Below are positions 1 through 64,000 of a DNA stretch of 64,000 bases, piece after piece. A model generated the notes under the pieces. It was given only the letters and a program-made list of their open reading frames with translations, was not told where the DNA came from and did not search any database. The stretch is from contig JAPPII010000067.1 of NCBI GenBank assembly GCA_028820845.1, positions 1-64,000 on the forward strand. The letters run 5' to 3'. This DNA comes from Candidatus Poribacteria bacterium (GTDB lineage Bacteria > Poribacteria > WGA-4E > WGA-3G). Position 1 is the first letter of the stretch. The number at the start of each line of letters is the position of its first letter. A program made the translations under genes and the position numbers.

Positions 1-40
1 TAAGCGACGACTGAGAATATATCAACTCATTTTCTAATTT

Positions 41-53
41 TGCGTAAGTCCTA
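41..53. repeat. MITE-like terminal repeat end
   Basis: TGCGTAAGTCC followed by TA matches the right-hand ends of the MITE-like elements at 17160-17277 and 31065-31178. Only one end is visible because the other lies outside the window. It abuts the truncated LamG-like coding fragment. Confidence 0.5.
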
Positions 54-54
54 A

Positions 55-306
55 ATAAATAAAAAGAAAATCGCGGAAACAGGAGATCCTTTTGTCTTCT
101 TACATGAGGGTGAAGAACTCAAGATAAAGACAGAGAATATCGCGTCCCACCCGACAGGCGGTGCCGGTTTCGGGCTTGCGAATTACACAGCGCGCTTTGA
201 CAACATTACCATCACCGGGGAAGGAATCCCAGACCGGGGAGGATTACCCGTAACGCCGGGAGCAAAACTTACGACAATGTGGGGAGCGTTAAAATCAAAT
301 CCGTGA
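55..306 (+). pseudogene. C-terminal fragment of a secreted LamG/DUF1080-like protein
   Basis: An open frame of 83 codons runs from a stop at 52-54 to TGA at 304-306 and has no ATG, GTG or TTG start with a ribosome site. The translated end reads like the last strands of a concanavalin-like (LamG or DUF1080 type) domain: a glycine-rich GGAGFGLANYTARFDNITI stretch followed by a proline-rich tail ending in WGALKSNP. The 5' side is cut off exactly where a MITE-like end (TGCGTAAGTCC, 41-51) sits. I infer a gene truncated by that insertion. The family assignment is by eye only. Confidence 0.45.
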
Positions 307-333
307 TTCAGACAAAATTGCCGACAACTGAAA

Positions 334-390
334 GCCGATAACAAAACAAAACCGCTTTAAGACCTTTGTTTTGTCACCGGCTTTTATTTT
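334..390 (+). terminator. Rho-independent terminator upstream of nuoA
   Basis: A perfect 10-base stem (ACAAAACAAA at 341-350 with TTTGTTTTGT at 365-374) is extended by GCCG/CGGC (334-337 and 378-381), and a run of T follows (382-394). It would end transcription of the broken gene upstream and insulate the nuo promoter. Confidence 0.65.
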
Positions 391-403
391 TTTTCAAAAA
401 AAC

Positions 404-432
404 TTGACAATGTTTTTGAAATATGAGAAAAT
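404..432 (+). promoter_or_regulatory. Candidate sigma-70 promoter of the nuo operon
   Basis: A perfect TTGACA -35 box lies at 404-409. After a 17-base spacer comes GAAAAT (427-432), a four-of-six match to TATAAT. It lies just after the terminator and about 110 bases before nuoA. The weak -10 leaves the exact start uncertain. Confidence 0.45.
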
Positions 433-539
433 ATGAAGTGTGTTAGAAAAATCTGTTTGTGAGTCTGCATTAACCTTTCCTGTTGGCGAAGTTTGCGATT
501 CAATATTAAGATATGTGAGGACAAAATAGATTAAAAACA

Positions 540-908
540 ATGTTAATAGATTATCTTCCGATCTTACTGTTAGGGCTATTCGCTGTTATCTTTGCGGCGG
601 TTAACCTTGCCCTGACGCATATTCTTGGTCCGAAACGCCCAACCCCCGTTAAACTCTCCGTGTACGAATCCGGGGTCCGCCCGGTTGGTGATGCGAGGCA
701 GCGGTTTACCATCCGGTTCGACCTTATCGCGATGCTCTTCATCATCTTCGATATTGAAGTGGTGTTCCTCTATCCTTGGGCATTGGTCTTCAAGAAATTC
801 TCTGAAACAAGTGGTTTGTTTATTTTAATTGAAATGCTGGTGTTTATCGGTATTCTTTTTCTCGGCTATATCTACGCTTGGAAGAAAGGAGGCTTAACAT
901 GGGATTAG
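540..908 (+). CDS. nuoA: NADH-quinone oxidoreductase subunit A
   Basis: Small membrane subunit of complex I, which couples NADH oxidation and quinone reduction to ion pumping. The 122-residue length is normal. Three hydrophobic helices are visible (about 5-28, 62-82 and 90-112). The family signature [15 protein letters not shown] (about 43-57) is present, as is [12 protein letters not shown] (about 70-81). It is the first gene of the operon, and its last ten bases overlap nuoB, which indicates translational coupling. No strong Shine-Dalgarno precedes the ATG; a purine-rich GTGAGGAC lies about 20 bases upstream. Confidence 0.95.
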
Positions 909-1405
909 ACTTTGGACCAGATACCGGACAGGACGGTAATATCATCACAACGACGATTGATAAGGTCGTCAACTGGGGACGAAAGAACTCTTTGTGGCCG
1001 ATGCCGTTCGGTACGGCTTGCTGTGCGATTGAGATGATGGCAACTTTGGCTTCCAAATACGACCTCTCTCGATTTGGCTCTGAGGCGATCCGCTTTTCAC
1101 CGCGCCAATCGGATCTCCTTATCGTCTCCGGCAGAATTTCCATCAAAATGATGCCGGTCTTGAAACGTATTTACGACCAGATGCCCGACCCGAAATGGGT
1201 AATCTCAATGGGAGCGTGTGCTTCTTGCGGCGGTGTGTTTGACACCTACACCCTTATCCAAGGTGTAGATCAGTTCATTCCTGTGGATGTCTATATTCCC
1301 GGATGCCCACCACGTCCCGAAGACCTGATTGATGCAGTGCTGCAGGTGCAGCAAAAAATTGATAGTGGTGCCTTACCTAAAGGAGTAGAGGCGGTTTATG
1401 AATGA
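899..1405 (+). CDS. nuoB: NADH-quinone oxidoreductase subunit B
   Basis: Peripheral-arm subunit that carries the terminal iron-sulfur cluster N2, next to the quinone site. The 168-residue protein has all four N2 ligands in family position: the tandem Cys41-Cys42, Cys107 in GACASCGG, and Cys136 in PGCPPRP. The start at 899 is chosen because AAGGAGG lies seven bases upstream and MGLDFGP fits the family N-terminus; a longer frame from 878 is less likely. It overlaps nuoA by ten bases and nuoC by eight. Confidence 0.96.
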
Positions 1406-1946
1406 AGAGAAAGAAGTCGAAGAACAGTCGAAACCTCTTGTCCTTGAAAAATTAGAGGCAGATTACGCAGACGCGCTTTTAGCACAGGATGAAGTCCGCG
1501 GCACCGCCGTCGCTGTTGTGCGTAAAGAACATGCTTACGCCGTTCTGGAATATCTGAAAACAGATCCCGAACTTGCCTATACCTACCTTGTCGATGTCAC
1601 AGCGGTGGATAATTCGGAGATGGAATCGGAGTTAATGCAATTCGACTATGCCAGATTCATGGTCGTTTATCAGCTCTACTCCTATCAAGGACAGTGCCGT
1701 TTTCGGGTTAAAGTCCCTGTGCATGAAAACGACTTGAGCATCCCATCTGTTGCAGGCTTGTGGCGAGCGGCAAATTGGTTGGAACGCGAGACTTATGACA
1801 TGTTTGGTATCCATTTTGAGGGGCACCCCGATCTGCGTCGGATCTTAATGCCAGACGACTTTGAGGGGTACCCACTCCGTAAGGATTACCCACTTCGAGG
1901 ACGCGGCGAACGCGAACGGTTCAATTTTGACAAGCAGAATGTATAA
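1398..1946 (+). CDS. nuoC: NADH-quinone oxidoreductase subunit C
   Basis: 30-kDa-type peripheral subunit of complex I, 182 residues. The C-terminal half has the family signature [20 protein letters not shown] (about 124-143), followed by [20 protein letters not shown] (about 144-163). The N-terminal 30 residues are charged and poorly conserved. It overlaps nuoB by eight bases. It is separate from nuoD, not fused as in enterobacteria. Confidence 0.95.
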
Positions 1947-2081
1947 AAAAAGCGGTCAGCACGGGTTGCTACGCAACCCTTTCAGGGGTCAGTTAAGAAA
2001 AGAGATTTTCTGTAACGCTTGCGTCTTTACTGATTGCTGATAGCCGACAGCTGATGTCTATAAAAAAGGAGTATACATACT
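1947..2081. repeat. Intergenic repeat with hairpin between nuoC and nuoD
   Basis: This 135-base gap holds a perfect hairpin, GGGTTGC-TAC-GCAACCC (1963-1979), and CTGATTGCTGATAGCCGACAGCTGATG. Closely related CGATAGCCGATAGCCAACAG text lies before nuoN (15610-15655), and GGTCAGCGGTCAG recurs at 60181. It looks like dispersed repeat DNA inserted in the operon. The nuoD ribosome site (AAAAAGGAG) follows it. Confidence 0.5.
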
Positions 2082-3278
2082 ATGCAAAGTGGGTTGGAAC
2101 GCGCGACAGGCGAGAAGATGGTTCTCAACTTCGGTCCACAACATCCTGCAACGCACGGCACCCTTCGCATTGTGTTAGAACTCGACGGCGAATCCATTTT
2201 GAAGGCAACCCCGCACGCCGGTTACCTTCACACAGGATTTGAGAAACTCGGTGAACATCTGGATTACAACCAATACATCGTTGTAACGGACAGGATGAAC
2301 TATCTGTCACCGCTGTCGAACAACTTCGGGTATGTGCTTGCAGTCGAGCAATTGCTCGGTATTGAGGTGCCGAAAAGGTGCCAATACATCCGTATTTTGA
2401 TGGCAGAACTCTCAAGAGTCGCAGACCATCTGCTCTGGCTGGGGACCGCAGCACTGGATTTAGGGGCATTTTCAGTATTCCTCTACAGCTTCCGTGAACG
2501 TGAAAAATTGTACAGCATCTTTGAAAAAACAACAGGTGCGCGGTTGACAACCAGTTACACGCGTGTCGGCGGGGTCCTCCGAGACCTCTATCAAGGCTGC
2601 GAGGAAGATATCCAACAATTCATCACCGACTTCCCGAAGGCACTGCGAGAAACCCACACGCTACTCACCCGAAATCGTATCTGGATGGATCGCACGAAAG
2701 GCGTTGGCCCTATTTCAGGTGAGGATGCCATTGACTACGGTTTGACGGGTCCCTGTCTCCGGGCAACCGGCGTTGCGCACGACCTGCGTAAGGCTGAACC
2801 CTACTCCAGTTACGATGAGGTGACGTTTGATGTGCCCGTTGGCACTAACGGTGATGCCTATGACCGTTACCTCGTGCGAATGGAAGAAATGATTCAGAGT
2901 TGTGGTATCATTGCCCAAGTCCTCGATAATATGCCTGATGGACCGGTCAACTCCGAAAATAACAAAATTATGCTCCCGAATAAAGAGGACGCTTATGGAC
3001 ATATTGAGGGGTTAATCCATCATTTCAAAGTGATTATGGATGGACACGGTGTAGAGGTTCCAAAAGGCGATCACTACTGTGCAACTGAATCCCCGAACGG
3101 AGAACTCGGATTTTATATCGTCAGTGATGGGAGTGGAACGGGTTACCGTATCCGTATCCGTCCACCGAGTTTCTTGAATTTCCAAGCATTACCGCACATG
3201 TTGGAGGGCGGGATGGTCTCTGACACTGTGGCTGTGTTGGGAAGTCTGAACGTTATTGCCGGGGAGTTAGATCGCTAA
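2082..3278 (+). CDS. nuoD: NADH-quinone oxidoreductase subunit D
   Basis: 49-kDa-type subunit of complex I that forms the quinone-reduction chamber with NuoB; related to the large subunit of NiFe hydrogenases. The 398-residue length is normal. The conserved N-terminal GPQHPATHGTLRIVLELDGE begins near residue 18, and YLHTGFEKLGEHLDYNQYI follows. The C-terminus ends in LGSLNVIAGELDR, as expected for the family (usually D-x-DR). The ATG at 2082 follows AAAAAGGAG. Confidence 0.96.
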   Translation: MQSGLERATGEKMVLNFGPQHPATHGTLRIVLELDGESILKATPHAGYLHTGFEKLGEHLDYNQYIVVTDRMNYLSPLSNNFGYVLAVEQLLGIEVPKRCQYIRILMAELSRVADHLLWLGTAALDLGAFSVFLYSFREREKLYSIFEKTTGARLTTSYTRVGGVLRDLYQGCEEDIQQFITDFPKALRETHTLLTRNRIWMDRTKGVGPISGEDAIDYGLTGPCLRATGVAHDLRKAEPYSSYDEVTFDVPVGTNGDAYDRYLVRMEEMIQSCGIIAQVLDNMPDGPVNSENNKIMLPNKEDAYGHIEGLIHHFKVIMDGHGVEVPKGDHYCATESPNGELGFYIVSDGSGTGYRIRIRPPSFLNFQALPHMLEGGMVSDTVAVLGSLNVIAGELDR

Positions 3279-3375
3279 ATGGAGCATCGTACTTCTACTT
3301 GACGGATTGATAAGAATTTAACCCTGAAAAAAGATAATTACATCTTAGCGAAACTCTCAAGTTAAAGTTGCTATA

Positions 3376-3482
3376 CCAGAGGCGGTTGAACTTAACCAGA
3401 AACCCGGGGAATGCCATAAGGCATTCATACCGTTGATTTGCGAAACGAAGTGGAGCGGTGACCAGATTTAAGAGTTAAAAAT
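3376..3482 (+). repeat. Dispersed repeat ending at a start codon, copy 1
   Basis: The sequence from CCAGAGGCGGTT to AGTTAAAAAT directly precedes the ATG of the VOC gene. A second copy (18446-18519) precedes the copper ATPase start. They share CCAGAGGCGGTT, GCGAAACG-AGTGGAGCGGTG and CCAGATTTAA-AGTTAAAAAT, and both continue into ATGGAAC. Copy 1 carries an extra segment with the perfect hairpin GAATGCC-ATAA-GGCATTC (3409-3426). Confidence 0.7.
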
Positions 3483-3824
3483 ATGGAACTCAAAGGTATT
3501 ATGCTCTTTGTCAAAGACATGAAGGGTATTATTGCATTTTACAGGGATGTCATTGGATTGACACCTGACGAAGACCAGCCGTTCCCAGAACACCGGTTTT
3601 TCCGCTTTAATGCAGGTGCTTGCACGTTGTGTCTCCATAGTGCCAGCAAACCCAACGAAGGAAGACAAAAACTGATGTTTCACGTTGAAAGCGTGAGTGC
3701 TGTTCACCAACACATAAAATCGAAAGGGAAACGATTACGAAAACTTGAAAATAACGATGGGCATGCCATTTTCGACATTCGCGATCCAGAAGGCAATCGT
3801 ATTCAGTTTTACGGGAATTACTAA
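3483..3824 (+). CDS. VOC superfamily (glyoxalase/dioxygenase-like) protein
   Basis: A 113-residue single-unit protein with the beta-alpha-beta-beta-beta fold pattern of the vicinal oxygen chelate superfamily. It starts MELKGIMLFVKDMKGIIAFY (about 1-20), followed by a GL after the first helix, and ends in DPEGNRIQFYG (about 101-111). Members include glyoxalase I, antibiotic-binding proteins and extradiol dioxygenases; metal ligands and substrate cannot be read here. It sits inside the complex I operon between nuoD and nuoE, with its own repeat-derived upstream region, so it may have been inserted. Confidence 0.8.
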   Translation: MELKGIMLFVKDMKGIIAFYRDVIGLTPDEDQPFPEHRFFRFNAGACTLCLHSASKPNEGRQKLMFHVESVSAVHQHIKSKGKRLRKLENNDGHAIFDIRDPEGNRIQFYGNY

Positions 3825-3868
3825 GACCCGCAATATGCGTCAATTTAAAAGGTTATCTATCAACTGTT

Positions 3869-4045
3869 AAATGTTACACTTTTCGCCAAATTATTTTTTT
3901 TACAACGGAGAAAAATATATCCATGAACCCTTACGGTGACTGGGTTCTATACCAATAACCGCTGTCCGTCAAATGTTACACTGGTGTAACATTTTAAAGT
4001 GAATTTTTAGACGTGTAGGTTGGGTTGAATGCAGTGAAACCCAAC
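3869..4045. promoter_or_regulatory. Palindromic sites between the VOC gene and nuoE
   Basis: The palindrome AAATGTTACAC-TG-GTGTAACATTT lies at 3971-3994, and its half-site AAATGTTACAC occurs alone at 3869-3879. A further stem, GTTGGGTT with AACCCAAC, spans 4019-4045. The 24-base palindrome could be an operator for nuoE expression or a structured RNA. There is no gene in 3825-4106. Confidence 0.35.
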
Positions 4046-4106
4046 GCTCAGGGTTATTTAGTTGTAAGAAATAAATTTACTTATGTGAAGTTGAAGGAAA
4101 ACGTAG

Positions 4107-4631
4107 ATGTCAGATGAACTCATTCAAATCGAAACGCCTTTCGCGTTTAACGAAGAAAATCAGCGTGCGTTCGACGCGTTGATAGGGCGGTATCCAATTA
4201 AGGAGGCAGCGATGCTGCCAACGCTCCATCTCGCACAGAGACAGGCGGGCTATATTACCCCTGCTGTCATGAAGTACGTCGCAGAGCAACTCGAAGTCTC
4301 CTTGATGAAGGTCAAGGATGTCGTCACTTTCTATCCGATGTTCTTTGAAGAGCCGGTAGGTGAGTACGTGATTCGAGTGTGTCATACATTGCCTTGTGCC
4401 TTGCGGGACTGCAAAGTTGTTTTGGACTATCTCAAGGAGAAATTGGAGACGGATGTCGCTTCTGAAACCAATCTTGCGAAAGGTACGACTGCTGATGGCA
4501 AGTTCACGCTCATGAAGGTGGAATGTCTCGCTTCGTGCGATGTTGCGCCAGTTATCATGGTGAACGACGATCTATATAAAAATTTGACCCCCGAAAAGGT
4601 TGATGAGCTTTTAGCGAAGCTTGCAAGCTAA
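4107..4631 (+). CDS. nuoE: NADH-quinone oxidoreductase subunit E
   Basis: 24-kDa-type subunit of the NADH dehydrogenase module, carrying the 2Fe-2S cluster N1a in a thioredoxin-like fold. The 174-residue protein has the four ligands Cys92 and Cys97 (CHTLPC) and Cys140 and Cys144 (CLASC). The N-terminal helical region contains LPTLHLAQRQAGYI (about 37-50). The ATG follows GAAGGAAAACGTAG. A 12-base inverted repeat overlaps its stop codon and lies before nuoF. Confidence 0.95.
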   Translation: MSDELIQIETPFAFNEENQRAFDALIGRYPIKEAAMLPTLHLAQRQAGYITPAVMKYVAEQLEVSLMKVKDVVTFYPMFFEEPVGEYVIRVCHTLPCALRDCKVVLDYLKEKLETDVASETNLAKGTTADGKFTLMKVECLASCDVAPVIMVNDDLYKNLTPEKVDELLAKLAS

Positions 4632-4658
4632 ATTTTGTGCTATTAAAGCACAAAATTT
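4630..4658 (+). terminator. Inverted repeat between nuoE and nuoF
   Basis: AAATTTTGTGCT (4630-4641) pairs perfectly with AGCACAAAATTT (4647-4658) across a five-base loop. A T-run is lacking after the stem, so it may work as an attenuator, an RNA processing site or a 3'-end stabiliser inside the operon rather than a full terminator. Confidence 0.45.
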
Positions 4659-4715
4659 GTCTTTGCTTTACATTGCTTGCTATACTAAAGTTAGACAATC
4701 TGTAGAGGAGACAGC

Positions 4716-6191
4716 ATGCTCGAGGAAAAACGAATTCTCTACGAACATCTGGATGTGCCTGACATTAACACGTTTGATGTCTTTCGCCAATACGAGGGCT
4801 ACACCCGCTTTGAAAAGGCTATCGCCGAATATCAACCAGAAGATATTGCTAAAATGGTGATGGATTCCGGGTTGAAAGGGAGAGGCGGTGCCGGATTTTC
4901 GACGGGTTTGAAATGGAGCTTCGTCCCCAGAGACATAAAGCCGTGTTACCTGTGTTGCAACGCCGATGAAAGCGAGCCGGGAACGTTTAGTAACCGCTAC
5001 GTCTTGGAAAAGAATCCACACCTGTTGATTGAGGGCATCTTAATCTGCTGCTACGCGATGGGTATCGAGACGACCTACGTCTATATTCGTGGTGAATTCA
5101 CCCTCGGAAAAAGGATGTTGGATGCCGCTATCAAGGAGGCTTACGAAAAAGGGTACCTCGGAAAAGATGTTCGCGGCACAGGACTCAACATTGACATCTA
5201 CACACACCCCGGTGCGGGTGCTTATATCTGCGGTGAAGAAACAGGTTTGATTGAATCGCTTGAGGGGAAGCGTGGACAACCCCGCAACAAGCCGCCATTT
5301 CCCGCGGTTGAAGGCGTGTTTGGAAAACCGACGGTCGTACAGAACGTCGAGACGTTGTGCAATCTTCCTTTTATTGTAGGTAACGGTGTTGAATGGTACA
5401 CCCAGATGGGACCCACGTACGCCGATACACGGTCGGATCCGCCGACCCCTGACCCTAACACAGGCACGAAACTCTACTGCATCAGTGGTGATGTTAACGA
5501 ACCGGGGGTTTATGAACTTGAACTCGGATTGACATCCACTGAACTCATTGAGGTCGCAGGCGGTTTGCGCGGCGAAGAGGTGAAAGCGGTGATCCCCGGT
5601 GGTAGTTCTGCACCGATCTTAACGCACTATGAGTTGGACACGCGGCTTGATTTTACTTCACTCACACTCGCCAAATCTATGCTCGGTTCGGGTGGCATTA
5701 TGGTCATGAACGAGACTCGGAATATCGTTGATTGCTTACTCAATATCATGAAGTTCTATGCACATGAGTCGTGTGGACAGTGTACGCCGTGCCGTTGGGG
5801 GACACCCTGGGTGCGCGACATTGTTCAGCGTATTGCCGACGGAAACGGACGCAAAAGCACTATCACCCGTCCGAAATTCGGTGTTGCTGAAAATGGGAGA
5901 TGGGGGGATACCGGCGAAACAGAAGAAATTTACGAAGATTTAGACCTGCTGGAGAGTGTTGCTAACAACATCGCAAATGTAGATACGATGACATGGAACA
6001 CAATTTGCGTCTTCGGCATCGCTGTCTCGTGGCCAGCCGTGAGTTATATGCGCAAATTCCGTCCTGAGTTTGAAGCCGCTATCCGAGAAGGTAAACTGGT
6101 TACCTTACCTGTTGCTGAAGCCACAGTTCCACCGGAGGAGAATTACGCGTATCAACAGCGGTTTGTTCCGAAAGAGTTCGCTGACCTGTAG
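4716..6191 (+). CDS. nuoF: NADH-quinone oxidoreductase subunit F, NADH-binding
   Basis: 51-kDa subunit that binds FMN and NADH and holds the 4Fe-4S cluster N3. The NADH/FMN glycine-rich segment GLKGRGGAGFSTGLKW (about 52-67), NADESEPGT (about 83-91) and GAYICGEETGLIESLEGKRG (about 168-187) are visible. The cluster motif SCGQCTPCRWG is near residue 352, and the fourth ligand is the Cys in NTICVFG. At 491 residues it is longer than the usual 420-450, partly from an extra acidic stretch of about 30 residues after RIADGNGRK (about residues 375-405). Confidence 0.95.
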   Translation: MLEEKRILYEHLDVPDINTFDVFRQYEGYTRFEKAIAEYQPEDIAKMVMDSGLKGRGGAGFSTGLKWSFVPRDIKPCYLCCNADESEPGTFSNRYVLEKNPHLLIEGILICCYAMGIETTYVYIRGEFTLGKRMLDAAIKEAYEKGYLGKDVRGTGLNIDIYTHPGAGAYICGEETGLIESLEGKRGQPRNKPPFPAVEGVFGKPTVVQNVETLCNLPFIVGNGVEWYTQMGPTYADTRSDPPTPDPNTGTKLYCISGDVNEPGVYELELGLTSTELIEVAGGLRGEEVKAVIPGGSSAPILTHYELDTRLDFTSLTLAKSMLGSGGIMVMNETRNIVDCLLNIMKFYAHESCGQCTPCRWGTPWVRDIVQRIADGNGRKSTITRPKFGVAENGRWGDTGETEEIYEDLDLLESVANNIANVDTMTWNTICVFGIAVSWPAVSYMRKFRPEFEAAIREGKLVTLPVAEATVPPEENYAYQQRFVPKEFADL

Positions 6192-6208
6192 GAAGGAAAA
6201 ATTAAAAT

Positions 6209-7861
6209 ATGGCATTTATTAAATTAAATGACCTCGAGGTAGAGGTTGAAGATGGAACCAATATAGTTGAGGCAGCGAGGCAACACGGCATCGAGGTCCC
6301 TCACTACTGTTATCATCAGGGGCTGAGCCGTCCTGCGAATTGCCGAATGTGTCTCGTTGAACCTTACGTTTTCTTTCCACCCGCTGGCGCGATTGTACCA
6401 GACCGACAATTGGCAACGGGCTGTACGACCACAGTCCGAACCGCGCCGCCAGATAGGAAACTTGACGGAAAATACGACTTTATTGTTCAAACGGATAGCC
6501 CACGTGTGAAAAAAGCACGCGAGGATATTCTGGAATTCCTGCTCATACATCATCCGCTGGATTGCCCGGTTTGCGATCAAGCCGGTGAGTGTGACTTGCA
6601 AGATTTTAGCCACCGTCACGGCAGTGATAAAAGTCGTTACCTCGAAGTCAAAAATGTGCCGCCGAAGAAGGATTTAGGACCGGACGTTTTGCTCTACTCG
6701 ACACGTTGTATCGTCTGCACGCGGTGCATCCGATTCTGTGAGGAGGTCTCTGGCAGCGGTGAGTTAGGTTTAATCCAGCGTGGTTCTCACGATGAAATTG
6801 ATATTCCGCGAAGCCATGAGGGTGCGCCCCTGCAATTGTTGGACAATAAACTCGCCGGAAATGTGGTTGATATCTGTCCTGTCGGTGCATTGATTAGCAA
6901 AGATTTTCTGTTCAAATCGCGTCCATGGTTCTTGGAACAGGCGAATAGTGTCTGTTCGGGATGCAGTGTTGGCTGCAATATCACTGTAGAATACAAAGCC
7001 GATGGCGTTTACCGATTGAAACCGCGTTTTCACGGAGATATTAACCAGTATTGGATGTGTGACGACGGCCGTCTCGGCTACCATTATGTGAACAGCGATG
7101 ACCGGCTCCAACTCCCACTAAAACGGGTTGATGACGAGTTAACCCCAACACACTGGGCAGATGCGCTGTCGGTAATTACAGAAAAGTTGTCGGAAGTAGA
7201 GGCTGAGGATATCCTTGTTATCGGTTCCGCGCAAGCAACGAATGAAGACAACTACGTTTTACAGCAGTTCGCACACGATGTCCTGAAAACGACTGCGTTA
7301 GGACTCTTTGGGCAGCTGCCGGGCGAAGCACACAAATTCCCACAATTCACCATCGAAGCGGATAAGAATCCGAACACGGCAGGTGCAAGAACGATCCTCG
7401 GTTCTGCAAACGGCAACGTCGTTTTAGAAGGTGATGCACTTTGGGAAAAGGTTTCAGGTGCAAAAGTTGTTTACCTCGTCAGCGGTGCGCCGGAACGTCC
7501 TCTCGAAGATGCAGAGAAAGCCGCATTAGAAAGCGTTGACTTCCTCATCGTGCAAGATATCCTGCCCTCAGAAATTACACAATTAGCAGATATGGTGCTA
7601 CCCGGGACGACTTTCGCAGAGAAAGACGGGACCTTCACGAATTCAACCGGCTGGGTACAGCGGATTCGCAAGGCGATTGATCCACCCGGTGAAGCGCGAG
7701 CCGATTGGGAGATCACGCAGCAGCTTGCCAAACAGTTGGGGGGTGAGATGAACTATCACTTCGCGGGTGAGATTGCGCTCGCTATTACAGAAAATGTGCC
7801 GGGCTATGGGGACGCAACGCATCAAAACATCGGAGACGCAGGGGTTAAATTGGTAATTTAA
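6209..7861 (+). CDS. nuoG: NADH-quinone oxidoreductase subunit G
   Basis: Large peripheral subunit with several iron-sulfur clusters. In order: a 2Fe-2S ferredoxin domain (HYCYHQG about 32-38, NCRMC about 45-49), the His-containing 4Fe-4S site (HHPLDCPVCDQAGECDLQDF), the four-Cys site CIVCTRCIRFC with the distant CPVGAL, and the start of a molybdopterin-oxidoreductase-like domain with CSGCSVGC. At 550 residues it is shorter than the 700-900 of many NuoG proteins, because the molybdopterin-like region is reduced. It follows nuoF by 17 bases with the ribosome site GGAAGG. Confidence 0.93.
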   Translation: MAFIKLNDLEVEVEDGTNIVEAARQHGIEVPHYCYHQGLSRPANCRMCLVEPYVFFPPAGAIVPDRQLATGCTTTVRTAPPDRKLDGKYDFIVQTDSPRVKKAREDILEFLLIHHPLDCPVCDQAGECDLQDFSHRHGSDKSRYLEVKNVPPKKDLGPDVLLYSTRCIVCTRCIRFCEEVSGSGELGLIQRGSHDEIDIPRSHEGAPLQLLDNKLAGNVVDICPVGALISKDFLFKSRPWFLEQANSVCSGCSVGCNITVEYKADGVYRLKPRFHGDINQYWMCDDGRLGYHYVNSDDRLQLPLKRVDDELTPTHWADALSVITEKLSEVEAEDILVIGSAQATNEDNYVLQQFAHDVLKTTALGLFGQLPGEAHKFPQFTIEADKNPNTAGARTILGSANGNVVLEGDALWEKVSGAKVVYLVSGAPERPLEDAEKAALESVDFLIVQDILPSEITQLADMVLPGTTFAEKDGTFTNSTGWVQRIRKAIDPPGEARADWEITQQLAKQLGGEMNYHFAGEIALAITENVPGYGDATHQNIGDAGVKLVI

Positions 7862-8002
7862 CGATTGCTTTTGCACTGCCCTTCCGTTGTCAGGGCAGGA
7901 TTCCAATTGTTACAAACTTTTTCTAATCTAAAATAGGTTTTTTTACCAATTTTAGATCGTTGCCGACAACGGAGGCAACGTCCAGACATAATAATTAAAA
8001 AA
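7862..8002. repeat. Gap between nuoG and nuoH with a small hairpin
   Basis: This 141-base gap has no ORF. A hairpin, CGTTGCC (7958-7964) with GGCAACG (7974-7980), stands just before nuoH. In many operons nuoI lies after nuoH; neither this gap nor the 11 bases after nuoH could encode it. Confidence 0.4.
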
Positions 8003-9190
8003 ATGGAAAATTCAGAACTTCTCGTTTTAATTATCAGCTCAATCGTCAAGATTCTCTTCATCGCGCATCTACTAATTATCGGCGTAATGGCAATGATCTG
8101 GGCAGAACGCCGAGTGAGTGGATGGATGCAGGATCGACTTGGACCGAATCGGGTCGGCTTTCAAGGAATTTTACAGCCAATCGCCGACGGAATTAAGTTC
8201 CTCTTCAAGGAGGATCTCATCCCCGATCATGTAGATAAGCCGCTGTATGTGCTTGCACCGGCAATGGTCTTGATACCAGCATTGGTTACAATCGCAGTCG
8301 TGCCGTTTGGGAGTACTATCACGGTCCTCGGACACGAAATACCCCTCCAGGTTGCGGATATCAACATCGGGATCCTGTATATCTTAGCGATAACCTCCCT
8401 TGGTGTCTACGGGGTCGTCTTGGGGGCTTGGGCATCTAATAACAAGTATTCGCTTTTAGGGGGTCTACGTTCGTCTGCACAGATGATTAGCTACGAATTG
8501 ACGCTGGGATTGGCGATTATCGGGGTGCTGATGCTGACGAGTTCGCTCCACCTTCGGGTAATTGCCGAAGCGCAAGGCGCGTATCCGTGGCATTGGAATT
8601 TCCTGATTCATTTCCCCGCCTTTTTAGCGTTCGTCACAGCAATGTTTGCAGAAACAAACCGCTTACCGTTTGACCTCGCGGAAGCCGAGCAAGAACTTGT
8701 GGCGGGCTATCATACCGAATACAGTAGTATGAAGTTTGCGATGTTTTTCATGGCAGAATATATGCACATGATTGTCGGCTCTGCTGTGACGGTGACACTT
8801 TTCCTGGGGGGCTGGCACTTTTTTGGCTTAGAAAATATAGGGGGTCCCGTGTGGAGTGGCGTTATCTCATTCGGCATCTTTTTTGCCAAAACCGCCATTT
8901 TCCTATTCGTGTTTATATGGGTACGCTGGACGCTGCCGCGGTTCCGGTATGATCAACTTATGAACTTCGGTTGGAAATTTTTGTTGCCCGTTACGTTAAC
9001 TTCAATCGTTGTAACTGGCACCCTATGGATAATAACTAACTCTCGCTTGGTAGTAGGTATCGGCAACGCAGTTGCTGGATTTATTGTTGTATCTATTGTA
9101 GCAGGATTGCTTGTGATGGATGCCCCAAAGCCAGTAACACAAGATAGTGACAATCGGCTTACACCGACGGCTCTCGACGCAATAGAATAG
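8003..9190 (+). CDS. nuoH: NADH-quinone oxidoreductase subunit H
   Basis: Membrane subunit at the junction of the peripheral and membrane arms, forming part of the quinone channel. The 395-residue protein has about nine membrane helices. Signatures include WAERRVSGWMQDRLGPNRVG (about 33-52), GGLRSSAQMISYELTLG (about 152-168) and the glutamate-rich loop ETNRLPFDLAEAEQELVAGY (about 220-239). The C-terminus has a hydrophilic tail of about 25 residues. nuoJ follows after only 11 bases, so nuoI is not in its usual place. Confidence 0.95.
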   Translation: MENSELLVLIISSIVKILFIAHLLIIGVMAMIWAERRVSGWMQDRLGPNRVGFQGILQPIADGIKFLFKEDLIPDHVDKPLYVLAPAMVLIPALVTIAVVPFGSTITVLGHEIPLQVADINIGILYILAITSLGVYGVVLGAWASNNKYSLLGGLRSSAQMISYELTLGLAIIGVLMLTSSLHLRVIAEAQGAYPWHWNFLIHFPAFLAFVTAMFAETNRLPFDLAEAEQELVAGYHTEYSSMKFAMFFMAEYMHMIVGSAVTVTLFLGGWHFFGLENIGGPVWSGVISFGIFFAKTAIFLFVFIWVRWTLPRFRYDQLMNFGWKFLLPVTLTSIVVTGTLWIITNSRLVVGIGNAVAGFIVVSIVAGLLVMDAPKPVTQDSDNRLTPTALDAIE

Positions 9191-9201
9191 GAGGCGTACG
9201 A

Positions 9202-9729
9202 ATGAATGCAGAACAGATTCTATTTATTCTCTTTGGAGCGGTCTCGCTGATTGGCGCAATCGCCGTCATCTCATTTCGGCATCCGATTTATAGCGCGCTT
9301 TCGCTTGTCGTGACCTTTTTCGCACAAGCAGGACTGTTTCTGTTGTTAGGTGCACACTTTGTTGCGGCTGTACAAGTGATTGTCTATGCGGGTGCTATCA
9401 TGGTGCTCTTCCTCTTTGTGATTATGCTGCTGAACCTCGGAACACTCTCGGTGAAAGGAGCCATCGGCGGAAAACTAAAGGGCTTTGCGATAATTTTAGG
9501 TATTCTCTTAGCCATTGAAGGCATCTATATCGCTACAAACGTCCTCAATAATACCGCGATTGCCTCTGCACAACCGGCTACGGTATCTCCAAACACAACG
9601 ACGTATGATATTGGCGAACTCCTGTTCAGTAAGTATCTCTTACCCTTCGAGGTTACCTCGCTCATTTTGTTGGCGGCGTTAATTGGAGTTATCGTTCTGG
9701 TGAAACGTGAAAGCCAAAGTGAAAATTAA
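9202..9729 (+). CDS. nuoJ: NADH-quinone oxidoreductase subunit J
   Basis: Membrane subunit of complex I, 175 residues with five predicted helices. The family motif VQVIVYAGAIMVLFLFVIML lies at about 57-76 and forms the conserved third helix region. The ATG follows AGGAGGCGTACG. It is directly downstream of nuoH and followed by nuoK after 48 bases. Confidence 0.94.
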   Translation: MNAEQILFILFGAVSLIGAIAVISFRHPIYSALSLVVTFFAQAGLFLLLGAHFVAAVQVIVYAGAIMVLFLFVIMLLNLGTLSVKGAIGGKLKGFAIILGILLAIEGIYIATNVLNNTAIASAQPATVSPNTTTYDIGELLFSKYLLPFEVTSLILLAALIGVIVLVKRESQSEN

Positions 9730-9777
9730 AATATTTTCGACGATAGCATCTACAGGCATGAGGAGAAAAAGTTTTAC

Positions 9778-10077
9778 ATGGAACTACAGTACTATCTTAT
9801 CTTAAGCGCACTCCTGTTCACAACAGGGGTAATAGGCGTTCTTGTCCGTAGAAACGCCATCATCATCTTCATGTGTATTGAACTGATGTTGAATGCAGCA
9901 AACCTCGCCTTTGTAGCAATCAGTCGTAGTTTGGGTGAGGCGACCGGACAAGTCTTCGTTTTCTTTGTGATGGCTGTCGCTGCTGCAGAGGTTGCGATTG
10001 GGCTTGCAATTATCGTAAGCGTCTTCAAGCATCGTGAAACGATTAATGTGGACGAAGTTAATTCGTTGAAAGGATAA
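9778..10077 (+). CDS. nuoK: NADH-quinone oxidoreductase subunit K
   Basis: Small antiporter-like membrane subunit (MrpC/NuoK type), 99 residues with three helices. The conserved membrane glutamates lie in [15 protein letters not shown] (about 33-47) and in [13 protein letters not shown] (about 68-80). The upstream ribosome site is GAGGAGAAAAAG. nuoL follows after 14 bases. Confidence 0.95.
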
Positions 10078-10091
10078 AGAAGGATAAAAAT

Positions 10092-11981
10092 ATGTCACTT
10101 GAATTAATTGTTGTCCTGTTAGTTGCCCCACTTGTTGGATTCCTGATTAACGGATTGCTTGGGAAATGGCTTAAAGGGAATGAGAAACTGAGTGGGTGGA
10201 TCGGTTCGGTCGCAGTGCTTATTTCCCTCATCTGTTCAATCATCGCCTTTGCCAGTCTTCAGGGCGGTGGTACGCCTCTTGACGAAACACTTTATGAATG
10301 GATTACGGGAGAATCATTCGCCTTCAATATCGGGTTTCGAGTGGATGCACTAACGACAGTAATGTTGTTAGTAATCACGGGTGTAGGGTTCCTCATCCAC
10401 GTGTACTCAATCGGCTACATGCATGGTGATGAAGGATATACCCGCTATTTCGCTTACTTGAATCTATTTGTGTTCGCAATGCTAATCCTGGTTCTCGGCA
10501 ACAACTATCTCATGATGTTTGTCGGGTGGGAAGGTGTTGGACTCTGTTCTTACCTGCTGATTGGATTCTGGTACGACAAAAAGTCAGCGACGGATGCTGG
10601 AAAAAAAGCGTTTATTGTGAACAGGATTGGTGATTTCGGTTTCCTGCTGGGCATGTTTACGCTATTTGCAGCGTTTGGCACGCTTGATTTTGCGTCAATA
10701 TTCGATGCTGCCGAAGCCGATAATTTTCAGAAAGTTTTTGGAGGTAGTACCCTCGTAATTGCAACCTTGCTACTCTTTGTTGGCGCGATAGGTAAATCGG
10801 CACAAATTCCGCTCTATGTGTGGCTACCAGACGCGATGGAAGGCCCGACTCCCGTTAGTGCGTTGATTCACGCTGCAACAATGGTAACAGCAGGCGTGTA
10901 TATGATAGCGCGCTCCGCCGTGCTTTACAACATAGCGCATACAGGTGAAGTTGTCGCATGGATTGGCGTTTTGACTGCGTTCTTCGCGGCGACGATTGCA
11001 TTGGCACAGAACGACATCAAACGCATCCTCGCCTATTCCACGGTAAGCCAATTGGGATATATGTTCCTTGGGGTCGGTGTTGGTGCTTATGCCTCTGGCG
11101 TTTTCCACTTGGTAACGCATGCCTTCTTTAAGGGTCTGATGTTTCTTACCGCTGGCAGCGTGATGCATGCAATGGCGAACGAGTTAGATATGCGAAGGAT
11201 GGGCGGTTTGAAAGCAAAAATGCCAATAACGCATTGGACTTTTTTAATCGGTGCGCTTGCCATTGCCGGATTCCCATTTCTGAGCGGTTTCTGGAGCAAA
11301 GACGAAATTCTACACAGTGCGTGGGGGAGTTCGCCGCTGATTTACATTATAGGGTTGGTCACAGCATTCCTGACAGCATTTTACATGTTCCGACTGATTT
11401 TTGTGACGTTCTATGGCGAGTCTCGGGTCGAACCCGACGTTGCTTCACACCTACATGAATCACCACCGGTGATGTGGGTCCCTCTGGCAATTTTAGCAAT
11501 CCCTTCGGCTCTAATCGGCTTACTCTTAGGTTGGGGTGGACATGATAGTTGGTTCCACCACTTCACAAAAAACGTTTTTCCAGAAGCACACCATGAGGCA
11601 TCGGGTAATGTAGTCTTATTTATGGTTATTTCCTCAGTCGTCGGTTTGGCGGGTATTGCGTTCGCATGGATGCGTTACAGCAAACGCGTGCCGTCTGAGG
11701 AACCCACCAATGCACTCCATAGACTGATTGCCAACAAATACTATATCGACGAGATTTACAATGCACTCATTGTGCAGCCCATCAAAAACGGCTCTCACTA
11801 CCTACTGTGGCGGATCGTGGACAATGGCGTTATTGATGGAATTGTCAACGGTGTAGCTTCGATTGTTCAAATTATTGGCGGCACGCTCCGACGACTCCAA
11901 ACAGGGATCGTCCAAGCGTACATTGTTTCAATGGTTCTGGGAATAGTGTTGTTCCTTGCGTACTATCTGTTTTTCGCTTAA
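10092..11981 (+). CDS. nuoL: NADH-quinone oxidoreductase subunit L
   Basis: Largest proton-pumping membrane subunit, related to MrpA antiporters. The 629-residue length is usual. The N-terminal region contains GWEGVGLCSYLLIGFWY (about 149-165), the core KSAQIPLYVWLPDAMEGPTP (about 235-254) and HAATMVTAGVYMIAR (about 260-274). The C-terminal part continues into an amphipathic lateral helix and a last transmembrane helix. Expected lysine and histidine residues of the ion channel are present by eye. Confidence 0.95.
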   Translation: MSLELIVVLLVAPLVGFLINGLLGKWLKGNEKLSGWIGSVAVLISLICSIIAFASLQGGGTPLDETLYEWITGESFAFNIGFRVDALTTVMLLVITGVGFLIHVYSIGYMHGDEGYTRYFAYLNLFVFAMLILVLGNNYLMMFVGWEGVGLCSYLLIGFWYDKKSATDAGKKAFIVNRIGDFGFLLGMFTLFAAFGTLDFASIFDAAEADNFQKVFGGSTLVIATLLLFVGAIGKSAQIPLYVWLPDAMEGPTPVSALIHAATMVTAGVYMIARSAVLYNIAHTGEVVAWIGVLTAFFAATIALAQNDIKRILAYSTVSQLGYMFLGVGVGAYASGVFHLVTHAFFKGLMFLTAGSVMHAMANELDMRRMGGLKAKMPITHWTFLIGALAIAGFPFLSGFWSKDEILHSAWGSSPLIYIIGLVTAFLTAFYMFRLIFVTFYGESRVEPDVASHLHESPPVMWVPLAILAIPSALIGLLLGWGGHDSWFHHFTKNVFPEAHHEASGNVVLFMVISSVVGLAGIAFAWMRYSKRVPSEEPTNALHRLIANKYYIDEIYNALIVQPIKNGSHYLLWRIVDNGVIDGIVNGVASIVQIIGGTLRRLQTGIVQAYIVSMVLGIVLFLAYYLFFA

Positions 11982-12003
11982 ACCTTTTTTCGAGGGAAGA
12001 AAG

Positions 12004-12426
12004 ATGAAAAAAAAGAGGACTTTCCGCCCACGGGACCTAATTAATAAAGAAGTAGCTGGCATTTGTGGTGTTGCAAGATTGACAGATAAGGCGCGGGCTG
12101 ACCATGTTGGTGAAATTGGAAGTTATAAGTACGGTGCTGCCTCCAAGCAAGATGCTGGAATTTTGTCCTTCTTGGGCATTTCAGCAGAAGCGTTTCAGGA
12201 AGCCGCTGTCCGGATTCACAATGATATTAGATTAGGGGCATGGGTGCTGGACCACTGTGGGAAATCGGAGAAAGACATCTCCGCGTTCAATCGCAAGTTG
12301 AAAATATGGTGGCAAAACAGTGTCCCTCGTGATACTTATTCAAAACGCCTCCGCGAATTAAAACGAGAAGAGGAGCGTAGACGTGATTGGTCCGCTGGTT
12401 CGATCTGGAGCCTGTTCGGTTCATGA
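12004..12426 (+). CDS. DUF5069 family protein
   Basis: A soluble 140-residue protein located between nuoL and nuoM. It matches the DUF5069 pattern: RPRDLINKEVAGICGVARL near the N-terminus, DKARAD, then FLGISAEAFQEAA (about 58-70) and GAWVLDHCGKSEKD. The biochemical role is unknown to me. The start at 12004 is preferred over a longer frame from 11956 because CGAGGGAAG lies just upstream and the family begins here. Its C-terminus is highly charged. Placement between complex I genes suggests co-transcription, not necessarily a shared function. Confidence 0.75.
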   Translation: MKKKRTFRPRDLINKEVAGICGVARLTDKARADHVGEIGSYKYGAASKQDAGILSFLGISAEAFQEAAVRIHNDIRLGAWVLDHCGKSEKDISAFNRKLKIWWQNSVPRDTYSKRLRELKREEERRRDWSAGSIWSLFGS

Positions 12427-12507
12427 TTTATTCTGAGTGCGTATGAAAATCGCGAACGGTAGGCCGTGCCTATTGCTGAAAATCGAATTGTCCTAAAGGA
12501 GGTTTCC

Positions 12508-14073
12508 TTGTTACTTTCAACAGTCATTTTTTTACCACTGCTCGGTGTGATAGCGATTGCGTTGCTCAGGGGCTTAGGCGCAACCGCTATTAAAGGTATT
12601 GCACTTGCCATTGGGGTTCTAACGTTTGTTATCTCGTTAGGGCTTTATACGGGATTTGACGCAACGACTGGAGCATTTCAAAATGTCACTCAACACGCGT
12701 GGATTCCGGGTTTAGGTATAAGTTACCATATCGGCATTGACGGCATTTCGTTGTGGTTAGTGCTACTGACGACTTTCCTCACACCGGTGTGTATTCTCGC
12801 CGCATGGAATTCGGTTGAGAAAGGATTGAGCGGCTTTATGATGTCGCTGCTCGCCCTCGAAACCGGCATGTTAGGGGTCTTTTGTGCATTAGATCTGTTC
12901 CTCTTCTTCGTGTTTTGGGAATCCATGCTGATTCCGATGTACTTCCTAATTGGCATTTGGGGCGGAGAACGGCGGATTTACGCTACGGTGAAGTTCGTTC
13001 TTTATACGATGGCAGGCAGTGCGCTGATGCTTGTTGGTATTTTAGCACTCTATTTCCAGAACAACAATAGTTTTGACCTGACGACGCTCAGTGGTCCCTT
13101 CAGTCATTCCGACCTGTTATTTCTTGGATTCTTCATTGCGTTTGCCATTAAGGTGCCACTCTTCCCTTTCCACACATGGCTCCCGGATGCACACGTTGAG
13201 GCGCCTACAGTGGGCAGCGTCATCCTTGCGGGCGTTTTGCTAAAAATGGGCACTTACGGCATCATCCGATTTTGCCTACCACTTTTTCCAGACGCGGCGG
13301 CTAAGTTCACACCCCTGATTGTTACACTTGCGGTCATCGGTATCATCTATGGAGCATTGGTCGCTATGGTACAGCCGGACCTCAAGAAACTTGTTGCTTA
13401 CTCAAGTGTAAGTCACCTCGGCTTTGTTGTGTTAGGTCTTTTTTCAAGAAACCCTGCAGCCATCCAAGGCAGTGTATTGCAAATGGTTAATCACGGCTTA
13501 AGCACAGGAGCACTATTCCTTTTAGTTGGGATGATCTACGAACGGCGACACAGTCGGATGATCGTCGATTTCGGTGGCTTGTCAAAGCAGATGCCAATCT
13601 TCGCCACAATTTTTATGGTTGTGACATTGTCGTCAATCGGACTCCCAGGTTTGAATGGGTTCGTCGGTGAATACATGATCCTGTTCGGCAGTTTTGTTGA
13701 GGGGGCTTTCTCTAAAATACACGTAATTTTCGCAACTGTTGGTGTAATCCTTGCAGCTGTGTACATGCTGTGGATGTTCCAACGGGTAATGTTCGGAACA
13801 TTGGATAAGACAAACGCGGAATTACCCGACCTGAATGCTCGCGAAATCGTTGTGATGCTGCCAATCTTGCTGTTCATCGTTTGGATCGGTGTCTATCCAA
13901 AGCCTTTCCTGAGTAAGATGGAAAAGTCAGTAGACGTTGTTGTAACACAGGTGCAGGCGCAATCTGCTATCGGACATCTGGAAAAACAAGAACCATCAAA
14001 CAGTCAACTCGCATTACACGGAACGCAGCCTGCACAGCATGAAAAGATTGAAAAGGAGGCAGAAACGAAGTAA
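12508..14073 (+). CDS. nuoM: NADH-quinone oxidoreductase subunit M
   Basis: Proton-pumping membrane subunit of complex I with the Proton_antipo_M domain. The core KVPLFPFHTWLPDAHVEAPT lies at about 215-235, followed by GVLLKMGTYGIIRF, with KKLVAYSSVSHLGFV further on. The chosen start is TTG at 12508, six bases after AAAGGAGG, giving 521 residues; a frame open to GTG at 12466 lacks a ribosome site. The C-terminal 40 residues are hydrophilic and glutamine-rich. The next gene begins on the base after its stop. Confidence 0.92.
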   Translation: MLLSTVIFLPLLGVIAIALLRGLGATAIKGIALAIGVLTFVISLGLYTGFDATTGAFQNVTQHAWIPGLGISYHIGIDGISLWLVLLTTFLTPVCILAAWNSVEKGLSGFMMSLLALETGMLGVFCALDLFLFFVFWESMLIPMYFLIGIWGGERRIYATVKFVLYTMAGSALMLVGILALYFQNNNSFDLTTLSGPFSHSDLLFLGFFIAFAIKVPLFPFHTWLPDAHVEAPTVGSVILAGVLLKMGTYGIIRFCLPLFPDAAAKFTPLIVTLAVIGIIYGALVAMVQPDLKKLVAYSSVSHLGFVVLGLFSRNPAAIQGSVLQMVNHGLSTGALFLLVGMIYERRHSRMIVDFGGLSKQMPIFATIFMVVTLSSIGLPGLNGFVGEYMILFGSFVEGAFSKIHVIFATVGVILAAVYMLWMFQRVMFGTLDKTNAELPDLNAREIVVMLPILLFIVWIGVYPKPFLSKMEKSVDVVVTQVQAQSAIGHLEKQEPSNSQLALHGTQPAQHEKIEKEAETK

Positions 14074-15549
14074 GTGAAATTTAAACTCACATCTTGTCTT
14101 ATTCTTTGTATAATTGTCGGACTTGCCCTATTGGTCTCAATGGAGGCATTCGGTGCAGATGATGCCGATGGAGCGCACCATGGAGTAGATGGCGCGAAAT
14201 TGCCTATCTGGAGTATTATTCCATTTGTTGGTATCTTACTCTCAATTGCGATTTTCCCACTCGTTTTAGATTCACACTTTCTTGTGCATCACGGTGGAAA
14301 GATGTCATTGGTATGGGCATCCGTCTTCGCGATCCCGTATCTGATTGCTTTTCGTGGAGATGCTTTTTACGACATCCTGCACATCTATCTATTAGACTAT
14401 ATCCCATTCATCCTCCTTTTGTGGGGCTTATTCACAGTCGCAGGTGGGATTCTTGTGCGTGGCACATTGCGTGGCACACCGATGCTCAATACATTCCTAC
14501 TGTTAATCGGCACTGTGATTGCATCATGGGTCGGAACTACCGGGGCATCAATGCTCCTGATCCGTCCTTTAATCCGAGCAAATGCATACCGAAAGAATAA
14601 GGTTCATCTAATTGTCTTTTTCATTTTTCTTGTAAGTAACATCGGGGGTTCTTTAACACCAATAGGAGACCCACCGCTATTCCTCGGGTTTCTCCGCGGC
14701 GTGCCTTTCTTCTGGACAACGACGGCATTATTGCCGCACATGTTATTTATAAGCGTGATATTGATTATTTTCTTCTTTATATTTGACACTTTTATGTTTA
14801 AACGGGAGGGCGGTGTCGTCCCAGACGATGGAACCAACGAACCCGTTCGCGTAGAAGGGCTTTTTAACCTCGTCTTCCTATTCGGTATCATTGCTGCCGT
14901 TCTAATGAGCGGTACTTTCAAGTGGGGAGAAGTCAATATTCTTGGCGTTCATGTGTATTGGCAAAATATTGCTCGCGAAGTATTGATTGTTGTTATGGGG
15001 CTACTATCCCTTAAATATACACCCTTTAGTGGCGAATTACGTCAATCCAACGAATTTTCATGGGAGCCAATTGAAGAGGTCGCAAAAGTTTTCGCTGGAA
15101 TATTTATGACAATCATTCCAGCGTTAGCAATTCTGAAAGCAGGAGAGAACGGTGCGCTGGCAGGTTTAATTGGTGCTATGAAACAACCTGCTCACTATTT
15201 CTGGATTACGGGTATTTTGTCCAGTTTCTTGGACAACGCGCCAACATATTTGACGTTCTTCAACACGGCACTCGGGAAATTACACCTGACTGAGACGGTT
15301 GTACCACAAATTTTGTCAGGTCAATTAACGAATCCAGAACATCTTGAGTTTGCCAGATTATTAATTGCCATCTCCGTTGGAGCGGTTTTTATGGGTGCAA
15401 ATACCTACATTGGCAATGCCCCGAACTTCATGGTAAAAGCGATTGCAGAACAGAGTGGTATTCGCATGCCGAGTTTCTTTGGATACATGCTCTGGTCAGT
15501 AGTGATTCTATTCCCTCTCTTTGTGATTGTGACGTTTGTGTTCCTATAA
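14074..15549 (+). CDS. NhaD-like sodium/proton antiporter (citrate-transporter superfamily)
   Basis: A 491-residue membrane protein with about 12 helices. After a signal-like first helix (MKFKLTSC to SMEAFGADD), it shows SNIGGSLTPIGDPPLFLGFL (about 189-208), the ion-transporter signature of NhaD and related arsenite permeases. A second conserved segment, SSFLDNAPTYLTFFN (about 388-402), marks the second half. It begins with GTG right after the nuoM stop; AAGGAGG lies within the nuoM end. Its position between nuoM and nuoN implies coupling of sodium or proton cycling to respiration. Ion specificity cannot be read from sequence. Confidence 0.85.
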   Translation: MKFKLTSCLILCIIVGLALLVSMEAFGADDADGAHHGVDGAKLPIWSIIPFVGILLSIAIFPLVLDSHFLVHHGGKMSLVWASVFAIPYLIAFRGDAFYDILHIYLLDYIPFILLLWGLFTVAGGILVRGTLRGTPMLNTFLLLIGTVIASWVGTTGASMLLIRPLIRANAYRKNKVHLIVFFIFLVSNIGGSLTPIGDPPLFLGFLRGVPFFWTTTALLPHMLFISVILIIFFFIFDTFMFKREGGVVPDDGTNEPVRVEGLFNLVFLFGIIAAVLMSGTFKWGEVNILGVHVYWQNIAREVLIVVMGLLSLKYTPFSGELRQSNEFSWEPIEEVAKVFAGIFMTIIPALAILKAGENGALAGLIGAMKQPAHYFWITGILSSFLDNAPTYLTFFNTALGKLHLTETVVPQILSGQLTNPEHLEFARLLIAISVGAVFMGANTYIGNAPNFMVKAIAEQSGIRMPSFFGYMLWSVVILFPLFVIVTFVFL

Positions 15550-15671
15550 TGGCAGTCGGCGGTCAGCAGTCGGCTTTCGGTGTGTGGTGGTTGTGTATTA
15601 CTTCACTGTCCTAACTGCTCTACCGATAGCCGATAGCCAACAGCCGATAGCCGGGAAAAAGGAGTTTTTGA
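15550..15671. repeat. Intergenic repeat before nuoN
   Basis: The gap holds GCAGTCGGCGGTCAGCAGTC and a run of CGATAGCC-type words (15623-15655), related to text before nuoD and near 60181. The ribosome site AAAAAGGAG of nuoN follows. No gene is seen. Confidence 0.45.
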
Positions 15672-17105
15672 ATGCCGATAGAGATTAACTGGCAATTGCT
15701 GATGCCAGAACTGATTATCGCTTTGACGTTGCTTATTGTCCTCGTCTTCGACCTTTTTGATTCTATTTCAAAAACGGTTCTCGGCTGGATGACAATCGTT
15801 GGTGCTGGAATCGCCTTATGGGTCTCCATTCAGATGCATCAAGCAGGCACAGTTGGCACTCAATTCAGCGAAATGCTTAAGGTAGATAATTTCTCTCTCT
15901 TTTTTAATATTATCTTCCTTGTCTCAACAATTTTAGTTGCCCTGATCTCAATAAGCTACTTAGGGGGTAGAGACAGAAAGCAGGGTCCCTACTACCTACT
16001 TATCCTGCTTGCGACGCTCGGCATGATGTTGATGGCTGCAGGCAACGAGTTGATTATCATTTTCTTGGGCTTAGAACTGATGTCGCTATCGCTGTATATT
16101 TTGGCGGGTTACTTCCGAGAGAGTCCTGCTTCAAGCGAGGCGGGAATGAAGTACTTGCTGCTCGGTGCGTTTGCAAGCGCGTTTTTCCTTTACGGCATTG
16201 CGTTGATTTACGGTGGTGCCGGAACGACGAGTGTCCCGGCAATCGCTGAGGCAATTGCGGCTCCGAATAAATCACCACTACTGTTAGCAGGAATGTTTTT
16301 GTTGATCGTTGGGTTCGGATTCAAGGTGGCGATCGTCCCGTTCCACCAGTGGGCACCCGATGTCTACGAGGGCGCGCCGACAACGATAGCGGCGTTTATC
16401 TCGGCAGGACCGAAGGCAGCGGGATTTGCGGCGTTCCTGAGGATTTTCATGGAGGCGTTACCAAACCTGCAAGTCGAATGGAGCGGCGTTATCATTCTAT
16501 TAGCGATGTTGACAATGACGGTTGGAAATGTCATTGCGATTGCACAAACCAACATCAAACGGATGTTGGCGTATTCGAGTATTGCACATGCCGGCTACAT
16601 CCTGATAGGTTTAGCAGCGGCAAACAGCGAAGGTATCTCCAGCGCAATGCTGTACCTCCTTGTCTACTGCGTGATGAATATTGGAGCATTCGGTGCGGTT
16701 ATTTTGGCAAAAACCGCTGATGGCGAGAGTCTCATGATTTCCGACTATGCCGGACTCGGACTGCGAAAACCGTTGCTTGCTATGTTTATGACGGTCATGC
16801 TTTTGTCGCTCGCCGGTTTTCCACCGACTGCTGGCTTTGTTGGGAAATTCTACATCTTCAAGTCTGCAGTTGGTGCAGGGCATATCTGGCTCGTTATTAT
16901 CGGTGCCGTTAACACTGCCATATCAGCATTCTATTATCTGCGCGTCGTCGTAACAATGTATATGCGTGAACCGGAAGAGGAGTTGGAATTTAGTCCGTAT
17001 TCCTCAACCCTTGTCATCGGATTAGTTATCGCAGCGATTGGTGTGTTGCTTATCGGTATTTTACCATCACTGATGCTCAATCCAGCACAAAATTCAGTGT
17101 TTTAA
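15672..17105 (+). CDS. nuoN: NADH-quinone oxidoreductase subunit N
   Basis: Third antiporter-like membrane subunit of complex I, 477 residues and about 14 helices. The family core KVAIVPFHQWAPDVYEGAPT lies at about 218-237, with NIKRMLAYSSIAHAGYILIG (about 295-314) and LAGFPPTAGFVGKFYIF (about 381-397). The ATG at 15672 has AAAAAGGAG upstream. It is the last gene of the nuo cluster. Confidence 0.95.
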   Translation: MPIEINWQLLMPELIIALTLLIVLVFDLFDSISKTVLGWMTIVGAGIALWVSIQMHQAGTVGTQFSEMLKVDNFSLFFNIIFLVSTILVALISISYLGGRDRKQGPYYLLILLATLGMMLMAAGNELIIIFLGLELMSLSLYILAGYFRESPASSEAGMKYLLLGAFASAFFLYGIALIYGGAGTTSVPAIAEAIAAPNKSPLLLAGMFLLIVGFGFKVAIVPFHQWAPDVYEGAPTTIAAFISAGPKAAGFAAFLRIFMEALPNLQVEWSGVIILLAMLTMTVGNVIAIAQTNIKRMLAYSSIAHAGYILIGLAAANSEGISSAMLYLLVYCVMNIGAFGAVILAKTADGESLMISDYAGLGLRKPLLAMFMTVMLLSLAGFPPTAGFVGKFYIFKSAVGAGHIWLVIIGAVNTAISAFYYLRVVVTMYMREPEEELEFSPYSSTLVIGLVIAAIGVLLIGILPSLMLNPAQNSVF

Positions 17106-17159
17106 TGGTGATTGGTCGTCAGGAACCATCGGTAAAAGTCTGAACTATGATTTATGATA

Positions 17160-17277
17160 GGGCTTACGCATGCTGCTCTTTTGTAGCACAAACTTCCCAG
17201 TTTGTGGCACGAGAACACTGTGTTTTCCGAAAATTCGCATCAAACAGAACGGGCTGCAGTCAAAATTACGTAAGTCC
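17160..17277. mobile_element. MITE-like element, 118 bp
   Basis: The left end GGGCTTACGCA (17160-17170) preceded by TA and the right end TACGTAAGTCC (17267-17277) form an imperfect terminal inverted repeat. The same ends recur at 41-51, 31065-31178 and 47868-47875. The interior has no coding capacity but contains a hairpin, GTAGCACAAACT with AGTTTGTGGCAC (17182-17211). Flanking TA suggests mobilisation by an IS630/Tc1-mariner type transposase; none is encoded in this window. Confidence 0.55.
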
Positions 17278-17392
17278 TGTATGAGATTATCAGATTTGCT
17301 GTGATTAAATGTCTTGTAATCACAGTCATTAAAATCATGAAAATCCAGGTTCAGACGACTGCTAACGACTATCAAAGGACAATAATTAAAAA

Positions 17393-18361
17393 ATGTCAAA
17401 CGTTAGATTAGGTTTCATCGGTACAGGTGGCAACATGAACCGTCATCTACGCGAATTAACCGAAATTGGTGGCTCACAATTCGTCGCCTTTTGTGATATT
17501 GTACTCGAAAAAGCGGAGCAGGCTGTGACGCAATACGGCGGTAAAGCCTACGCTGATTACAATCAGATGTTGGCGAGCGAGGAATTAGATGCCGTCTATA
17601 TCTCAATCCCGCCATTTGCCCACGGTGCCCCAGAACGCGCTGTTATCAACGCTGGACTCCCGATGTTTGTGGAAAAACCGGTACACATGGATGCCGAGGA
17701 AGCAAAGGAAATCGCAGCGGAGATAGAAGAAAAAGGCATCATCACCGCTGCTGGGTATCAGGAACGTTACCTTGATATTATCGACAAAGCGCAAGAACTC
17801 CTTGCGTCACGGCGCGTTGGGTTCTTCATGGGCTATTGGATGGGCGGAATGCCGGGTGGATGGTGGCGTGAGAAGGCAAAATCGGGTGGGCAGCTCATGG
17901 AGCAGACGACGCACGAATTTGATATGGCGCGCTACCTCTTCGGCGAAGTCAAAACCGTCTACGCTGTGGCACGCTACGATCTGATTCCGGACACCGATTA
18001 CGATATTGAAGAAGCATCTGCGGTTTCTCTGCAATTTGAGAGCGGTGTTTTCGGGATAATGTTCTCCGCCTGTTTCACAACAAATGGGCTGCGGCGTTCT
18101 GGGTTAGACATCTTCTGTGAAGATGGTTCGCTTGAATACCATCTCCGTCGCGCGCTCGTGCTCTCCACTGCCGATGAGAAAACCACGTGGAATCCAGAAA
18201 ACAATTGCACGATTGACATGGATAGCACCTTTATTGAGGCAGTTCGCACAGGAGATGGCAGCGCAATCCGATCACCTTATGCCGATGCCGCGAAAACCGC
18301 CATTTTATCCATCGCTGCCAACGAATCCCTTGAAACAGGTCTACCTGTCCATTTAGACTAA
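17393..18361 (+). CDS. Gfo/Idh/MocA family oxidoreductase
   Basis: NAD(P)-dependent sugar or inositol dehydrogenase family, 322 residues. The N-terminal Rossmann motif is LGFIGTGGNMNRHL (about 6-19). The family-typical VEKPVH lies at 93-98, with Lys95 as the conserved catalytic lysine. The C-terminal domain has GGQLMEQTTHEFDMARYLFG (about 164-183), where the His-x-x-D element is seen. Substrate is unknown. It is a single-gene unit between a MITE-like element and the copper ATPase; the start follows AAAGGACAATAATTAAAA. Confidence 0.9.
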   Translation: MSNVRLGFIGTGGNMNRHLRELTEIGGSQFVAFCDIVLEKAEQAVTQYGGKAYADYNQMLASEELDAVYISIPPFAHGAPERAVINAGLPMFVEKPVHMDAEEAKEIAAEIEEKGIITAAGYQERYLDIIDKAQELLASRRVGFFMGYWMGGMPGGWWREKAKSGGQLMEQTTHEFDMARYLFGEVKTVYAVARYDLIPDTDYDIEEASAVSLQFESGVFGIMFSACFTTNGLRRSGLDIFCEDGSLEYHLRRALVLSTADEKTTWNPENNCTIDMDSTFIEAVRTGDGSAIRSPYADAAKTAILSIAANESLETGLPVHLD

Positions 18362-18445
18362 CTGAAAGACTTTCGCCTATTATATCCAGCCTTGCGTCCC
18401 TTGCCCGCGATGTGCTAAAATTGGTAAAGAACCTTTTTTCAAGTT

Positions 18446-18519
18446 CCAGAGGCGGTTAGAATTAACTAAAACCACCGCGAAACGTAGTGGAGCGGTGCCC
18501 AGATTTAATAGTTAAAAAT
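18446..18519 (+). repeat. Dispersed repeat ending at a start codon, copy 2
   Basis: The sequence begins CCAGAGGCGGTT and ends AGTTAAAAAT immediately before the ATG of the copper ATPase. It contains CACCGC-GAAACGTAGTGGA-GCGGTG, which can form a stem. It lacks the extra hairpin segment present in copy 1 at 3376-3482. Confidence 0.7.
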
Positions 18520-20745
18520 ATGGAACAGCAGCTGAACCTCCCCATCACCGGAATGCACTGCGAGAGCTGCGCGAGTACCATCACATATCACCTAAAAAAG
18601 ATGGATGGTATCCTTGCTGCAGAAGTTAGCCTTGCTACCGAATACGCCGCCGTCACCTTCGATGCCTCCACGCTCAACGAAGAAACTATCGTTGACAAAA
18701 TCCGGGACCTCGGTTTCGAGGTTGTTGACGAAGGCGAAGAAGACGAAGCCCGTGCTGCGGAATCCCGACGGCAGAAGCTGCAATTCACTGTCGGGATAAT
18801 CTTTACGCTCCCACTCTTTCTGCTCAGCATGGGCAGAGATATGAATCTATTAGGGGCGTGGGCATCAGCAAATTGGGTGAACTGGCTAATGTTTGGTTTG
18901 GCGTTACCAGTACAGGGTTATGTTGGCTGGGACTATTACATCGGCGGTATTAAAGCCCTACGCAACCGATCCGCCAATATGGATGTGCTCGTCGCTATGG
19001 GTTCATCCGTGGCGTTTTTCTATAGCCTCGTTGTAACGATTGCATTAGGGGCCGACTTAGGGGCACGCTTTGGGAGCCACGTCTATTTTGAGACAGCCGC
19101 TGTTATCATTACATTGATTAAGTTAGGGAAACTTCTGGAAGCACGTGCCAGAGGTCAGATAACCACAGCTCTCAAAAAGCTCCCGCAGCTTTTCCCTACA
19201 ACAGCATGCCGCTTACAAAACGGTGAAGAACAACACATCCCGATTGAACAGGTCGGTGTGGGAGATGTTCTCCTTGTACGTCCCGGCGAAAGTATTCCTG
19301 TTGATGGCGTGGTGCGTAGCGGTAAAAGTGCCATTGATGAAAGCGTCTTCACCGGCGAAAGCATGCCTGTAGATAAGACCCCGGGCGATCCTGTGACAGC
19401 GGCGACGATGAATCAGAGCGGCATGCTCACAATGGAAGCCACACATATCGGAACCGAAACAGCCCTTGCGCGCCTTATCGAACTGGTACAAACAACGCAA
19501 CAGAGCAAACCCCCTATCCAACGCGCCGCCGATGCAGTCACGAATGTATTTGTACCTGTCGTCACAGGGATTGCCATTGTGACGTTTCTCGTGTGGTGGT
19601 TTCTCGTCGGAGCCGGATTCACCCCAGCAATGCTCCGCTTAGTGGCAATCCTCGTCACAGCCTGTCCTTGTGCATTGGGACTTGCCACCCCAACCGCCGT
19701 TATGATGGGAACTGGTATCGGCGCGGCGCGTGGTATCCTCTTCCGAAACGGCGAGGCACTGGAACGCGCAGGCGACTTAACCACAATTGTCCTCGATAAA
19801 ACAGGCACACTGACAGAGGGAAAACTCAGACTTACCGATATTCTCACAGAGAAAGATGAATCGGAACTCCTACAACTCTCTGCCGCTGCGGAGCGTGGTA
19901 GTGAACACCCTATCGGCAAAGCAATTGTCCGCGCAGCTGAGGAACGCGGGCTTGACATTGGAACACCCAGTGCATTTGAAGCGGTCACTGGACACGGTAT
20001 AACTGCACAGGTCGGTAAAGATAGCGTCGTGATTGGCAACCTTCCCTTAATTCAACAACATAACATTCCGACAAGGACCTTTGAAGCAGCGGCAGAACGT
20101 CTGCAAGCCGAGGCGAAAACAGTGTTATGGGTTGCTGTTGACGGACACATTGAAGGACTCCTCGCTGTCGCAGATACGTTGAGACCGGAAGCACAAGCAA
20201 CTATTACGGACCTCCAGAGACTCGGTTGTGAAGTGGTCATGATGACTGGGGATAACCGCAACACTGCCGATGCGATCGCTGCAGGAGCAGGGATTCGTGA
20301 GGTTATGGCGGAACTCCGACCCGAAGACAAAGCAAACGCTATCAAAACCTTACAAGCAAAAGACAGAAGTCTCGTCGCGATGGTAGGCGACGGTATTAAC
20401 GATACCCCCGCATTAGCACAAGCCGATATAGGCATCGCACTCGGCACAGGCACTGATATTGCAAGGGAGACAGCACACGTGACGCTGATGCACAGCGATT
20501 TGCAGGCACTCCCCGAAGCAATTCGGCTCAGCCGCGCGACGATGCGCACGATTAAACAGAACCTTTTCTGGGCGTTTTTCTACAACATCCTCTTAATCCC
20601 TATCGCAGCAGGCGCGCTGTATCCGTTACCTTTCGTGCCGAATATGCTTCGGGAACTCCACCCCATGCTCGCAGCGTTTGCGATGGCGTTTAGTAGTGTG
20701 TCTGTCGTGTTGAATAGTTTGCGATTGCAGTGGAAGAGCAAGTAA
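18520..20745 (+). CDS. copA: Copper-translocating P-type ATPase
   Basis: Membrane pump that exports Cu(I) by ATP hydrolysis, 741 residues. In order: one heavy-metal-binding domain with GMHCESCAS (Cys14, Cys17), two first helices, the actuator TGES, the membrane CPC (Cys382-Cys384), DKTGT (Asp426), the HP motif in SEHPIGKAI, and GDGIND (Asp624). The last helices carry YN and MAF-SS motifs typical of Cu(I) pumps. The ATG at 18520 is preferred to an in-frame GTG at 18487, which lies in the repeat. No copper regulator is adjacent. Confidence 0.93.
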   Translation: MEQQLNLPITGMHCESCASTITYHLKKMDGILAAEVSLATEYAAVTFDASTLNEETIVDKIRDLGFEVVDEGEEDEARAAESRRQKLQFTVGIIFTLPLFLLSMGRDMNLLGAWASANWVNWLMFGLALPVQGYVGWDYYIGGIKALRNRSANMDVLVAMGSSVAFFYSLVVTIALGADLGARFGSHVYFETAAVIITLIKLGKLLEARARGQITTALKKLPQLFPTTACRLQNGEEQHIPIEQVGVGDVLLVRPGESIPVDGVVRSGKSAIDESVFTGESMPVDKTPGDPVTAATMNQSGMLTMEATHIGTETALARLIELVQTTQQSKPPIQRAADAVTNVFVPVVTGIAIVTFLVWWFLVGAGFTPAMLRLVAILVTACPCALGLATPTAVMMGTGIGAARGILFRNGEALERAGDLTTIVLDKTGTLTEGKLRLTDILTEKDESELLQLSAAAERGSEHPIGKAIVRAAEERGLDIGTPSAFEAVTGHGITAQVGKDSVVIGNLPLIQQHNIPTRTFEAAAERLQAEAKTVLWVAVDGHIEGLLAVADTLRPEAQATITDLQRLGCEVVMMTGDNRNTADAIAAGAGIREVMAELRPEDKANAIKTLQAKDRSLVAMVGDGINDTPALAQADIGIALGTGTDIARETAHVTLMHSDLQALPEAIRLSRATMRTIKQNLFWAFFYNILLIPIAAGALYPLPFVPNMLRELHPMLAAFAMAFSSVSVVLNSLRLQWKSK

Positions 20746-20882
20746 GCGAACCTCAGCAACAAGCACGTGAGCATAGACTTATCCCGGAGTATACACGAAT
20801 TCTTCCGAAAAACCTGAAAATTAATGAAACCCAACATTTGAGGTTGGACAAAAACTTTATATGCTCTCTTTGAGAATTTGAT

Positions 20883-20911
20883 TTGATATTTTAAATTTAA
20901 CATAGTATAAT
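20883..20911 (+). promoter_or_regulatory. Strong sigma-70 promoter
   Basis: TTGATA (20883-20888), a 17-base spacer and a perfect TATAAT (20906-20911) lie 41 bases before the ATG of the small membrane protein at 20953. Confidence 0.75.
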
Positions 20912-20952
20912 AGCCACACATAAATTAGGCACGTAACAATTAGGCGAATAAC

Positions 20953-21408
20953 ATGGACGAAAAACAGGAATTGGTAGAAATCTACAAACTCCACGCGGAA
21001 CTTGCCGACAGTGTCAGCAAGCAGCGGGGCACCGCAAACCGTTTCTACATGCTGGTCTTGTCCGGATTGGCAGTGCTTTTTTCCGCTTTCCTGCAACGTG
21101 AAAACGGAGTACCGCTCGGATGGCTCATGGTGGGCTTTGGGCTATTTGGTATGCTCTTGGCGTCGGCGTGGTATATTGTCATTCGTTCTTATCGCCAACT
21201 GAATTCTGGTAAATTTAAAGCGTTGCATGAATTGGAAGAAAAACTCGCCTATCCATTTTTCAAACGAGAATGGGATCTACTCGCTGAAGGCAGAGAGCAG
21301 AAAACCTATTGGCGACTGACTGTCGTTGAAACTTTTGTACCGACTATTTTCTTTGTCTGCTTTACGGCGTTACTGATACTTGGCATTTGCCTATTGGTAA
21401 CCTCTTGA
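20953..21408 (+). CDS. RipA-like small octameric membrane protein family (8xMP)
   Basis: A 151-residue protein with three strongly hydrophobic segments (about 33-50, 55-76 and 127-149). The text EIYKLHAELADSVSKQRGTA near the N-terminus and IRSYRQLNSGKFKALHELEE in the middle, followed by an EW, resembles a family I know as RipA-like or 8xMP proteins. Function in this organism is unknown. It has its own strong promoter and appears monocistronic. Confidence 0.6.
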   Translation: MDEKQELVEIYKLHAELADSVSKQRGTANRFYMLVLSGLAVLFSAFLQRENGVPLGWLMVGFGLFGMLLASAWYIVIRSYRQLNSGKFKALHELEEKLAYPFFKREWDLLAEGREQKTYWRLTVVETFVPTIFFVCFTALLILGICLLVTS

Positions 21409-21498
21409 TATCCAATAATTAAGGACGAGAAGGGTGGGTTGATTCTCAAACCTGAATTAAGAAAATCGAAAGATGTTGCCTGAGACACTCACAATACC

Positions 21499-22476
21499 TC
21501 AAGCCTGGGAAGTATAACGCGCTACTGCTTCCAATACTTGCTCAGTCGTAATCCCCGCAATCACTTCACAACTGCCAGCACCGCATCCGCCCGGATCCTG
21601 ACCCGGATGACACGGGTTGCACCCCAAATCAATTCCACTCTGGACAACCGTATGCTTATCGCCATAAGGACCGCTCCGAATGTGATCGGTTGAACCGAAT
21701 AGAGCAACCACCGGTGTATCCACCGCTGCAGCGATATGCATCGGTCCTGTGTCATTGCCGATATACACATCACACATCGAGATTAACGCCGCAAGGCGAC
21801 GCAGATTTTCTGTCGTGACGAGAATCGGGGGATTATCCATCATCTGCGCAACCTGCATTTGGAGTTTCCGCTCGTCGGGGCCGGCGAAGAGTAAAATTGC
21901 TGCGTCTAATTCCTTTGCTAAAGTGCTTGCGACCTGCGCGTAGTTTTTCGCGTTCCACAACTTGTATTTCCAATTCCCACCCGGATGAATACCAATCAAT
22001 AATCGCTCTGATGTCCAACCGGCTTCAATAAGAAAACGGTGCGCAGTGGTCTGTTCCTCCGTTGTTAACTGCAAATGCGGACGCGCGCCTGTTGTGTCAA
22101 TGCCATATTCCTGAAGTACTTCAAGATATCGGGTTACAGCATGCTGGTTACTGTCCCCACGTACCATCCCCCAATGCTTCGCACCGATACACCGCGCTGT
22201 GAAGCTGTCCCGTAGGTTGACAACGATGTCATACTTGTGAAATCGCAAGGTTTCTATGAGACGCAGTCGGCCTTTCCAGCCGGCGTGTTTCCCTCGGTTG
22301 TCGTGAACGATGGTCGCATCAATATGCGGCGCAGTCGCGAGAAGACCAAACGCCCGTGATCCGACAAGAAAAGCGATGTGGGCATCTGGAAAGTGTGTCC
22401 GTAACGGTTGAATAACGGCAGTAGAGAGGACGACATCGCCAATAAAACTGAAGCTGAAAACAAGGATTTTTTTCAT
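21499..22476 (-). CDS. Glycosyltransferase family 9 (heptosyltransferase-like)
   Basis: A 325-residue ADP-heptose-type glycosyltransferase, expected at the inner membrane in lipopolysaccharide core or other surface-glycan synthesis. The N-terminus MKKILVFSFSFIGDVVLSTA is typical. The donor-binding IGIHPGGNWKYKLW (about 178-191) and NDTGPMHIAAAVDTPVVALF (about 236-255) are visible. A Cys-rich C-terminal patch (CNPCHPGQDPGGCGAGSCE) is like that of many GT9 proteins. It is the last gene of a three-gene minus-strand unit; the exact acceptor is unknown. Confidence 0.9.
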   Translation of the reverse strand: MKKILVFSFSFIGDVVLSTAVIQPLRTHFPDAHIAFLVGSRAFGLLATAPHIDATIVHDNRGKHAGWKGRLRLIETLRFHKYDIVVNLRDSFTARCIGAKHWGMVRGDSNQHAVTRYLEVLQEYGIDTTGARPHLQLTTEEQTTAHRFLIEAGWTSERLLIGIHPGGNWKYKLWNAKNYAQVASTLAKELDAAILLFAGPDERKLQMQVAQMMDNPPILVTTENLRRLAALISMCDVYIGNDTGPMHIAAAVDTPVVALFGSTDHIRSGPYGDKHTVVQSGIDLGCNPCHPGQDPGGCGAGSCEVIAGITTEQVLEAVARYTSQA

Positions 22477-22500
22477 TTTGCTAATTTCCTTGCGGTTCGG

Positions 22501-23736
22501 TTATTGAAAGGATTCTATCAGAGCAACAGCTGTAGTCAATCCATCCTCTGATTCCATTTGTGTCCCCAATGTCCGCGCGCGTTCTTTCATCATAGGTGTA
22601 TCTAAAACTTTTTGAATGCGTTTTGCCAGACGTTTGGCGGTGAGGTTTCGACGGTGCAGATGCTTGGGAGCAACGCCTAAATCTGAAAGACGTTTTCCCC
22701 AGTAGGGCTGATCTGCGTTATGCGCGACAACAACAGAAGGGACCTTCGCTCGACACACTGAAGCTGTCGTGCCTGCGCCACCGTGATGTACAACGCAGCT
22801 CCCTTGTGGGAACAACCACTGATGGGGAACATATTCCGTACAGAAGATATTCGGTAGTGGTTCCGGCGTACCGAGTTGCCCCCATCCGGCTTGGATAATC
22901 GCGCGTTGATCCGTTCGTCTGACAGCATCAATCAAAATTTCCGTTGTTTCACGTCCATTGGATCCACCCATAGAGCCGAATGTGATGATGACAGGGGGTG
23001 GATCTTCTTCCAAAAAATCCACGAGTTCAGGGGGTGGCGCGTAACTCGGAGACGCGAGATGCCAGACACCCGTGAATCTGTGGTTCGGTGGAAAATCTGC
23101 AGGCGGACAGAGAGTTGGAGATGCAGCAATGAGATTAAGATACGGTGAATACATTTTCTCTAACATTACGGAAGCCCGCGGTCTACCACCGACGGAGACA
23201 ATAAATTGATTAAAAAGCGGATCTATACTCGACCCAAGACGGAGTTGCGCTATTTTCCAGACGACTGCATTGAACGCGCGTCCCCAATTCGGAAACGGAT
23301 ACGGTGCAAAATCGAGAGATTTTATAATAGCAGGGCAATACGTTACAGTAAACCACGGGATCTCATTTCGGATAGCAGCCTCTTGGGCGGGAATATCGAC
23401 TGAATGGCAAATTACCAAATCCGCACCCTTCATCGCAGCAAGGCAGTGCCGATACCACTTTTCACCACGGCGTACAATTCCCTCCTCCACAATAAGATGC
23501 ATCATCGCGAGCGGATCGCGTTTAGGAATAATAGCATCCAACGCAGCGTGAAACTCTCCTAAATCAAACTCGACTCCGATTTCATAGAATTCCGCGCCGA
23601 TTTCAAGAACCCTGTCTCTATAAAGTGCCAAGGCACAGACACGGACCTGATGTCCCCTTTCAAGTAAACGTTCCGCCAATGCTAAGACAGGATAAACATC
23701 TCCTGTTGTGCCCCAACCGACGACAACAATCTTCAT
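22501..23736 (-). CDS. Glycosyltransferase family 1 (MGT/UGT-like)
   Basis: A 411-residue GT-B protein resembling macrolide and sterol glycosyltransferases. The N-terminus MKIVVVGWGTTGDVYPVLAL and the C-terminal donor site VVHHGGAGTTASVCRAKVPS are clear. The start at 23736 is fixed by an ATGA overlap with the stop of the upstream GT9 gene; a longer frame from 23775 has less support. Glycosyl acceptor unknown; the GT9 neighbours suggest a lipid or surface glycan. Confidence 0.87.
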   Translation of the reverse strand: MKIVVVGWGTTGDVYPVLALAERLLERGHQVRVCALALYRDRVLEIGAEFYEIGVEFDLGEFHAALDAIIPKRDPLAMMHLIVEEGIVRRGEKWYRHCLAAMKGADLVICHSVDIPAQEAAIRNEIPWFTVTYCPAIIKSLDFAPYPFPNWGRAFNAVVWKIAQLRLGSSIDPLFNQFIVSVGGRPRASVMLEKMYSPYLNLIAASPTLCPPADFPPNHRFTGVWHLASPSYAPPPELVDFLEEDPPPVIITFGSMGGSNGRETTEILIDAVRRTDQRAIIQAGWGQLGTPEPLPNIFCTEYVPHQWLFPQGSCVVHHGGAGTTASVCRAKVPSVVVAHNADQPYWGKRLSDLGVAPKHLHRRNLTAKRLAKRIQKVLDTPMMKERARTLGTQMESEDGLTTAVALIESFQ

Positions 23737-24797
23737 TTCGGCCTCACTTCTATGGTCTTTGTCGTAGCTTCCCAAACCGGTTCAACTGGCAGTTTCTTCG
23801 TGCATTCCCATCCGATTTTGCACTTATGCGCGCTACAGGGCCAGCACGGCATATCTCTCCGTACAATAGAGGCGTTTTCGCTCAACGGATGCCATGCGAC
23901 ATGATCTGTCGGACCGAAGACTGCCACCAGGGGAACATCCAACGCTGCAGCGAGATGCATCGGACCTGAATCGTTACAGATCACCAAGTTGCAACAAGAC
24001 AACAGTGCTCCTAACTCGCGAATCGTTTCCGGTGCATGAACGATAGCACGGGACTGCATCGCCTGTTGAATATCGTGTGCTAACGCCGCCTCTTCGGGAC
24101 CATGCAAGAGAAGAATTGTGGCGTGATACTGTCGCGCCAGCTTGTCAGCAAGTTCAGCGTATCGGTTTTCGGGCCAACGTTTATCAAACGAACTGCCACC
24201 CGGATGGATACCAATAAGAAATGTGTTAGCACCAATTCCCCATGAGGCAAGGTGCACCTTTGCGGTATCAATTTCGTTAGGCGACAGATAAAATTTCAGT
24301 TTCCGTCTCCCGTCGCCTCTACAGATTAATTGGACCAGTTCCAAGTTCCGATCGACTTCGTGGGTTTCACCTTTCGGATACTTGCCGCGCCATGCGTGCG
24401 TGAGCGTAGACCTGAATCGCTTCTGATAACGCCCTAAACGGTAGGGTGCTCCAGAAAGCAAGGCAACAAGGTGAGACCACATTGCCGTCTGCATCGCCAC
24501 TACGAGTTGGAACCCTTCGCGACGTAGCTCACAATAGAATCGGAGTCGGGCCTTGAGTCCACGGTGTTCGCCATTACGTGCAAAGATTAGAATTCTATCA
24601 ACGTCAGGGTTCCCCATCAGCACAGGTGCGTTGAGTGGACGCGTCAATACTGCAATCTCCGCGGATGCGTAATTCTCTCGTAACAATGAGATCGCTGGTG
24701 TCGAATTCAGCAGGTCCCCGATACCGTCAACGCGGATGACGAGTATTTTATCGATGTTAGGTAAGATGCTACAGCTTTCCAAAGCACGAGATGGCAT
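23733..24797 (-). CDS. Glycosyltransferase family 9 (heptosyltransferase-like)
   Basis: A 354-residue paralogue of the GT9 protein at 21499. It contains KILVIRVDGIGDLLNSTPAI near residue 20, GIHPGGSSFDKRWPENRYAE in the second half and NDSGPMHLAAALDVPLVAVF near residue 250. The ribosome site GAGGAAAAGG precedes the ATG. It is the first gene of the GT9-GT1-GT9 cluster and overlaps the next gene by four bases (ATGA). Confidence 0.9.
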   Translation of the reverse strand: MPSRALESCSILPNIDKILVIRVDGIGDLLNSTPAISLLRENYASAEIAVLTRPLNAPVLMGNPDVDRILIFARNGEHRGLKARLRFYCELRREGFQLVVAMQTAMWSHLVALLSGAPYRLGRYQKRFRSTLTHAWRGKYPKGETHEVDRNLELVQLICRGDGRRKLKFYLSPNEIDTAKVHLASWGIGANTFLIGIHPGGSSFDKRWPENRYAELADKLARQYHATILLLHGPEEAALAHDIQQAMQSRAIVHAPETIRELGALLSCCNLVICNDSGPMHLAAALDVPLVAVFGPTDHVAWHPLSENASIVRRDMPCWPCSAHKCKIGWECTKKLPVEPVWEATTKTIEVRPK

Positions 24798-24866
24798 AAC
24801 CTTTTCCTCGCGTACAAGTTCCTGTTGCAGATGTATACAGTTTCACACAGTATAAAGGTTTCTAAG

Positions 24867-25601
24867 TCAATATCCCCAATCTTCATGTGCCAAGGGGGCA
24901 CGGTTGAGCGTATCCCTATATGTTCGCCATTGTGGTAGGAAACGATCCATCAATTCACGGAACCGATCGTTATGTGTGCGCTCCAGTAGATGCACCATCT
25001 CATGCACCAATACATACACCAGACACGATTTCGGTTTCTTCGCCAATTCAAGATTAAGCCAGATGCGTTTCGCCTCAATGTTGCAGGAGCCCCAAAGCGT
25101 TTTCATTTTTTTGATACGTACCTCGTTAACAGTTAGCTCCATGTTCTGTTCCCATTTGGCAATGAGGGGTGGTAGTTGTGTGCGGAGATGTTCACGGTAC
25201 CATTCGTAAAGTACCGCCTCCCGTTTATTGCGATCTGTTCCTGGACGTACGACTAATCCGATCCTCGTATTGTTAAGCAAGCGAACCGTTGGTGGTCGGT
25301 CCTGCTCTGTTACTTTTAGTCTGTAACGTTTACCTGCAAAATAATGACTTTCACCAGACACATACTCGCGTTCTGACTGGCGTTCTTGTTTCATAAACGC
25401 TGACTGCTTCCGGCGAATCCATCCTAAACGCGAAATAATAGCCATCCGCACGGCACCATCGTCAAGTCGCAGCGGTGCAGACACACGCACCTGTCCGTTC
25501 GGCGGATGGACACTGATATAGAAATGCTTAATGTCTTTACGGACTATCTGTATGGAGAGACCCCGTACTTCAATATGATAATTATCTATTTTAGTATTCA
25601 T
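24867..25601 (-). CDS. YgjP-like M48-type metallopeptidase
   Basis: A 244-residue predicted zinc protease of the YgjP/WLM group. The zinc motif is HEMVHLLERTH (HExxH), with a likely third ligand in the following helix. Upstream KTLWGSCNIEAKRIWLNLEL is the conserved WGSC segment. The start at 25601 overlaps the end of hsdR by 11 bases, so translation is coupled. This family is often found next to type I RM genes; a role in processing the RM proteins is inference. Confidence 0.85.
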   Translation of the reverse strand: MNTKIDNYHIEVRGLSIQIVRKDIKHFYISVHPPNGQVRVSAPLRLDDGAVRMAIISRLGWIRRKQSAFMKQERQSEREYVSGESHYFAGKRYRLKVTEQDRPPTVRLLNNTRIGLVVRPGTDRNKREAVLYEWYREHLRTQLPPLIAKWEQNMELTVNEVRIKKMKTLWGSCNIEAKRIWLNLELAKKPKSCLVYVLVHEMVHLLERTHNDRFRELMDRFLPQWRTYRDTLNRAPLAHEDWGY

Positions 25602-28600
25602 CTTGGTTTTTTGCAATATTAAACATCTTATCAACGTCAATGGTATCGTCATCAAAATCATCCAAGATAACTATCTCGATGGCATTACGGACTTCAAGTT
25701 CTTTAAATCCATTCCCTCTCCATTCATCACTTCTTGCATCCATAATAGCCTCGTCTATCGCTATTGCCATCGCAGTTCTACGATCAACAGGCATATCGTC
25801 TGGTAAGTTATCAAACAGAGCTTGTTTTGGTGGTGTATCGATATCTGGGGGATAGTCCGAGTTTGCAGTAGGATCAATAACCCGTTTGCTCAAACTCGTA
25901 ACCTCGGATAGATATTGCCGATAATTGATGGCATCCTGTCTCCGCTGACGAATGAGTTCCTCAAGCAGTCGTGACATATCCTCATAGTATTTGGGATTGA
26001 TTTCTGATTTGTCAACGATGACGCGTCGAATGTTGTTTTCTATTGTTGCTGCGATCGCCTCTGGATTTGTGCGAATACCTTCTGGCAATTTCTCAACCGC
26101 CGCATCAGCACCCTTATTCACAATCAGTTGAACAAGCGGCATATTGTCAAATGTTGAGAGCGTCTCACTCTCCTCGGCTTGGATATAAGTATCCAAGAGA
26201 TGGCGCATATCAGGCTCATACATCTTCAGGTCAATATAATCCCCACTTGCCAGTTTTACTTGTAGACGTACATATTCGTAGTCTGCTACCTCTTTTTTGA
26301 TTTTCCCTGCTTCCGCGGCACTATATCCTGCCGCCTCCATCTCATTTGCAAGGTTAGCATAAGCACGCACTAAGGCTGCAGTCAATTTATAGAGTTTTAT
26401 TCGTTTCTGCTCTTTCGCTTTGATCTGCTCAGCGTTTGCGCTTTCGTCGCTACAGAAGTAACGGATATAATCTTGGATATATTTCGGTGGATCCACGGGT
26501 TCGCATAACGCTTTAATCGCTTCGCGTGCGTCCTCTAATCGTTCCCTGCCTTTTTCAAGCCTATCCTTCAATAACCCTTCTACATCTTCGATATCATAGT
26601 TTTCAAACGCTTCACCCGTGTAGTCTGTCATTGCTTGCTTCAGAGATCCGAACAGGTCTTTGTAATCCACGATGTAGCCGAATTCCTTGTCATCAGAATC
26701 AATGCGATTAACGCGACAAATTGCTTGAAACAACCCGTGATCCTGCATGCTTTTGTCTATGTAAAGATAGGTGGCAGGGGGTGCGTCAAAACCTGTGAGC
26801 AACTTGTCCACGACGATGAGGAGCTTCATCTGCGCCGGTTCTTCAATGAAACGTTTCTGGACCTCCTGTTCAAACTGATCAACCTTATGTATTGCTGTAT
26901 CTGGTGATTCGTTAAAATGTGCTGCGAGCATTTCTCGATAGGTGTTGTATTTCTGCTGGTTTTCAGTGAGCCCTTCCCCTGTTTCTTCCAATCTGATGGA
27001 TTCTGTGGTCGGTCTATAGGATGTCACAACGGCGCATTTCCTTCGCAAAGGTGTATCTTGAAATAGATTGTAGAGCCTACAAGCAGAGAGGATACTGTTT
27101 GCCACAAGCATTGCGTTCCCTTTCCCACTTTTCAATCGGTCGCGCGTGCCCATATCTAAAACAATGTCTGCGACTATTTTCCGTAGGCGATTCATTGAAC
27201 TTTCCACATTTAGCATCGTTCCCCAACGTTCCTTGAGCTGCGCTTTCGCGACATCGTTTAACCCGCGGGTTTTGCTATCAAAAAATTGGTCAATACGGTC
27301 TTGCGAAGTGAGATTCTGGTCAATATCGCGTGCCTCATACTGCAGATCAAGCACGACTTCATCATGGACTGCCTCATCATATTTATAGGTGTCAATAAAT
27401 TTACCGAATGTCTCAATGCTCCGTTGTTTGTCGCGCTTTAGCAAGGGTGTGCCTGTGAAGCCAATTAGCATGGCGTTGGGAAGGAGTTCCTTCATCGCCT
27501 TGTGGAGTTTGCCCGACTGTGTGCGGTGGCATTCGTCTACAAATACAAAAAATTCGCCCTTTACACGTAAACCATCGGAAAGATTCTGCTTTAAATCCAT
27601 TACATAGATATCAACATCTGTGTCTTCTATCTCTCCCGACTTGCCGAACTTGTGAATAAGAGAACAGGCTAACCGATTTGTAGAATCGCTAAGCACTTGC
27701 TTCAGATCATCCGCGCTCTTTGTTCGCTTAATATTCTCTTTGACACCATGAAAAATACCTTCAATTTGTTCATCCAATTCTACGCGGTCAGTGATGATGA
27801 GGACCCGTGCGTTAGGGTTGTTTGCCAGAATCCATTTTGCTAACCAGACCATCACCAAACTTTTTCCGCTGCCTTGTGTGTGCCAGATAATCCCGCCTTC
27901 TCTACGCTTGACGCGCGCTTGGGCTGCCTTCACACCGAAGTACTGATTATGACGGCAGATTTTCTTTATCCCCGCATCAAATACAATGAAATCGTGTAGG
28001 ATTTCAAGCATCCGTTCTTTGTTGCAAAATTGACTGAGTTCTCTGAGTAACGGATTGTTCTCGGTCTCTAACTGTGCAGGCTTTTCTTTCCATCGCAACC
28101 AGTATTTTTCAGGTGACTTGATAACGCCGTAACGCAATCCTTCAGTTTCATTTCCTGCCATCACCAGCTGCACTGTACTAAAAAACCACTCAATGAACGT
28201 CTCCGTTTGGCTGGCAAGGTTTTGACGGATACCTTCAGAAATAGAGACGATGGCACTTTTTAACTCTAACACACCGATAGCGATACCATTGATATACAGC
28301 ACAAGATCGGGACGTTTGCTGTGTTTTCCTCTAATCGCGACCTCCTCGGCGATACCGAAGTCGTTATTTTCAGGATTTTTCCAATCTATGAGCCAGACAG
28401 TTTTATGGTGTTCACTGATATCCGGTTGCACCTTTACGCCGTAGCGTAGAAGTTCATAGACCTCAAAGTTTGCATCATAAAGCGTTCGACTTCCACCGAT
28501 TTTCGCTGCTTGTTGTAGTTGATACACGGCTTTACTGATAATATTGGGGTCGTGGTTCTGTTTCCGCAGCCAGTCAGCAAGGTCTTCAGGGATGATATTG

Positions 28601-28716
28601 CTGTTTTCGTTAACGCTATCTGCCCAATTGCCGAGGTAGGTATAGTTCAAGGCATCTTGGAAGAATTCTATGACGCGTTTTTGTGTATCTTTTTCTGTTT
28701 CACGAATGATGTGCAT
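25591..28716 (-). CDS. hsdR: Type I restriction enzyme R subunit
   Basis: Motor and nuclease subunit that translocates and cuts unmodified DNA together with HsdM and HsdS. The 1041-residue protein has an N-terminal PD-(D/E)XK nuclease (RPDLVLY, then VLELK near residue 150), Walker A GSGKS near residue 280, the DECH box near 392 and GFTGTP. The helicase C-terminal domain and a helical tail follow. The start at 28716 has GGGGAGAAGGAAGG just upstream; a frame open to 28755 is possible. Motifs look intact. Confidence 0.95.
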   Translation of the reverse strand: MHIIRETEKDTQKRVIEFFQDALNYTYLGNWADSVNENSNIIPEDLADWLRKQNHDPNIISKAVYQLQQAAKIGGSRTLYDANFEVYELLRYGVKVQPDISEHHKTVWLIDWKNPENNDFGIAEEVAIRGKHSKRPDLVLYINGIAIGVLELKSAIVSISEGIRQNLASQTETFIEWFFSTVQLVMAGNETEGLRYGVIKSPEKYWLRWKEKPAQLETENNPLLRELSQFCNKERMLEILHDFIVFDAGIKKICRHNQYFGVKAAQARVKRREGGIIWHTQGSGKSLVMVWLAKWILANNPNARVLIITDRVELDEQIEGIFHGVKENIKRTKSADDLKQVLSDSTNRLACSLIHKFGKSGEIEDTDVDIYVMDLKQNLSDGLRVKGEFFVFVDECHRTQSGKLHKAMKELLPNAMLIGFTGTPLLKRDKQRSIETFGKFIDTYKYDEAVHDEVVLDLQYEARDIDQNLTSQDRIDQFFDSKTRGLNDVAKAQLKERWGTMLNVESSMNRLRKIVADIVLDMGTRDRLKSGKGNAMLVANSILSACRLYNLFQDTPLRRKCAVVTSYRPTTESIRLEETGEGLTENQQKYNTYREMLAAHFNESPDTAIHKVDQFEQEVQKRFIEEPAQMKLLIVVDKLLTGFDAPPATYLYIDKSMQDHGLFQAICRVNRIDSDDKEFGYIVDYKDLFGSLKQAMTDYTGEAFENYDIEDVEGLLKDRLEKGRERLEDAREAIKALCEPVDPPKYIQDYIRYFCSDESANAEQIKAKEQKRIKLYKLTAALVRAYANLANEMEAAGYSAAEAGKIKKEVADYEYVRLQVKLASGDYIDLKMYEPDMRHLLDTYIQAEESETLSTFDNMPLVQLIVNKGADAAVEKLPEGIRTNPEAIAATIENNIRRVIVDKSEINPKYYEDMSRLLEELIRQRRQDAINYRQYLSEVTSLSKRVIDPTANSDYPPDIDTPPKQALFDNLPDDMPVDRRTAMAIAIDEAIMDARSDEWRGNGFKELEVRNAIEIVILDDFDDDTIDVDKMFNIAKNQDEY

Positions 28717-28833
28717 GCCTTCCTTCTCCCCGAATGATTTTTGGGGCCCGTTCATCTACCAATCTACATATACTGCATCTTATACCATTTCTAAAAGTTT
28801 ATCTCGCATTAACCGAACCCACTCACACCACAC

Positions 28834-28861
28834 CCGGTAGGTGCGGTTTCTAACCGCACCG
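28834..28861. repeat. CTAC-type palindrome
   Basis: CGGTAGGTGCGGTTTCTAACCGCACCG is a palindrome of the GGTGCGGTT-AGAAACCGCACC type. Close relatives lie at 36190-36219 and 63407-63430. Confidence 0.55.
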
Positions 28862-28916
28862 AGCATCGCTGAAAAATAGTCAACCTTTTAAGAGGAATTA
28901 TCAATTAGAATTGGTA

Positions 28917-29318
28917 TTATACTGCATTTCCTGATTTTAGATTCGCGAGTTCGTTCCTTCCTTTATCTGTCAGCCGGTACTTCTGTAGACGACTATTAGG
29001 TTTCTCTGGCAGTGTGTATTCAATCATCTCTTCGTTTAGGAGTCTCCGCACGACTGCATTCAGGGGCCCTGAGACGACCCTTTGCCCTAAGTTTCTGGAT
29101 AACTCGGATTTTTGCATTGGACCCCTGGTCAGTAGGTTTAGTACGCTGAACTTGAGGCCCTTCGGCTGTGACTCTGGCTGTGACTCTGGCTGCTTTGGAT
29201 ATGTAGTACGCCAAATTGTTATCTTAAATCCACCGGTGTCGGTGAATTCGGGTTCGGGTAAGCCGGCATCACTGAAACGGCGGATCATGTCTAACGTCCC
29301 TGTTCCCATTTCTTCAAT
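28917..29318 (-). pseudogene. C-terminal remnant of an AlbA_2/divergent-AAA ATP-binding protein
   Basis: The frame starts with EE-MGTGTLDMIRRFSDAGLPEP, the motif normally found near residue 370 of AlbA_2-type ATP-binding regulators. It ends with a winged-helix domain (about 50-125). No N-terminal two thirds is present and a stop precedes the fragment, so I infer a broken gene; the ATG at 29309 could still give a 130-residue protein. It contains a tandem repeat of GTGACTCTGGCT (PESQPESQ). It lies between hsdR and the DUF1828 gene. Confidence 0.6.
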
Positions 29319-29340
29319 TTATTGGGTGAGGTATCATGAA

Positions 29341-30345
29341 TTACCATTTCCTTTTGGTTTCTAATTCTTCGGTATTGCCGATATTACCGACGAGATACTC
29401 TTGAATACTCGCATAGTTTAAGATCAGGCTATAGAACGTTTTATCGCATACATCGCTGAAACGCTCCTGCACCTTGCGACTGATATCCGATTTATTCTTG
29501 AAGATGCCCAGAGAACGGAACGGGATCTGCCACTCCTTGAATTGATAGAGAGCAATTGTAGCATCGCGGGTTTTATTATCACTGTTAAGTGCAAACACAA
29601 AAAGCGGTTCCTGCATCCCGTTAATTCGACAATCTACGACATAGTTTTTTTGTGGATCTCGTTCTGGATCGCTCCAGTCAAAACAGATGCGCGATTTTGG
29701 CACATTTTCATTCAACAAGGTGCGGAAATCTTCCGTAAATATGGATTGAACCCGTTCCCTTGACAAATAGGATACGTCGGCGATTCTTAGCAGTGCCTGG
29801 GCAAAGTCATAGAGTGCCTCACCATAATTGCCATTCGATACCTCACGTATTAATTCTCCATCGCGATCTTCAAGGTCAAAGAGAGAAAGGGCCCTTAAGA
29901 TGATCTTCTTGCGATTTCCAGTATGAAGAAGTTTATCATCAATATCATAGGTCAGGTGCATATAGGTATGCCCTCCGTCTGAGAGTAACCAACGGCCTTG
30001 TTCTTTTTTTAGAACAATGGCTATGTGATCACCGTCGTCAAACCGGAAAGGGGTAAACACGCGAAAACGATCTCTGCCATCAGGTGAAACCCGAATCTGT
30101 GCCGAGACTTTATCAATAAAATCTTTCTCTATGGTATTGATAGACATAGCTCGCGCCTTTTCACTAATATGTCGGGTTAGATAGTCAAGAACTTCTGCTT
30201 GCATTTTCTCTATCTCCATCCGATAGCCACTTGAAACGAACGGAAATTCTTCAGGCGTGGCTTGAACTCTCAATTGTAGGAGTAACTTTTGAAAATACGC
30301 TATACGTTCTTGGCTCGTTTTGAGTTCCTTATCATTCTGAATCAT
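29341..30345 (-). CDS. DUF1828/DUF1829 domain protein with antitoxin-like N-terminus
   Basis: A 334-residue protein with three parts. Residues about 1-65 are helical and start MIQNDKELKTSQERIAYFQK, a style seen in HigA-type antitoxin N-termini. Residues about 85-190 match DUF1828 (FDDGDHIAIVL, LLSDGGHTYMHL). Residues about 200-320 match DUF1829 (FVFALNSDNKTRDATIALY). DUF1828/1829 proteins occur next to RM genes and have been called MloA/RloF-like. It overlaps the upstream nucleotidyltransferase gene by 14 bases, so the two probably act together. Function unknown. Confidence 0.7.
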   Translation of the reverse strand: MIQNDKELKTSQERIAYFQKLLLQLRVQATPEEFPFVSSGYRMEIEKMQAEVLDYLTRHISEKARAMSINTIEKDFIDKVSAQIRVSPDGRDRFRVFTPFRFDDGDHIAIVLKKEQGRWLLSDGGHTYMHLTYDIDDKLLHTGNRKKIILRALSLFDLEDRDGELIREVSNGNYGEALYDFAQALLRIADVSYLSRERVQSIFTEDFRTLLNENVPKSRICFDWSDPERDPQKNYVVDCRINGMQEPLFVFALNSDNKTRDATIALYQFKEWQIPFRSLGIFKNKSDISRKVQERFSDVCDKTFYSLILNYASIQEYLVGNIGNTEELETKRKW

Positions 30346-30781
30346 TTTTTACCTCTATGATACCGCGACGAGTTCCGTCACGTTTAACCTGCCAACCTTC
30401 AATAAATTCTTCAAGGGTTTCTAACAATAGTAACGACGGACGTATCCAGAAAATGCTGGCTCCAAATTCATTTTCCGTTTGTTGATGGTTCAAAAGTTTT
30501 TTCACTTCCTCACTGCAAGTTCTCATGTCGAAATTATCATTAAAGATAAGTATGATGTCAATATCATTCGGTTCCGGTTTTGTAGTGATATAACTTCCAA
30601 AAATAAGTAATTGCTGAAGGTGACCTGTTGCCTTAGCAAGTTGATAGATGCGTTTCAAACGCTCAGTCACAATTATCCGTTGTTCCGTTCCGCTACCAAA
30701 TTGAGCAACGACTTCATCAATCGTTGCGGGGTGTATTCCCTCTGGCAATTCGCCCTCATGATTCAGGTTAGGTAATGGCAT
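30332..30781 (-). CDS. Nucleotidyltransferase-fold protein (DUF6932-like)
   Basis: A 149-residue protein with a minimal nucleotidyltransferase motif: LLIFGSYITTKPEPNDIDII carries GS, then D-x-D (residues about 59-77). The C-terminal half is hydrophobic and helical. It resembles DUF6932 and MNT-type partners of toxin-antitoxin or defence pairs. It overlaps the DUF1828/1829 gene by 14 bases and lies within the type I RM locus. Whether it transfers AMP is not shown. Confidence 0.7.
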   Translation of the reverse strand: MPLPNLNHEGELPEGIHPATIDEVVAQFGSGTEQRIIVTERLKRIYQLAKATGHLQQLLIFGSYITTKPEPNDIDIILIFNDNFDMRTCSEEVKKLLNHQQTENEFGASIFWIRPSLLLLETLEEFIEGWQVKRDGTRRGIIEVKNDSE

Positions 30782-30874
30782 TCAATACCTCAAGTTGGTA
30801 CTTCATTTGATATACACGATTTGTGTCAGTTTTCTTGTTGACAGGCGCGCTTTGGAAACACGTCCATAGGAAGT

Positions 30875-31039
30875 CTACGGAGCCGTGATAAATTCCAGAA
30901 ACGAGTCCCCTATTTTTGTAGTTCTTTTCTGGAACGCGCCTCCTCCACTCATCGTTGTGCACAGGCCCCCACCCGACTTTGCGAGTGTATGCAACCGATC
31001 TCCGAGTGTTGCTTCTGGGAATTCGTGGGGTTTCGTCAT
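30875..31039 (-). other. Short ORF, possible frameshifted remnant
   Basis: A 54-codon frame starts ATG at 31039 with GAAGGAATGTAA upstream and reads MTKPHEFPEATLGDRLHTLA before becoming glycine-rich. I recall small bacterial proteins that begin in this style and run on for about 100 residues, so a frameshifted remnant is possible. Beyond this the 488-base stretch 30782-31269 holds only repeats. Confidence 0.25.
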
Positions 31040-31064
31040 TTACATTCCTTCTCTAAACTTAATA

Positions 31065-31178
31065 GGACTTACACAAGATGGGCAAATGTCGGACCTTTGG
31101 ACACAAAAAAGCAGTATTTTCCATACTTTAATCCCCTAAATCCCCTTATCAGGGGACTTTAAGAAGAATGCGTAAGCG
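31065..31178. mobile_element. MITE-like element, 114 bp
   Basis: The left end GGACTTACACA (31065-31075) is preceded by TA. The right end TGCGTAAGCG is at 31169-31178. The ends are the same as in the 17160-17277 element but the interior differs. It includes CCCCTTATCAGGGG. There is no coding capacity. Confidence 0.5.
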
Positions 31179-31187
31179 TTAGTAAGT

Positions 31188-31251
31188 TCGTAGTAGTGCG
31201 ATTTATCGCACGTCTCCGCTCAGAAACGGGCAATGAATTGCCCTACTACGA
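31188..31251. repeat. Composite palindrome, TTCGTAGTA to TACTACGA
   Basis: Two hairpins, GTGCG-ATTTAT-CGCAC (31196-31211) and GGGCAATGAATTGCCC (31228-31243), lie between outer inverted repeats TTCGTAGTA and TACTACGA. The same two hairpins occur in swapped order at 60235-60296. Confidence 0.6.
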
Positions 31252-31269
31252 GCGGGGTTACTCCCAATT

Positions 31270-32187
31270 TTAGACTGGCCAGGCTATTGGAACACTTAAA
31301 GAATCTTTTATTTTTGAATAACATTCATATTTTTTATTCGCGGACGTGAATTGATTACATGCATATCTAATATCATTTTTTAAAAAAGATGTCTCTTTCA
31401 TCACAAATTCGGCCGCATCCTGATTTTTGAACATCATCAGATATATGTCATGTGTTAATGGCATCGCCAAGATTGAATCATCATCAAGATTTATGTTGAT
31501 TTTGCCACCAACTATTTTTGTTCCTTCTAAAACTTGTACATTGTAATTACCTTTAACATTATTTGCAAAGTTACTGTGTTTTTCAAAAACCTCAGGTGAG
31601 TTTATATTTCTTAGCAGATCCTCATTAACTCGAGCAATCTGACATGGATTGTCCGATGTAATAAATCCAAATTCTTTGCTATTATTCACTCTTATTACGG
31701 CTCGCGAGCCAGCGATAGCATTTCTTATGGATTCAAAGACATCCTGAGCATAAAAATCATTGCATCTAATATCATGGTTTACTGATGAAAATTTGGGGTT
31801 TTGTTTCAAATTATCTGATATTTCTTGTGCTACCATTTCCCGAGTATATTTATTATGAGACCACATAAATGCTACAAAATCAAATAGGAAATCCCAGCAC
31901 CCCGAATATAGAGCAGGATATAAACCTAAATTATACAACCTTGTTTCAAGTAGCATTTGGTTTATACATTCACTAAATATTTTTTCATAATTTTTGCCTA
32001 AAAATATTTCATATTCATGTGAGTTGAGGTAATCTTCATAAGCTATAGTCGATATACTATTGCTGAAAATTTTTCCATTGCGAATAATCCAACATCTGTT
32101 GCCATCAAATGTAAAATTTTTCAAATAAAATTCTGGTACGAAATGATTGTGTATATAATCCTTTCTATTATCTATTTTCTTGTGCAT
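31270..32187 (-). CDS. DUF4238 domain protein
   Basis: A 305-residue protein with the DUF4238 hallmarks: HNHFVPEFYLKNFT (about 14-27) at the N-terminus and FITSDNPCQIA near residue 175. The biochemical function is not known to me; the family is often found in genomic islands. The gene is clearly richer in A and T than its neighbours, which suggests transfer. It lies 34 bases after hsdS in the same direction and may be co-transcribed with it. The ribosome site is AAGGAATTA. Confidence 0.75.
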   Translation of the reverse strand: MHKKIDNRKDYIHNHFVPEFYLKNFTFDGNRCWIIRNGKIFSNSISTIAYEDYLNSHEYEIFLGKNYEKIFSECINQMLLETRLYNLGLYPALYSGCWDFLFDFVAFMWSHNKYTREMVAQEISDNLKQNPKFSSVNHDIRCNDFYAQDVFESIRNAIAGSRAVIRVNNSKEFGFITSDNPCQIARVNEDLLRNINSPEVFEKHSNFANNVKGNYNVQVLEGTKIVGGKININLDDDSILAMPLTHDIYLMMFKNQDAAEFVMKETSFLKNDIRYACNQFTSANKKYECYSKIKDSLSVPIAWPV

Positions 32188-32221
32188 ATCATAATTCCTT
32201 AATAAATGTTGCTTACGCCAG

Positions 32222-33433
32222 TTATTTGGGTTTGACCAACCGCACCCGCCCTGTGAGGAGTTGCTGCATCATGCCTTGTTTGATGGCGATGGTTTTGTCT
32301 CTGCGTTGCTCCAGTGCAGTGATCTCGGCATCCATATCCGAAAGGACGGCGGTGATGGCGCGTTGTTCATCTGATTTTGGAGTTTTGAATGTGAGTTCCT
32401 TTAAGAACTTGAAATGTCTATTATAACCAGTATTAGGAATATCTTTTGTTAAAAGTTGATAATAGAAAAACTTCGTCATATCATCTCTTTTCACTGCAAG
32501 CAGTTGCGTTCCATCAGCTCCAATTAAAAAGTCCACATCAACAAACTTAAATATCCTGGTGTGGTCTCCGAATACAATCACTCCATCTGCTGGACATTTA
32601 AACAGTTTTTCTGTTTGATCTGAATATCCGACAATAGCGTTTTGGCCTTGATCAATAACTGGGTGGGACCCATTAACGCTGTATTCAGAGGCTTGGATTT
32701 TATGGAAATTCCCGTTTAATCGTCTAAATAGTTCTTCAAACCGCTTTGTTTCCCATGCCCCGCTGAAGCCGGGCAAGCGCGTTTTGCCGGTGAGCAGTTG
32801 CTGCATGGTGGCTTGCTTGATGGCGCGCTTCTTGGCGATGAGTGCGTCCAATGCGTTGATTAACCCATCTACATCTGATAAGACGGCGGCGATGGCGCGT
32901 TGTTCCGAAACTTGAGGAGGACAGGGAATCTCAATTAATTTAACATCTCGGCTATTGATAGCAGGATAATTTGAGCCTGAAAGTATTTTGTCAATCTGGT
33001 CATTCACACCCTCGCTAAATAGTTGGGAAAATAGAAAATAAGGAACGGATGAGTCGTGTTTGGCGCGGAGGACAGCAAAACCCGTTGAGCAAACTGCATT
33101 CGGCACTTGACCGTGAAAAAATAGATGTGCCATAAGGTTTGGTCTAACAGTTGACATAAGAACGTCGCCATTCCGAAGTATACGTTGCGCCCTTGAAGGT
33201 GCAGTCCGAAAAACCTCTTCAGAATAACCGAGTAATTTTCCAGAATCAACTTGCTCAAGTGTGATGTAGTTGAATTCGTAGTTGGGATTCGTATTACTTG
33301 AGAAATTCTGGGGATTTACATCCGAAATCTCGCCCAACCGCTTTGTTTCCCATTTACCGCTAAATCGTTGTGAGTTCTGGGGTTCGTCAGAGGTATCAGA
33401 TGGATTTTTTACGTGTGTTTTTGTGGTGTGCAT
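32222..33433 (-). CDS. hsdS: Type I restriction enzyme specificity subunit
   Basis: DNA-recognition subunit of the type I RM complex, 403 residues. It has two target-recognition domains (about 25-165 and 215-355). Each is followed by a conserved helix: EQRAIAAVLSDVDGLINALD with MQQLLTGKTRLPGF in the middle, and EQRAITAVLSDMDAEI with MQQLLTGRVRL at the end. Both central and terminal repeats are intact, so the bipartite target should be full. The target cannot be read from sequence. Confidence 0.94.
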   Translation of the reverse strand: MHTTKTHVKNPSDTSDEPQNSQRFSGKWETKRLGEISDVNPQNFSSNTNPNYEFNYITLEQVDSGKLLGYSEEVFRTAPSRAQRILRNGDVLMSTVRPNLMAHLFFHGQVPNAVCSTGFAVLRAKHDSSVPYFLFSQLFSEGVNDQIDKILSGSNYPAINSRDVKLIEIPCPPQVSEQRAIAAVLSDVDGLINALDALIAKKRAIKQATMQQLLTGKTRLPGFSGAWETKRFEELFRRLNGNFHKIQASEYSVNGSHPVIDQGQNAIVGYSDQTEKLFKCPADGVIVFGDHTRIFKFVDVDFLIGADGTQLLAVKRDDMTKFFYYQLLTKDIPNTGYNRHFKFLKELTFKTPKSDEQRAITAVLSDMDAEITALEQRRDKTIAIKQGMMQQLLTGRVRLVKPK

Positions 33434-33495
33434 GTTTTCTATCCTAATTGATAGCCTGTGTCTTATCCGTGCACAAAGTGGATGAAAAGTTTCTA

Positions 33496-33559
33496 CTTGT
33501 AGCGCAAACTTTAGTTTGCGAGCTATAGATGCACAAACTAAAGTTTGTGCTACAACAAG
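33496..33559. repeat. Long inverted repeat between hsdM and hsdS
   Basis: The arm TTGTAGCGCAAACTTTAGTT pairs with AACTAAAGTTTGTGCTACAA, with two mismatches near the loop. It belongs to the GTAGCACAAACT hairpin family also seen in the 17160-17277 element. It could act as an RNA hairpin that lowers hsdS expression relative to hsdM. Confidence 0.5.
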
Positions 33560-33596
33560 CGCACGGAAATTTGTGGAGTCCGCGATAACCCGCGAT

Positions 33597-36068
33597 TCAG
33601 ACAGATGTCGTTTGTGAAATTCCCAATCGTTTTAAGTGCTTCTCAACTTTCAGGCTATACCCCTGCACCTCATGCGTTAGAGATGGCAAGGGTTGTGCGT
33701 AGCGTTCCTCTAATTCCTTGACGCGTTCGGTGAGGTTCTGCGTCAACCGCTGCACTTCGCTTGTAATGTCGGCTTGAATTGTGGCAAACCATTTATCGTC
33801 AATCACGAGTTGCTTGATTTCCGTTTCGGTGAGCGTTGCGTAGCGCGCTAACACCCATTCATCCAATGCAAGGCGTGTCTTTTTTACTGCCTTGTCCGCT
33901 TTGGATTTTGCATCAAATAACGAGAGACAGTGCTTAAGGGCATTGCTTTCGTCCATGAGGTTTCGCTCTGGCCCGCGGAGCAGCAGCAACTGCGGTTTGA
34001 GGGAATTCAAGCGTTCCTTGACACTGCTAGCGGTGATATTGCCACTGTCGTTGACAGCATCGGTGAGCAATCCGTCCTCACCGGTGTGTTCCTCAATGTA
34101 TTCCGCTAACGCACTCGCAGCAGCCTCTTGCTTTGCCGTCAAGATCTCAACAGCTTCCTGTAGACCGACGAAATAGCGTGCTGCAATCAATGCCGGTGGA
34201 ATCAGATCCATCTTATATTTCTTTTTCTTAAGAGTAAGGTCGGGAGTTTCCTTGAGGTCTTTGTCTTGGATGAGGTCGCGCGGTTGCGATGCTTCCACCC
34301 ACCCCTCTATGGTGATGAGATATACATCGTCCTGCATCACCTCATCCCAATAGTCCATCAGTTTCTGGTAGACATCGTAAGGGTCAAGGAGCGGTAAATT
34401 GTCGAATTGCATCAGCAGGTCTTCCGAGAGTGCATCAATAACATCTCTTGGCTTGGTATTCGCATCCATACCACCCAACAGCGGTTCATGTGTGCTGCGC
34501 CACCTCTCAAAGACAGCGGTTACCCGCTGCTGGTAGTCTGTGAACTCGTTATGTGAGAGGACGGTCGTTTTTACGTGTTGCGTTTCCACCTGTGGGTCGC
34601 TGTAACCGGGTCTGCCGTTTGCTCTGAACAACTCTTGGCGTAATGTAGGGAACACTTCCCAATAGTCGTCAAGCGCGTCAATATCGGTGTTTGGGATCCC
34701 ACCGTTCAGGTGCGCGTTGAGATCGTGGAGGTCTTCGGGTTCGCTGTTGTCAATATAGCGTGGGATATTGAGGTTATAGGCGTTAGCGGGGTTAACAATT
34801 TCAGATTTCAGCACCATACGGGAATATCCGTCGATTTCAGTCTGTTTGTTGAAGACAGACACAATTTTGTGAATGTCTTGTGCGCGAAGTCGGTTTTTGT
34901 TGCCATCTTTGAGGAAACCTTTGCTGGCATCTATCATAAAGATACCAGTCCGATGTGCGGCACCTTCCTTGTCAATAACGATAATACAGGCGGGGATGCC
35001 GGTGCCGTAGAAAAGATTGGCAGGCAGACCAATAATGCCCTTGATGTACCCACGTTCGATGAGGTTTCTGCGGATGTCTGCCTCTTTGTTGCCGCGAAAT
35101 AGCACGCCGTGTGGTAGGATGATTGCCCCTTTACCTGTGCTTTTGAGGGATGCGATGAAGTGTAGGAGGAACGCATAATCGCCATTTTTGGCAGGCGGGA
35201 TGCCGTATTCAAAACGTGCATATTCGTCTTGTTTAGGAGTGAACCCGGTCATCCACTCTTTGTCAGAAAAAGGTGGATTCGCTACAGCAAAGTCGAAGCG
35301 TTTGAGACGGGTAGCTGAATCTGTAAAATCAGGTGCAGAGAGTGTATTCCCGTGACTTATCTCTGCTCTGGCATTACCGTGAAGTATCATATTCATCCGT
35401 GCGAGTCCGTAGGTGGCATTGTCCTTCTCCTGTCCATAGATACTAATTCCGCGCAGTGCTTCATCGGCTGCCTTCAGCAGTAGCGAACCGGAACCGCAGG
35501 TCGGGTCGTATATCGTATTTATCCTTTGGGTATCAGGACCAATGCCGATAACCTTCGCCATAATACGAGAAACTTCAGCAGGTGTGTAGAACTGCCCCTT
35601 GCTTTTGCCAGACTCTGTCGCGAAATGCCGCATCAGATATTCATAAGCATCGCCTAAAAGGTCATCCCCTTCAGCGCGGTTTGCACTGAGGTCAAGGTCG
35701 TTGAAGATTTCCACGAGTCCAGAGAGGCGATCCACCATCTCTTTGCCTTTGCCAAGTTTATTGTCGTCATTGAAATCAGCCTGATTAAAGTCGCTTATTT
35801 GGTGGTTTGCCTCAGCGAATTTAGCGATAATCTTGTTGATCTTATCACCAATCTCCTTGTCGCCTTTTAATTTCACCATATCAGCGAAACTTCCACCTTC
35901 TGGGACTTTTATGACCTCGCGGGGATTCCTTTCTGCCCTATCAGAGACGTATTTCATGAACAGCAGCGTCAAGATGTAATCTTTGTATTGGGAGGCATCC
36001 ATACCGCCGCGCAGTTTGTTGCAACTTTGCCATAGTTTTGCGTAGAGTTGGGATTTTTTGATTGCCAT
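33597..36068 (-). CDS. hsdM: Type I restriction enzyme modification subunit (N6-adenine methyltransferase)
   Basis: Methylates adenine at the HsdS-defined target, 823 residues. The HsdM N-terminal helical domain (about 1-140) is followed by motif I DPTCGSGSLLLKAADE (about 188-203) and the catalytic NPPF (about 262). A long C-terminal helical extension (about 520-823) is unusual in size compared with about 500-residue HsdM proteins but occurs in one subgroup. The start at 36068 follows AAAGGATTCAGGT. It is the first gene of the RM locus. Confidence 0.94.
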   Translation of the reverse strand: MAIKKSQLYAKLWQSCNKLRGGMDASQYKDYILTLLFMKYVSDRAERNPREVIKVPEGGSFADMVKLKGDKEIGDKINKIIAKFAEANHQISDFNQADFNDDNKLGKGKEMVDRLSGLVEIFNDLDLSANRAEGDDLLGDAYEYLMRHFATESGKSKGQFYTPAEVSRIMAKVIGIGPDTQRINTIYDPTCGSGSLLLKAADEALRGISIYGQEKDNATYGLARMNMILHGNARAEISHGNTLSAPDFTDSATRLKRFDFAVANPPFSDKEWMTGFTPKQDEYARFEYGIPPAKNGDYAFLLHFIASLKSTGKGAIILPHGVLFRGNKEADIRRNLIERGYIKGIIGLPANLFYGTGIPACIIVIDKEGAAHRTGIFMIDASKGFLKDGNKNRLRAQDIHKIVSVFNKQTEIDGYSRMVLKSEIVNPANAYNLNIPRYIDNSEPEDLHDLNAHLNGGIPNTDIDALDDYWEVFPTLRQELFRANGRPGYSDPQVETQHVKTTVLSHNEFTDYQQRVTAVFERWRSTHEPLLGGMDANTKPRDVIDALSEDLLMQFDNLPLLDPYDVYQKLMDYWDEVMQDDVYLITIEGWVEASQPRDLIQDKDLKETPDLTLKKKKYKMDLIPPALIAARYFVGLQEAVEILTAKQEAAASALAEYIEEHTGEDGLLTDAVNDSGNITASSVKERLNSLKPQLLLLRGPERNLMDESNALKHCLSLFDAKSKADKAVKKTRLALDEWVLARYATLTETEIKQLVIDDKWFATIQADITSEVQRLTQNLTERVKELEERYAQPLPSLTHEVQGYSLKVEKHLKRLGISQTTSV

Positions 36069-36099
36069 ACCTGAATCCTTTGCTTGTGATGTTAGGGGA

Positions 36100-36129
36100 A
36101 TTATAGCATAAACCACGGGAACAAATCAA
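36100..36129 (-). promoter_or_regulatory. hsdM promoter
   Basis: On the minus strand TTGATT (36124-36129) is followed by an 18-base spacer and TATAAT (36100-36105), with an extended TATGC in front of the -10. It starts about 30 bases before hsdM. It closely resembles the promoter at 59465-59494. Confidence 0.65.
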
Positions 36130-36189
36130 TGGGTTAGGGACCTTTAGTTTTAAGGGAATTATTGAGTTTCGCGTCTTTTTTCAAGGATC

Positions 36190-36219
36190 CGGTGCGGTTA
36201 GGAAACCGCCCCTACCGGG
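36190..36219. repeat. CTAC-type palindrome
   Basis: GGTGCGGTTAGGAAACCGCC followed by CCTACCGGG is a palindrome of the same class as at 28834, 49582, 63356 and 63407. Confidence 0.5.
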
Positions 36220-36285
36220 TCTGGGAACCAAAAACGCCTAAAAAAGCGGAAAGCTAAATAGCCCTATCAAGTAGGCACGTATCGT

Positions 36286-36314
36286 TTGCCCCATACTAAC
36301 CGATATGATATACT
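36286..36314 (+). promoter_or_regulatory. Promoter implying a leaderless transcript
   Basis: TTGCCC (36286-36291), a 17-base spacer and TATACT (36309-36314) stand so that transcription would begin at about the ATG at 36321. No ribosome site precedes that ATG. Confidence 0.5.
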
Positions 36315-36320
36315 ATAAAC

Positions 36321-36593
36321 ATGAATCACAAAGCGTCACACACAAGCGAAGATGTCGAAAAGCCATCAACGTTTCGGTTCATTGTCGGCACCCTCGTTCT
36401 GGGTTCAGCCCTCATTATCCTCACCTGTTACTGGATTATCTCTGCAGAAAATCGCGTCGTTTGGGAACTCACCGACTTTTCTATCTTTCCGACAGTTCTC
36501 TTTACATTCTTCCTCTTAGCACTCATCAACCCACTCCTGAAAAAGATTTTCAAAGGTTTCGCACCGACATCACGCGAAACAGGGTTACTTTGA
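36321..36593 (+). pseudogene. N-terminal part of a disrupted DUF6785-type membrane protein
   Basis: A 90-residue frame with two membrane helices (about 20-41 and 52-72). It lines up with the N-terminus of the intact paralogue at 49546-51570: both have a tryptophan- or tyrosine-rich first helix, and LINPLLKKIFKG here corresponds to LVNVPLRKLMRRG there. It then shifts frame and stops. About 70 codons present in the paralogue are missing before the continuation at 36598. I infer an internal deletion with frameshift. Confidence 0.65.
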
Positions 36594-36624
36594 GGGCGAC
36601 GATACGTTTTGGCAGGAACATTAC

Positions 36625-38034
36625 TTGCAAGCGTGGATGTGGCCGATTGTGGCGTGGAGCGGCTTGGTGATCGTTCTTCTCTTTATGATGCTCTGCGTCA
36701 ATATTATCATCAGAAGGCAGTGGGTCGATCACGAAAAGTTGAGTTATCCACTGACAACACTGCCAGTCGAGCTGCTCGGCAATACATCTGCGCTCTTTCG
36801 CAACAAGCTGATTTGGCTCGGTTTCGGGATCGCGTTTGGGTTGGAGATTCTGGCAGGACTGAACTACCTCTTTCCCGCGATCCCCGCGCTGAAAATCAAG
36901 TATCAACTCTATTTTTCTGAACGTCCGTGGAATGCAGTGGGACGTTTGCCCATTTACGTTTATCCATTTGCGATAGGGTTTGGATACTTGATGCCACTGG
37001 AGTTGGCATTATCGTTTTGGTTTTTCTATCTATTTTGGGGCGCGCAGCGCGTCTTTTTCAGTGCAACAGGCTGGACAACCGCTATCGGTTTACAAGGTGT
37101 GCAGCGCGGCGGGGCATGGATCGGCATCGGTGCTCTCGCCCTTGTCACAAGCCGACGACAAATTTTTGAAGTCCTCAGCGGTGTGTTTTCCTTTAGATCC
37201 AAAGACGGTTTATATCAACTCGCCGTCTTTGGGCTATTGATCGGTATGGGGTCGGTGTTGGCGTTCTGGTATTTCGCGGGGTTGTCGCCGTGGATCGCGC
37301 TCGGTTACTTCAGCATCTATTTGGTGTTGTGTCTGGGGATGACACGGATGCGTGCTGAACTGGGACCACCGACACATGAACTCCACAATATGCATCCGGA
37401 CAGGATTATGTTGCTGTTCATAGGGAGTCGACCCTTGGGTGCCCAAAATCTAACGAACACCACGTTGCTGTCGTGGTTAGCATACGGCTACCGATGCCAT
37501 CCAATGCCACATCAACTGGAAGCGTTCAAGATTAGTAGGCATTTCCGTTTGCATGAGAATAGATTGGTCATCGCTCTAATTGTGGCATCAATTGTGGGGA
37601 CAATCGTTTCGATCGTTGGGCATGTGGCACTCTATTATGAGTACCGGTTTGCCCGGTGGGGAATTGGTGAATTTAACCGCTTACAAAGTTGGATTATTGC
37701 ACCGCGAGCACCGAATATACCGGCTATCCAACATATCGTCTTTGGTTTTCTCTTCACCAGTGTCCTGACGTTTCTGAAACGCCAGTTTCTGTGGTGGCCG
37801 TTTTATCCTGTCGGCTACGCCGTTGGGAACGGATGGGCTATCGGTTGGATGTGGTTCTCAATCTTTTTAGGGTGGCTTTTTAAACAGATACTTTTCACTG
37901 GCGGTGGGGTGCGCGCCTATCGCAAGGCGTTACCACTCTTCTTGGGCTTTGTATTCGGTCAGTTCCTTGCCGGAAGCCTTTGGAGTTTATTAGGTATAGT
38001 GCTAAATATGAATATGTACACCCTCTTCCCTTGA
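36625..38034 (+). CDS. C-terminal part of a disrupted DUF6785-type membrane protein
   Basis: A 469-residue frame from TTG with about ten membrane helices. It aligns by eye along its length with the paralogue at 49546: RRQWVDHEKLSYPL here against RKQWVERERFSFPL there, LALSFWFFYLFWGAQ against VSFSLWFFYLFFKLQ, and a final YRKALPLFLGFVFGQF against YRKIRPVAFGLIFGEY. The open frame extends back to EGDDTFW at 36592, but no good start exists, so it is probably the back half of a pseudogene with 36321-36593. Function unknown. Confidence 0.7.
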   Translation: MQAWMWPIVAWSGLVIVLLFMMLCVNIIIRRQWVDHEKLSYPLTTLPVELLGNTSALFRNKLIWLGFGIAFGLEILAGLNYLFPAIPALKIKYQLYFSERPWNAVGRLPIYVYPFAIGFGYLMPLELALSFWFFYLFWGAQRVFFSATGWTTAIGLQGVQRGGAWIGIGALALVTSRRQIFEVLSGVFSFRSKDGLYQLAVFGLLIGMGSVLAFWYFAGLSPWIALGYFSIYLVLCLGMTRMRAELGPPTHELHNMHPDRIMLLFIGSRPLGAQNLTNTTLLSWLAYGYRCHPMPHQLEAFKISRHFRLHENRLVIALIVASIVGTIVSIVGHVALYYEYRFARWGIGEFNRLQSWIIAPRAPNIPAIQHIVFGFLFTSVLTFLKRQFLWWPFYPVGYAVGNGWAIGWMWFSIFLGWLFKQILFTGGGVRAYRKALPLFLGFVFGQFLAGSLWSLLGIVLNMNMYTLFP

Positions 38035-38065
38035 ACTGAGACGAAACCCGAAAGGAAAAAACAGA

Positions 38066-38410
38066 TTAGAAATTTTCCAAAGCCGCCGCTTCGGATTCAA
38101 AAACACCGATACTCTGTGTAAGCCCAATGGTATTAAAAATATTGCGAACTTGTCTAGACGGGTGTGCGACGCGTAAAGTCTGACCTTTGTCTCGCATTTT
38201 CCAGAGCAATCTGATAATCTCACCGAACCCACTACTTGTAATGAAGCTGCGCCGTTCAAAATTGAGCAAGACCTTTTCGGCATTCTGAACCTCAACATCG
38301 GCGTAAGCCTTACTTAATATAGGTTCAGAAGCATCGGTGAGATACCCGGTAATGTCAAGTATTGCGATTTTTCCTTCGTGTCGGATAGAGATTTGGGAAT
38401 TTGCTCTCAC
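38066..38410 (-). CDS. STAS domain protein (anti-sigma factor antagonist-like)
   Basis: A 114-residue single STAS domain. It shows the strand pattern ISIRHEGKIAILDITGYLTD at the N-terminus and RRSFITSSGFGEIIRLLWKM (about 53-72), where the SSG contains the usual phosphorylatable serine. Such proteins switch anti-sigma kinases or other partners. It begins with GTG after AGGAGGAAA. No kinase or sigma gene is nearby in this window. Confidence 0.88.
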   Translation of the reverse strand: MRANSQISIRHEGKIAILDITGYLTDASEPILSKAYADVEVQNAEKVLLNFERRSFITSSGFGEIIRLLWKMRDKGQTLRVAHPSRQVRNIFNTIGLTQSIGVFESEAAALENF

Positions 38411-38442
38411 ACTTTCCTCCTAAAAAATGAAAACTAAATTCG

Positions 38443-39405
38443 TTATACACCGTACAACCCACTCTCACCAGCCACAGTTCGCTGGCGCGGCGTATGCTCG
38501 GGTTGCTCATGGACCGTCGTACCATCGTCAAGGTGAAGCCATGTCTCAAATTGCCGCGAACCTTCTTGTAATAGAATCACACGCGCCCCGCGTGGAAATC
38601 CATCTCTACCATAAGTATTGTAACCCGTGGCGCGCCCGTAACAGAGCCGGATCCCATGCAAATCACCCCAAAAGTCGTTGATATGTTCATGCCCGACGAA
38701 GGTCCCCATTACATCGCCAGCCTCATGCATCGCAGCAAAAAACCCACTATTCACCCGAGGGGCGCAAACATCCTCATACTTCACACCATAGCAGGTATGA
38801 AAATCCCATACCTCGTTATATTCAGGGATCGGGATGTGGAAAAAGGCGAGTGCGGGAAGTGGATAGTCGGCTTCAGCGGTAATCTTCGCGGATTCTTGCA
38901 GATACCAAGCAATTTGCTCCCGTTTGATCCAGTCGTAGCCGCCAATATCTGTTTGGGCGTAACTGCCCGAATCAATAAAATATAAGATGGCAGTTGTTAC
39001 ACTCCCCTCAGAACTGTGGATGGGTAAAATGTAATTCCCGACCCCAGGCACTTCTGCAGGTCCGGGTTGAGCAAGGGATAGCGTGCTTTCCTGCATAACC
39101 GCCATGAGTTTATGGCGATCGGCGTTGCCTTCGTCATCGTGGTTGCCCAAAACCGCTGCCCATGGAATGCCTCCCGATTCAACAATCTTGATAACCTGTC
39201 GGAGGGAGTCAGCAGCATCATCGCAGCCACCACCAGCCAAAATATCGCCTGTTAGCACAACTAAATCCGGGGATTCGGCTTTCATTATCTGTTTCATCAA
39301 CGCTGCCGACTGCTTATCCGGTGCTTCACCGTTGTGCCAATGAATATCGGTAAACTGGACGATTTTGAAACGGTAGTCGTTGCGAAACTTCAATATATTT
39401 TCCAC
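38443..39405 (-). CDS. Metallophosphoesterase (calcineurin-like)
   Basis: A 320-residue metal-dependent phosphoesterase. The motifs are FTDIHWH (DxH), VVLTGDIL (GDxx), AVLGNHDD (GNHD) and GHEH near residue 235. It resembles Dcr2/PhoD-like phosphodiesterases of unknown substrate. The start is placed at a GTG (39405) because CAAGGAGAA lies ten bases before it; a longer frame from 39462 would put the start inside the promoter. Confidence 0.85.
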   Translation of the reverse strand: MENILKFRNDYRFKIVQFTDIHWHNGEAPDKQSAALMKQIMKAESPDLVVLTGDILAGGGCDDAADSLRQVIKIVESGGIPWAAVLGNHDDEGNADRHKLMAVMQESTLSLAQPGPAEVPGVGNYILPIHSSEGSVTTAILYFIDSGSYAQTDIGGYDWIKREQIAWYLQESAKITAEADYPLPALAFFHIPIPEYNEVWDFHTCYGVKYEDVCAPRVNSGFFAAMHEAGDVMGTFVGHEHINDFWGDLHGIRLCYGRATGYNTYGRDGFPRGARVILLQEGSRQFETWLHLDDGTTVHEQPEHTPRQRTVAGESGLYGV

Positions 39406-39430
39406 TATTTGCGATTCTCCTTGGCGCGTA

Positions 39431-39458
39431 ATTGTAACATAATTCGCAAAAATTGCAA
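39431..39458 (-). promoter_or_regulatory. Promoter of the metallophosphoesterase
   Basis: On the minus strand TTGCAA (39453-39458), a 16-base spacer and TACAAT (39431-39436) precede the GTG at 39405 by about 25 bases. Confidence 0.5.
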
Positions 39459-39484
39459 GCAAATTCTTTTACCCCCGAATAACT

Positions 39485-39513
39485 TTGCTATATCCCGCTT
39501 TTCGTGGTAACAT
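39485..39513 (+). promoter_or_regulatory. Promoter implying a leaderless transcript of the PyrK-like gene
   Basis: TTGCTA (39485-39490), a 17-base spacer and TAACAT (39508-39513) would start transcription at about the ATG at 39521. No ribosome site is present between them. Confidence 0.4.
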
Positions 39514-39520
39514 ATATGCT

Positions 39521-40354
39521 ATGCGAAATGACCGTTTGTCAAACAATTATGACATCCATACAACTATTCTGTCAAATGAGGAAGTAGCAGAAGCGCATTA
39601 CCTATTGCGTTGTGAGTGTGTTGAGATTGCACAGTATGCACGTCCAGGACAATTCATCCACGTTATGATTCCACAAGGTCCTGGGCTTTTACTCCGTCGT
39701 CCGTTTACCATCTATACGGTAGAAGGGGGCGAAATAACAATGCTTTATCAAATTATTGGGGATGGGACAAAGCATCTGTCAGAAATGCCGAAAGGCGCGC
39801 GATTGCAAGTATTAGGACCGCTCGGCAATACGTTCAACTTCACACCAAAACCAGAACCCGCAATTCTTGTTGGCGGTGGTGCCGGTATTGCCTCACTCAT
39901 GTTACTCGCCGTGGCATTACGTAAGAACGGTATAGAGACGATCGGATTAGTAGGCGCACAGTATCACGCCCGACTCTTGAGTATATCGGATTTAGAATCC
40001 ATTGGCATCACAGTACACATTGCGACAGACGACGGAAGCGTAGGTCATCACGGTTATGTCACTGACCTTCTCACAGACCTACTGAAGCAGCGCGGGAGTC
40101 AGGGTTGCAAACCCTTCCTACATCCGACGATTTACGCATGTGGACCGCACGGCATGTTAGCTGCTGTTACAAAGATAGCAGTGGGCTTTGAAGTTCCCGC
40201 CCAAATCGCTATGGAAAATCGGATGGGATGTGCACTGGGTGTCTGTCTCGGCTGCGTTTGTCCAGTCCGCACAGGCACTAATAGCTTCGAGTATCAACGT
40301 GTTTGCACCGAAGGTCCAGTCTTTAACGCTATTGACATTGTATGGGATGTTTAG
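39521..40354 (+). CDS. pyrK: Dihydroorotate dehydrogenase electron-transfer subunit
   Basis: A 277-residue ferredoxin-reductase-type flavoprotein that passes electrons between NAD and dihydroorotate dehydrogenase B. The FAD motif LLRRPFTIYTVE (about 53-64), the NAD site VGGGAGIASLMLLA (about 115-128) and a C-terminal 2Fe-2S site MGCALGVCLGCVCP with a later VCTEGPVF are all visible. No pyrD is adjacent; related sulfhydrogenase or benzoate subunits look similar. The ATG at 39521 may be leaderless. bioB follows after 61 bases. Confidence 0.85.
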   Translation: MRNDRLSNNYDIHTTILSNEEVAEAHYLLRCECVEIAQYARPGQFIHVMIPQGPGLLLRRPFTIYTVEGGEITMLYQIIGDGTKHLSEMPKGARLQVLGPLGNTFNFTPKPEPAILVGGGAGIASLMLLAVALRKNGIETIGLVGAQYHARLLSISDLESIGITVHIATDDGSVGHHGYVTDLLTDLLKQRGSQGCKPFLHPTIYACGPHGMLAAVTKIAVGFEVPAQIAMENRMGCALGVCLGCVCPVRTGTNSFEYQRVCTEGPVFNAIDIVWDV

Positions 40355-40415
40355 GGACAGACTGACGAAAAATATACAAGCCCTAAAATTCTGATAGAAC
40401 AGAGAAAATCGAAAG

Positions 40416-41495
40416 ATGAAAACAACATTTTACGAAAAATTAACATCCACAAGTCTTCAAGATGAACGCATCTCTGATACCTGCTGCGAAAAGATTTTAA
40501 CCGCTTCAGAGGTGGAATTACTACCGCTTTTGGATGCTGCGTATCAGGTGCGCAAAACCTATTTCCAAAATACAGTCCAATTACATATCCTGAACAATGC
40601 CCAGAACGGCTATTGCCCAGAGGATTGCCACTACTGCGCACAGGCGAATTCCGCGACAGCAGATATTGAGGCGTATCCTCTAAAACCCGATGCTGAGATT
40701 TTAGCAGAAGCCGAACGTGCTTACGAATCAGGGGCATACCGCTACTGTATCGTAATGAGCGGACGTGGACCTTCACGTAAACGGGTCGCACACCTCGCTG
40801 AATTGATTAGCACTGTGAAAGCGCGTTACCCGATTGAAGTCTGTCTCTCTGCTGGACTGATTGATGTAGAGGCAGCTCGGACGCTGAAAACTGCAGGATT
40901 GGATAGATTGAACCACAATCTGAATACTTCTGAAGCCCACTATCCAAGGATATGTAGTACACACAGTTATCAGGATAGAATGGAAACATTACAAGCCGCA
41001 CAGACGGTTGGACTGGCTTGCTGCTCTGGTGTTATCGTTGGGATGGGTGAACAGACAGATGACTTAATCCAAGTCGCAAAAGCACTGCGAGAACTTGAGG
41101 TGGCTTCGCTACCGGTCAATTTCTTCCTTCCAATCGCTGGAACGCAATTAATAGAAACACCGACACTGAATCCTGACTATTGTCTACGCGTACTATGTCT
41201 GTACCGATTCTTGAATCCGCGCGCCGAAATACGGGTGGCAGCAGGTAGGGAACACCATCTACGGAGTATGGAAGTGATGGCACTCTATCCGGCAAATTCG
41301 ATGTTTATAGAGGGTTATCTGAACGCAACAGGGACAGGGGCATCACGCACGCTCCAGATGATCAAAGACGCAGGATTTGTGGTGGAAACAAACGTCGGAG
41401 ACACAGAACAACTTAAACAGGACGAGAGAGAAAAAAAAGATGTCTTACTCAAGGAATTGAAAGTCCTCCGACCGCGGATGGAACCGACAAATTGA
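40416..41495 (+). CDS. bioB: Biotin synthase
   Basis: Radical SAM enzyme that inserts sulfur into dethiobiotin. The 359-residue protein has NAQNGYCPEDCHYCAQANS, where CxxxCxxC binds the SAM cluster (about 64-82). NHNLNTSEAHYPRICSTHSY carries the ligands near the 2Fe-2S site. The C-terminal 30 residues are lysine-rich and extend past the usual end. The ATG follows GAAAATCGAAAG. No other bio gene is present. Confidence 0.93.
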   Translation: MKTTFYEKLTSTSLQDERISDTCCEKILTASEVELLPLLDAAYQVRKTYFQNTVQLHILNNAQNGYCPEDCHYCAQANSATADIEAYPLKPDAEILAEAERAYESGAYRYCIVMSGRGPSRKRVAHLAELISTVKARYPIEVCLSAGLIDVEAARTLKTAGLDRLNHNLNTSEAHYPRICSTHSYQDRMETLQAAQTVGLACCSGVIVGMGEQTDDLIQVAKALRELEVASLPVNFFLPIAGTQLIETPTLNPDYCLRVLCLYRFLNPRAEIRVAAGREHHLRSMEVMALYPANSMFIEGYLNATGTGASRTLQMIKDAGFVVETNVGDTEQLKQDEREKKDVLLKELKVLRPRMEPTN

Positions 41496-41540
41496 TATAG
41501 AGCGAGTCGGTTTCTGGAGAGTCGTTGCGTTTCAATGGCA

Positions 41541-42830
41541 TCACCCAATCTGTGTCATGCCGCCCATATAGGGTTGTAGGACAGCAGGTACACGAACCGT
41601 GCCATCGGGGTTCTGATACGTCTCAAGGAGTGCGATAACGACGCGAGGTAATGCCGTGCCAGACGCATTGAGTGTGTGAATAAATTCCGGTTTCGCGCCG
41701 GGTTCTGGACGGAATCGGATATTCGCACGCCGCGCTTGAAATGCCTCAAAGTTACTACACGAGGATACTTCCAAAAACCTTTGTCTCGCCGGTGCCCAGA
41801 CCTCAATATCGTAGCATTTCGCAGCGGCGAAGCCGAGCTCCACTGTACAATGTTGCACAACGCGATAAGGTAAACCGAGTGCCTGCAAAACACTCTCAGC
41901 ATTTTCTAATAACGACTCGTGCTCAATGTAGGAAGTCTCAGGCGTTGTGAACTTCACCATCTCTACCTTGTCGAATTGATGGACGCGTTGCAAGCCGCGT
42001 GTATCCTTACCGTAAGCACCCGCCTCGCGTCGGAAACAGGGGGTATAAGCGGTATAATAGATAGGCAACTCATCTGCAGAAAGTATCTCACCAGCGAAGA
42101 GGTTTGTCACAGGCACTTCAGCCGTCGGAATCAGGAATAGATCGCTGTCAGGATTCTCCTCATCCCTGTCACACCGATACATATCTGCCTCAAATTTCGG
42201 AAGTTGACCCGTGCCAGTCATTGTCGGTCGGTTGGCGAGGAACGGCGGAGATACTTCCGTATAGCCGTGTTCGGTGGTGTGCAGGTCAAGCATGAATTGA
42301 ATCAGGGCGCGTTCCAACCGAGCCCCTAAACCCTTAAAGAGGACAAAGTTGCTTCCCGCCACCTTCGCACCGCGTTGAAAATCGACAATATCCAACTGTT
42401 CAGCGATTTCCCAGTGCGGTTTGAGTTCAAAATCGGAACTGGGCAATTCACCCCACGTTTTGATTTCGATGTTATCCTCTTCACCGACACCGACAGGTGT
42501 ACTTGCCTCCGGCATATTCGGAATCGTCAATAGGATTGCATCTACTTCGGCTTTTGTATCGTTAGCCTCGGCGGTGAGTTCTTTGATTTTTTGGGAGAGT
42601 TCCCGCATCTCCGTGATTGTTTCTGTCGCATCCAGTTTTTGCTTTTTTAGCTGGGCAATCTGTTGGGATACCTTGTTTTGGTGTGCTTTGAGGGATTGTG
42701 TATACGTCAAGTTCTCACGCCAACGCGTATCTAATTCTACCAACCGATCCAAATCAGCCTCAATGTGGCGGTCCGCTAACATCTGGCGGACAGCTTCAAT
42801 ATTTTCGCGAATAAGTTTAAGATCGAGCAC
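41541..42830 (-). CDS. serS: Seryl-tRNA synthetase
   Basis: Class II aminoacyl-tRNA synthetase, 429 residues as usual. The N-terminal coiled coil (about 28-105) is followed by motif 2, FRREAGAYGKDTRGLQRVHQ (about 272-291), and motif 3, ALPRVVIALLETYQ (about 395-408). SSCSNFEAFQARR marks the serine site. The start is GTG with AGAGGAGCGG upstream. Two tRNA genes lie just upstream in the same direction. Confidence 0.96.
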   Translation of the reverse strand: MLDLKLIRENIEAVRQMLADRHIEADLDRLVELDTRWRENLTYTQSLKAHQNKVSQQIAQLKKQKLDATETITEMRELSQKIKELTAEANDTKAEVDAILLTIPNMPEASTPVGVGEEDNIEIKTWGELPSSDFELKPHWEIAEQLDIVDFQRGAKVAGSNFVLFKGLGARLERALIQFMLDLHTTEHGYTEVSPPFLANRPTMTGTGQLPKFEADMYRCDRDEENPDSDLFLIPTAEVPVTNLFAGEILSADELPIYYTAYTPCFRREAGAYGKDTRGLQRVHQFDKVEMVKFTTPETSYIEHESLLENAESVLQALGLPYRVVQHCTVELGFAAAKCYDIEVWAPARQRFLEVSSCSNFEAFQARRANIRFRPEPGAKPEFIHTLNASGTALPRVVIALLETYQNPDGTVRVPAVLQPYMGGMTQIG

Positions 42831-42980
42831 AACGGTTCCGCTCCTCTATAGTGAAGTTCTATTTGCAAGCCTGCATTTAAAGTGAGATTTTTAGATAGAG
42901 ATTCTGTGGTAAACTGTCCTATAACGAAAAAGCCACAGCATTGTAGGACACAACGTGTGGCTAATTCGGCATAATCAAAG

Positions 42981-43055
42981 CGGGCCCGACGGGACTTGAA
43001 CCCGCGACCTCCTGCGTGACAGGCAGGCGCGCTAGACCAACTGCGCCACGAGCCC
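42981..43055 (-). tRNA. tRNA-Asp (GTC)
   Basis: The minus strand folds as a cloverleaf with acceptor GGGCTCG/CGGGCCC. The anticodon loop is CTGTCAC with anticodon GTC, and the T-arm contains GGTTCAAGTCC. The CCA end is not encoded. It lies 68 bases after tRNA-Val and shares its promoter. Confidence 0.93.
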
Positions 43056-43123
43056 ATAATATTTTTACTTCTTTTTTAACCTCGCAATCGAGAAACTTTT
43101 CACTTCACGACAGTCACAGCAAG

Positions 43124-43197
43124 TAGGCGGGACAGGACTTGAACCTGTGGCCTACAGCTTGTAAGGCTGTCGCTCTAGCCACCTGAGCTACCCGCCC
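43124..43197 (-). tRNA. tRNA-Val (TAC)
   Basis: The minus strand begins GGGCGGGTAGCTCAG. The anticodon stem-loop is ACAGC-CTTACAA-GCTGT with anticodon TAC, followed by GGTTCAAGTCC in the T-arm. The first acceptor pair is a G-U wobble. The CCA end is not encoded. Confidence 0.93.
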
Positions 43198-43264
43198 AAA
43201 TTTTTCAATCTCGTCATCTTTCAATCTCGTCATCAAGAGGCTTTTCATCTCAAGGACGTTATTA

Positions 43265-43293
43265 AGTATACCACATCGTTTGACGTTTGTCAA
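43265..43293 (-). promoter_or_regulatory. tRNA operon promoter
   Basis: On the minus strand TTGACA (43288-43293), a 17-base spacer and TATACT (43265-43270) form a strong promoter for tRNA-Val and tRNA-Asp, possibly reading into serS. Confidence 0.75.
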
Positions 43294-43367
43294 GAAAAAA
43301 TGGGATTTTTTTGAAAAAAAATGAAAACAGCTGATTTCTTCAAGTCTCACCTGCAAGTTCGCCTTAA

Positions 43368-44072
43368 TTATTCTCGGGGTTTATCGTTTCCGCGATATGG
43401 TCGCGTGCCGCGAACAAGCACCCTTCTGGGGTTGTCTTCCCATACGAGTTCATCGGCACTATGGTAACCGAGCGTCATACTCATCCGCGTGCCATCAGTG
43501 TGATTAACACCCGCAGAATGAACTATCATACTATCAATAGCGAGCAAACCGCCCGCTGGCATTGGCAACGGAATGGCTTGTGATGCGGCAATCTCCTGAA
43601 CTGTGTCATCCTTAAGCGTTGCGAACGCAGGTAGATGGTGAGACCCTGGTACAACACGCGTACAACCATTCTCCAAATTCGTGTCTTCCAAATAGACGAG
43701 AACCGTGGCGATTGTGCGAGACCAGTGGCGGACATCACGATGCAACGCAAGCGAATGACTTGAACCTGCGTCCCTGAGATAAATGTGATTGTGGCGGTTC
43801 AATACATATTCTATATCCGAACCCAATAGCGATTCCAATGGATTGAGGATCTCATCACAGGTGATTGTCTCACGAAAGATACCACCGCGTTCCCAAATTG
43901 CGGAAATTCGGATGATTCTACCGTCTTGCCTCGCTACAGGTTCTACAACATCCGTCATGTCCTTTAACGCCGCTGCTTTTAGTGCCTCTACCCGATCCAT
44001 AGGCAGCTGCGTTGGGAATTTGATGAAGCCGTTGTGACGAAACAGCTGAATTTCTTGAGGCGTGAGTTTCAT
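43368..44072 (-). CDS. Phytanoyl-CoA dioxygenase (PhyH) family protein
   Basis: Fe(II)/2-oxoglutarate-dependent hydroxylase of 234 residues. The facial triad is likely His and Asp in LALHRDVRHW (about 106-115) and the distal His in MIVHSAG (about 183-189). The start at 44072 follows AAGGGAAGGAAACTC. Substrate cannot be told. Families like this are expanded in Poribacteria-type genomes. Confidence 0.87.
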   Translation of the reverse strand: MKLTPQEIQLFRHNGFIKFPTQLPMDRVEALKAAALKDMTDVVEPVARQDGRIIRISAIWERGGIFRETITCDEILNPLESLLGSDIEYVLNRHNHIYLRDAGSSHSLALHRDVRHWSRTIATVLVYLEDTNLENGCTRVVPGSHHLPAFATLKDDTVQEIAASQAIPLPMPAGGLLAIDSMIVHSAGVNHTDGTRMSMTLGYHSADELVWEDNPRRVLVRGTRPYRGNDKPRE

Positions 44073-44284
44073 GAGTTTCCTTCCCTTGTACTCGGAACAA
44101 ACATAGAAAATCAATTTAGCACGAATTGCAATGGAGGTCAACAGAGAATCACAGCATTAGGTTCTACAAAGCAGAGATGAATCGGATCGCGATGGTACAA
44201 TTTAGTAACGAAAACTGAAAAAATTCCGTTTTATTTTAAGGCACATAAAATAGCGAAAAAAATATAATGAGAGAGGAAAAAAAC

Positions 44285-45787
44285 GTGAAAATATATAGTT
44301 TGTGTCTGCCAATAGTCTTTCTGGCAGTATTGGCAGGATGTACAAGTATGTCAGGTTATAAAGAGGTTTCATTGCACCATCACGCGTATGCAAGCGGTGA
44401 AAAAGAGGCTACCACTGCAGAGTGGCGCGCCTTGGTTCCTGAGTTTCAAAAAGTTATTGATACAGATCCCCAAGGACCCTTCGCCGATGATTCACAATAT
44501 GCGATTGCTTCCAGTTGGATGTGGAGCATTAAGAACGGCGACCCCGAAGCACCCCAACACGCAATCAAGGCACTTCAAGAACTGGTTCATACCTACCCCA
44601 ATTCGCCGTACGTACCATACACTCACTATTGGTTAGGACGTTGCTACGACCATATTAACCAAGATCATCAAGCTATCACACAATACCAGATGATAGAAAA
44701 CCGCTACGCTGACTCTGGGTTGTTGGATCACGCACAATTAGAATTGGCGCGCTTATACGCGAGGCAAGGTTCCCTCACACGCGCCGAGACGTTCTATAGC
44801 AATCTCATCAGCACTTCAACAAATAAGGAAATTGTTACCGCCGTTTCCGTGGAATTACAGGCATTCAAACCGAAACGAAAACAAGTAGTATCGTCTCCTG
44901 AAAATATTGTACAAACACAGACAGACACACCGAAACAGACTTTTGCAGAGCAGCCAAACAAACCGAAACAGACACCTACACAATCGAAACCGAAACCAAA
45001 ACTTTCAGCGTCAACATCGGCTAAAAAAGGGTTAGACCCGGAATCACTGACGCGTGAGTTTGGATTGATGGCAAAAACGATTGTTATTGATCCCGGTCAC
45101 GGTGGCAAAGACCCGGGAGCATTAGGGGATGGCGTGATCCAAGAAAAAGGGGTTGTTCTCAGTATTTCAAAAAAACTCAAAGAGATCTTAACTGCAAAAG
45201 GTTATACTGTATTAATGACACGAGAGACCAGCCGTCTTATTCCACTCAAGGAACGCACCCAATTCGCAACGCGACATAAGGCGGACCTCTTTCTGAGCAT
45301 CCATGCCAACGCCAGCGGAAGCCCGCAAGCGAACGGTATCGAAACCTATTATCTGGATGTCCGCAGTACAGACAAAGCTTCAGAACAGATTGCAGCGCGG
45401 GAAAATATAAATTCCGGCTATAGCATCCAAGAACTCGAATCCCTACTAAAGGGAATCATCCAAGAAAGCAAGAGTGAGGACAGCAGACGTTTGGCAGAAC
45501 ATGTACAACGAAAATTGGTACAAACGACCGGGGCAGCAGATCGAGGCGTTAAGCATGCCCGCTTTGTAGTTCTGATTGGAACAAGGGTGCCTGCTGTCCT
45601 AATTGAGACAGGTTTTCTTTCAAATTCAACAGAACGCCAGAAACTCGCAACATCGGCGTATCAATCCAAAATAGCCACTGCGGTTGCCGAAGGCGTTGAC
45701 GAATTTTTGGGCAAGACCGGGGAATCCCCTTTTGTCCAGAGGCAAAGCCCAAAATTTTCGGCTAAAAGTATTGCGAGAAAGAGATGA
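44285..45787 (+). CDS. N-acetylmuramoyl-L-alanine amidase lipoprotein with TPR-like region
   Basis: A 500-residue cell-wall hydrolase. A lipoprotein signal ends in LAGC (Cys19). Residues about 40-190 form TPR/YfiO-like helices, a proline- and lysine-rich linker follows, and the Amidase_3 domain (about 265-490) carries DPGHGGKDPGA, EKGVVL and SIHANA as zinc ligands plus LIETGFLSN with the catalytic Glu. The GTG start at 44285 has GAGAGGA upstream; an ATG at 44267 falls in a TATAAT-like box and is less likely. It overlaps the next gene by four bases. Confidence 0.9.
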   Translation: MKIYSLCLPIVFLAVLAGCTSMSGYKEVSLHHHAYASGEKEATTAEWRALVPEFQKVIDTDPQGPFADDSQYAIASSWMWSIKNGDPEAPQHAIKALQELVHTYPNSPYVPYTHYWLGRCYDHINQDHQAITQYQMIENRYADSGLLDHAQLELARLYARQGSLTRAETFYSNLISTSTNKEIVTAVSVELQAFKPKRKQVVSSPENIVQTQTDTPKQTFAEQPNKPKQTPTQSKPKPKLSASTSAKKGLDPESLTREFGLMAKTIVIDPGHGGKDPGALGDGVIQEKGVVLSISKKLKEILTAKGYTVLMTRETSRLIPLKERTQFATRHKADLFLSIHANASGSPQANGIETYYLDVRSTDKASEQIAARENINSGYSIQELESLLKGIIQESKSEDSRRLAEHVQRKLVQTTGAADRGVKHARFVVLIGTRVPAVLIETGFLSNSTERQKLATSAYQSKIATAVAEGVDEFLGKTGESPFVQRQSPKFSAKSIARKR

Positions 45788-47853
45788 CCTTTTTGACTCG
45801 ATTTGCCAGCAAAAATTTATCATACACAGCAGACAACATTTCGCACACCCATCTTCCAGTAAACGCCAGAGGTCAAGGGATTATCCGGCAGATCCTCCTC
45901 GTATGCGCGACGCTTTGGATCGTCAATGGACACAATTTTGTGTCCGCACAGCAGGCGAAGATTGCAATCGTTTTGCCATCCGTTACATCCCAAACATCAG
46001 AAGGCGATGTTCAATACGCCCGTTCTGTTAGCAAGCGATTCAACCGAATACTCAACAGTATCGGGTTCACCGCGGACACGCTCGAAGAAGCGTCGCTTTC
46101 TAAAGCGGCACTGCAATTTCGGCGGTTAATTATTCTCCCCTTAAATTCCACAGTAACCCCTCAAACAACAAGACTCTTGCAAGATTTTGTTGCAAAGGGA
46201 GGTAAACTTTTTGTAACCTATAACCTCCCAAATACAGTGGCACCTCTGCTGGGTTTACAGCAAACGGATTGGTTAAAAGACGATCCACCCGGACGATTCT
46301 CCACTATTCAGCTGCGGGCGCCTGAAGTACCCGATATACCCACCGCTGTCAGACAAGCCTCATGGAACATTACAGTGGCGGAGCCCACAACATCTCAGAC
46401 AAAAATCATCGGTTATTGGCACGATGCAACGGGGAAATCGACCGGTTTACCTGCGCTTTTTATGAACGAGGCAGGCGTTTTTTTCAGTCACATTTTTCTC
46501 CCTGATGACATTCAAACGAAGACCCGATTACTTGCGGCACTCTTAGGACACCTCGTGCCAGAATTTTGGCAAGTGCTTGCTGAACAGGCAATAGCGGCGA
46601 TGCCTGCTATCGGACACACAAAGACTTTTGAGAAACTGGAGCAGTTTGTGCAACGAGGCGGTGTGCAGGAAGCGATACAGGCTTTAAAAACAGGAAGTGA
46701 TCTGATGCAGCAGACGCGCGCTGCATACCAAGCCAAGAACTACAAAGCAGCGATAACCACAGCCCGCGCAAGCCGTGAAATACTTTCAAAAGCCTATTTC
46801 TTATCACACACCAGCATCGAAACAGAGGGACGCGCCGTATGGAATCACTCCGGACTCGGTGCGTATCCGGGAGATTGGCACCGGTCTGCCAAAGAATTAG
46901 CGGCGGCGGGGATTAACATGATTCTTCCGAATATGGCGTGGGCGGGTGTAGCACATTATCCGAGTCAGGTCTTACCTCAAAGCAAAACCTTTTCGCAATA
47001 CGGGGATCAACTCGCACAATGTGTGACAGCGGCACGTGAATACGGCTTGGGGGTCCATGTATGGAAAATCACATGGAACTTGGAAGGCGCGCCGAAAGAA
47101 TTTGTTGAAAAACTGCGGGAGGCAGGACGGACACAAGTCTCTGCAACTGGCAAACCCCTTAACTGGCTTTGCCCATCGCATCCAGAAAATGTTCAATTGG
47201 AGTTGGAGAGTGTCCTGGAAATTATAACAAATTACGATGTAGACGGTATCCATTTGGATTATATCCGTTATCCGGGAAGCCATGCCTGCTACTGCGACGC
47301 ATGCCGTGAAAGATTTGTGCGTGCAACACGACAGGAAATTGAGAAATGGCCCGCGGAAGTCCTACCAAGGACAGGGGAACACGGCGATCGTTACATTGCG
47401 TGGCGGACGCAACAGATAACACGTCTGGTGCGTTTATTGCACAAACGGGCACGTGAAGTGGATCCTGAGATCAAAATTTCCGCAGCAGTTTTCGGAAGTT
47501 ATCCAGCATGCGTTACCTCCATAGGACAGGATTGGATTGCATGGGCAAAGGCTGGCTATATCGACTTTGTGTGCCCGATGAACTATACAGAAAATACGGA
47601 CTATTTTACGGAATTGTTAAACAACCAACTTGCTTTACTGCCCAAAGGGTTCGCTATCTATCCGGGTATAGGTGCGACGGCTTCTAACTCTCTTCTGAAA
47701 CCAGATGCTGTTGTTGAGCAGATCTATCTGTCCCGTTCCTTAGGGGGTTCAGGGTGGGTGATTTTTGACTACTCTCTTGATATTTCTGAGGCTGTGTTAC
47801 CGGCATTGGCGATGGGTATCACGAAACGCAAGGCAAAACCGTCTGAAAAATAA
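45784..47853 (+). CDS. GHL10/DUF187-type family 10 glycoside hydrolase-like protein
   Basis: A 689-residue exported protein; a hydrophobic segment (about 35-56) near the N-terminus serves as signal or anchor. The middle has a region like a glutamine-amidotransferase fold (about 58-250) and a helical bundle (about 260-335). The C-terminal barrel (about 350-680) contains YDVDGIHLDYIRYPG and DFVCPMNYTENTDYF, characteristic of GHL10 enzymes acting on cell-wall glycans. The overlap ATGA with the amidase gene indicates coupled translation, fitting a joint role at the murein. Confidence 0.85.
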   Translation: MTFLTRFASKNLSYTADNISHTHLPVNARGQGIIRQILLVCATLWIVNGHNFVSAQQAKIAIVLPSVTSQTSEGDVQYARSVSKRFNRILNSIGFTADTLEEASLSKAALQFRRLIILPLNSTVTPQTTRLLQDFVAKGGKLFVTYNLPNTVAPLLGLQQTDWLKDDPPGRFSTIQLRAPEVPDIPTAVRQASWNITVAEPTTSQTKIIGYWHDATGKSTGLPALFMNEAGVFFSHIFLPDDIQTKTRLLAALLGHLVPEFWQVLAEQAIAAMPAIGHTKTFEKLEQFVQRGGVQEAIQALKTGSDLMQQTRAAYQAKNYKAAITTARASREILSKAYFLSHTSIETEGRAVWNHSGLGAYPGDWHRSAKELAAAGINMILPNMAWAGVAHYPSQVLPQSKTFSQYGDQLAQCVTAAREYGLGVHVWKITWNLEGAPKEFVEKLREAGRTQVSATGKPLNWLCPSHPENVQLELESVLEIITNYDVDGIHLDYIRYPGSHACYCDACRERFVRATRQEIEKWPAEVLPRTGEHGDRYIAWRTQQITRLVRLLHKRAREVDPEIKISAAVFGSYPACVTSIGQDWIAWAKAGYIDFVCPMNYTENTDYFTELLNNQLALLPKGFAIYPGIGATASNSLLKPDAVVEQIYLSRSLGGSGWVIFDYSLDISEAVLPALAMGITKRKAKPSEK

Positions 47854-47863
47854 AGGCAGCTAC

Positions 47864-47877
47864 TTTTGTAAGTCCTA
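47864..47877. repeat. MITE-like terminal end
   Basis: TTTTGTAAGTCC followed by TA lies ten bases after the stop of the GHL10-like gene and matches the right ends of the elements at 41, 17277 and 31178. No matching left end is visible nearby. The rest of 47878-48068 shows nothing recognisable. Confidence 0.4.
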
Positions 47878-48068
47878 ACCCAATTAAATCATGATAGCGT
47901 CTATTTTTTATCCTCCTAATCCACCTCAGATTCTACTTGCATATCCTTCATAAATCGTGTAAACTAAATTGAATACACGCTTTCCATAATCATACTTTCT
48001 AAGCACACACGTAGGTCAGGTGAAACAACAAAGGCACATTTATAAAGTTACAGGAGATTTACTGATTG

Positions 48069-49526
48069 ATGGCGCAAAAACCGAATATTCTATTTTTAAT
48101 GAGTGATGAACACAGTCCACACGCGATAGGATGTGAAGGGAATACAATTGTCCAAACCCCGAATCTGGACCAACTTGCAGCATCCGGCACCTATTTTGAG
48201 AGTGCTTATTGCCAAGTCCCCCTTTGTACACCCTCTCGGATGTGCATGCTGACTGGCAAACACGCCCACCGCTGTTCGGCATGGAATAACGGGTCAATTC
48301 TTTTCCCCGAACACCTCACGATGCCAGCACATTTCGCAGAACACGGCTACGCGACCGCACTTGTTGGTAAGATGCACTTCGGCGGAAAAGAACAACTCAA
48401 CGGCTTCCAATCCCGACCTTATGGCGACCTGCGCGGCCATGCTGGACATCAGACAGACCCCCTGATATCATCTGGTACACGACAACGGACGCGATTGGCA
48501 GGTATCACGGAGATTCCCACCAGCCTCCTGCAAGAACGGGTTATTAACACAGAGACGCTTGAATATTTAAGATCGCAACCGTCGGAACAGCCGTGGTTCT
48601 TGCTCGCGAGTTATAGCCGTCCCCATTTCCCATTGACAGCCCCGAAACGCCTTTTCGATAAGTATTTTCCCGACAATGTAGATATGCCCAATATCCCGCC
48701 GGGACATTTAGAGCAGACACACCGCTATGCAAAAGGCTTACGAGATAACTTCAACACAGAGGACATTCCACTGGAAGAAGCCCGGAAAGCGCGAGCGGCT
48801 TACTACGCCTGTTGTGAGTTCTTAGATGAAACCGTCGGGGATTTACTCGCGCTCTTAGAACGTGACGGCTTCTTGGATAATACAATTATCGTCTACACAA
48901 CCGACCACGGCGAGATGGCAGGAGAACACGGACAGTGGTGGAAATCAAGCTACTATGAAGCGGCGGCACGCGTGCCGTTAATTGTGTCAGATAGAAGTTC
49001 AACACAATCGCACGAAGCGAGAGTGACAGCACCTGTCGAATTAAACGACCTTTTCCCGACCCTGTGTGCAAGGGCTGGGATCCCAATCCCTGAGGGCTTA
49101 GACGGCGACGATCTGACGAACCTTATGTCCGGGAACAGTGAAGGTTGGCGCGACACTGCTATTACCGAGTACTGGTCAAATCAGACGACGGGTCCGATGC
49201 GCATGCTCCGAACGCCCCGCTATAAGTATGTTGCCTTCCCTGAAGATGAATCCATTCTTTTCGATTTAGAGTCAGATCCGGACGAATTCGAGAACCTCGC
49301 CGGTCAGGCAGCACATAGGGAGTTAGCGGCATCCCTGCACGAGCAGCTCATGGCAGACTTCTCATGGGAAGCCGTCGCTGCGCAGAAAGCAGCGGATCAG
49401 GTGCGAAGCCGAGAATTTAAGGAACCGTGGGGTAGAGGGACACCGAATCAATACACACTCCCTGATGGTCGCGTCGTGGATGCCGAAATCTGTCTCTACA
49501 GTCCTTCAGTAAGAGAAGAAGGCTGA
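48069..49526 (+). CDS. Sulfatase (choline-sulfatase-like)
   Basis: Type I sulfatase of 485 residues. The sulfatase signature CTPSR begins at Cys53, the residue converted to formylglycine. Metal-binding segments are NILFLMSDEH at the N-terminus and TTDHGEMAGEHGQWWKSSYY near residue 280; the SDEH and WWK style is like choline sulfatase and related enzymes. No signal peptide is seen, so it may be cytoplasmic. The start at 48069 follows CAGGAG. Substrate not known. Confidence 0.9.
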   Translation: MAQKPNILFLMSDEHSPHAIGCEGNTIVQTPNLDQLAASGTYFESAYCQVPLCTPSRMCMLTGKHAHRCSAWNNGSILFPEHLTMPAHFAEHGYATALVGKMHFGGKEQLNGFQSRPYGDLRGHAGHQTDPLISSGTRQRTRLAGITEIPTSLLQERVINTETLEYLRSQPSEQPWFLLASYSRPHFPLTAPKRLFDKYFPDNVDMPNIPPGHLEQTHRYAKGLRDNFNTEDIPLEEARKARAAYYACCEFLDETVGDLLALLERDGFLDNTIIVYTTDHGEMAGEHGQWWKSSYYEAAARVPLIVSDRSSTQSHEARVTAPVELNDLFPTLCARAGIPIPEGLDGDDLTNLMSGNSEGWRDTAITEYWSNQTTGPMRMLRTPRYKYVAFPEDESILFDLESDPDEFENLAGQAAHRELAASLHEQLMADFSWEAVAAQKAADQVRSREFKEPWGRGTPNQYTLPDGRVVDAEICLYSPSVREEG

Positions 49527-49545
49527 CGCACGTAGGAGCAAGGCT

Positions 49546-51570
49546 TTGGAGCAACAATCATCGGAGCGGAGGGTAGATGGTGGGCGAGGAAACCTCGCCC
49601 CTACGAGCTTTGACAACACGTCACGCCAAAAAATTCGATTTCCTGCTATCCTCGTAGGTCTGTTGTTAGTAGCGGCGATGTGTGCAGTCACGCCTTACAA
49701 CAATTATTACCTACAAAACTCCAAGATTGCGGGGAATCACCTCCCTGTCGGTTCAATCTTCGGGATCCTCCTTCTGGTATTTCTCGTCAATGTGCCGTTG
49801 CGCAAACTGATGCGGCGCGGACGTTTTGCTTTTTCCGCGCTTGAACTGACCGTCATCTGGATCATGCTGATTGCTGCAGTGGGCATCCCGTCAATGGGAT
49901 TGTTGCAGTTTCTGCTGCCATCACTGGTTGCGGTCCGGTACTTCGCCACAACGGAAAATGACTGGTCAGAAACGCTCCATCCGCATATCCCAGAATGGCT
50001 TGTTGTTACGGAACCGCAGGCTGTAACGGACTTTTATGAGGGCATCGGTCCCGCAGAAAGTGTTCCGTGGATGGTCTGGCTGGAACCGCTCCTCATCTGG
50101 GGGCTTTTCGTTCTTATTTTTTATTTCACAACGCTCTGCCTTTCAACGATTCTCCGAAAGCAGTGGGTAGAACGTGAAAGATTCTCGTTCCCCTTAATTC
50201 AGATTCCGATACAACTCGCCGCGGAACCTGAGCGTGGCAGTCTTCTTAATTCTTTTTTCAAAAGCAGACTGCTTTGGGCAGGGATGGCACTTCCTGTCGT
50301 GTTGCACCTCATCAACGGATTACACGCCCACTTTCCGAAAGTGCCAGAGATTCCCCTCATCTACAATATTTACACAGTTTTTACGGAGAAACCGTGGCAT
50401 ACGCTCGGATGGTGGCCCGCGATGCGGTTTGTCATCTATTTTTCGGTTATCGGGATTGCCTCTTTACTAACGCTTGAGGTGTCGTTCAGCCTCTGGTTTT
50501 TCTATCTCTTCTTCAAACTCCAATATATCATCATGAATGCGATCGGTCTGAGCATCGGTCCATGGATTAGTTGCAGCCGTCAAGTAATGGGTGGGTATCT
50601 CGTCTTTGTGCCTGCGGTTTTTTGGATGGGACGTGAACATATTGGGACAATTTTCAGAAAGACGTTTGGCATGGAACGGGCAGGACCGGGCGGACGACAT
50701 ATAGACGACTCAAACGAACCGGTTTCATACCGCGTCGCGCTGCTCGGATTTTTCTTGGGATTTATCACGCTCGTTATATTTTTAGTTGTCGCTGGCATAA
50801 CAACATGGGTCGCCTTGGTTACACTGCTTTCTATCTTTATCACATCTGTTGTGCTAACGTGGATGGTCGTCAACGGTGGGTTACTGCTTGTGCAGGCACC
50901 GTTTTTTCCCTCAGAGTACATTGATATTACCTTAGGTTCTAATGCATTAGGACATAAGAGTTTGGCGATATTGAGTTTCCAACGGACGTTCTTAAGAGAT
51001 TGGGGCGAATTCATGATGCCGAACTTCCTCCACAGTTTTAAGGCGGCGGACGAGGTGCGATTGGCTCGGCGGCGGCTCATCCCTATCTTAGGCATCGCAA
51101 TTGTTGTCGCAGCCCTCGTCTCTGTTTACGCATCGCTAACGTTGATTTACGATAAAGGCGCGCTATTCCTACAGAGCTGGACTTTTGTGGTAGCACCTCG
51201 CAACTATTTTCAACGGATGAGCAGCCTTATCCAATTCCCGATTGAAACGAAGTGGGACGAGGTATACAGCATGATTGCAGGCGCGGGATTTACAGGCTTC
51301 ATGCTCTGGATGCGGCAGAACTTCGTCTGGTGGTCGTTGCACCCGATCGGCTATCTACTGGGAGCAACATACCCACCGTTTCATCTCTGGTCGTCAATTC
51401 TGGTTGGCTGGTTCATCAAATACATGGCACTCAAGTTTGGCGGTGCCTCAACCTATCGGAAGATTCGTCCTGTCGCTTTCGGTTTAATCTTTGGGGAATA
51501 CGTGATGGTAGGTCTATGGATGATCGTTGGGTTTTTCACGGGGATCGGCTATTTTGCGTTGCCGTCGTGA
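49546..51570 (+). CDS. DUF6785/DUF6784-type polytopic membrane protein
   Basis: A 674-residue protein with about 14 membrane helices. It has a paired structure with LRKQWVERERFSFPLIQIPI near residue 205 and LMVG-type helices to the end. A related but broken gene lies at 36321-38034. I know the family from Planctomycetes and Poribacteria-like genomes without a proven function; a transport role is inference. The TTG start has AGGAG nine bases upstream. Codons 12-20 are formed by an intergenic palindrome. Confidence 0.75.
   Translation: MEQQSSERRVDGGRGNLAPTSFDNTSRQKIRFPAILVGLLLVAAMCAVTPYNNYYLQNSKIAGNHLPVGSIFGILLLVFLVNVPLRKLMRRGRFAFSALELTVIWIMLIAAVGIPSMGLLQFLLPSLVAVRYFATTENDWSETLHPHIPEWLVVTEPQAVTDFYEGIGPAESVPWMVWLEPLLIWGLFVLIFYFTTLCLSTILRKQWVERERFSFPLIQIPIQLAAEPERGSLLNSFFKSRLLWAGMALPVVLHLINGLHAHFPKVPEIPLIYNIYTVFTEKPWHTLGWWPAMRFVIYFSVIGIASLLTLEVSFSLWFFYLFFKLQYIIMNAIGLSIGPWISCSRQVMGGYLVFVPAVFWMGREHIGTIFRKTFGMERAGPGGRHIDDSNEPVSYRVALLGFFLGFITLVIFLVVAGITTWVALVTLLSIFITSVVLTWMVVNGGLLLVQAPFFPSEYIDITLGSNALGHKSLAILSFQRTFLRDWGEFMMPNFLHSFKAADEVRLARRRLIPILGIAIVVAALVSVYASLTLIYDKGALFLQSWTFVVAPRNYFQRMSSLIQFPIETKWDEVYSMIAGAGFTGFMLWMRQNFVWWSLHPIGYLLGATYPPFHLWSSILVGWFIKYMALKFGGASTYRKIRPVAFGLIFGEYVMVGLWMIVGFFTGIGYFALPS
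49582..49606. repeat. CTAC-type palindrome inside a coding region
   Basis: GGGCGAGG-AAA-CCTCGCCC followed by CTACGAG is a palindrome of the class found between genes at 63356-63377. Here it lies within the first codons of the DUF6785-type gene and encodes GRGNLAPTS. Confidence 0.6.
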
Positions 51571-51618
51571 TCTGTTATTGGGTTATGGGTTGTGGGTTAT
51601 GGGTTAAGGAGGAACATT

Positions 51619-52824
51619 ATGCAATCTAAGGAATACCATCTGGCATCTGAGTGGAAAACGCGTGCGAAAACTCGACACACTGTTGCTGGAATTCGCACGT
51701 GGCACGTCAATTTGAACCCTCGCGCGATGCCGAGTTTGGGGTTTGCGAAAGGCGGTGAGTGGCAGAAACCAGCTGCTCAAACAGGGCACGTTGACTGGCG
51801 GGGTCCATTCGCAGCGCAAGCCGGAGCGTTAATTGTCGAGATAACGACGGATAAAGGCTTAAAGGGATACGGACTCGGCGGCGGTGGACTCGCGGGTGCA
51901 CTGATTATTGAGAGACATCTCCAGCATTTTGTTCACGGACGCGATCCTCTTGATGTCGAAGAGATTTGGGACCGTCTCTATCACATCACCTCAATTTACG
52001 GAAGGCGTGGCGTGGTTATTTATGCCTTAAGCGGCGTAGAACTTGCACTCGTTGACCTATGCGGGAAGATTGTAGGCGCGCCTGTCTATAGCCTCATCAC
52101 AGATTCTCCGCGCCTTAAGATTCCTGCTTATGCGACAGGCGGGGATGTCAGCTATTACGCCGAAAACGGGTTCCCTGCTTGTAAGCTGCCGCTCCGAAAT
52201 GGTCTTGCGGAAGGTAAAGACGGGTTCGCGGAAAACGTGGAGATGATACACACCGCACGGGATGCCATCGGCGCGGATGTAGAATTGATGACGGACATCT
52301 ATCTCCGTTGGGATGTGGATTATACGCTCCGTTTTGCTGAAGCGGCTTCTGACGTGGACATCAAATGGATCGAGGAAGCGATACCGCTGGATGACTACGC
52401 AGGTATGGCGCAATTAGTTCGCGATATCCAGCCGACATGGATCGTCTCTGGGGAGCATGAATTTACGCGATACGGGTTCCGTGAACTGTTGCGTTGGAAG
52501 GCGGCGGATATGATTCAGCCAGACATCAGTTGGGCGGGCGGTTTTATGGAATGTCTGTGTATCGCTCGAGAAGCCGCTGCGCAGGAGATTCCGACGTGGC
52601 TCCACCAAGCCGGGACACCTTGGGGGTTACATCTCACTGCGTGCCTTCCGATGCCGTGTATGGCGGAGACTTTCGGTCCTTCTCGCGACGGTGTTGAAAA
52701 TGAGTTGTATCGTCTTTTGCGACCTGCTCCCGAAGATGGACTTTTCAGCCTAAACGATGCACCGGGTTTCGGTGTGGATTTGGACGAAGCGTTGTTGGAG
52801 GCGTATACAGTCGATAGGTTGTAG
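51619..52824 (+). CDS. Enolase-superfamily dehydratase (rhamnonate-dehydratase-like)
   Basis: Mandelate racemase/muconate-lactonizing group, 401 residues. After the N-terminal capping domain the barrel shows CKLPLRNG near residue 185, metal ligands in LMTDIYLRWD, IEEAIP and SGEHEF, and a possible base in WLHQAGTPWG. The pattern is closest by eye to L-rhamnonate dehydratases. The start at 51619 has AAGGAGG just upstream. It follows the DUF6785-type gene, perhaps as a sugar-acid module. Confidence 0.83.
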   Translation: MQSKEYHLASEWKTRAKTRHTVAGIRTWHVNLNPRAMPSLGFAKGGEWQKPAAQTGHVDWRGPFAAQAGALIVEITTDKGLKGYGLGGGGLAGALIIERHLQHFVHGRDPLDVEEIWDRLYHITSIYGRRGVVIYALSGVELALVDLCGKIVGAPVYSLITDSPRLKIPAYATGGDVSYYAENGFPACKLPLRNGLAEGKDGFAENVEMIHTARDAIGADVELMTDIYLRWDVDYTLRFAEAASDVDIKWIEEAIPLDDYAGMAQLVRDIQPTWIVSGEHEFTRYGFRELLRWKAADMIQPDISWAGGFMECLCIAREAAAQEIPTWLHQAGTPWGLHLTACLPMPCMAETFGPSRDGVENELYRLLRPAPEDGLFSLNDAPGFGVDLDEALLEAYTVDRL

Positions 52825-53022
52825 GATAGTTGTTGGTTATAAGTTATAAGTTATAAGTTGCGTGAATCGCGGATTACACGGATTTTGGACTCATTTTGTC
52901 GTCAGAATAAGGATTGGCAGGATTAGGAATGCGACGCGCAAACTCACAGAAATCAATCCCGGATTTCGTCTGGTGATAGGCTCAATTCATTCTTTTGGAA
53001 AAGTATTCAATTAAAAATGATA

Positions 53023-53916
53023 CTATATTACTGACTTCAGATACTGTAGATTCCGCTCGGCACTCTCATAAGGGCTGCCCATGCCGGGTAAAACATCTTG
53101 CTCGACGACGATCCAACCGTCGTAGTTCCGCTTCCGTAACTCCCCAATAAACGCTGGAAAATCGACCTCACCTTTGCCCAACTCGCAAAAAACGCCTTTA
53201 CCTACCGATTCAAAGTAGTCCCACCCTTCCTCGCGAGAACGGTTAGCAATATCGGGATGGCAATCCTTGAAATGAACGTGCCAGATCCGATCGGTGTACC
53301 GCGTAAATGCCTCAAGCGGCTCACCACCGCCGAATCGGTAATGTCCCGTATCGAAGCACAATCCGAGCAGGTTTGGGTCGGTGTGTTCCATGAGTGTGTC
53401 AATCTCTTCTGGTGTTTCTATGTATCCTGCACAGTGCGGATGCAGAACGGTTCGGAGTCCGGTTTCATCTTTCACCGTCTGAGCGATACGATGCACACCG
53501 TCCACAAAAGTATCCCACTGTTCTGACGTTAAACCGTGTTCGGGACGGATGCGCCCTGCATAGCGGATGCGCTCCGCTACAACCCCGTTTTCATCTGAAA
53601 GCACGATGAAGGGTGTTTCACCGGCGGCAGCTGCCATCAACCGAGCATGGTCGAGTGCTTTCGCTTCACCGGCTGTGTGTGTTTCTGGATCAGCGAGTGC
53701 GATGCCGACGAATCCACCTAACATTTTCAACTCGCGTTTTTCAAGTTCAGCACGAAGTTGCGCGCCATCTGTCGGCATGAATCCCCAATCGCCTAATTCG
53801 GTGCCGGTGTAGCCGATGGTGCTCATCTCGTCTAACACTTGGACGTAATCGGGTGCTTTGCCGTCTAATTCAAACTCAAGTACGCCCCAGGAGCATGGGG
53901 CATTTGCGATGTTCAT
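53023..53916 (-). CDS. Sugar phosphate isomerase/epimerase, IolE-like TIM barrel
   Basis: Xylose-isomerase-like barrel of 297 residues, resembling inosose dehydratase. Visible elements are NIANAPCSWGVLEFE at the N-terminus, VLHPHCAGYIETPEEIDTLM (about 152-171), LCFDTGHYRFGGGEP and WHVHFKDCHPD with metal ligands. The start at 53916 is four bases after the stop of the TPR gene; the frame could extend to 53973. It is the last gene of the minus-strand run 59393-53023, but by function belongs with the dehydratase and MmsA. Confidence 0.85.
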   Translation of the reverse strand: MNIANAPCSWGVLEFELDGKAPDYVQVLDEMSTIGYTGTELGDWGFMPTDGAQLRAELEKRELKMLGGFVGIALADPETHTAGEAKALDHARLMAAAAGETPFIVLSDENGVVAERIRYAGRIRPEHGLTSEQWDTFVDGVHRIAQTVKDETGLRTVLHPHCAGYIETPEEIDTLMEHTDPNLLGLCFDTGHYRFGGGEPLEAFTRYTDRIWHVHFKDCHPDIANRSREEGWDYFESVGKGVFCELGKGEVDFPAFIGELRKRNYDGWIVVEQDVLPGMGSPYESAERNLQYLKSVI

Positions 53917-53920
53917 CAAG

Positions 53921-54637
53921 TTATTGGTCCTTCTCTGCGTAAACTTTACCGCGACTGTAGTAGGCTTCGGCATAATCAGGTTTGAGTTCTATTGCCTTGG
54001 TATAATCCACGATAGCGTTGTCAAAATCAACTTTATCCCGATAAGCGTTGCCGCGATTGTAATAGGCTTCCGCGTAATCCGGTCTTATCTTTATCGCCTC
54101 ACTATAGTCATTAATGGCTTTATCATACTCACCAATGTACCTATAGGCGTTTCCACGTCTGATGTAAGTTTCCACCATCCTTGGATTTAGTATTAAGCCT
54201 ATCGTGTAAAGTTTAATCCTTTCCTCAGCATCCTTCTCATTTTTAATTAGGTCCCGAGGATGACCGCCGTTAAGTTCCTGACAGTGCCAAGTAAACCTGA
54301 TGAACCCATCAATGCCAAGTTTCTCAACAAGGATTTGATTTCCAATTTCAAAAACCTCAAGATCCGCCATTTTTTTGATTTCGCTTTGAGGTGCAGCGAA
54401 TCTTTCAGCACGTGCGCGTTCTTCTGCTTCTCTTGCCGCGCGACTCTCTTGGATCCGCTTGACGATAGTGTCAATATCTTCATCATCTAACCACTTATGT
54501 CGGTCAACGGAATAATCACCTGTGCCGGGTTGACACTGCCGAATGAAGCGTGGCACTTCAGAGGCACCGAGTTTATCGGTGAGGATCTTAAATCCCATCT
54601 CATAAAGTTCACTATCTGTCATCTCTAAGACGTTCAC
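53921..54637 (-). CDS. Putative PIN-partner (antitoxin-like) protein fused to TPR repeats
   Basis: A 238-residue protein starting VNVLEMTDSELYEMG from GTG at 54637. Residues about 5-80 hold the motif MTDxELYExGxxILTxKLG with RFIRQC, then DYSVDRHKWLDDEDIDTIV. A second copy, MADLEVFEIGNQILVEKLG, follows at about 90. Residues about 160-236 are TPR repeats. The same N-terminal domain stands after the second PIN gene at 58463. It overlaps the PIN gene by 26 bases, as toxin-antitoxin pairs do. Antitoxin function is inference. Confidence 0.6.
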   Translation of the reverse strand: MNVLEMTDSELYEMGFKILTDKLGASEVPRFIRQCQPGTGDYSVDRHKWLDDEDIDTIVKRIQESRAAREAEERARAERFAAPQSEIKKMADLEVFEIGNQILVEKLGIDGFIRFTWHCQELNGGHPRDLIKNEKDAEERIKLYTIGLILNPRMVETYIRRGNAYRYIGEYDKAINDYSEAIKIRPDYAEAYYNRGNAYRDKVDFDNAIVDYTKAIELKPDYAEAYYSRGKVYAEKDQ

Positions 54638-55100
54638 TTCTTGGTACCTCCTGGAACCACACATAAGGATTTTCGACCCGAACGCGAAGGAACGAGTTAT
54701 TACGTTTCGCTCCTCTGAGTAGTCTATCATCTGTTGTAAGAAAAATATCTACAGAACCACTCTCAGCACAAGCAAGATGCAAAGCATCCAACTCCTTAAA
54801 CCCTAATACTTCAAGTTGTTTACCCCTTGATATTTCGCTGATTCCAAGCGGAATAGTCTGGTGCACTTGGGTTAGCCGATTTTTGCTTTGCATACGTTGG
54901 TTTAAATCTCGGATTTGCTCTATTTCATCTACCAAAACATCGCTGGAGACCCAGTACCAATGTCCGATACGAAATTGCGTAAGAATCCAGCTAATCACTT
55001 CGGTTTCTTGGCGAATTCGAGTTTGTGTCTGGTCATCGAAAAGCCGACTCAGACAACATGTATCAAGATAAATTTTCCAGAACTGCAAATCGGTCTGCAC
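54612..55100 (-). CDS. PIN-domain protein (VapC-like)
   Basis: A predicted ribonuclease of 162 residues. The PIN acidic residues are seen in IYLDTCCLSRLFD (Asp13), DALHLACAE (Asp near 104) and TTDDRLL (about 122-128). The start is GTG at 55100. It is paired with the antitoxin-like TPR gene downstream. It is a paralogue of the PIN protein at 58932, and a 79-base stretch around its start is almost identical to the corresponding stretch there. Confidence 0.8.
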   Translation of the reverse strand: MQTDLQFWKIYLDTCCLSRLFDDQTQTRIRQETEVISWILTQFRIGHWYWVSSDVLVDEIEQIRDLNQRMQSKNRLTQVHQTIPLGISEISRGKQLEVLGFKELDALHLACAESGSVDIFLTTDDRLLRGAKRNNSFLRVRVENPYVWFQEVPRSERLRDDR

Positions 55101-55113
55101 ACGTATAACCAGA
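55035..55113. repeat. 79-base direct repeat, copy 1
   Basis: From ATCGAAAAGCCGACT to ACGTATA-CCAGA this stretch matches 59328-59406 with two differences. It covers the first codons of the PIN gene and 13 bases upstream. Confidence 0.85.
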
Positions 55114-55123
55114 TTCCTGTCTT

Positions 55124-55951
55124 CTACGACTCACTCTCTTTGATGACCTGTTTAAGATCATCAATGAAATGTTCAAAGAGTTTGACTTTGCCGTTTTCTG
55201 CAAATGGCTTGGCTGTTAGAACGTATGTACTATCGATCTCCGTTTCAATAATGGCTCGATGGTGGATATGTGGTAAATCCATACTTTTTAAGGTCTTGTC
55301 TATATCGGTTGTGATGAGATAGTATTTGATGGCAGCACTATTTTCATTTGTCTGAAGTTTGAGTTTCCAATAAGCTATATCAAAAATTTGTCTTTCTACA
55401 TTAACCTTGCAGACGATTAGAGCGATGATGCGCGAGTTTCGGGGAGAATAAACAACGAGATCAATATGCGGAAGATAAGCATCAGATTCCCTATAGTCAA
55501 TTGCCAAATTCCGTTTTACACCTTCCAATTCTTCGGATAAGGTAGAGCTATTCCGCAAATCATAGCATAAAACCGCTTTCAACCCCAAGTTCTCAATTGG
55601 TTCGGTGATCGTATCTCGGATCCGTTCTTGAAAAGTGGTGCCCTCAGAAGCACTCCAAGTTTCCCCAAGTTCTCCGGTCAAAGAAGCCTCAAGACTTTCA
55701 ATAGCAACAGCACTTTCAAGATCACCCCATAAAGCGGATTCTCCATAGTACTCTTCAAGTTGGTATATGACATGCTTCGTATAGTCAACGAGGTCAAAGT
55801 CAATAATATTTCTTTCTATGAGTACGTCTACCAACGTGTTATCATAACCCATCTCGTAAAGCGCATCCGTAAGGATGTTTTTCACGCCACTAAGCGGTCT
55901 ATCATACCTCGCTGTTGGGGCTGCGTTGATAGGTTCAGTTGTATTATTCAC
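55124..55951 (-). CDS. BsaWI-like PD-(D/E)XK endonuclease candidate
   Basis: A 275-residue protein. The segment YLPHIDLVVYSPRNSRIIAL (about 159-178) is followed by IVCKVNVERQ and AYWKLKLQTNENSAAIKYYL, which reads like the active-site region of type II enzymes of the BsaWI group, where the usual E of ExK is replaced (here Cys-Lys). The N-terminal 100 residues are helical. No methyltransferase gene is adjacent. The GTG start follows GAGGAATTTATACG, 22 bases after the DUF262 gene. Family assignment needs a profile search. Confidence 0.55.
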   Translation of the reverse strand: MNNTTEPINAAPTARYDRPLSGVKNILTDALYEMGYDNTLVDVLIERNIIDFDLVDYTKHVIYQLEEYYGESALWGDLESAVAIESLEASLTGELGETWSASEGTTFQERIRDTITEPIENLGLKAVLCYDLRNSSTLSEELEGVKRNLAIDYRESDAYLPHIDLVVYSPRNSRIIALIVCKVNVERQIFDIAYWKLKLQTNENSAAIKYYLITTDIDKTLKSMDLPHIHHRAIIETEIDSTYVLTAKPFAENGKVKLFEHFIDDLKQVIKESES

Positions 55952-55973
55952 CGTATAAATTCCTCAATTTACG

Positions 55974-57746
55974 TTATAAGGATTGATAGTAGTCCCGTAT
56001 CTTAGCCACTATAAGTTTTCTACGCTCCTCCAGAAACTCATCGTAATTTTCAAAAATTGCCGTGTCTGTCCCGCTGAAGGGAATACAATGCGCATTGAAA
56101 TTAGCACTCAAATCTTCGAGGTTGTCTATACCACCATAGCGAGATTCACCCTCTCCACATGCTGTTTGCAGCTCTGAAAAATACGTTGCGGGGGCAGTAT
56201 CACCAATTGAACGATTAATTTCCTCTTGGGTCACTACAAGATTAGCAAGTTGATTGTATTTACTGTCAGCAACATCTATCCTCTGAAGGTGATTCTTCGG
56301 AAATATATGGTGAATGTCTCTCTGGCCCGCAAAAAGGTCTCGGACTGTAATATCGCGAGATAGAAAACCTTTGTCATTTACTTTAATTTGGCTTGCGAGG
56401 AATAAATTAAAATAAACATTTTTAAAGCCTGATAGGTTCAGGTTCTGCCTAAACTCCTCATTCCAAAAAGCGTCTGAAAGTCCAGCTCGTTCCAGTCCTG
56501 CAAGATACACCTCTGCTCCACCTTCAGCGTTCATACCTCGAACATCCTCACCCAAAGTGGCTTGTGGTTCACCACTATATCTACCTGTAAGGACTGACAT
56601 CACAAACCACCTACGGACTAATCTTTCAATTCGCCCAGAATCCATATTCTTGGTACGTAACGTCAAAAATAGGATGTACGCAGAATTGACAGCGTTTCTC
56701 GACGTAAGCATTGAGGCATCTGTAAATCCTGCTGATCGCAATATCGCTATAAAACGTTTGAAATTAGTCTCATTTATGTATGCCCGTATACTGTTCTTAA
56801 GTCGCTGAAATGTATTTTCTGCCGAGCCGTCCGAGAGCGAGTCTACTAAATTGTTTAAGTCCGCACGTTTGAACTCATACGTGAAAACCACCCGAAGCAT
56901 ATCCGTGTAAGCGGGTACATAGATATTATCACTCCAATCTTTTAGCCATTCCAGTGCGTGAAAATAATCACTACTAGCAAAAATAGAATTAGCATCAACT
57001 AATTGCTCATAAGCAGTTGGAACAGTCGCTAGATGACAAAAATAATCAATGGATTGGCGCAGGAGGTGTCCGCTATATTGTTCACTTGCAGCCATTTTCG
57101 ACATAATAAAATCCGCAGCATTTAATTTCACACCTGTCCCATTAATGCGTCGAAAAATTTCTGCAACAGTTCCTAAATTCAGGTCCACATTGAGATCAAT
57201 AACACCGAGAGAATTATTCCGAATCTCATAAAGCCTTCCTATACGTTCTCCCATTTCATATCGATCAACCTCATCGTTTCTCTCACAGTACTCATCAACC
57301 AATCGAAGCAAACCCGAATTAGAGTTAAAAACAGTAGATATGTCAGAAATCCATTCTGGGTCGTTACGGATAGCATTAGTCGTCACCGCGAACGCTTCCT
57401 TATCAGGATGAAAGGCTATTTGAATTCGCTGGGTTCTATATTTTTTTGTTAGGATCTCTTTCCCTAACAAAGCTGCCCGAAGTGCCATCATCCGTTGCTG
57501 ACCATCAATCAAAACACGTTCACGGATTGATGATTCACCCCCTCGGAGGGAAATATCTGATTTGGGCCACGTAATCAGATATCCGACAGGATAACCATGG
57601 TAAAGGGAATCAATAAAATTACGGACTTTGTTTGCAGACCAGACGAAAGGTCTCTGGATTTCGGGGATAACTATATCCTCAGTCTTAATCCAATTCAATA
57701 ATGTATCAACAGTATATTGGTGTAACGAGTAACAAGAGTTTGACAT
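55974..57746 (-). CDS. DUF262 and DUF1524 domain protein (GmrSD-like)
   Basis: A 590-residue protein with the GmrSD arrangement. The N-terminal DUF262 domain shows IPEIQRPFVWSANKVRNFID (about 26-45) and VLIDGQQRMMALRAALL (about 78-94), the ParB-like nucleotide-using site. The C-terminal DUF1524 HNH nuclease shows DIHHIFPKNHLQR near residue 475 and NLVVTQEEINRSIGD. Relatives include type IV restriction enzymes acting on modified DNA, and SspE. The ribosome site is GGAAAGTGA. Defence role is inference from family. Confidence 0.85.
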   Translation of the reverse strand: MSNSCYSLHQYTVDTLLNWIKTEDIVIPEIQRPFVWSANKVRNFIDSLYHGYPVGYLITWPKSDISLRGGESSIRERVLIDGQQRMMALRAALLGKEILTKKYRTQRIQIAFHPDKEAFAVTTNAIRNDPEWISDISTVFNSNSGLLRLVDEYCERNDEVDRYEMGERIGRLYEIRNNSLGVIDLNVDLNLGTVAEIFRRINGTGVKLNAADFIMSKMAASEQYSGHLLRQSIDYFCHLATVPTAYEQLVDANSIFASSDYFHALEWLKDWSDNIYVPAYTDMLRVVFTYEFKRADLNNLVDSLSDGSAENTFQRLKNSIRAYINETNFKRFIAILRSAGFTDASMLTSRNAVNSAYILFLTLRTKNMDSGRIERLVRRWFVMSVLTGRYSGEPQATLGEDVRGMNAEGGAEVYLAGLERAGLSDAFWNEEFRQNLNLSGFKNVYFNLFLASQIKVNDKGFLSRDITVRDLFAGQRDIHHIFPKNHLQRIDVADSKYNQLANLVVTQEEINRSIGDTAPATYFSELQTACGEGESRYGGIDNLEDLSANFNAHCIPFSGTDTAIFENYDEFLEERRKLIVAKIRDYYQSL

Positions 57747-57796
57747 TCACTTTCCTTTACGAGTTAAAATTATGTATAGACGTTTCGGCTCAAAAG

Positions 57797-58444
57797 TTAG
57801 CACTTGTTATAATCTTGAACAGCCAGTTCAAATTCGCCCAGGTGAGAGTAAGTTCGGGCGCGTTTCGCATAAACCTTTGTAAACGTCGGAATGAGCTCTA
57901 CAGCTTTATTGAAGTCTTCAAGGGCCCTGTCATATTCGCCTTTTTTCAGGTAGACAGTACCGCGATCGAAGTAAACCTCGGCATAATCGGGTCGGAGTTC
58001 TACTTCCATGCTATATCCCTCAATGGCTTTGTCATATTCACCTTTTTCACGATAAAGATCCGCGCGATAACCGTGCGCGTCGGCATGTTCAGAGTCAAAC
58101 TTTATAGCCATGCCAAAGTCTGTAATAGCTTTGTTACGCGCATCGTACTCTGTGTAAACTTTACCGCGACTGTAGTAGGCTTCAGCATAATCAGGTTTGA
58201 TCTCTATTGCTTTGGTATAATCTACGATGGCTTTCTCAAAATCAAGTTCATCACAATAAGCATTGCCGCGATTGTGGTAGGCTTCAAAATGATCAGGATC
58301 GCGCTTTATGGTCTCACTAAACGCTGCGATGGCTCTGTCGTATTCGCATTTTTTGTAGTAAGCCATGCCAAGATTGTAATATGTTTTGGCATCATTGGGC
58401 TTGTGTGTTATTATTTTTTTGCATTCCGGCACTGGTAAATCCAA
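57797..58444 (-). CDS. TPR repeat protein
   Basis: A 215-residue protein made of about six tetratricopeptide repeats (pattern A-x-x-x-x-N-x-G-x-A-Y with DYxKAIEIKPDYAEAYYSRG). The repeat stretch 58186-58300 is very similar in DNA to the TPR part of the gene at 53921, where it is fused to the antitoxin-like domain. Here it is separate, 18 bases after the antitoxin-like gene. Its TTG start has no clear ribosome site, so fission of a formerly fused gene is possible. Confidence 0.8.
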   Translation of the reverse strand: MDLPVPECKKIITHKPNDAKTYYNLGMAYYKKCEYDRAIAAFSETIKRDPDHFEAYHNRGNAYCDELDFEKAIVDYTKAIEIKPDYAEAYYSRGKVYTEYDARNKAITDFGMAIKFDSEHADAHGYRADLYREKGEYDKAIEGYSMEVELRPDYAEVYFDRGTVYLKKGEYDRALEDFNKAVELIPTFTKVYAKRARTYSHLGEFELAVQDYNKC

Positions 58445-58462
58445 CTTACATGGGTGCTCTTG

Positions 58463-58930
58463 TTAATCCTGTGTTTCGGCTGCGGGTATCCGCTTTGGAG
58501 GTATCACATTCAGGTTGTTATCGGGTACCGGCGGTTGATCGGCGGGTTGAACATCGCTGAGGCGTTTGAAATGCTGTTGGAAAAATCTGACATATCCATA
58601 GGCATCAAATTTGTCTATAAGAATTTTAAGCCCAACCTCGTAGATTTCGATATCGGTGAGTTCTAATAAGCCCTTACGCCACTTAGCAACCCTCTCGGCT
58701 TTGATACGTTCTTCTTTCTTTTCTTCTGCTTCTCTCTGCCGGATACGCGCAACAATCGTGTCAATATCTGGTTCATCGTCTAACCACTTATGCCGCTCAA
58801 CAGAATAATCATACTCGTTCGGTTTACACTGACGGAGGAACTGATCTGTATGCGCAGATCCTAATTGTGCCGTTAGCTCTGCAATAGCCGCTTCGTAAAT
58901 CTCAAGATCCGTCATCTCTAAAACGTTCAT
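58463..58930 (-). CDS. Putative PIN-partner (antitoxin-like) protein
   Basis: A 155-residue protein with the same duplicated motif as the gene at 53921: MTDLEIYEAAIAELTAQLG with QFLRQC and DYSVERHKWLDD, then LTDIEIYEVGLKILIDKFD. A charged helix rich in Glu, Lys and Arg joins the two. The C-terminus is proline-rich. The ATG at 58930 lies one base after the PIN gene stop with GAGGTGG upstream. The pairing suggests an antitoxin or regulator of the PIN protein. Confidence 0.6.
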   Translation of the reverse strand: MNVLEMTDLEIYEAAIAELTAQLGSAHTDQFLRQCKPNEYDYSVERHKWLDDEPDIDTIVARIRQREAEEKKEERIKAERVAKWRKGLLELTDIEIYEVGLKILIDKFDAYGYVRFFQQHFKRLSDVQPADQPPVPDNNLNVIPPKRIPAAETQD

Positions 58931-58931
58931 C

Positions 58932-59393
58932 TTAATCCACCTCTTGTAACCATGTATACGGGTTTTCAACTCGGACGTGAAGTTGTGTATAATAGCGTTG
59001 TGCTCTTCTGAGTAACCTGTCATCAGTTGTTAGAAAAATATCCACCTTGTCACTCTCAGCACATGCAATATGCAAAGCATCTCTACGCTTGAATCCTAGT
59101 AACTCAAGTTGTTTGCCTCTTAATTTTTCGTTTGCCTGAGTGTAAATCGTCTTATGCGCACGAGTTAGCAGACCTTTCATTTCAAGGCGTTTTCTCAGAT
59201 CCGGAGTTTGATTAACCTCATTTGTCAAAACATCGCTGGAGATCCAAACCCAATCACCTCTACGAATATAAGTGAGGGTCCGCCCTATAGCCCCAGCTTC
59301 TTGAATAATCCGTTCCTGCGTAGGCGGATCGAAAAGCCGACTGAGACAACATGTATCAAGATAAATTTTCCAGAACTGCAAATCGGTCTGCAC
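58932..59393 (-). CDS. PIN-domain protein (VapC-like)
   Basis: A 153-residue predicted ribonuclease paralogous to the PIN protein at 54612. The conserved residues are in IYLDTCCLSRLFD, DALHIACAE and TTDDRLL. The start is GTG at 59393, and the promoter at 59465-59494 lies just upstream. It is the first gene of the 59393-53921 cluster. Confidence 0.8.
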   Translation of the reverse strand: MQTDLQFWKIYLDTCCLSRLFDPPTQERIIQEAGAIGRTLTYIRRGDWVWISSDVLTNEVNQTPDLRKRLEMKGLLTRAHKTIYTQANEKLRGKQLELLGFKRRDALHIACAESDKVDIFLTTDDRLLRRAQRYYTQLHVRVENPYTWLQEVD

Positions 59394-59406
59394 ACGTATA
59401 TCCAGA
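59328..59406. repeat. 79-base direct repeat, copy 2
   Basis: The second copy of the repeat at 55035-55113, in the same orientation and 4.29 kb away. Two of 79 positions differ. Confidence 0.85.
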
Positions 59407-59464
59407 CTTTGCTTAATAATTTTCTATAGTAACGTGAGTTCGATAATCGGTAACAGCTGCGATA

Positions 59465-59494
59465 ATTATAGCATAACACCTGTCCAAATATCAA
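59465..59494 (-). promoter_or_regulatory. Promoter of the PIN/DUF262 cluster
   Basis: On the minus strand TTGATA (59489-59494), an 18-base spacer and TATAAT (59465-59470), with TTATGC before the -10. The -10 region is the same as in the hsdM promoter. Confidence 0.7.
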
Positions 59495-59631
59495 ACGCTT
59501 TTGATATAGAATTAAAAAAACACGAACCTTTTCTGGATAGAATTGACTAAAAAAGCAAAAGCAAAATGGAACGCCCTTGATGAAAATAAATGGGCATTCA
59601 CAAAATTAAAAAACTCATAGGAGATAGAAAA

Positions 59632-60126
59632 ATGAAACGGAAATGGTTCGCACTCAGCGCAATCGCAGTCATCGCGATGGTCGGCATGTTTGTTTTGGAA
59701 AACATAGCAGCAGCACATCAACCTGCTCGGAACAGACGGGAATCTCGTAATGTAAATCGTGATAGGATGGCAAGGACGGTAAATCCTGTGTCCGCATTGC
59801 ACCAGTCTTGGATCGCTCTGACCTTCGGTGTGAAAGTGGATGATGAAACGTTGGCTAAGGCACGTCCAATCTATCTGGAGACCCGCGAGAAACTTCAAAC
59901 ACAAATTAACAAAGCACGTAAAGCGGATACCAATCGCGAGACTGTGAGAAAAATACGCGAAACCGTCAAAGAAACAAACGCAAAACTTAACGCAGGTCTT
60001 AAGGAAATTTTGACGGAAGATCAGATGACGAAATTGACGGAGTTGACACAGAAACGACGGACGGAAACACGGCGGCGTGGTGATCAGTCCCGACGGAACC
60101 AGAGGGAATCCCGTAGATCCCGTTAA
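59632..60126 (+). CDS. Small secreted basic protein (Spy/LTXXQ-like)
   Basis: A 164-residue protein with an N-terminal signal peptide (MKRKWFALSAIAVIAMVGMF, cleavage likely after AAA near residue 24). The mature part is helical, with LTEDQMTKLTELTQKRR near residue 135, in the style of Spy/CpxP-like periplasmic proteins. The C-terminal tail is very rich in arginine. The ATG follows TAGGAGATAG. A terminator lies directly after it, so it is monocistronic. Confidence 0.65.
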   Translation: MKRKWFALSAIAVIAMVGMFVLENIAAAHQPARNRRESRNVNRDRMARTVNPVSALHQSWIALTFGVKVDDETLAKARPIYLETREKLQTQINKARKADTNRETVRKIRETVKETNAKLNAGLKEILTEDQMTKLTELTQKRRTETRRRGDQSRRNQRESRRSR

Positions 60127-60146
60127 GATATACCTACAATGAAATT

Positions 60147-60178
60147 GAGTCGGGTGCATACGCCCGGCTCTTTTTTTT
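60147..60178 (+). terminator. Rho-independent terminator
   Basis: GAGTCGGGTG and CGCCCGGCTC form a stem with a CATA loop (one mismatch), followed by eight T. It ends the small secreted protein gene. Confidence 0.85.
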
Positions 60179-60234
60179 ACGGTCAGCGGTCAGAAGAGGT
60201 TAATGAGGTTTAATAAAATAATTCGATAATTGAC

Positions 60235-60296
60235 GGGCAATGAATTGCCCTACTACAAACAGGAGACTGGTTCGTAGTAACGCGATTTATCGCACG
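60235..60296. repeat. Composite palindrome, swapped order
   Basis: GGGCAATGAATTGCCCTACT (60235-60254) is followed by TTCGTAGTAACGCGATTTAT and CGCACG (60271-60296). The same two hairpins as at 31188-31251 occur here in the opposite order. Confidence 0.6.
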
Positions 60297-60357
60297 TTAA
60301 GAAATTACCTGATTAAATTCCTAAACTTTATCAAACCTCGCCTACTATGGTTGGAGA

Positions 60358-61845
60358 CTATGCCCAGCGTTCAACAACGACCTTCTTTTGGGTGAAGAAG
60401 TCTACGGCATCCCAACTCTGACCGTGGAGGTCGCCGAAGAAACTGTCTTTCCAGCCGCTGAAGGGGAAGAATGCCATCGGGGCAGCGACACCGATGTTAA
60501 TGCCGATGTTTCCGATCTCTGCCTCATAACGGAACTTGCGGGCGGATGCGCCGCTACTTGTAAAGAGACATGCCATATTCCCGTAACGTCCATCGTTGAC
60601 GAGTGCGATCGCATCGTCAATCGTCTCAACGTGGATAAGTCCGAGAACAGGTCCGAAGATTTCAGTGCCGGCAATATCGCCCTTCGGATCGAGGTTACTG
60701 AGAACCGTTGGACGGATGAAGTTTCCATTTTCGCCCCCGGGGATACTCGGATACCTACCATCAACAAGAAGCCGCGCACCTTCATCAGCACCCGCTTGAA
60801 TCAACCCCTCAATTCGGGTCTTGCTTTCGGTGGTGATGACGGGTCCCATCTCGGTTCCGTCTTCCAATCCGTTCCCGACGACGCGGTCAGTGGCGGTGTC
60901 AGCGATGGCTTCTGTGAACCAACCCTGTGCGTCACCAACGGTGAAGGCAAGGGAGGCGGCAAGACAGCGCTGCCCAGCACACCCAAACGCACTCTCCGTC
61001 GCGGCGTTAACCGTGAATTGCGGATCGGCATCGGGAAGAATGATGAGCGGATTTTTCGCACCGCCTTGGCACTGGACGCGCTTTCCGTTTGCCGCGGCTT
61101 TCGCATAGATGGCTTTCGCCGTTGCGGTCGCACCGACGAAACTAACCGCACGAACATCGGGATGCGTTAAGATAGCATCTACAGTGTCCCTACCGCCATT
61201 GACCAGATTAACAACGCCTTTCGGGAGTCCCGTCTGCTCCAAGAGTTGGAACACCTTTTGCATGGTGACGGGTACTTTCTCAGAGGGTTTGACGATGTAG
61301 GTATTCCCACAAGCGATGGCATACGGTAGAAACCAGAAGGTAATCATCCCCGGAAAGTTGAAAGGTGCGATGGCAGCACAAACCCCGACAGGTTGGCGGA
61401 TCATGAATTCATCAATGCCGGTTGCGATGTCCTCAAGATTCGTGCCTTGCATGAGCGTGGGGATACCACAGGCGACCTCGACGTTCTCAATGGCGCGCCG
61501 CATTTCGCCTTTTGCCTCATCAAGCGTTTTGCCACACTCAAGCGTAATGGTTCTCGCGATGTCGTCTAAGTTGTCCTCTAAGAGATTTTTCAACTTGAAC
61601 AAATATTGAACACGTTCGACGGGGGGTGTCCGCCGCCAGTCTTGGAGTGCAGTGGCAGCAGCAGTGGCGGCTTCATGGACCTCTTCAGCCTGCGAAAGCG
61701 GGACTTGTGTGAGGACTTCCCCATTCGCTGGATTCGTAACGTCCAGTAATTCATCTGTCGTGGACTGCTGCCATCTGTTGTCAACGTAGTTCAGCAGTGG
61801 CGTTTGGACATCGGATAAGGCTTGCGGCGGATTGGCTTCAGGCAT
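60358..61845 (-). CDS. mmsA: Methylmalonate-semialdehyde dehydrogenase (CoA-acylating)
   Basis: Aldehyde dehydrogenase family, 495 residues. It converts (methyl)malonate semialdehyde to propionyl- or acetyl-CoA in valine or inositol breakdown. The catalytic site is [12 protein letters not shown] (Cys near 290), and [14 protein letters not shown] precedes it. [20 protein letters not shown] near residue 165 is typical of MmsA/IolA. The start at 61845 has AAAGGAGAAAAC upstream. It follows the protease gene by 19 bases. The IolE-like protein at 53023 would fit an inositol pathway. Confidence 0.92.
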
Positions 61846-61864
61846 GGGGTTTTCTCCTTTAGTT

Positions 61865-63292
61865 CTACTTTGCGAAAAGTTCAAGGACTTTTAATTGCTC
61901 CATAGCAGCGACGATTTGTGGGTCATGTTCCAGTTCGTCCTGAGAGGTTTCCGTAATCTGTGCCAGCGCGTATTTAATGCCGACATCGCTCAGCACAATC
62001 TGCTCCTCAACGAGTGCATCCGACAGACGTTGGTAACTCCGTCGGAGTTTTGCTGCCTGTCTATCATCACGGGAGGCATGAAAGGCAACATTGAGTTGGC
62101 TCAAGACATCATCGCCGTTTTCCTCTACAAAGGTTTTGAGTTTTTCGTGATTACGGAGTTTCACATGCATCTGCTGCTCGGAACGACTAAACCATGGGGA
62201 TTCAACATCGGGCATGATGCCGATTTTGTCAATATCGACACCGTTGGGTGTATAGTAGCGTGCGACGGTTAATTTGACGGCAGCCTTTGTACCTCTCAGC
62301 GGAAACACACGCTGGACAGATGCTTTCCCGAATGTCTTAGCACCCATGACGAGTCCGCGCCCATGGTCCTTGATGGCACCCGCGACGATTTCTGAGGCAC
62401 TTGCACTCCCGCCATTAACGAGGACAATTAATGGAAATTCCTCCCTTTTCTCACCTTTCGCCACAAAATCCTCACGCGTCTCAACCCCTTTACTGTAAAC
62501 AACGAGTTGACCGGGCCTCAGAAAATCACTGGCGATATCAACAGCTGAAGAGAGTAACCCACCCGGGTTCAGACGGAGATCGAGAACAACGCCTCGGATA
62601 CCCTGTTCCTTGAAATCAACAAATGCTTTATCTACGTCATAAGCCGTGGTCTGAAGGAATTGATTGATTTTGATGTAACCAACCTTATCACCAATAATGT
62701 CTGTTTCCACGCTCGGAATCCGGATCACCTCACGCGTGACGGTAACCTCAATGGGTACCCCCTCGTTTTCACGGATGATTGTGATAGAAACCGGTGTTCC
62801 GGGTTCACCCCGTAACTGCTCAACAGCCTCGTTCAAGGACATGAGTGCCGTCGATTCACCCTCAATATGGCTGATGACATCGCCGTTTTGGACACCCGCG
62901 AGTGCTGCCGGGCGATCCTTAAAAGGGGTAATCACAGTGAGCATATCCTCCCGCATACCGATCGTCATGCCGAGTCCGCCGTAATTGCCGCGGTTGTCGG
63001 TCTGAAATTTGGTATAGTCTGGAATAAATTGGCTGTACGGGTCCAACTTGCGAAGCATGCCGTTGATGGCACCCTCCATGAGTTCTTTGGTGTCCGGGGT
63101 GTCGAGATGCGACTGTTGGACATACGCCAATATCTGTGAGAAAAGTGCAAGGTTTTCGACGAGTTTCTCGTCTTCATCTGAGCTCCAACCGAGTGGCAGC
63201 ATGGCACAGATAAGGTATATAGATAACAAGATGCGAAAACAGTTTTTTGTCGTAGCTTGTGGGTTTTGAAAAGGTATTATCAAATGTTTCAT
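61865..63292 (-). CDS. C-terminal processing peptidase, S41 family
   Basis: A 475-residue exported protease. A signal segment (about 18-37) is followed by a helical region, a PDZ domain (about 100-185) and the S41 core. The catalytic Ser is in [15 protein letters not shown] (near 292) and the Lys in [11 protein letters not shown] (near 317). It resembles CtpA/Prc. The ATG at 63292 has GGAGG nine bases upstream. It shares direction with mmsA, with a 19-base gap. Confidence 0.93.
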
Positions 63293-63355
63293 GTTTTGTT
63301 TCCTCCGATAGGCATCAGTTTTAATTTTAGTGGAACCCATAATCAACTTTACAGT

Positions 63356-63377
63356 GGCGAGGTTAGGAAACCTCGCC
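63356..63377. repeat. CTAC-class palindrome
   Basis: GGCGAGGTTAGGAAACCTCGCC is a palindrome of the same class as at 49582-49606. Confidence 0.5.
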
Positions 63378-63406
63378 AGCAGGAGTATATTTTCACACAC
63401 AGGATC

Positions 63407-63430
63407 GGTGCGGTTAGAAACCGCACCTAC
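63407..63430. repeat. CTAC-type palindrome
   Basis: GGTGCGGTTAGAAACCGCACC followed by TAC is nearly identical to those at 28834 (inverted) and 36190. Confidence 0.55.
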
Positions 63431-63448
63431 AGTTGAAGTACATAATTC

Positions 63449-63928
63449 CTAATAAAAATAGTTGCGTAGCCTTTTGATACTCGGAATACGAAAAGCGATA
63501 AAGGCAGCAACAGCACCGTAAAGCAGATCGATGCGACTCATGCGTGACTGCATCAACTCCCAGACAGACTGCCCTTTAAACAGGGTTGTAGCGATGGGCA
63601 TCGCTTGTTCTAATGATATATTATTCTCTTGTTGGAGCTGCGCTGCGATTTGCGCGACTGCGTTCCACTGGACATCAAGATACTTCCCGATAAAGATACC
63701 GAGTATCGCGAAAAGTGCGGCAGCAGCACTGACCACACGCCACATCGTTTTTGCATCGCGCGCGAGGCTCCGGCTACTCGTGAAAAGTATGCCGAGTCCA
63801 GTGAGCACCCCAATACCGATAGCAACAAAACCAGCTGTGCGTCCAGTCCATTGGATATACTTTGCCCACAGCACGCCACCTATCGCTGCGCCGAGCAGTC
63901 CACCAAACGGTGCAGTTACAGCATTCAT
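63449..63928 (-). CDS. Small membrane protein of unknown function
   Basis: A 159-residue protein with four hydrophobic segments (about 5-23, 32-50, 64-82 and 135-150) and a hydrophilic glutamine-rich loop between the third and fourth (about 85-115). I do not recognise a family. The ATG follows ATGGAGATGTTTCATC. It lies upstream of the protease gene in the same direction, with repeats between. The remaining bases to 64000 show nothing definite. Confidence 0.65.
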   Translation of the reverse strand: MNAVTAPFGGLLGAAIGGVLWAKYIQWTGRTAGFVAIGIGVLTGLGILFTSSRSLARDAKTMWRVVSAAAALFAILGIFIGKYLDVQWNAVAQIAAQLQQENNISLEQAMPIATTLFKGQSVWELMQSRMSRIDLLYGAVAAFIAFRIPSIKRLRNYFY

Positions 63929-64000
63929 GATGAAACATCTCCATTCACACCCATCTGCGGTTTCTGCAGATGGTGATCCGTATTTTGCTCGAAGGTATAG

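What the first reader, a model, noticed from the sequence alone, without database searches (positions are those of the whole stretch)
55035..59406. 79-base near-identical direct repeats inside two otherwise diverged PIN genes
55035-55113 and 59328-59406 differ at 2 of 79 bases and extend 13 bases into non-coding DNA, while the rest of the two PIN genes is much more diverged. Recombination between them would excise or duplicate the 4.3 kb with the DUF262 and nuclease genes. This suggests gene conversion or a cassette junction.
Basis: seen in the sequence. Interest (0 to 1): 0.7.

Follow-up and report, generated by a model that had tools for sequence, protein, structure and literature searches.

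The report
Recombination scar joining two toxin-like genes
Two neighbouring, otherwise dissimilar toxin-like genes in a sponge-associated Poribacteria genome share an almost identical first 79 bases, and relatives show the same seam elsewhere: the start of this gene stays put while its body, its partner gene and nearby defence genes are swapped by recombination.

Summary
In detail: 55035-55113 and 59328-59406 match at 77 of 79 bases (57 in an unbroken run), covering 13 untranslated bases and codons 1-22 of two PIN genes whose remainder is 65% identical. Among 60 within-genome paralogue pairs examined, the next best 5' identity is 83.5%.

The window is Candidatus Poribacteria DNA. The repeat lies in a genus-wide defence hot spot between an aldehyde dehydrogenase gene and an iolE-like gene. 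Content varies among about 25 genomes: PIN pairs, DUF262 + BsaWI-like nuclease, methylase + HNH, FRG, one complete CBASS; two sites are nearly empty.

Each PIN gene is followed by a small partner gene, a likely antitoxin. At an unrelated locus (12 sequences analysed), three discrete PIN-body + partner alleles reassort against conserved flanks, with the left seam at the same PIN 5' segment (AU tests p<1e-4 to 1e-74). The window pair is therefore best read as two body alleles carrying one 5' anchor and standing in tandem, PIN-A now fused directly behind the nuclease gene.

Recombination is well supported. Single crossover, duplication with deletion, or later gene conversion are not told apart. 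Excision is possible but not shown. No recombinase was found.

The parts
55035..55113 (-). 5' segment (anchor) of PIN-A: 13 nt untranslated + codons 1-22
   Evidence: 77/79 identical to 59328-59406; closer to PIN-B (97%) than to the PIN-A orthologue in G023 (91%)
59328..59406 (-). 5' segment (anchor) of PIN-B
   Evidence: 98.7% identical to the PIN-B allele of the same-species genome G060
54612..55100 (-). PIN-A gene, PIN-domain nuclease, candidate toxin
   Evidence: Pfam PF01850 28.7 bits, above cut-off; body 85% to G023, 65% to PIN-B
58932..59393 (-). PIN-B gene, PIN-domain nuclease, candidate toxin
   Evidence: Pfam PF01850 23.5 bits against a cut-off of 23.6; body 97.7% to G060
53921..54637 (-). 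partner gene A (small domain) fused to a truncated TPR tail; overlaps the end of PIN-A
   Evidence: ORF and sequence, TPR by Pfam, 86-89% to G023
58463..58933 (-). partner gene B, candidate antitoxin; overlaps the end of PIN-B
   Evidence: homologues follow PIN genes on cyanobacterial, deltaproteobacterial and clostridial plasmids; covaries with the PIN middle
57797..58444 (-). TPR-B protein
   Evidence: Pfam TPR
55974..57746 (-). DUF262 / GmrSD_N protein (cargo)
   Evidence: Pfam PF03235 E=2e-28; PADLOC HEC-05 E=9e-30
55124..55951 (-). BsaWI-like restriction endonuclease (cargo)
   Evidence: Pfam PF18643 E=3e-18; adjoins the iolE-like gene directly in G004, G006, G007, G010, G014, G016 and others
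55114..55123 (-). 10-nt junction between the nuclease stop codon and the PIN-A 5' segment
   Evidence: direct reading
53917..53934 (-). right junction: TPR-A runs into ACCAATAACTTGATG, resembling the nuclease-gene end that precedes the iolE-like gene elsewhere (probable remnant)
   Evidence: junction comparison; a short match
59465..59494 (-). promoter-like site upstream of PIN-B only (11/12, extended -10)
   Evidence: consensus match only, overall number not above shuffles
53023..53973 (-). iolE-like gene, fixed flank of the hot spot
   Evidence: NCBIfam myo_inos_iolE E=7e-62, below its curated cut-off; one copy in nearly all genomes of the genus
60358..61884 (-). aldehyde dehydrogenase (MMSDH family) gene, fixed flank of the hot spot
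   Evidence: TIGR01722 535.9 bits, above cut-off; 37 of 38 genomes

Best explanation
The repeat is a homologous-recombination seam. In this Poribacteria genus the 5' end of a PIN gene (about -13 to codon 22) acts as a shared anchor, while the PIN body, its overlapping partner gene (likely antitoxin) and neighbouring defence genes are exchanged as blocks. In the window two different body alleles, PIN-A and PIN-B, carry the same anchor and stand in tandem in a defence hot spot. A unit PIN-B - partner - TPR - DUF262 - BsaWI-like nuclease now lies in front of PIN-A, whose own promoter region is gone. Shown: the repeat, its mosaic match, the hot spot, and allele reassortment at a second locus with the same left seam. 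Inferred: RecA-type homologous recombination, the toxin-antitoxin role of PIN + partner, selection for keeping PIN body and partner together, and the order of events. A crossover between the copies would remove 4293 bp and leave an intact PIN-A gene behind the PIN-B promoter (in-frame product read); whether it happens is unknown.
For: 77/79 identity against a 65% body; only pair of 60 within-genome PIN pairs above 84% in this segment. PIN-A segment matches PIN-B at 6/7 informative sites, body matches the G023 orthologue at 94/112, breakpoint between nt 63 and 67, permutation p=6e-4. Same-species genome G060: aldehyde dehydrogenase 96-98% identical, spacer gene about 70%, then PIN-B segment and body 98-99%, then different cargo (HNH gene). 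Second locus: flanks and 5' segment 85-97%, sharp drop to about 67% after +60 to +80 through PIN body and partner, then recovery; three body alleles conflict with the flank tree, AU p=7e-5, 2e-36 and 7e-75. PIN middle and partner covary (r=0.66) more than 5' segment and partner (r=0.35). Nuclease gene adjoins the iolE-like gene in other genomes but PIN-A lies between them here.
Against: The 5' segment encodes a conserved catalytic motif, so part of its similarity is selection; synonymous identity across the family is only slightly raised there (0.59 against 0.52-0.54), which limits but does not remove this. The triple test rests on 7 informative sites. Other tandem PIN pairs in the genus do not share near-identical segments (71-84%), so homogenisation is not general. 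PIN carboxy-terminal segments are also mosaic, so the 5' seam is not the only one. No reads were examined.
Confidence: 0.76

Rival explanations
1. No recombination between the copies: the 5' segment is held nearly identical by selection on the protein motif and on a regulatory or translational signal in the DNA.
For: YLDTC motif and acidic residues are invariant; 5' segments are the best-conserved DNA across paralogues and genomes; synonymous identity slightly raised over codons 2-22 (0.59 against 0.52-0.54).
Against: 59 other within-genome pairs under the same constraint reach at most 83.5%; synonymous codons 20/21 against 38/73; mosaic matching at informative sites.
Confidence: 0.1
2. Gene conversion after the tandem pair had formed: PIN-B overwrote only the 5' end of a resident PIN-A, or the reverse.
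For: Short tract with abrupt edges; PIN-A segment is PIN-B-like.
Against: The upstream edge at -13 coincides with the junction to the nuclease gene, as expected if crossover and junction were one event; no other tandem pair shows it. It differs from the best explanation only in the order of events.
Confidence: 0.35
3. Tandem duplication of a whole unit, followed by deletion of DUF262 + nuclease from the second unit and replacement of the first PIN/partner by allele B.
For: The right junction resembles the 3' end of the nuclease gene (ACCAATAAC..ATG), as if a second nuclease copy had been deleted; G023 keeps PIN-A with a nuclease remnant of 96 bp before the iolE-like gene.
Against: The remnant is about 14 bases and similar strings precede the gene in relatives without the nuclease; needs more steps.
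Confidence: 0.35
4. A mobile cassette moved by a site-specific recombinase, with the 79 bp as attachment site or target duplication.
For: Direct repeats bracket a 4.3-kb block; orphan 5' segments occur in G025, G030 and G011.
Against: No recombinase or integrase gene in the window block, and none recognised among the longer hot-spot ORFs, apart from transposase-like ORFs (my own reading) in G006, G008 and G018; the segment is coding sequence; no hit in viral contigs. Orphan segments can equally be truncated genes.
Confidence: 0.07
5. Assembly error: a chimeric join at a repeat shared by two alleles of a mixed population.
For: The genome is a draft of 125 contigs and the two alleles are present in related genomes; junctions lie in a repeat.
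Against: The contig is 121 kb with conserved synteny on both sides; the unique 10-nt nuclease junction at the repeat edge needs real DNA on at least one side; the second-locus pattern is independent of this contig.
Confidence: 0.1

Closest known systems
Core-gene-flanked defence hot spots (Pseudomonas aeruginosa cDHS1/2, PMC10250203; E. coli hot spots, PMC10121019)
   Same: Two conserved genes bracket a variable set of defence genes; rapid turnover between close relatives; homologous recombination through conserved flanks was proposed there for cDHS1.
   Different: Here a conserved gene start inside the island also behaves as a recombination seam, and the unit exchanged includes a PIN gene with its partner.
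VapBC / PIN-domain toxin-antitoxin pairs (surveyed in PMC2701414)
   Same: PIN nuclease gene with a small overlapping partner gene, patchy distribution, many paralogues.
   Different: PIN gene comes first; the partner matches no known antitoxin family in Pfam or NCBIfam; toxicity untested.
Polymorphic toxin systems (PMC3482391)
   Same: One constant end and a variable toxic part swapped by recombination together with the immunity or antitoxin gene.
   Different: Those keep a long amino-terminal trafficking part and swap a carboxy-terminal toxin domain; here a 22-codon start that is part of the PIN fold is constant.

Membership tests
Recombination (conversion or crossover) tract between paralogues | Abrupt tract of identity far above the rest of the gene | tested here: met
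Recombination (conversion or crossover) tract between paralogues | Tract groups with a different parent than the body | tested here: met
   p=6e-4, only 7 informative sites in the tract
Recombination (conversion or crossover) tract between paralogues | Both configurations or products seen in reads or strains | not testable with these tools
   no reads held
Core-gene-flanked defence hot spot | Same two flanking genes across genomes | tested here: met
Core-gene-flanked defence hot spot | Variable content with recognised defence genes, and empty sites | tested here: met
   GmrSD_N, restriction enzymes and methylases, complete CBASS in G027, near-empty G022 and G025:C133
VapBC-type toxin-antitoxin | PIN domain | tested here: met
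   PIN-A above the Pfam cut-off, PIN-B 0.1 bit below; conserved acidic residues D13, E59, D105, D124
VapBC-type toxin-antitoxin | Overlapping small partner gene conserved as a pair | tested here: met
VapBC-type toxin-antitoxin | Partner with a known antitoxin or DNA-binding domain | tested here: not met
   no significant Pfam or NCBIfam match
VapBC-type toxin-antitoxin | Growth inhibition by PIN and neutralisation by the partner | not testable with these tools
   needs expression in a laboratory strain
Site-specific recombination cassette | Recombinase gene in or beside the cassette | tested here: not met
   none recognised among the block's ORFs

The most novel reading that the evidence does not exclude
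The start of this PIN gene is a standing recombination anchor: toxin bodies and their matching antitoxins circulate among Poribacteria species as a small set of long-lived alleles, kept by balancing selection, and the same anchor brings defence cargo in and out of chromosomal hot spots.
Probability: 0.35. Interest if true: 0.7.

Novelty: new variant of a known kind. Interest (0 to 1): 0.52.

Why it matters
Defence genes turn over quickly in bacteria, often with no mobile element in sight. This locus offers a concrete, testable way it can happen: a conserved gene start supplies the homology, and everything downstream, a toxin body, its partner and adjoining defence genes, can be exchanged without any recombinase. 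The three reassorting alleles at the second locus would let one ask directly whether toxin-antitoxin specificity is under long-term balancing selection in uncultured symbionts.

Tried and rejected
Genus-wide synonymous constraint on the 5' segment: only slightly raised. Genus-wide homogenisation of tandem pairs: not seen, 71-84% in four other tandem pairs. A scan of best triples for breakpoints piled up near both gene ends, which an end-effect of the statistic could also give, so it is not used as evidence. AlphaFold models of PIN-B and its partner were of low confidence (mean pLDDT 64 and 62) and the structure search gave no significant match, the best being VapC proteins at E=0.1. No homologue in viral contigs; no solved structure by sequence. 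Paper searches found no description of this pattern, but the library lacks most subscription journals.

Full report
Observation. They match at 77 of 79 bases with a 57-base unbroken run, and identity falls away sharply on both sides. On the - strand each copy is 13 untranslated bases plus codons 1-22 of a PIN gene. The remaining gene is 65% identical. Shuffling of aligned sites never gave such a run (0/20,000), and the excess holds for synonymous codons alone, 20/21 against 38/73. Among 60 within-genome PIN pairs examined in the genus the next best 5' segment is 83.5%.

Setting. The genome belongs to Candidatus Poribacteria by its nearest relatives. On the - strand the order is aldehyde dehydrogenase, (a small divergent gene), PIN-B, partner B, TPR-B, DUF262/GmrSD_N, BsaWI-like nuclease, PIN-A, partner A with TPR tail, iolE-like gene. 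The two outer genes occur in nearly all of 38 genomes of the genus, and in about 25 of them on one contig. What lies between varies: PIN pairs, FRG-TPR proteins, methylase + HNH nuclease, HsdR-like proteins, DUF262 + BsaWI-like nuclease, and in G027 a complete CBASS (cyclase, E1-E2, JAB, SAVED-endonuclease). Two sites, G022 and G025:C133, are nearly empty. This is a defence hot spot.

Junctions. In other genomes with the nuclease of this type it usually adjoins the iolE-like gene within a few bases; in the window PIN-A and its partner lie between them. PIN-A begins 10 nt after the nuclease stop codon at its -13, and lacks the upstream region that PIN-B and most other copies keep, including a promoter-like site at 59465-59494. 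At the other end the TPR tail runs into ACCAATAACTTGATG, which resembles the end of the nuclease gene next to the iolE-like gene in relatives; the match is short.

Mosaic. The PIN-A body, partner A and the iolE-like gene are closest to G023 (85-89%), but the PIN-A 5' segment is closest to PIN-B (97%) and to the PIN-B allele of the same-species genome G060 (96%), against 91% to G023. At sites where PIN-B and the G023 orthologue differ, PIN-A follows PIN-B at 6/7 in the segment and G023 at 94/112 in the body, breakpoint between nt 63 and 67, p=6e-4. G060 itself is mosaic: aldehyde dehydrogenase 96-98%, spacer gene about 70%, PIN-B 98-99%, partner 94%, then an HNH gene instead of DUF262 + nuclease.

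The same seam elsewhere. Three other pairs from different genomes had 5' segments of 96-99% with bodies of 65-70%. They sit at one chromosomal site with conserved flanks. Across it, identity is 82-96% up to the PIN 5' segment, drops to about 67% after +60 to +80 through the PIN body and partner, and recovers beyond. Three discrete body + partner alleles (I: L098, L108, L102; II: L111, L126, L146; III: L124, L109, L118, L119, L122) are shared across genomes whose flanks group differently. Twelve sequences give strongly conflicting trees; holding allele groups together on flank data is rejected at p=7e-5 and 2e-36, and the flank group on body data at p=7e-75. So exchange with a left seam at the PIN 5' segment has happened more than once.

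Function. PIN-A passes the Pfam PIN cut-off, PIN-B falls 0.1 bit short, and the acidic residues are invariant. The overlapping partner has homologues directly behind PIN genes in Cyanobacteria, a deltaproteobacterium and Butyrivibrio. PIN middle and partner covary (r=0.66) more than 5' segment and partner (0.35). A toxin-antitoxin pair with the PIN gene first is the likeliest reading; it is not tested, and the partner has no recognised antitoxin domain. If PIN body and partner must match, recombinants that cut between them would be lost and those that cut in the gene start would survive; this is inference and would explain the seam.

How the tandem arose is open. A single crossover bringing the PIN-B to nuclease unit in front of PIN-A, a tandem duplication with later loss, and later gene conversion all fit. 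A crossover between the copies today would delete 4293 bp and leave an intact PIN-A reading frame, a single-PIN arrangement like that of G023 and G031, but no excised form was observed. No recombinase gene was found in the block. Assembly error is not excluded without reads.

Literature. Core-gene-flanked defence hot spots are known, and transfer through conserved flanks was proposed for P. aeruginosa (PMC10250203; also PMC10121019 for E. coli). Sponge symbionts including Poribacteria are rich in restriction and toxin-antitoxin genes (PMC5649159). I found no report of a PIN gene start as a recurring seam, within a library that lacks most subscription journals.

Noticed in passing
60200-60335: A dispersed repeat of about 130 bp: 53 matches in the own genome and dozens in G012 and G060; the high identity of G060 to the window ends at its edge (60333).
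   Followed up: partly
L167 (G027:C83:81000-100300): A complete type II-like CBASS (cyclase, E1-E2, JAB, SAVED-endonuclease) sits in the same hot spot, read in the opposite direction.
   Followed up: partly
L085 1700-2060 (G023): Between a nuclease-gene remnant and the iolE-like gene lies a fragment of a partner-like gene flanked by two copies of about 29 bp of the iolE-like gene start, another seam at a gene start.
   Followed up: no
L069 4982-5068, L070 9559-9645, L129 2931-3017: Orphan PIN 5' segments (codons 1-29 only) a little upstream of a partner gene, without a PIN body.
   Followed up: partly
32250-32368 and 32787-32905: A 119-bp direct repeat at 73% identity, 537 bp apart, outside this locus.
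   Followed up: no
L235 (Planktothrix agardhii plasmid AP017993.1): The PIN + partner pair lies between the specificity gene and the HsdR gene of a type I restriction operon.
   Followed up: no
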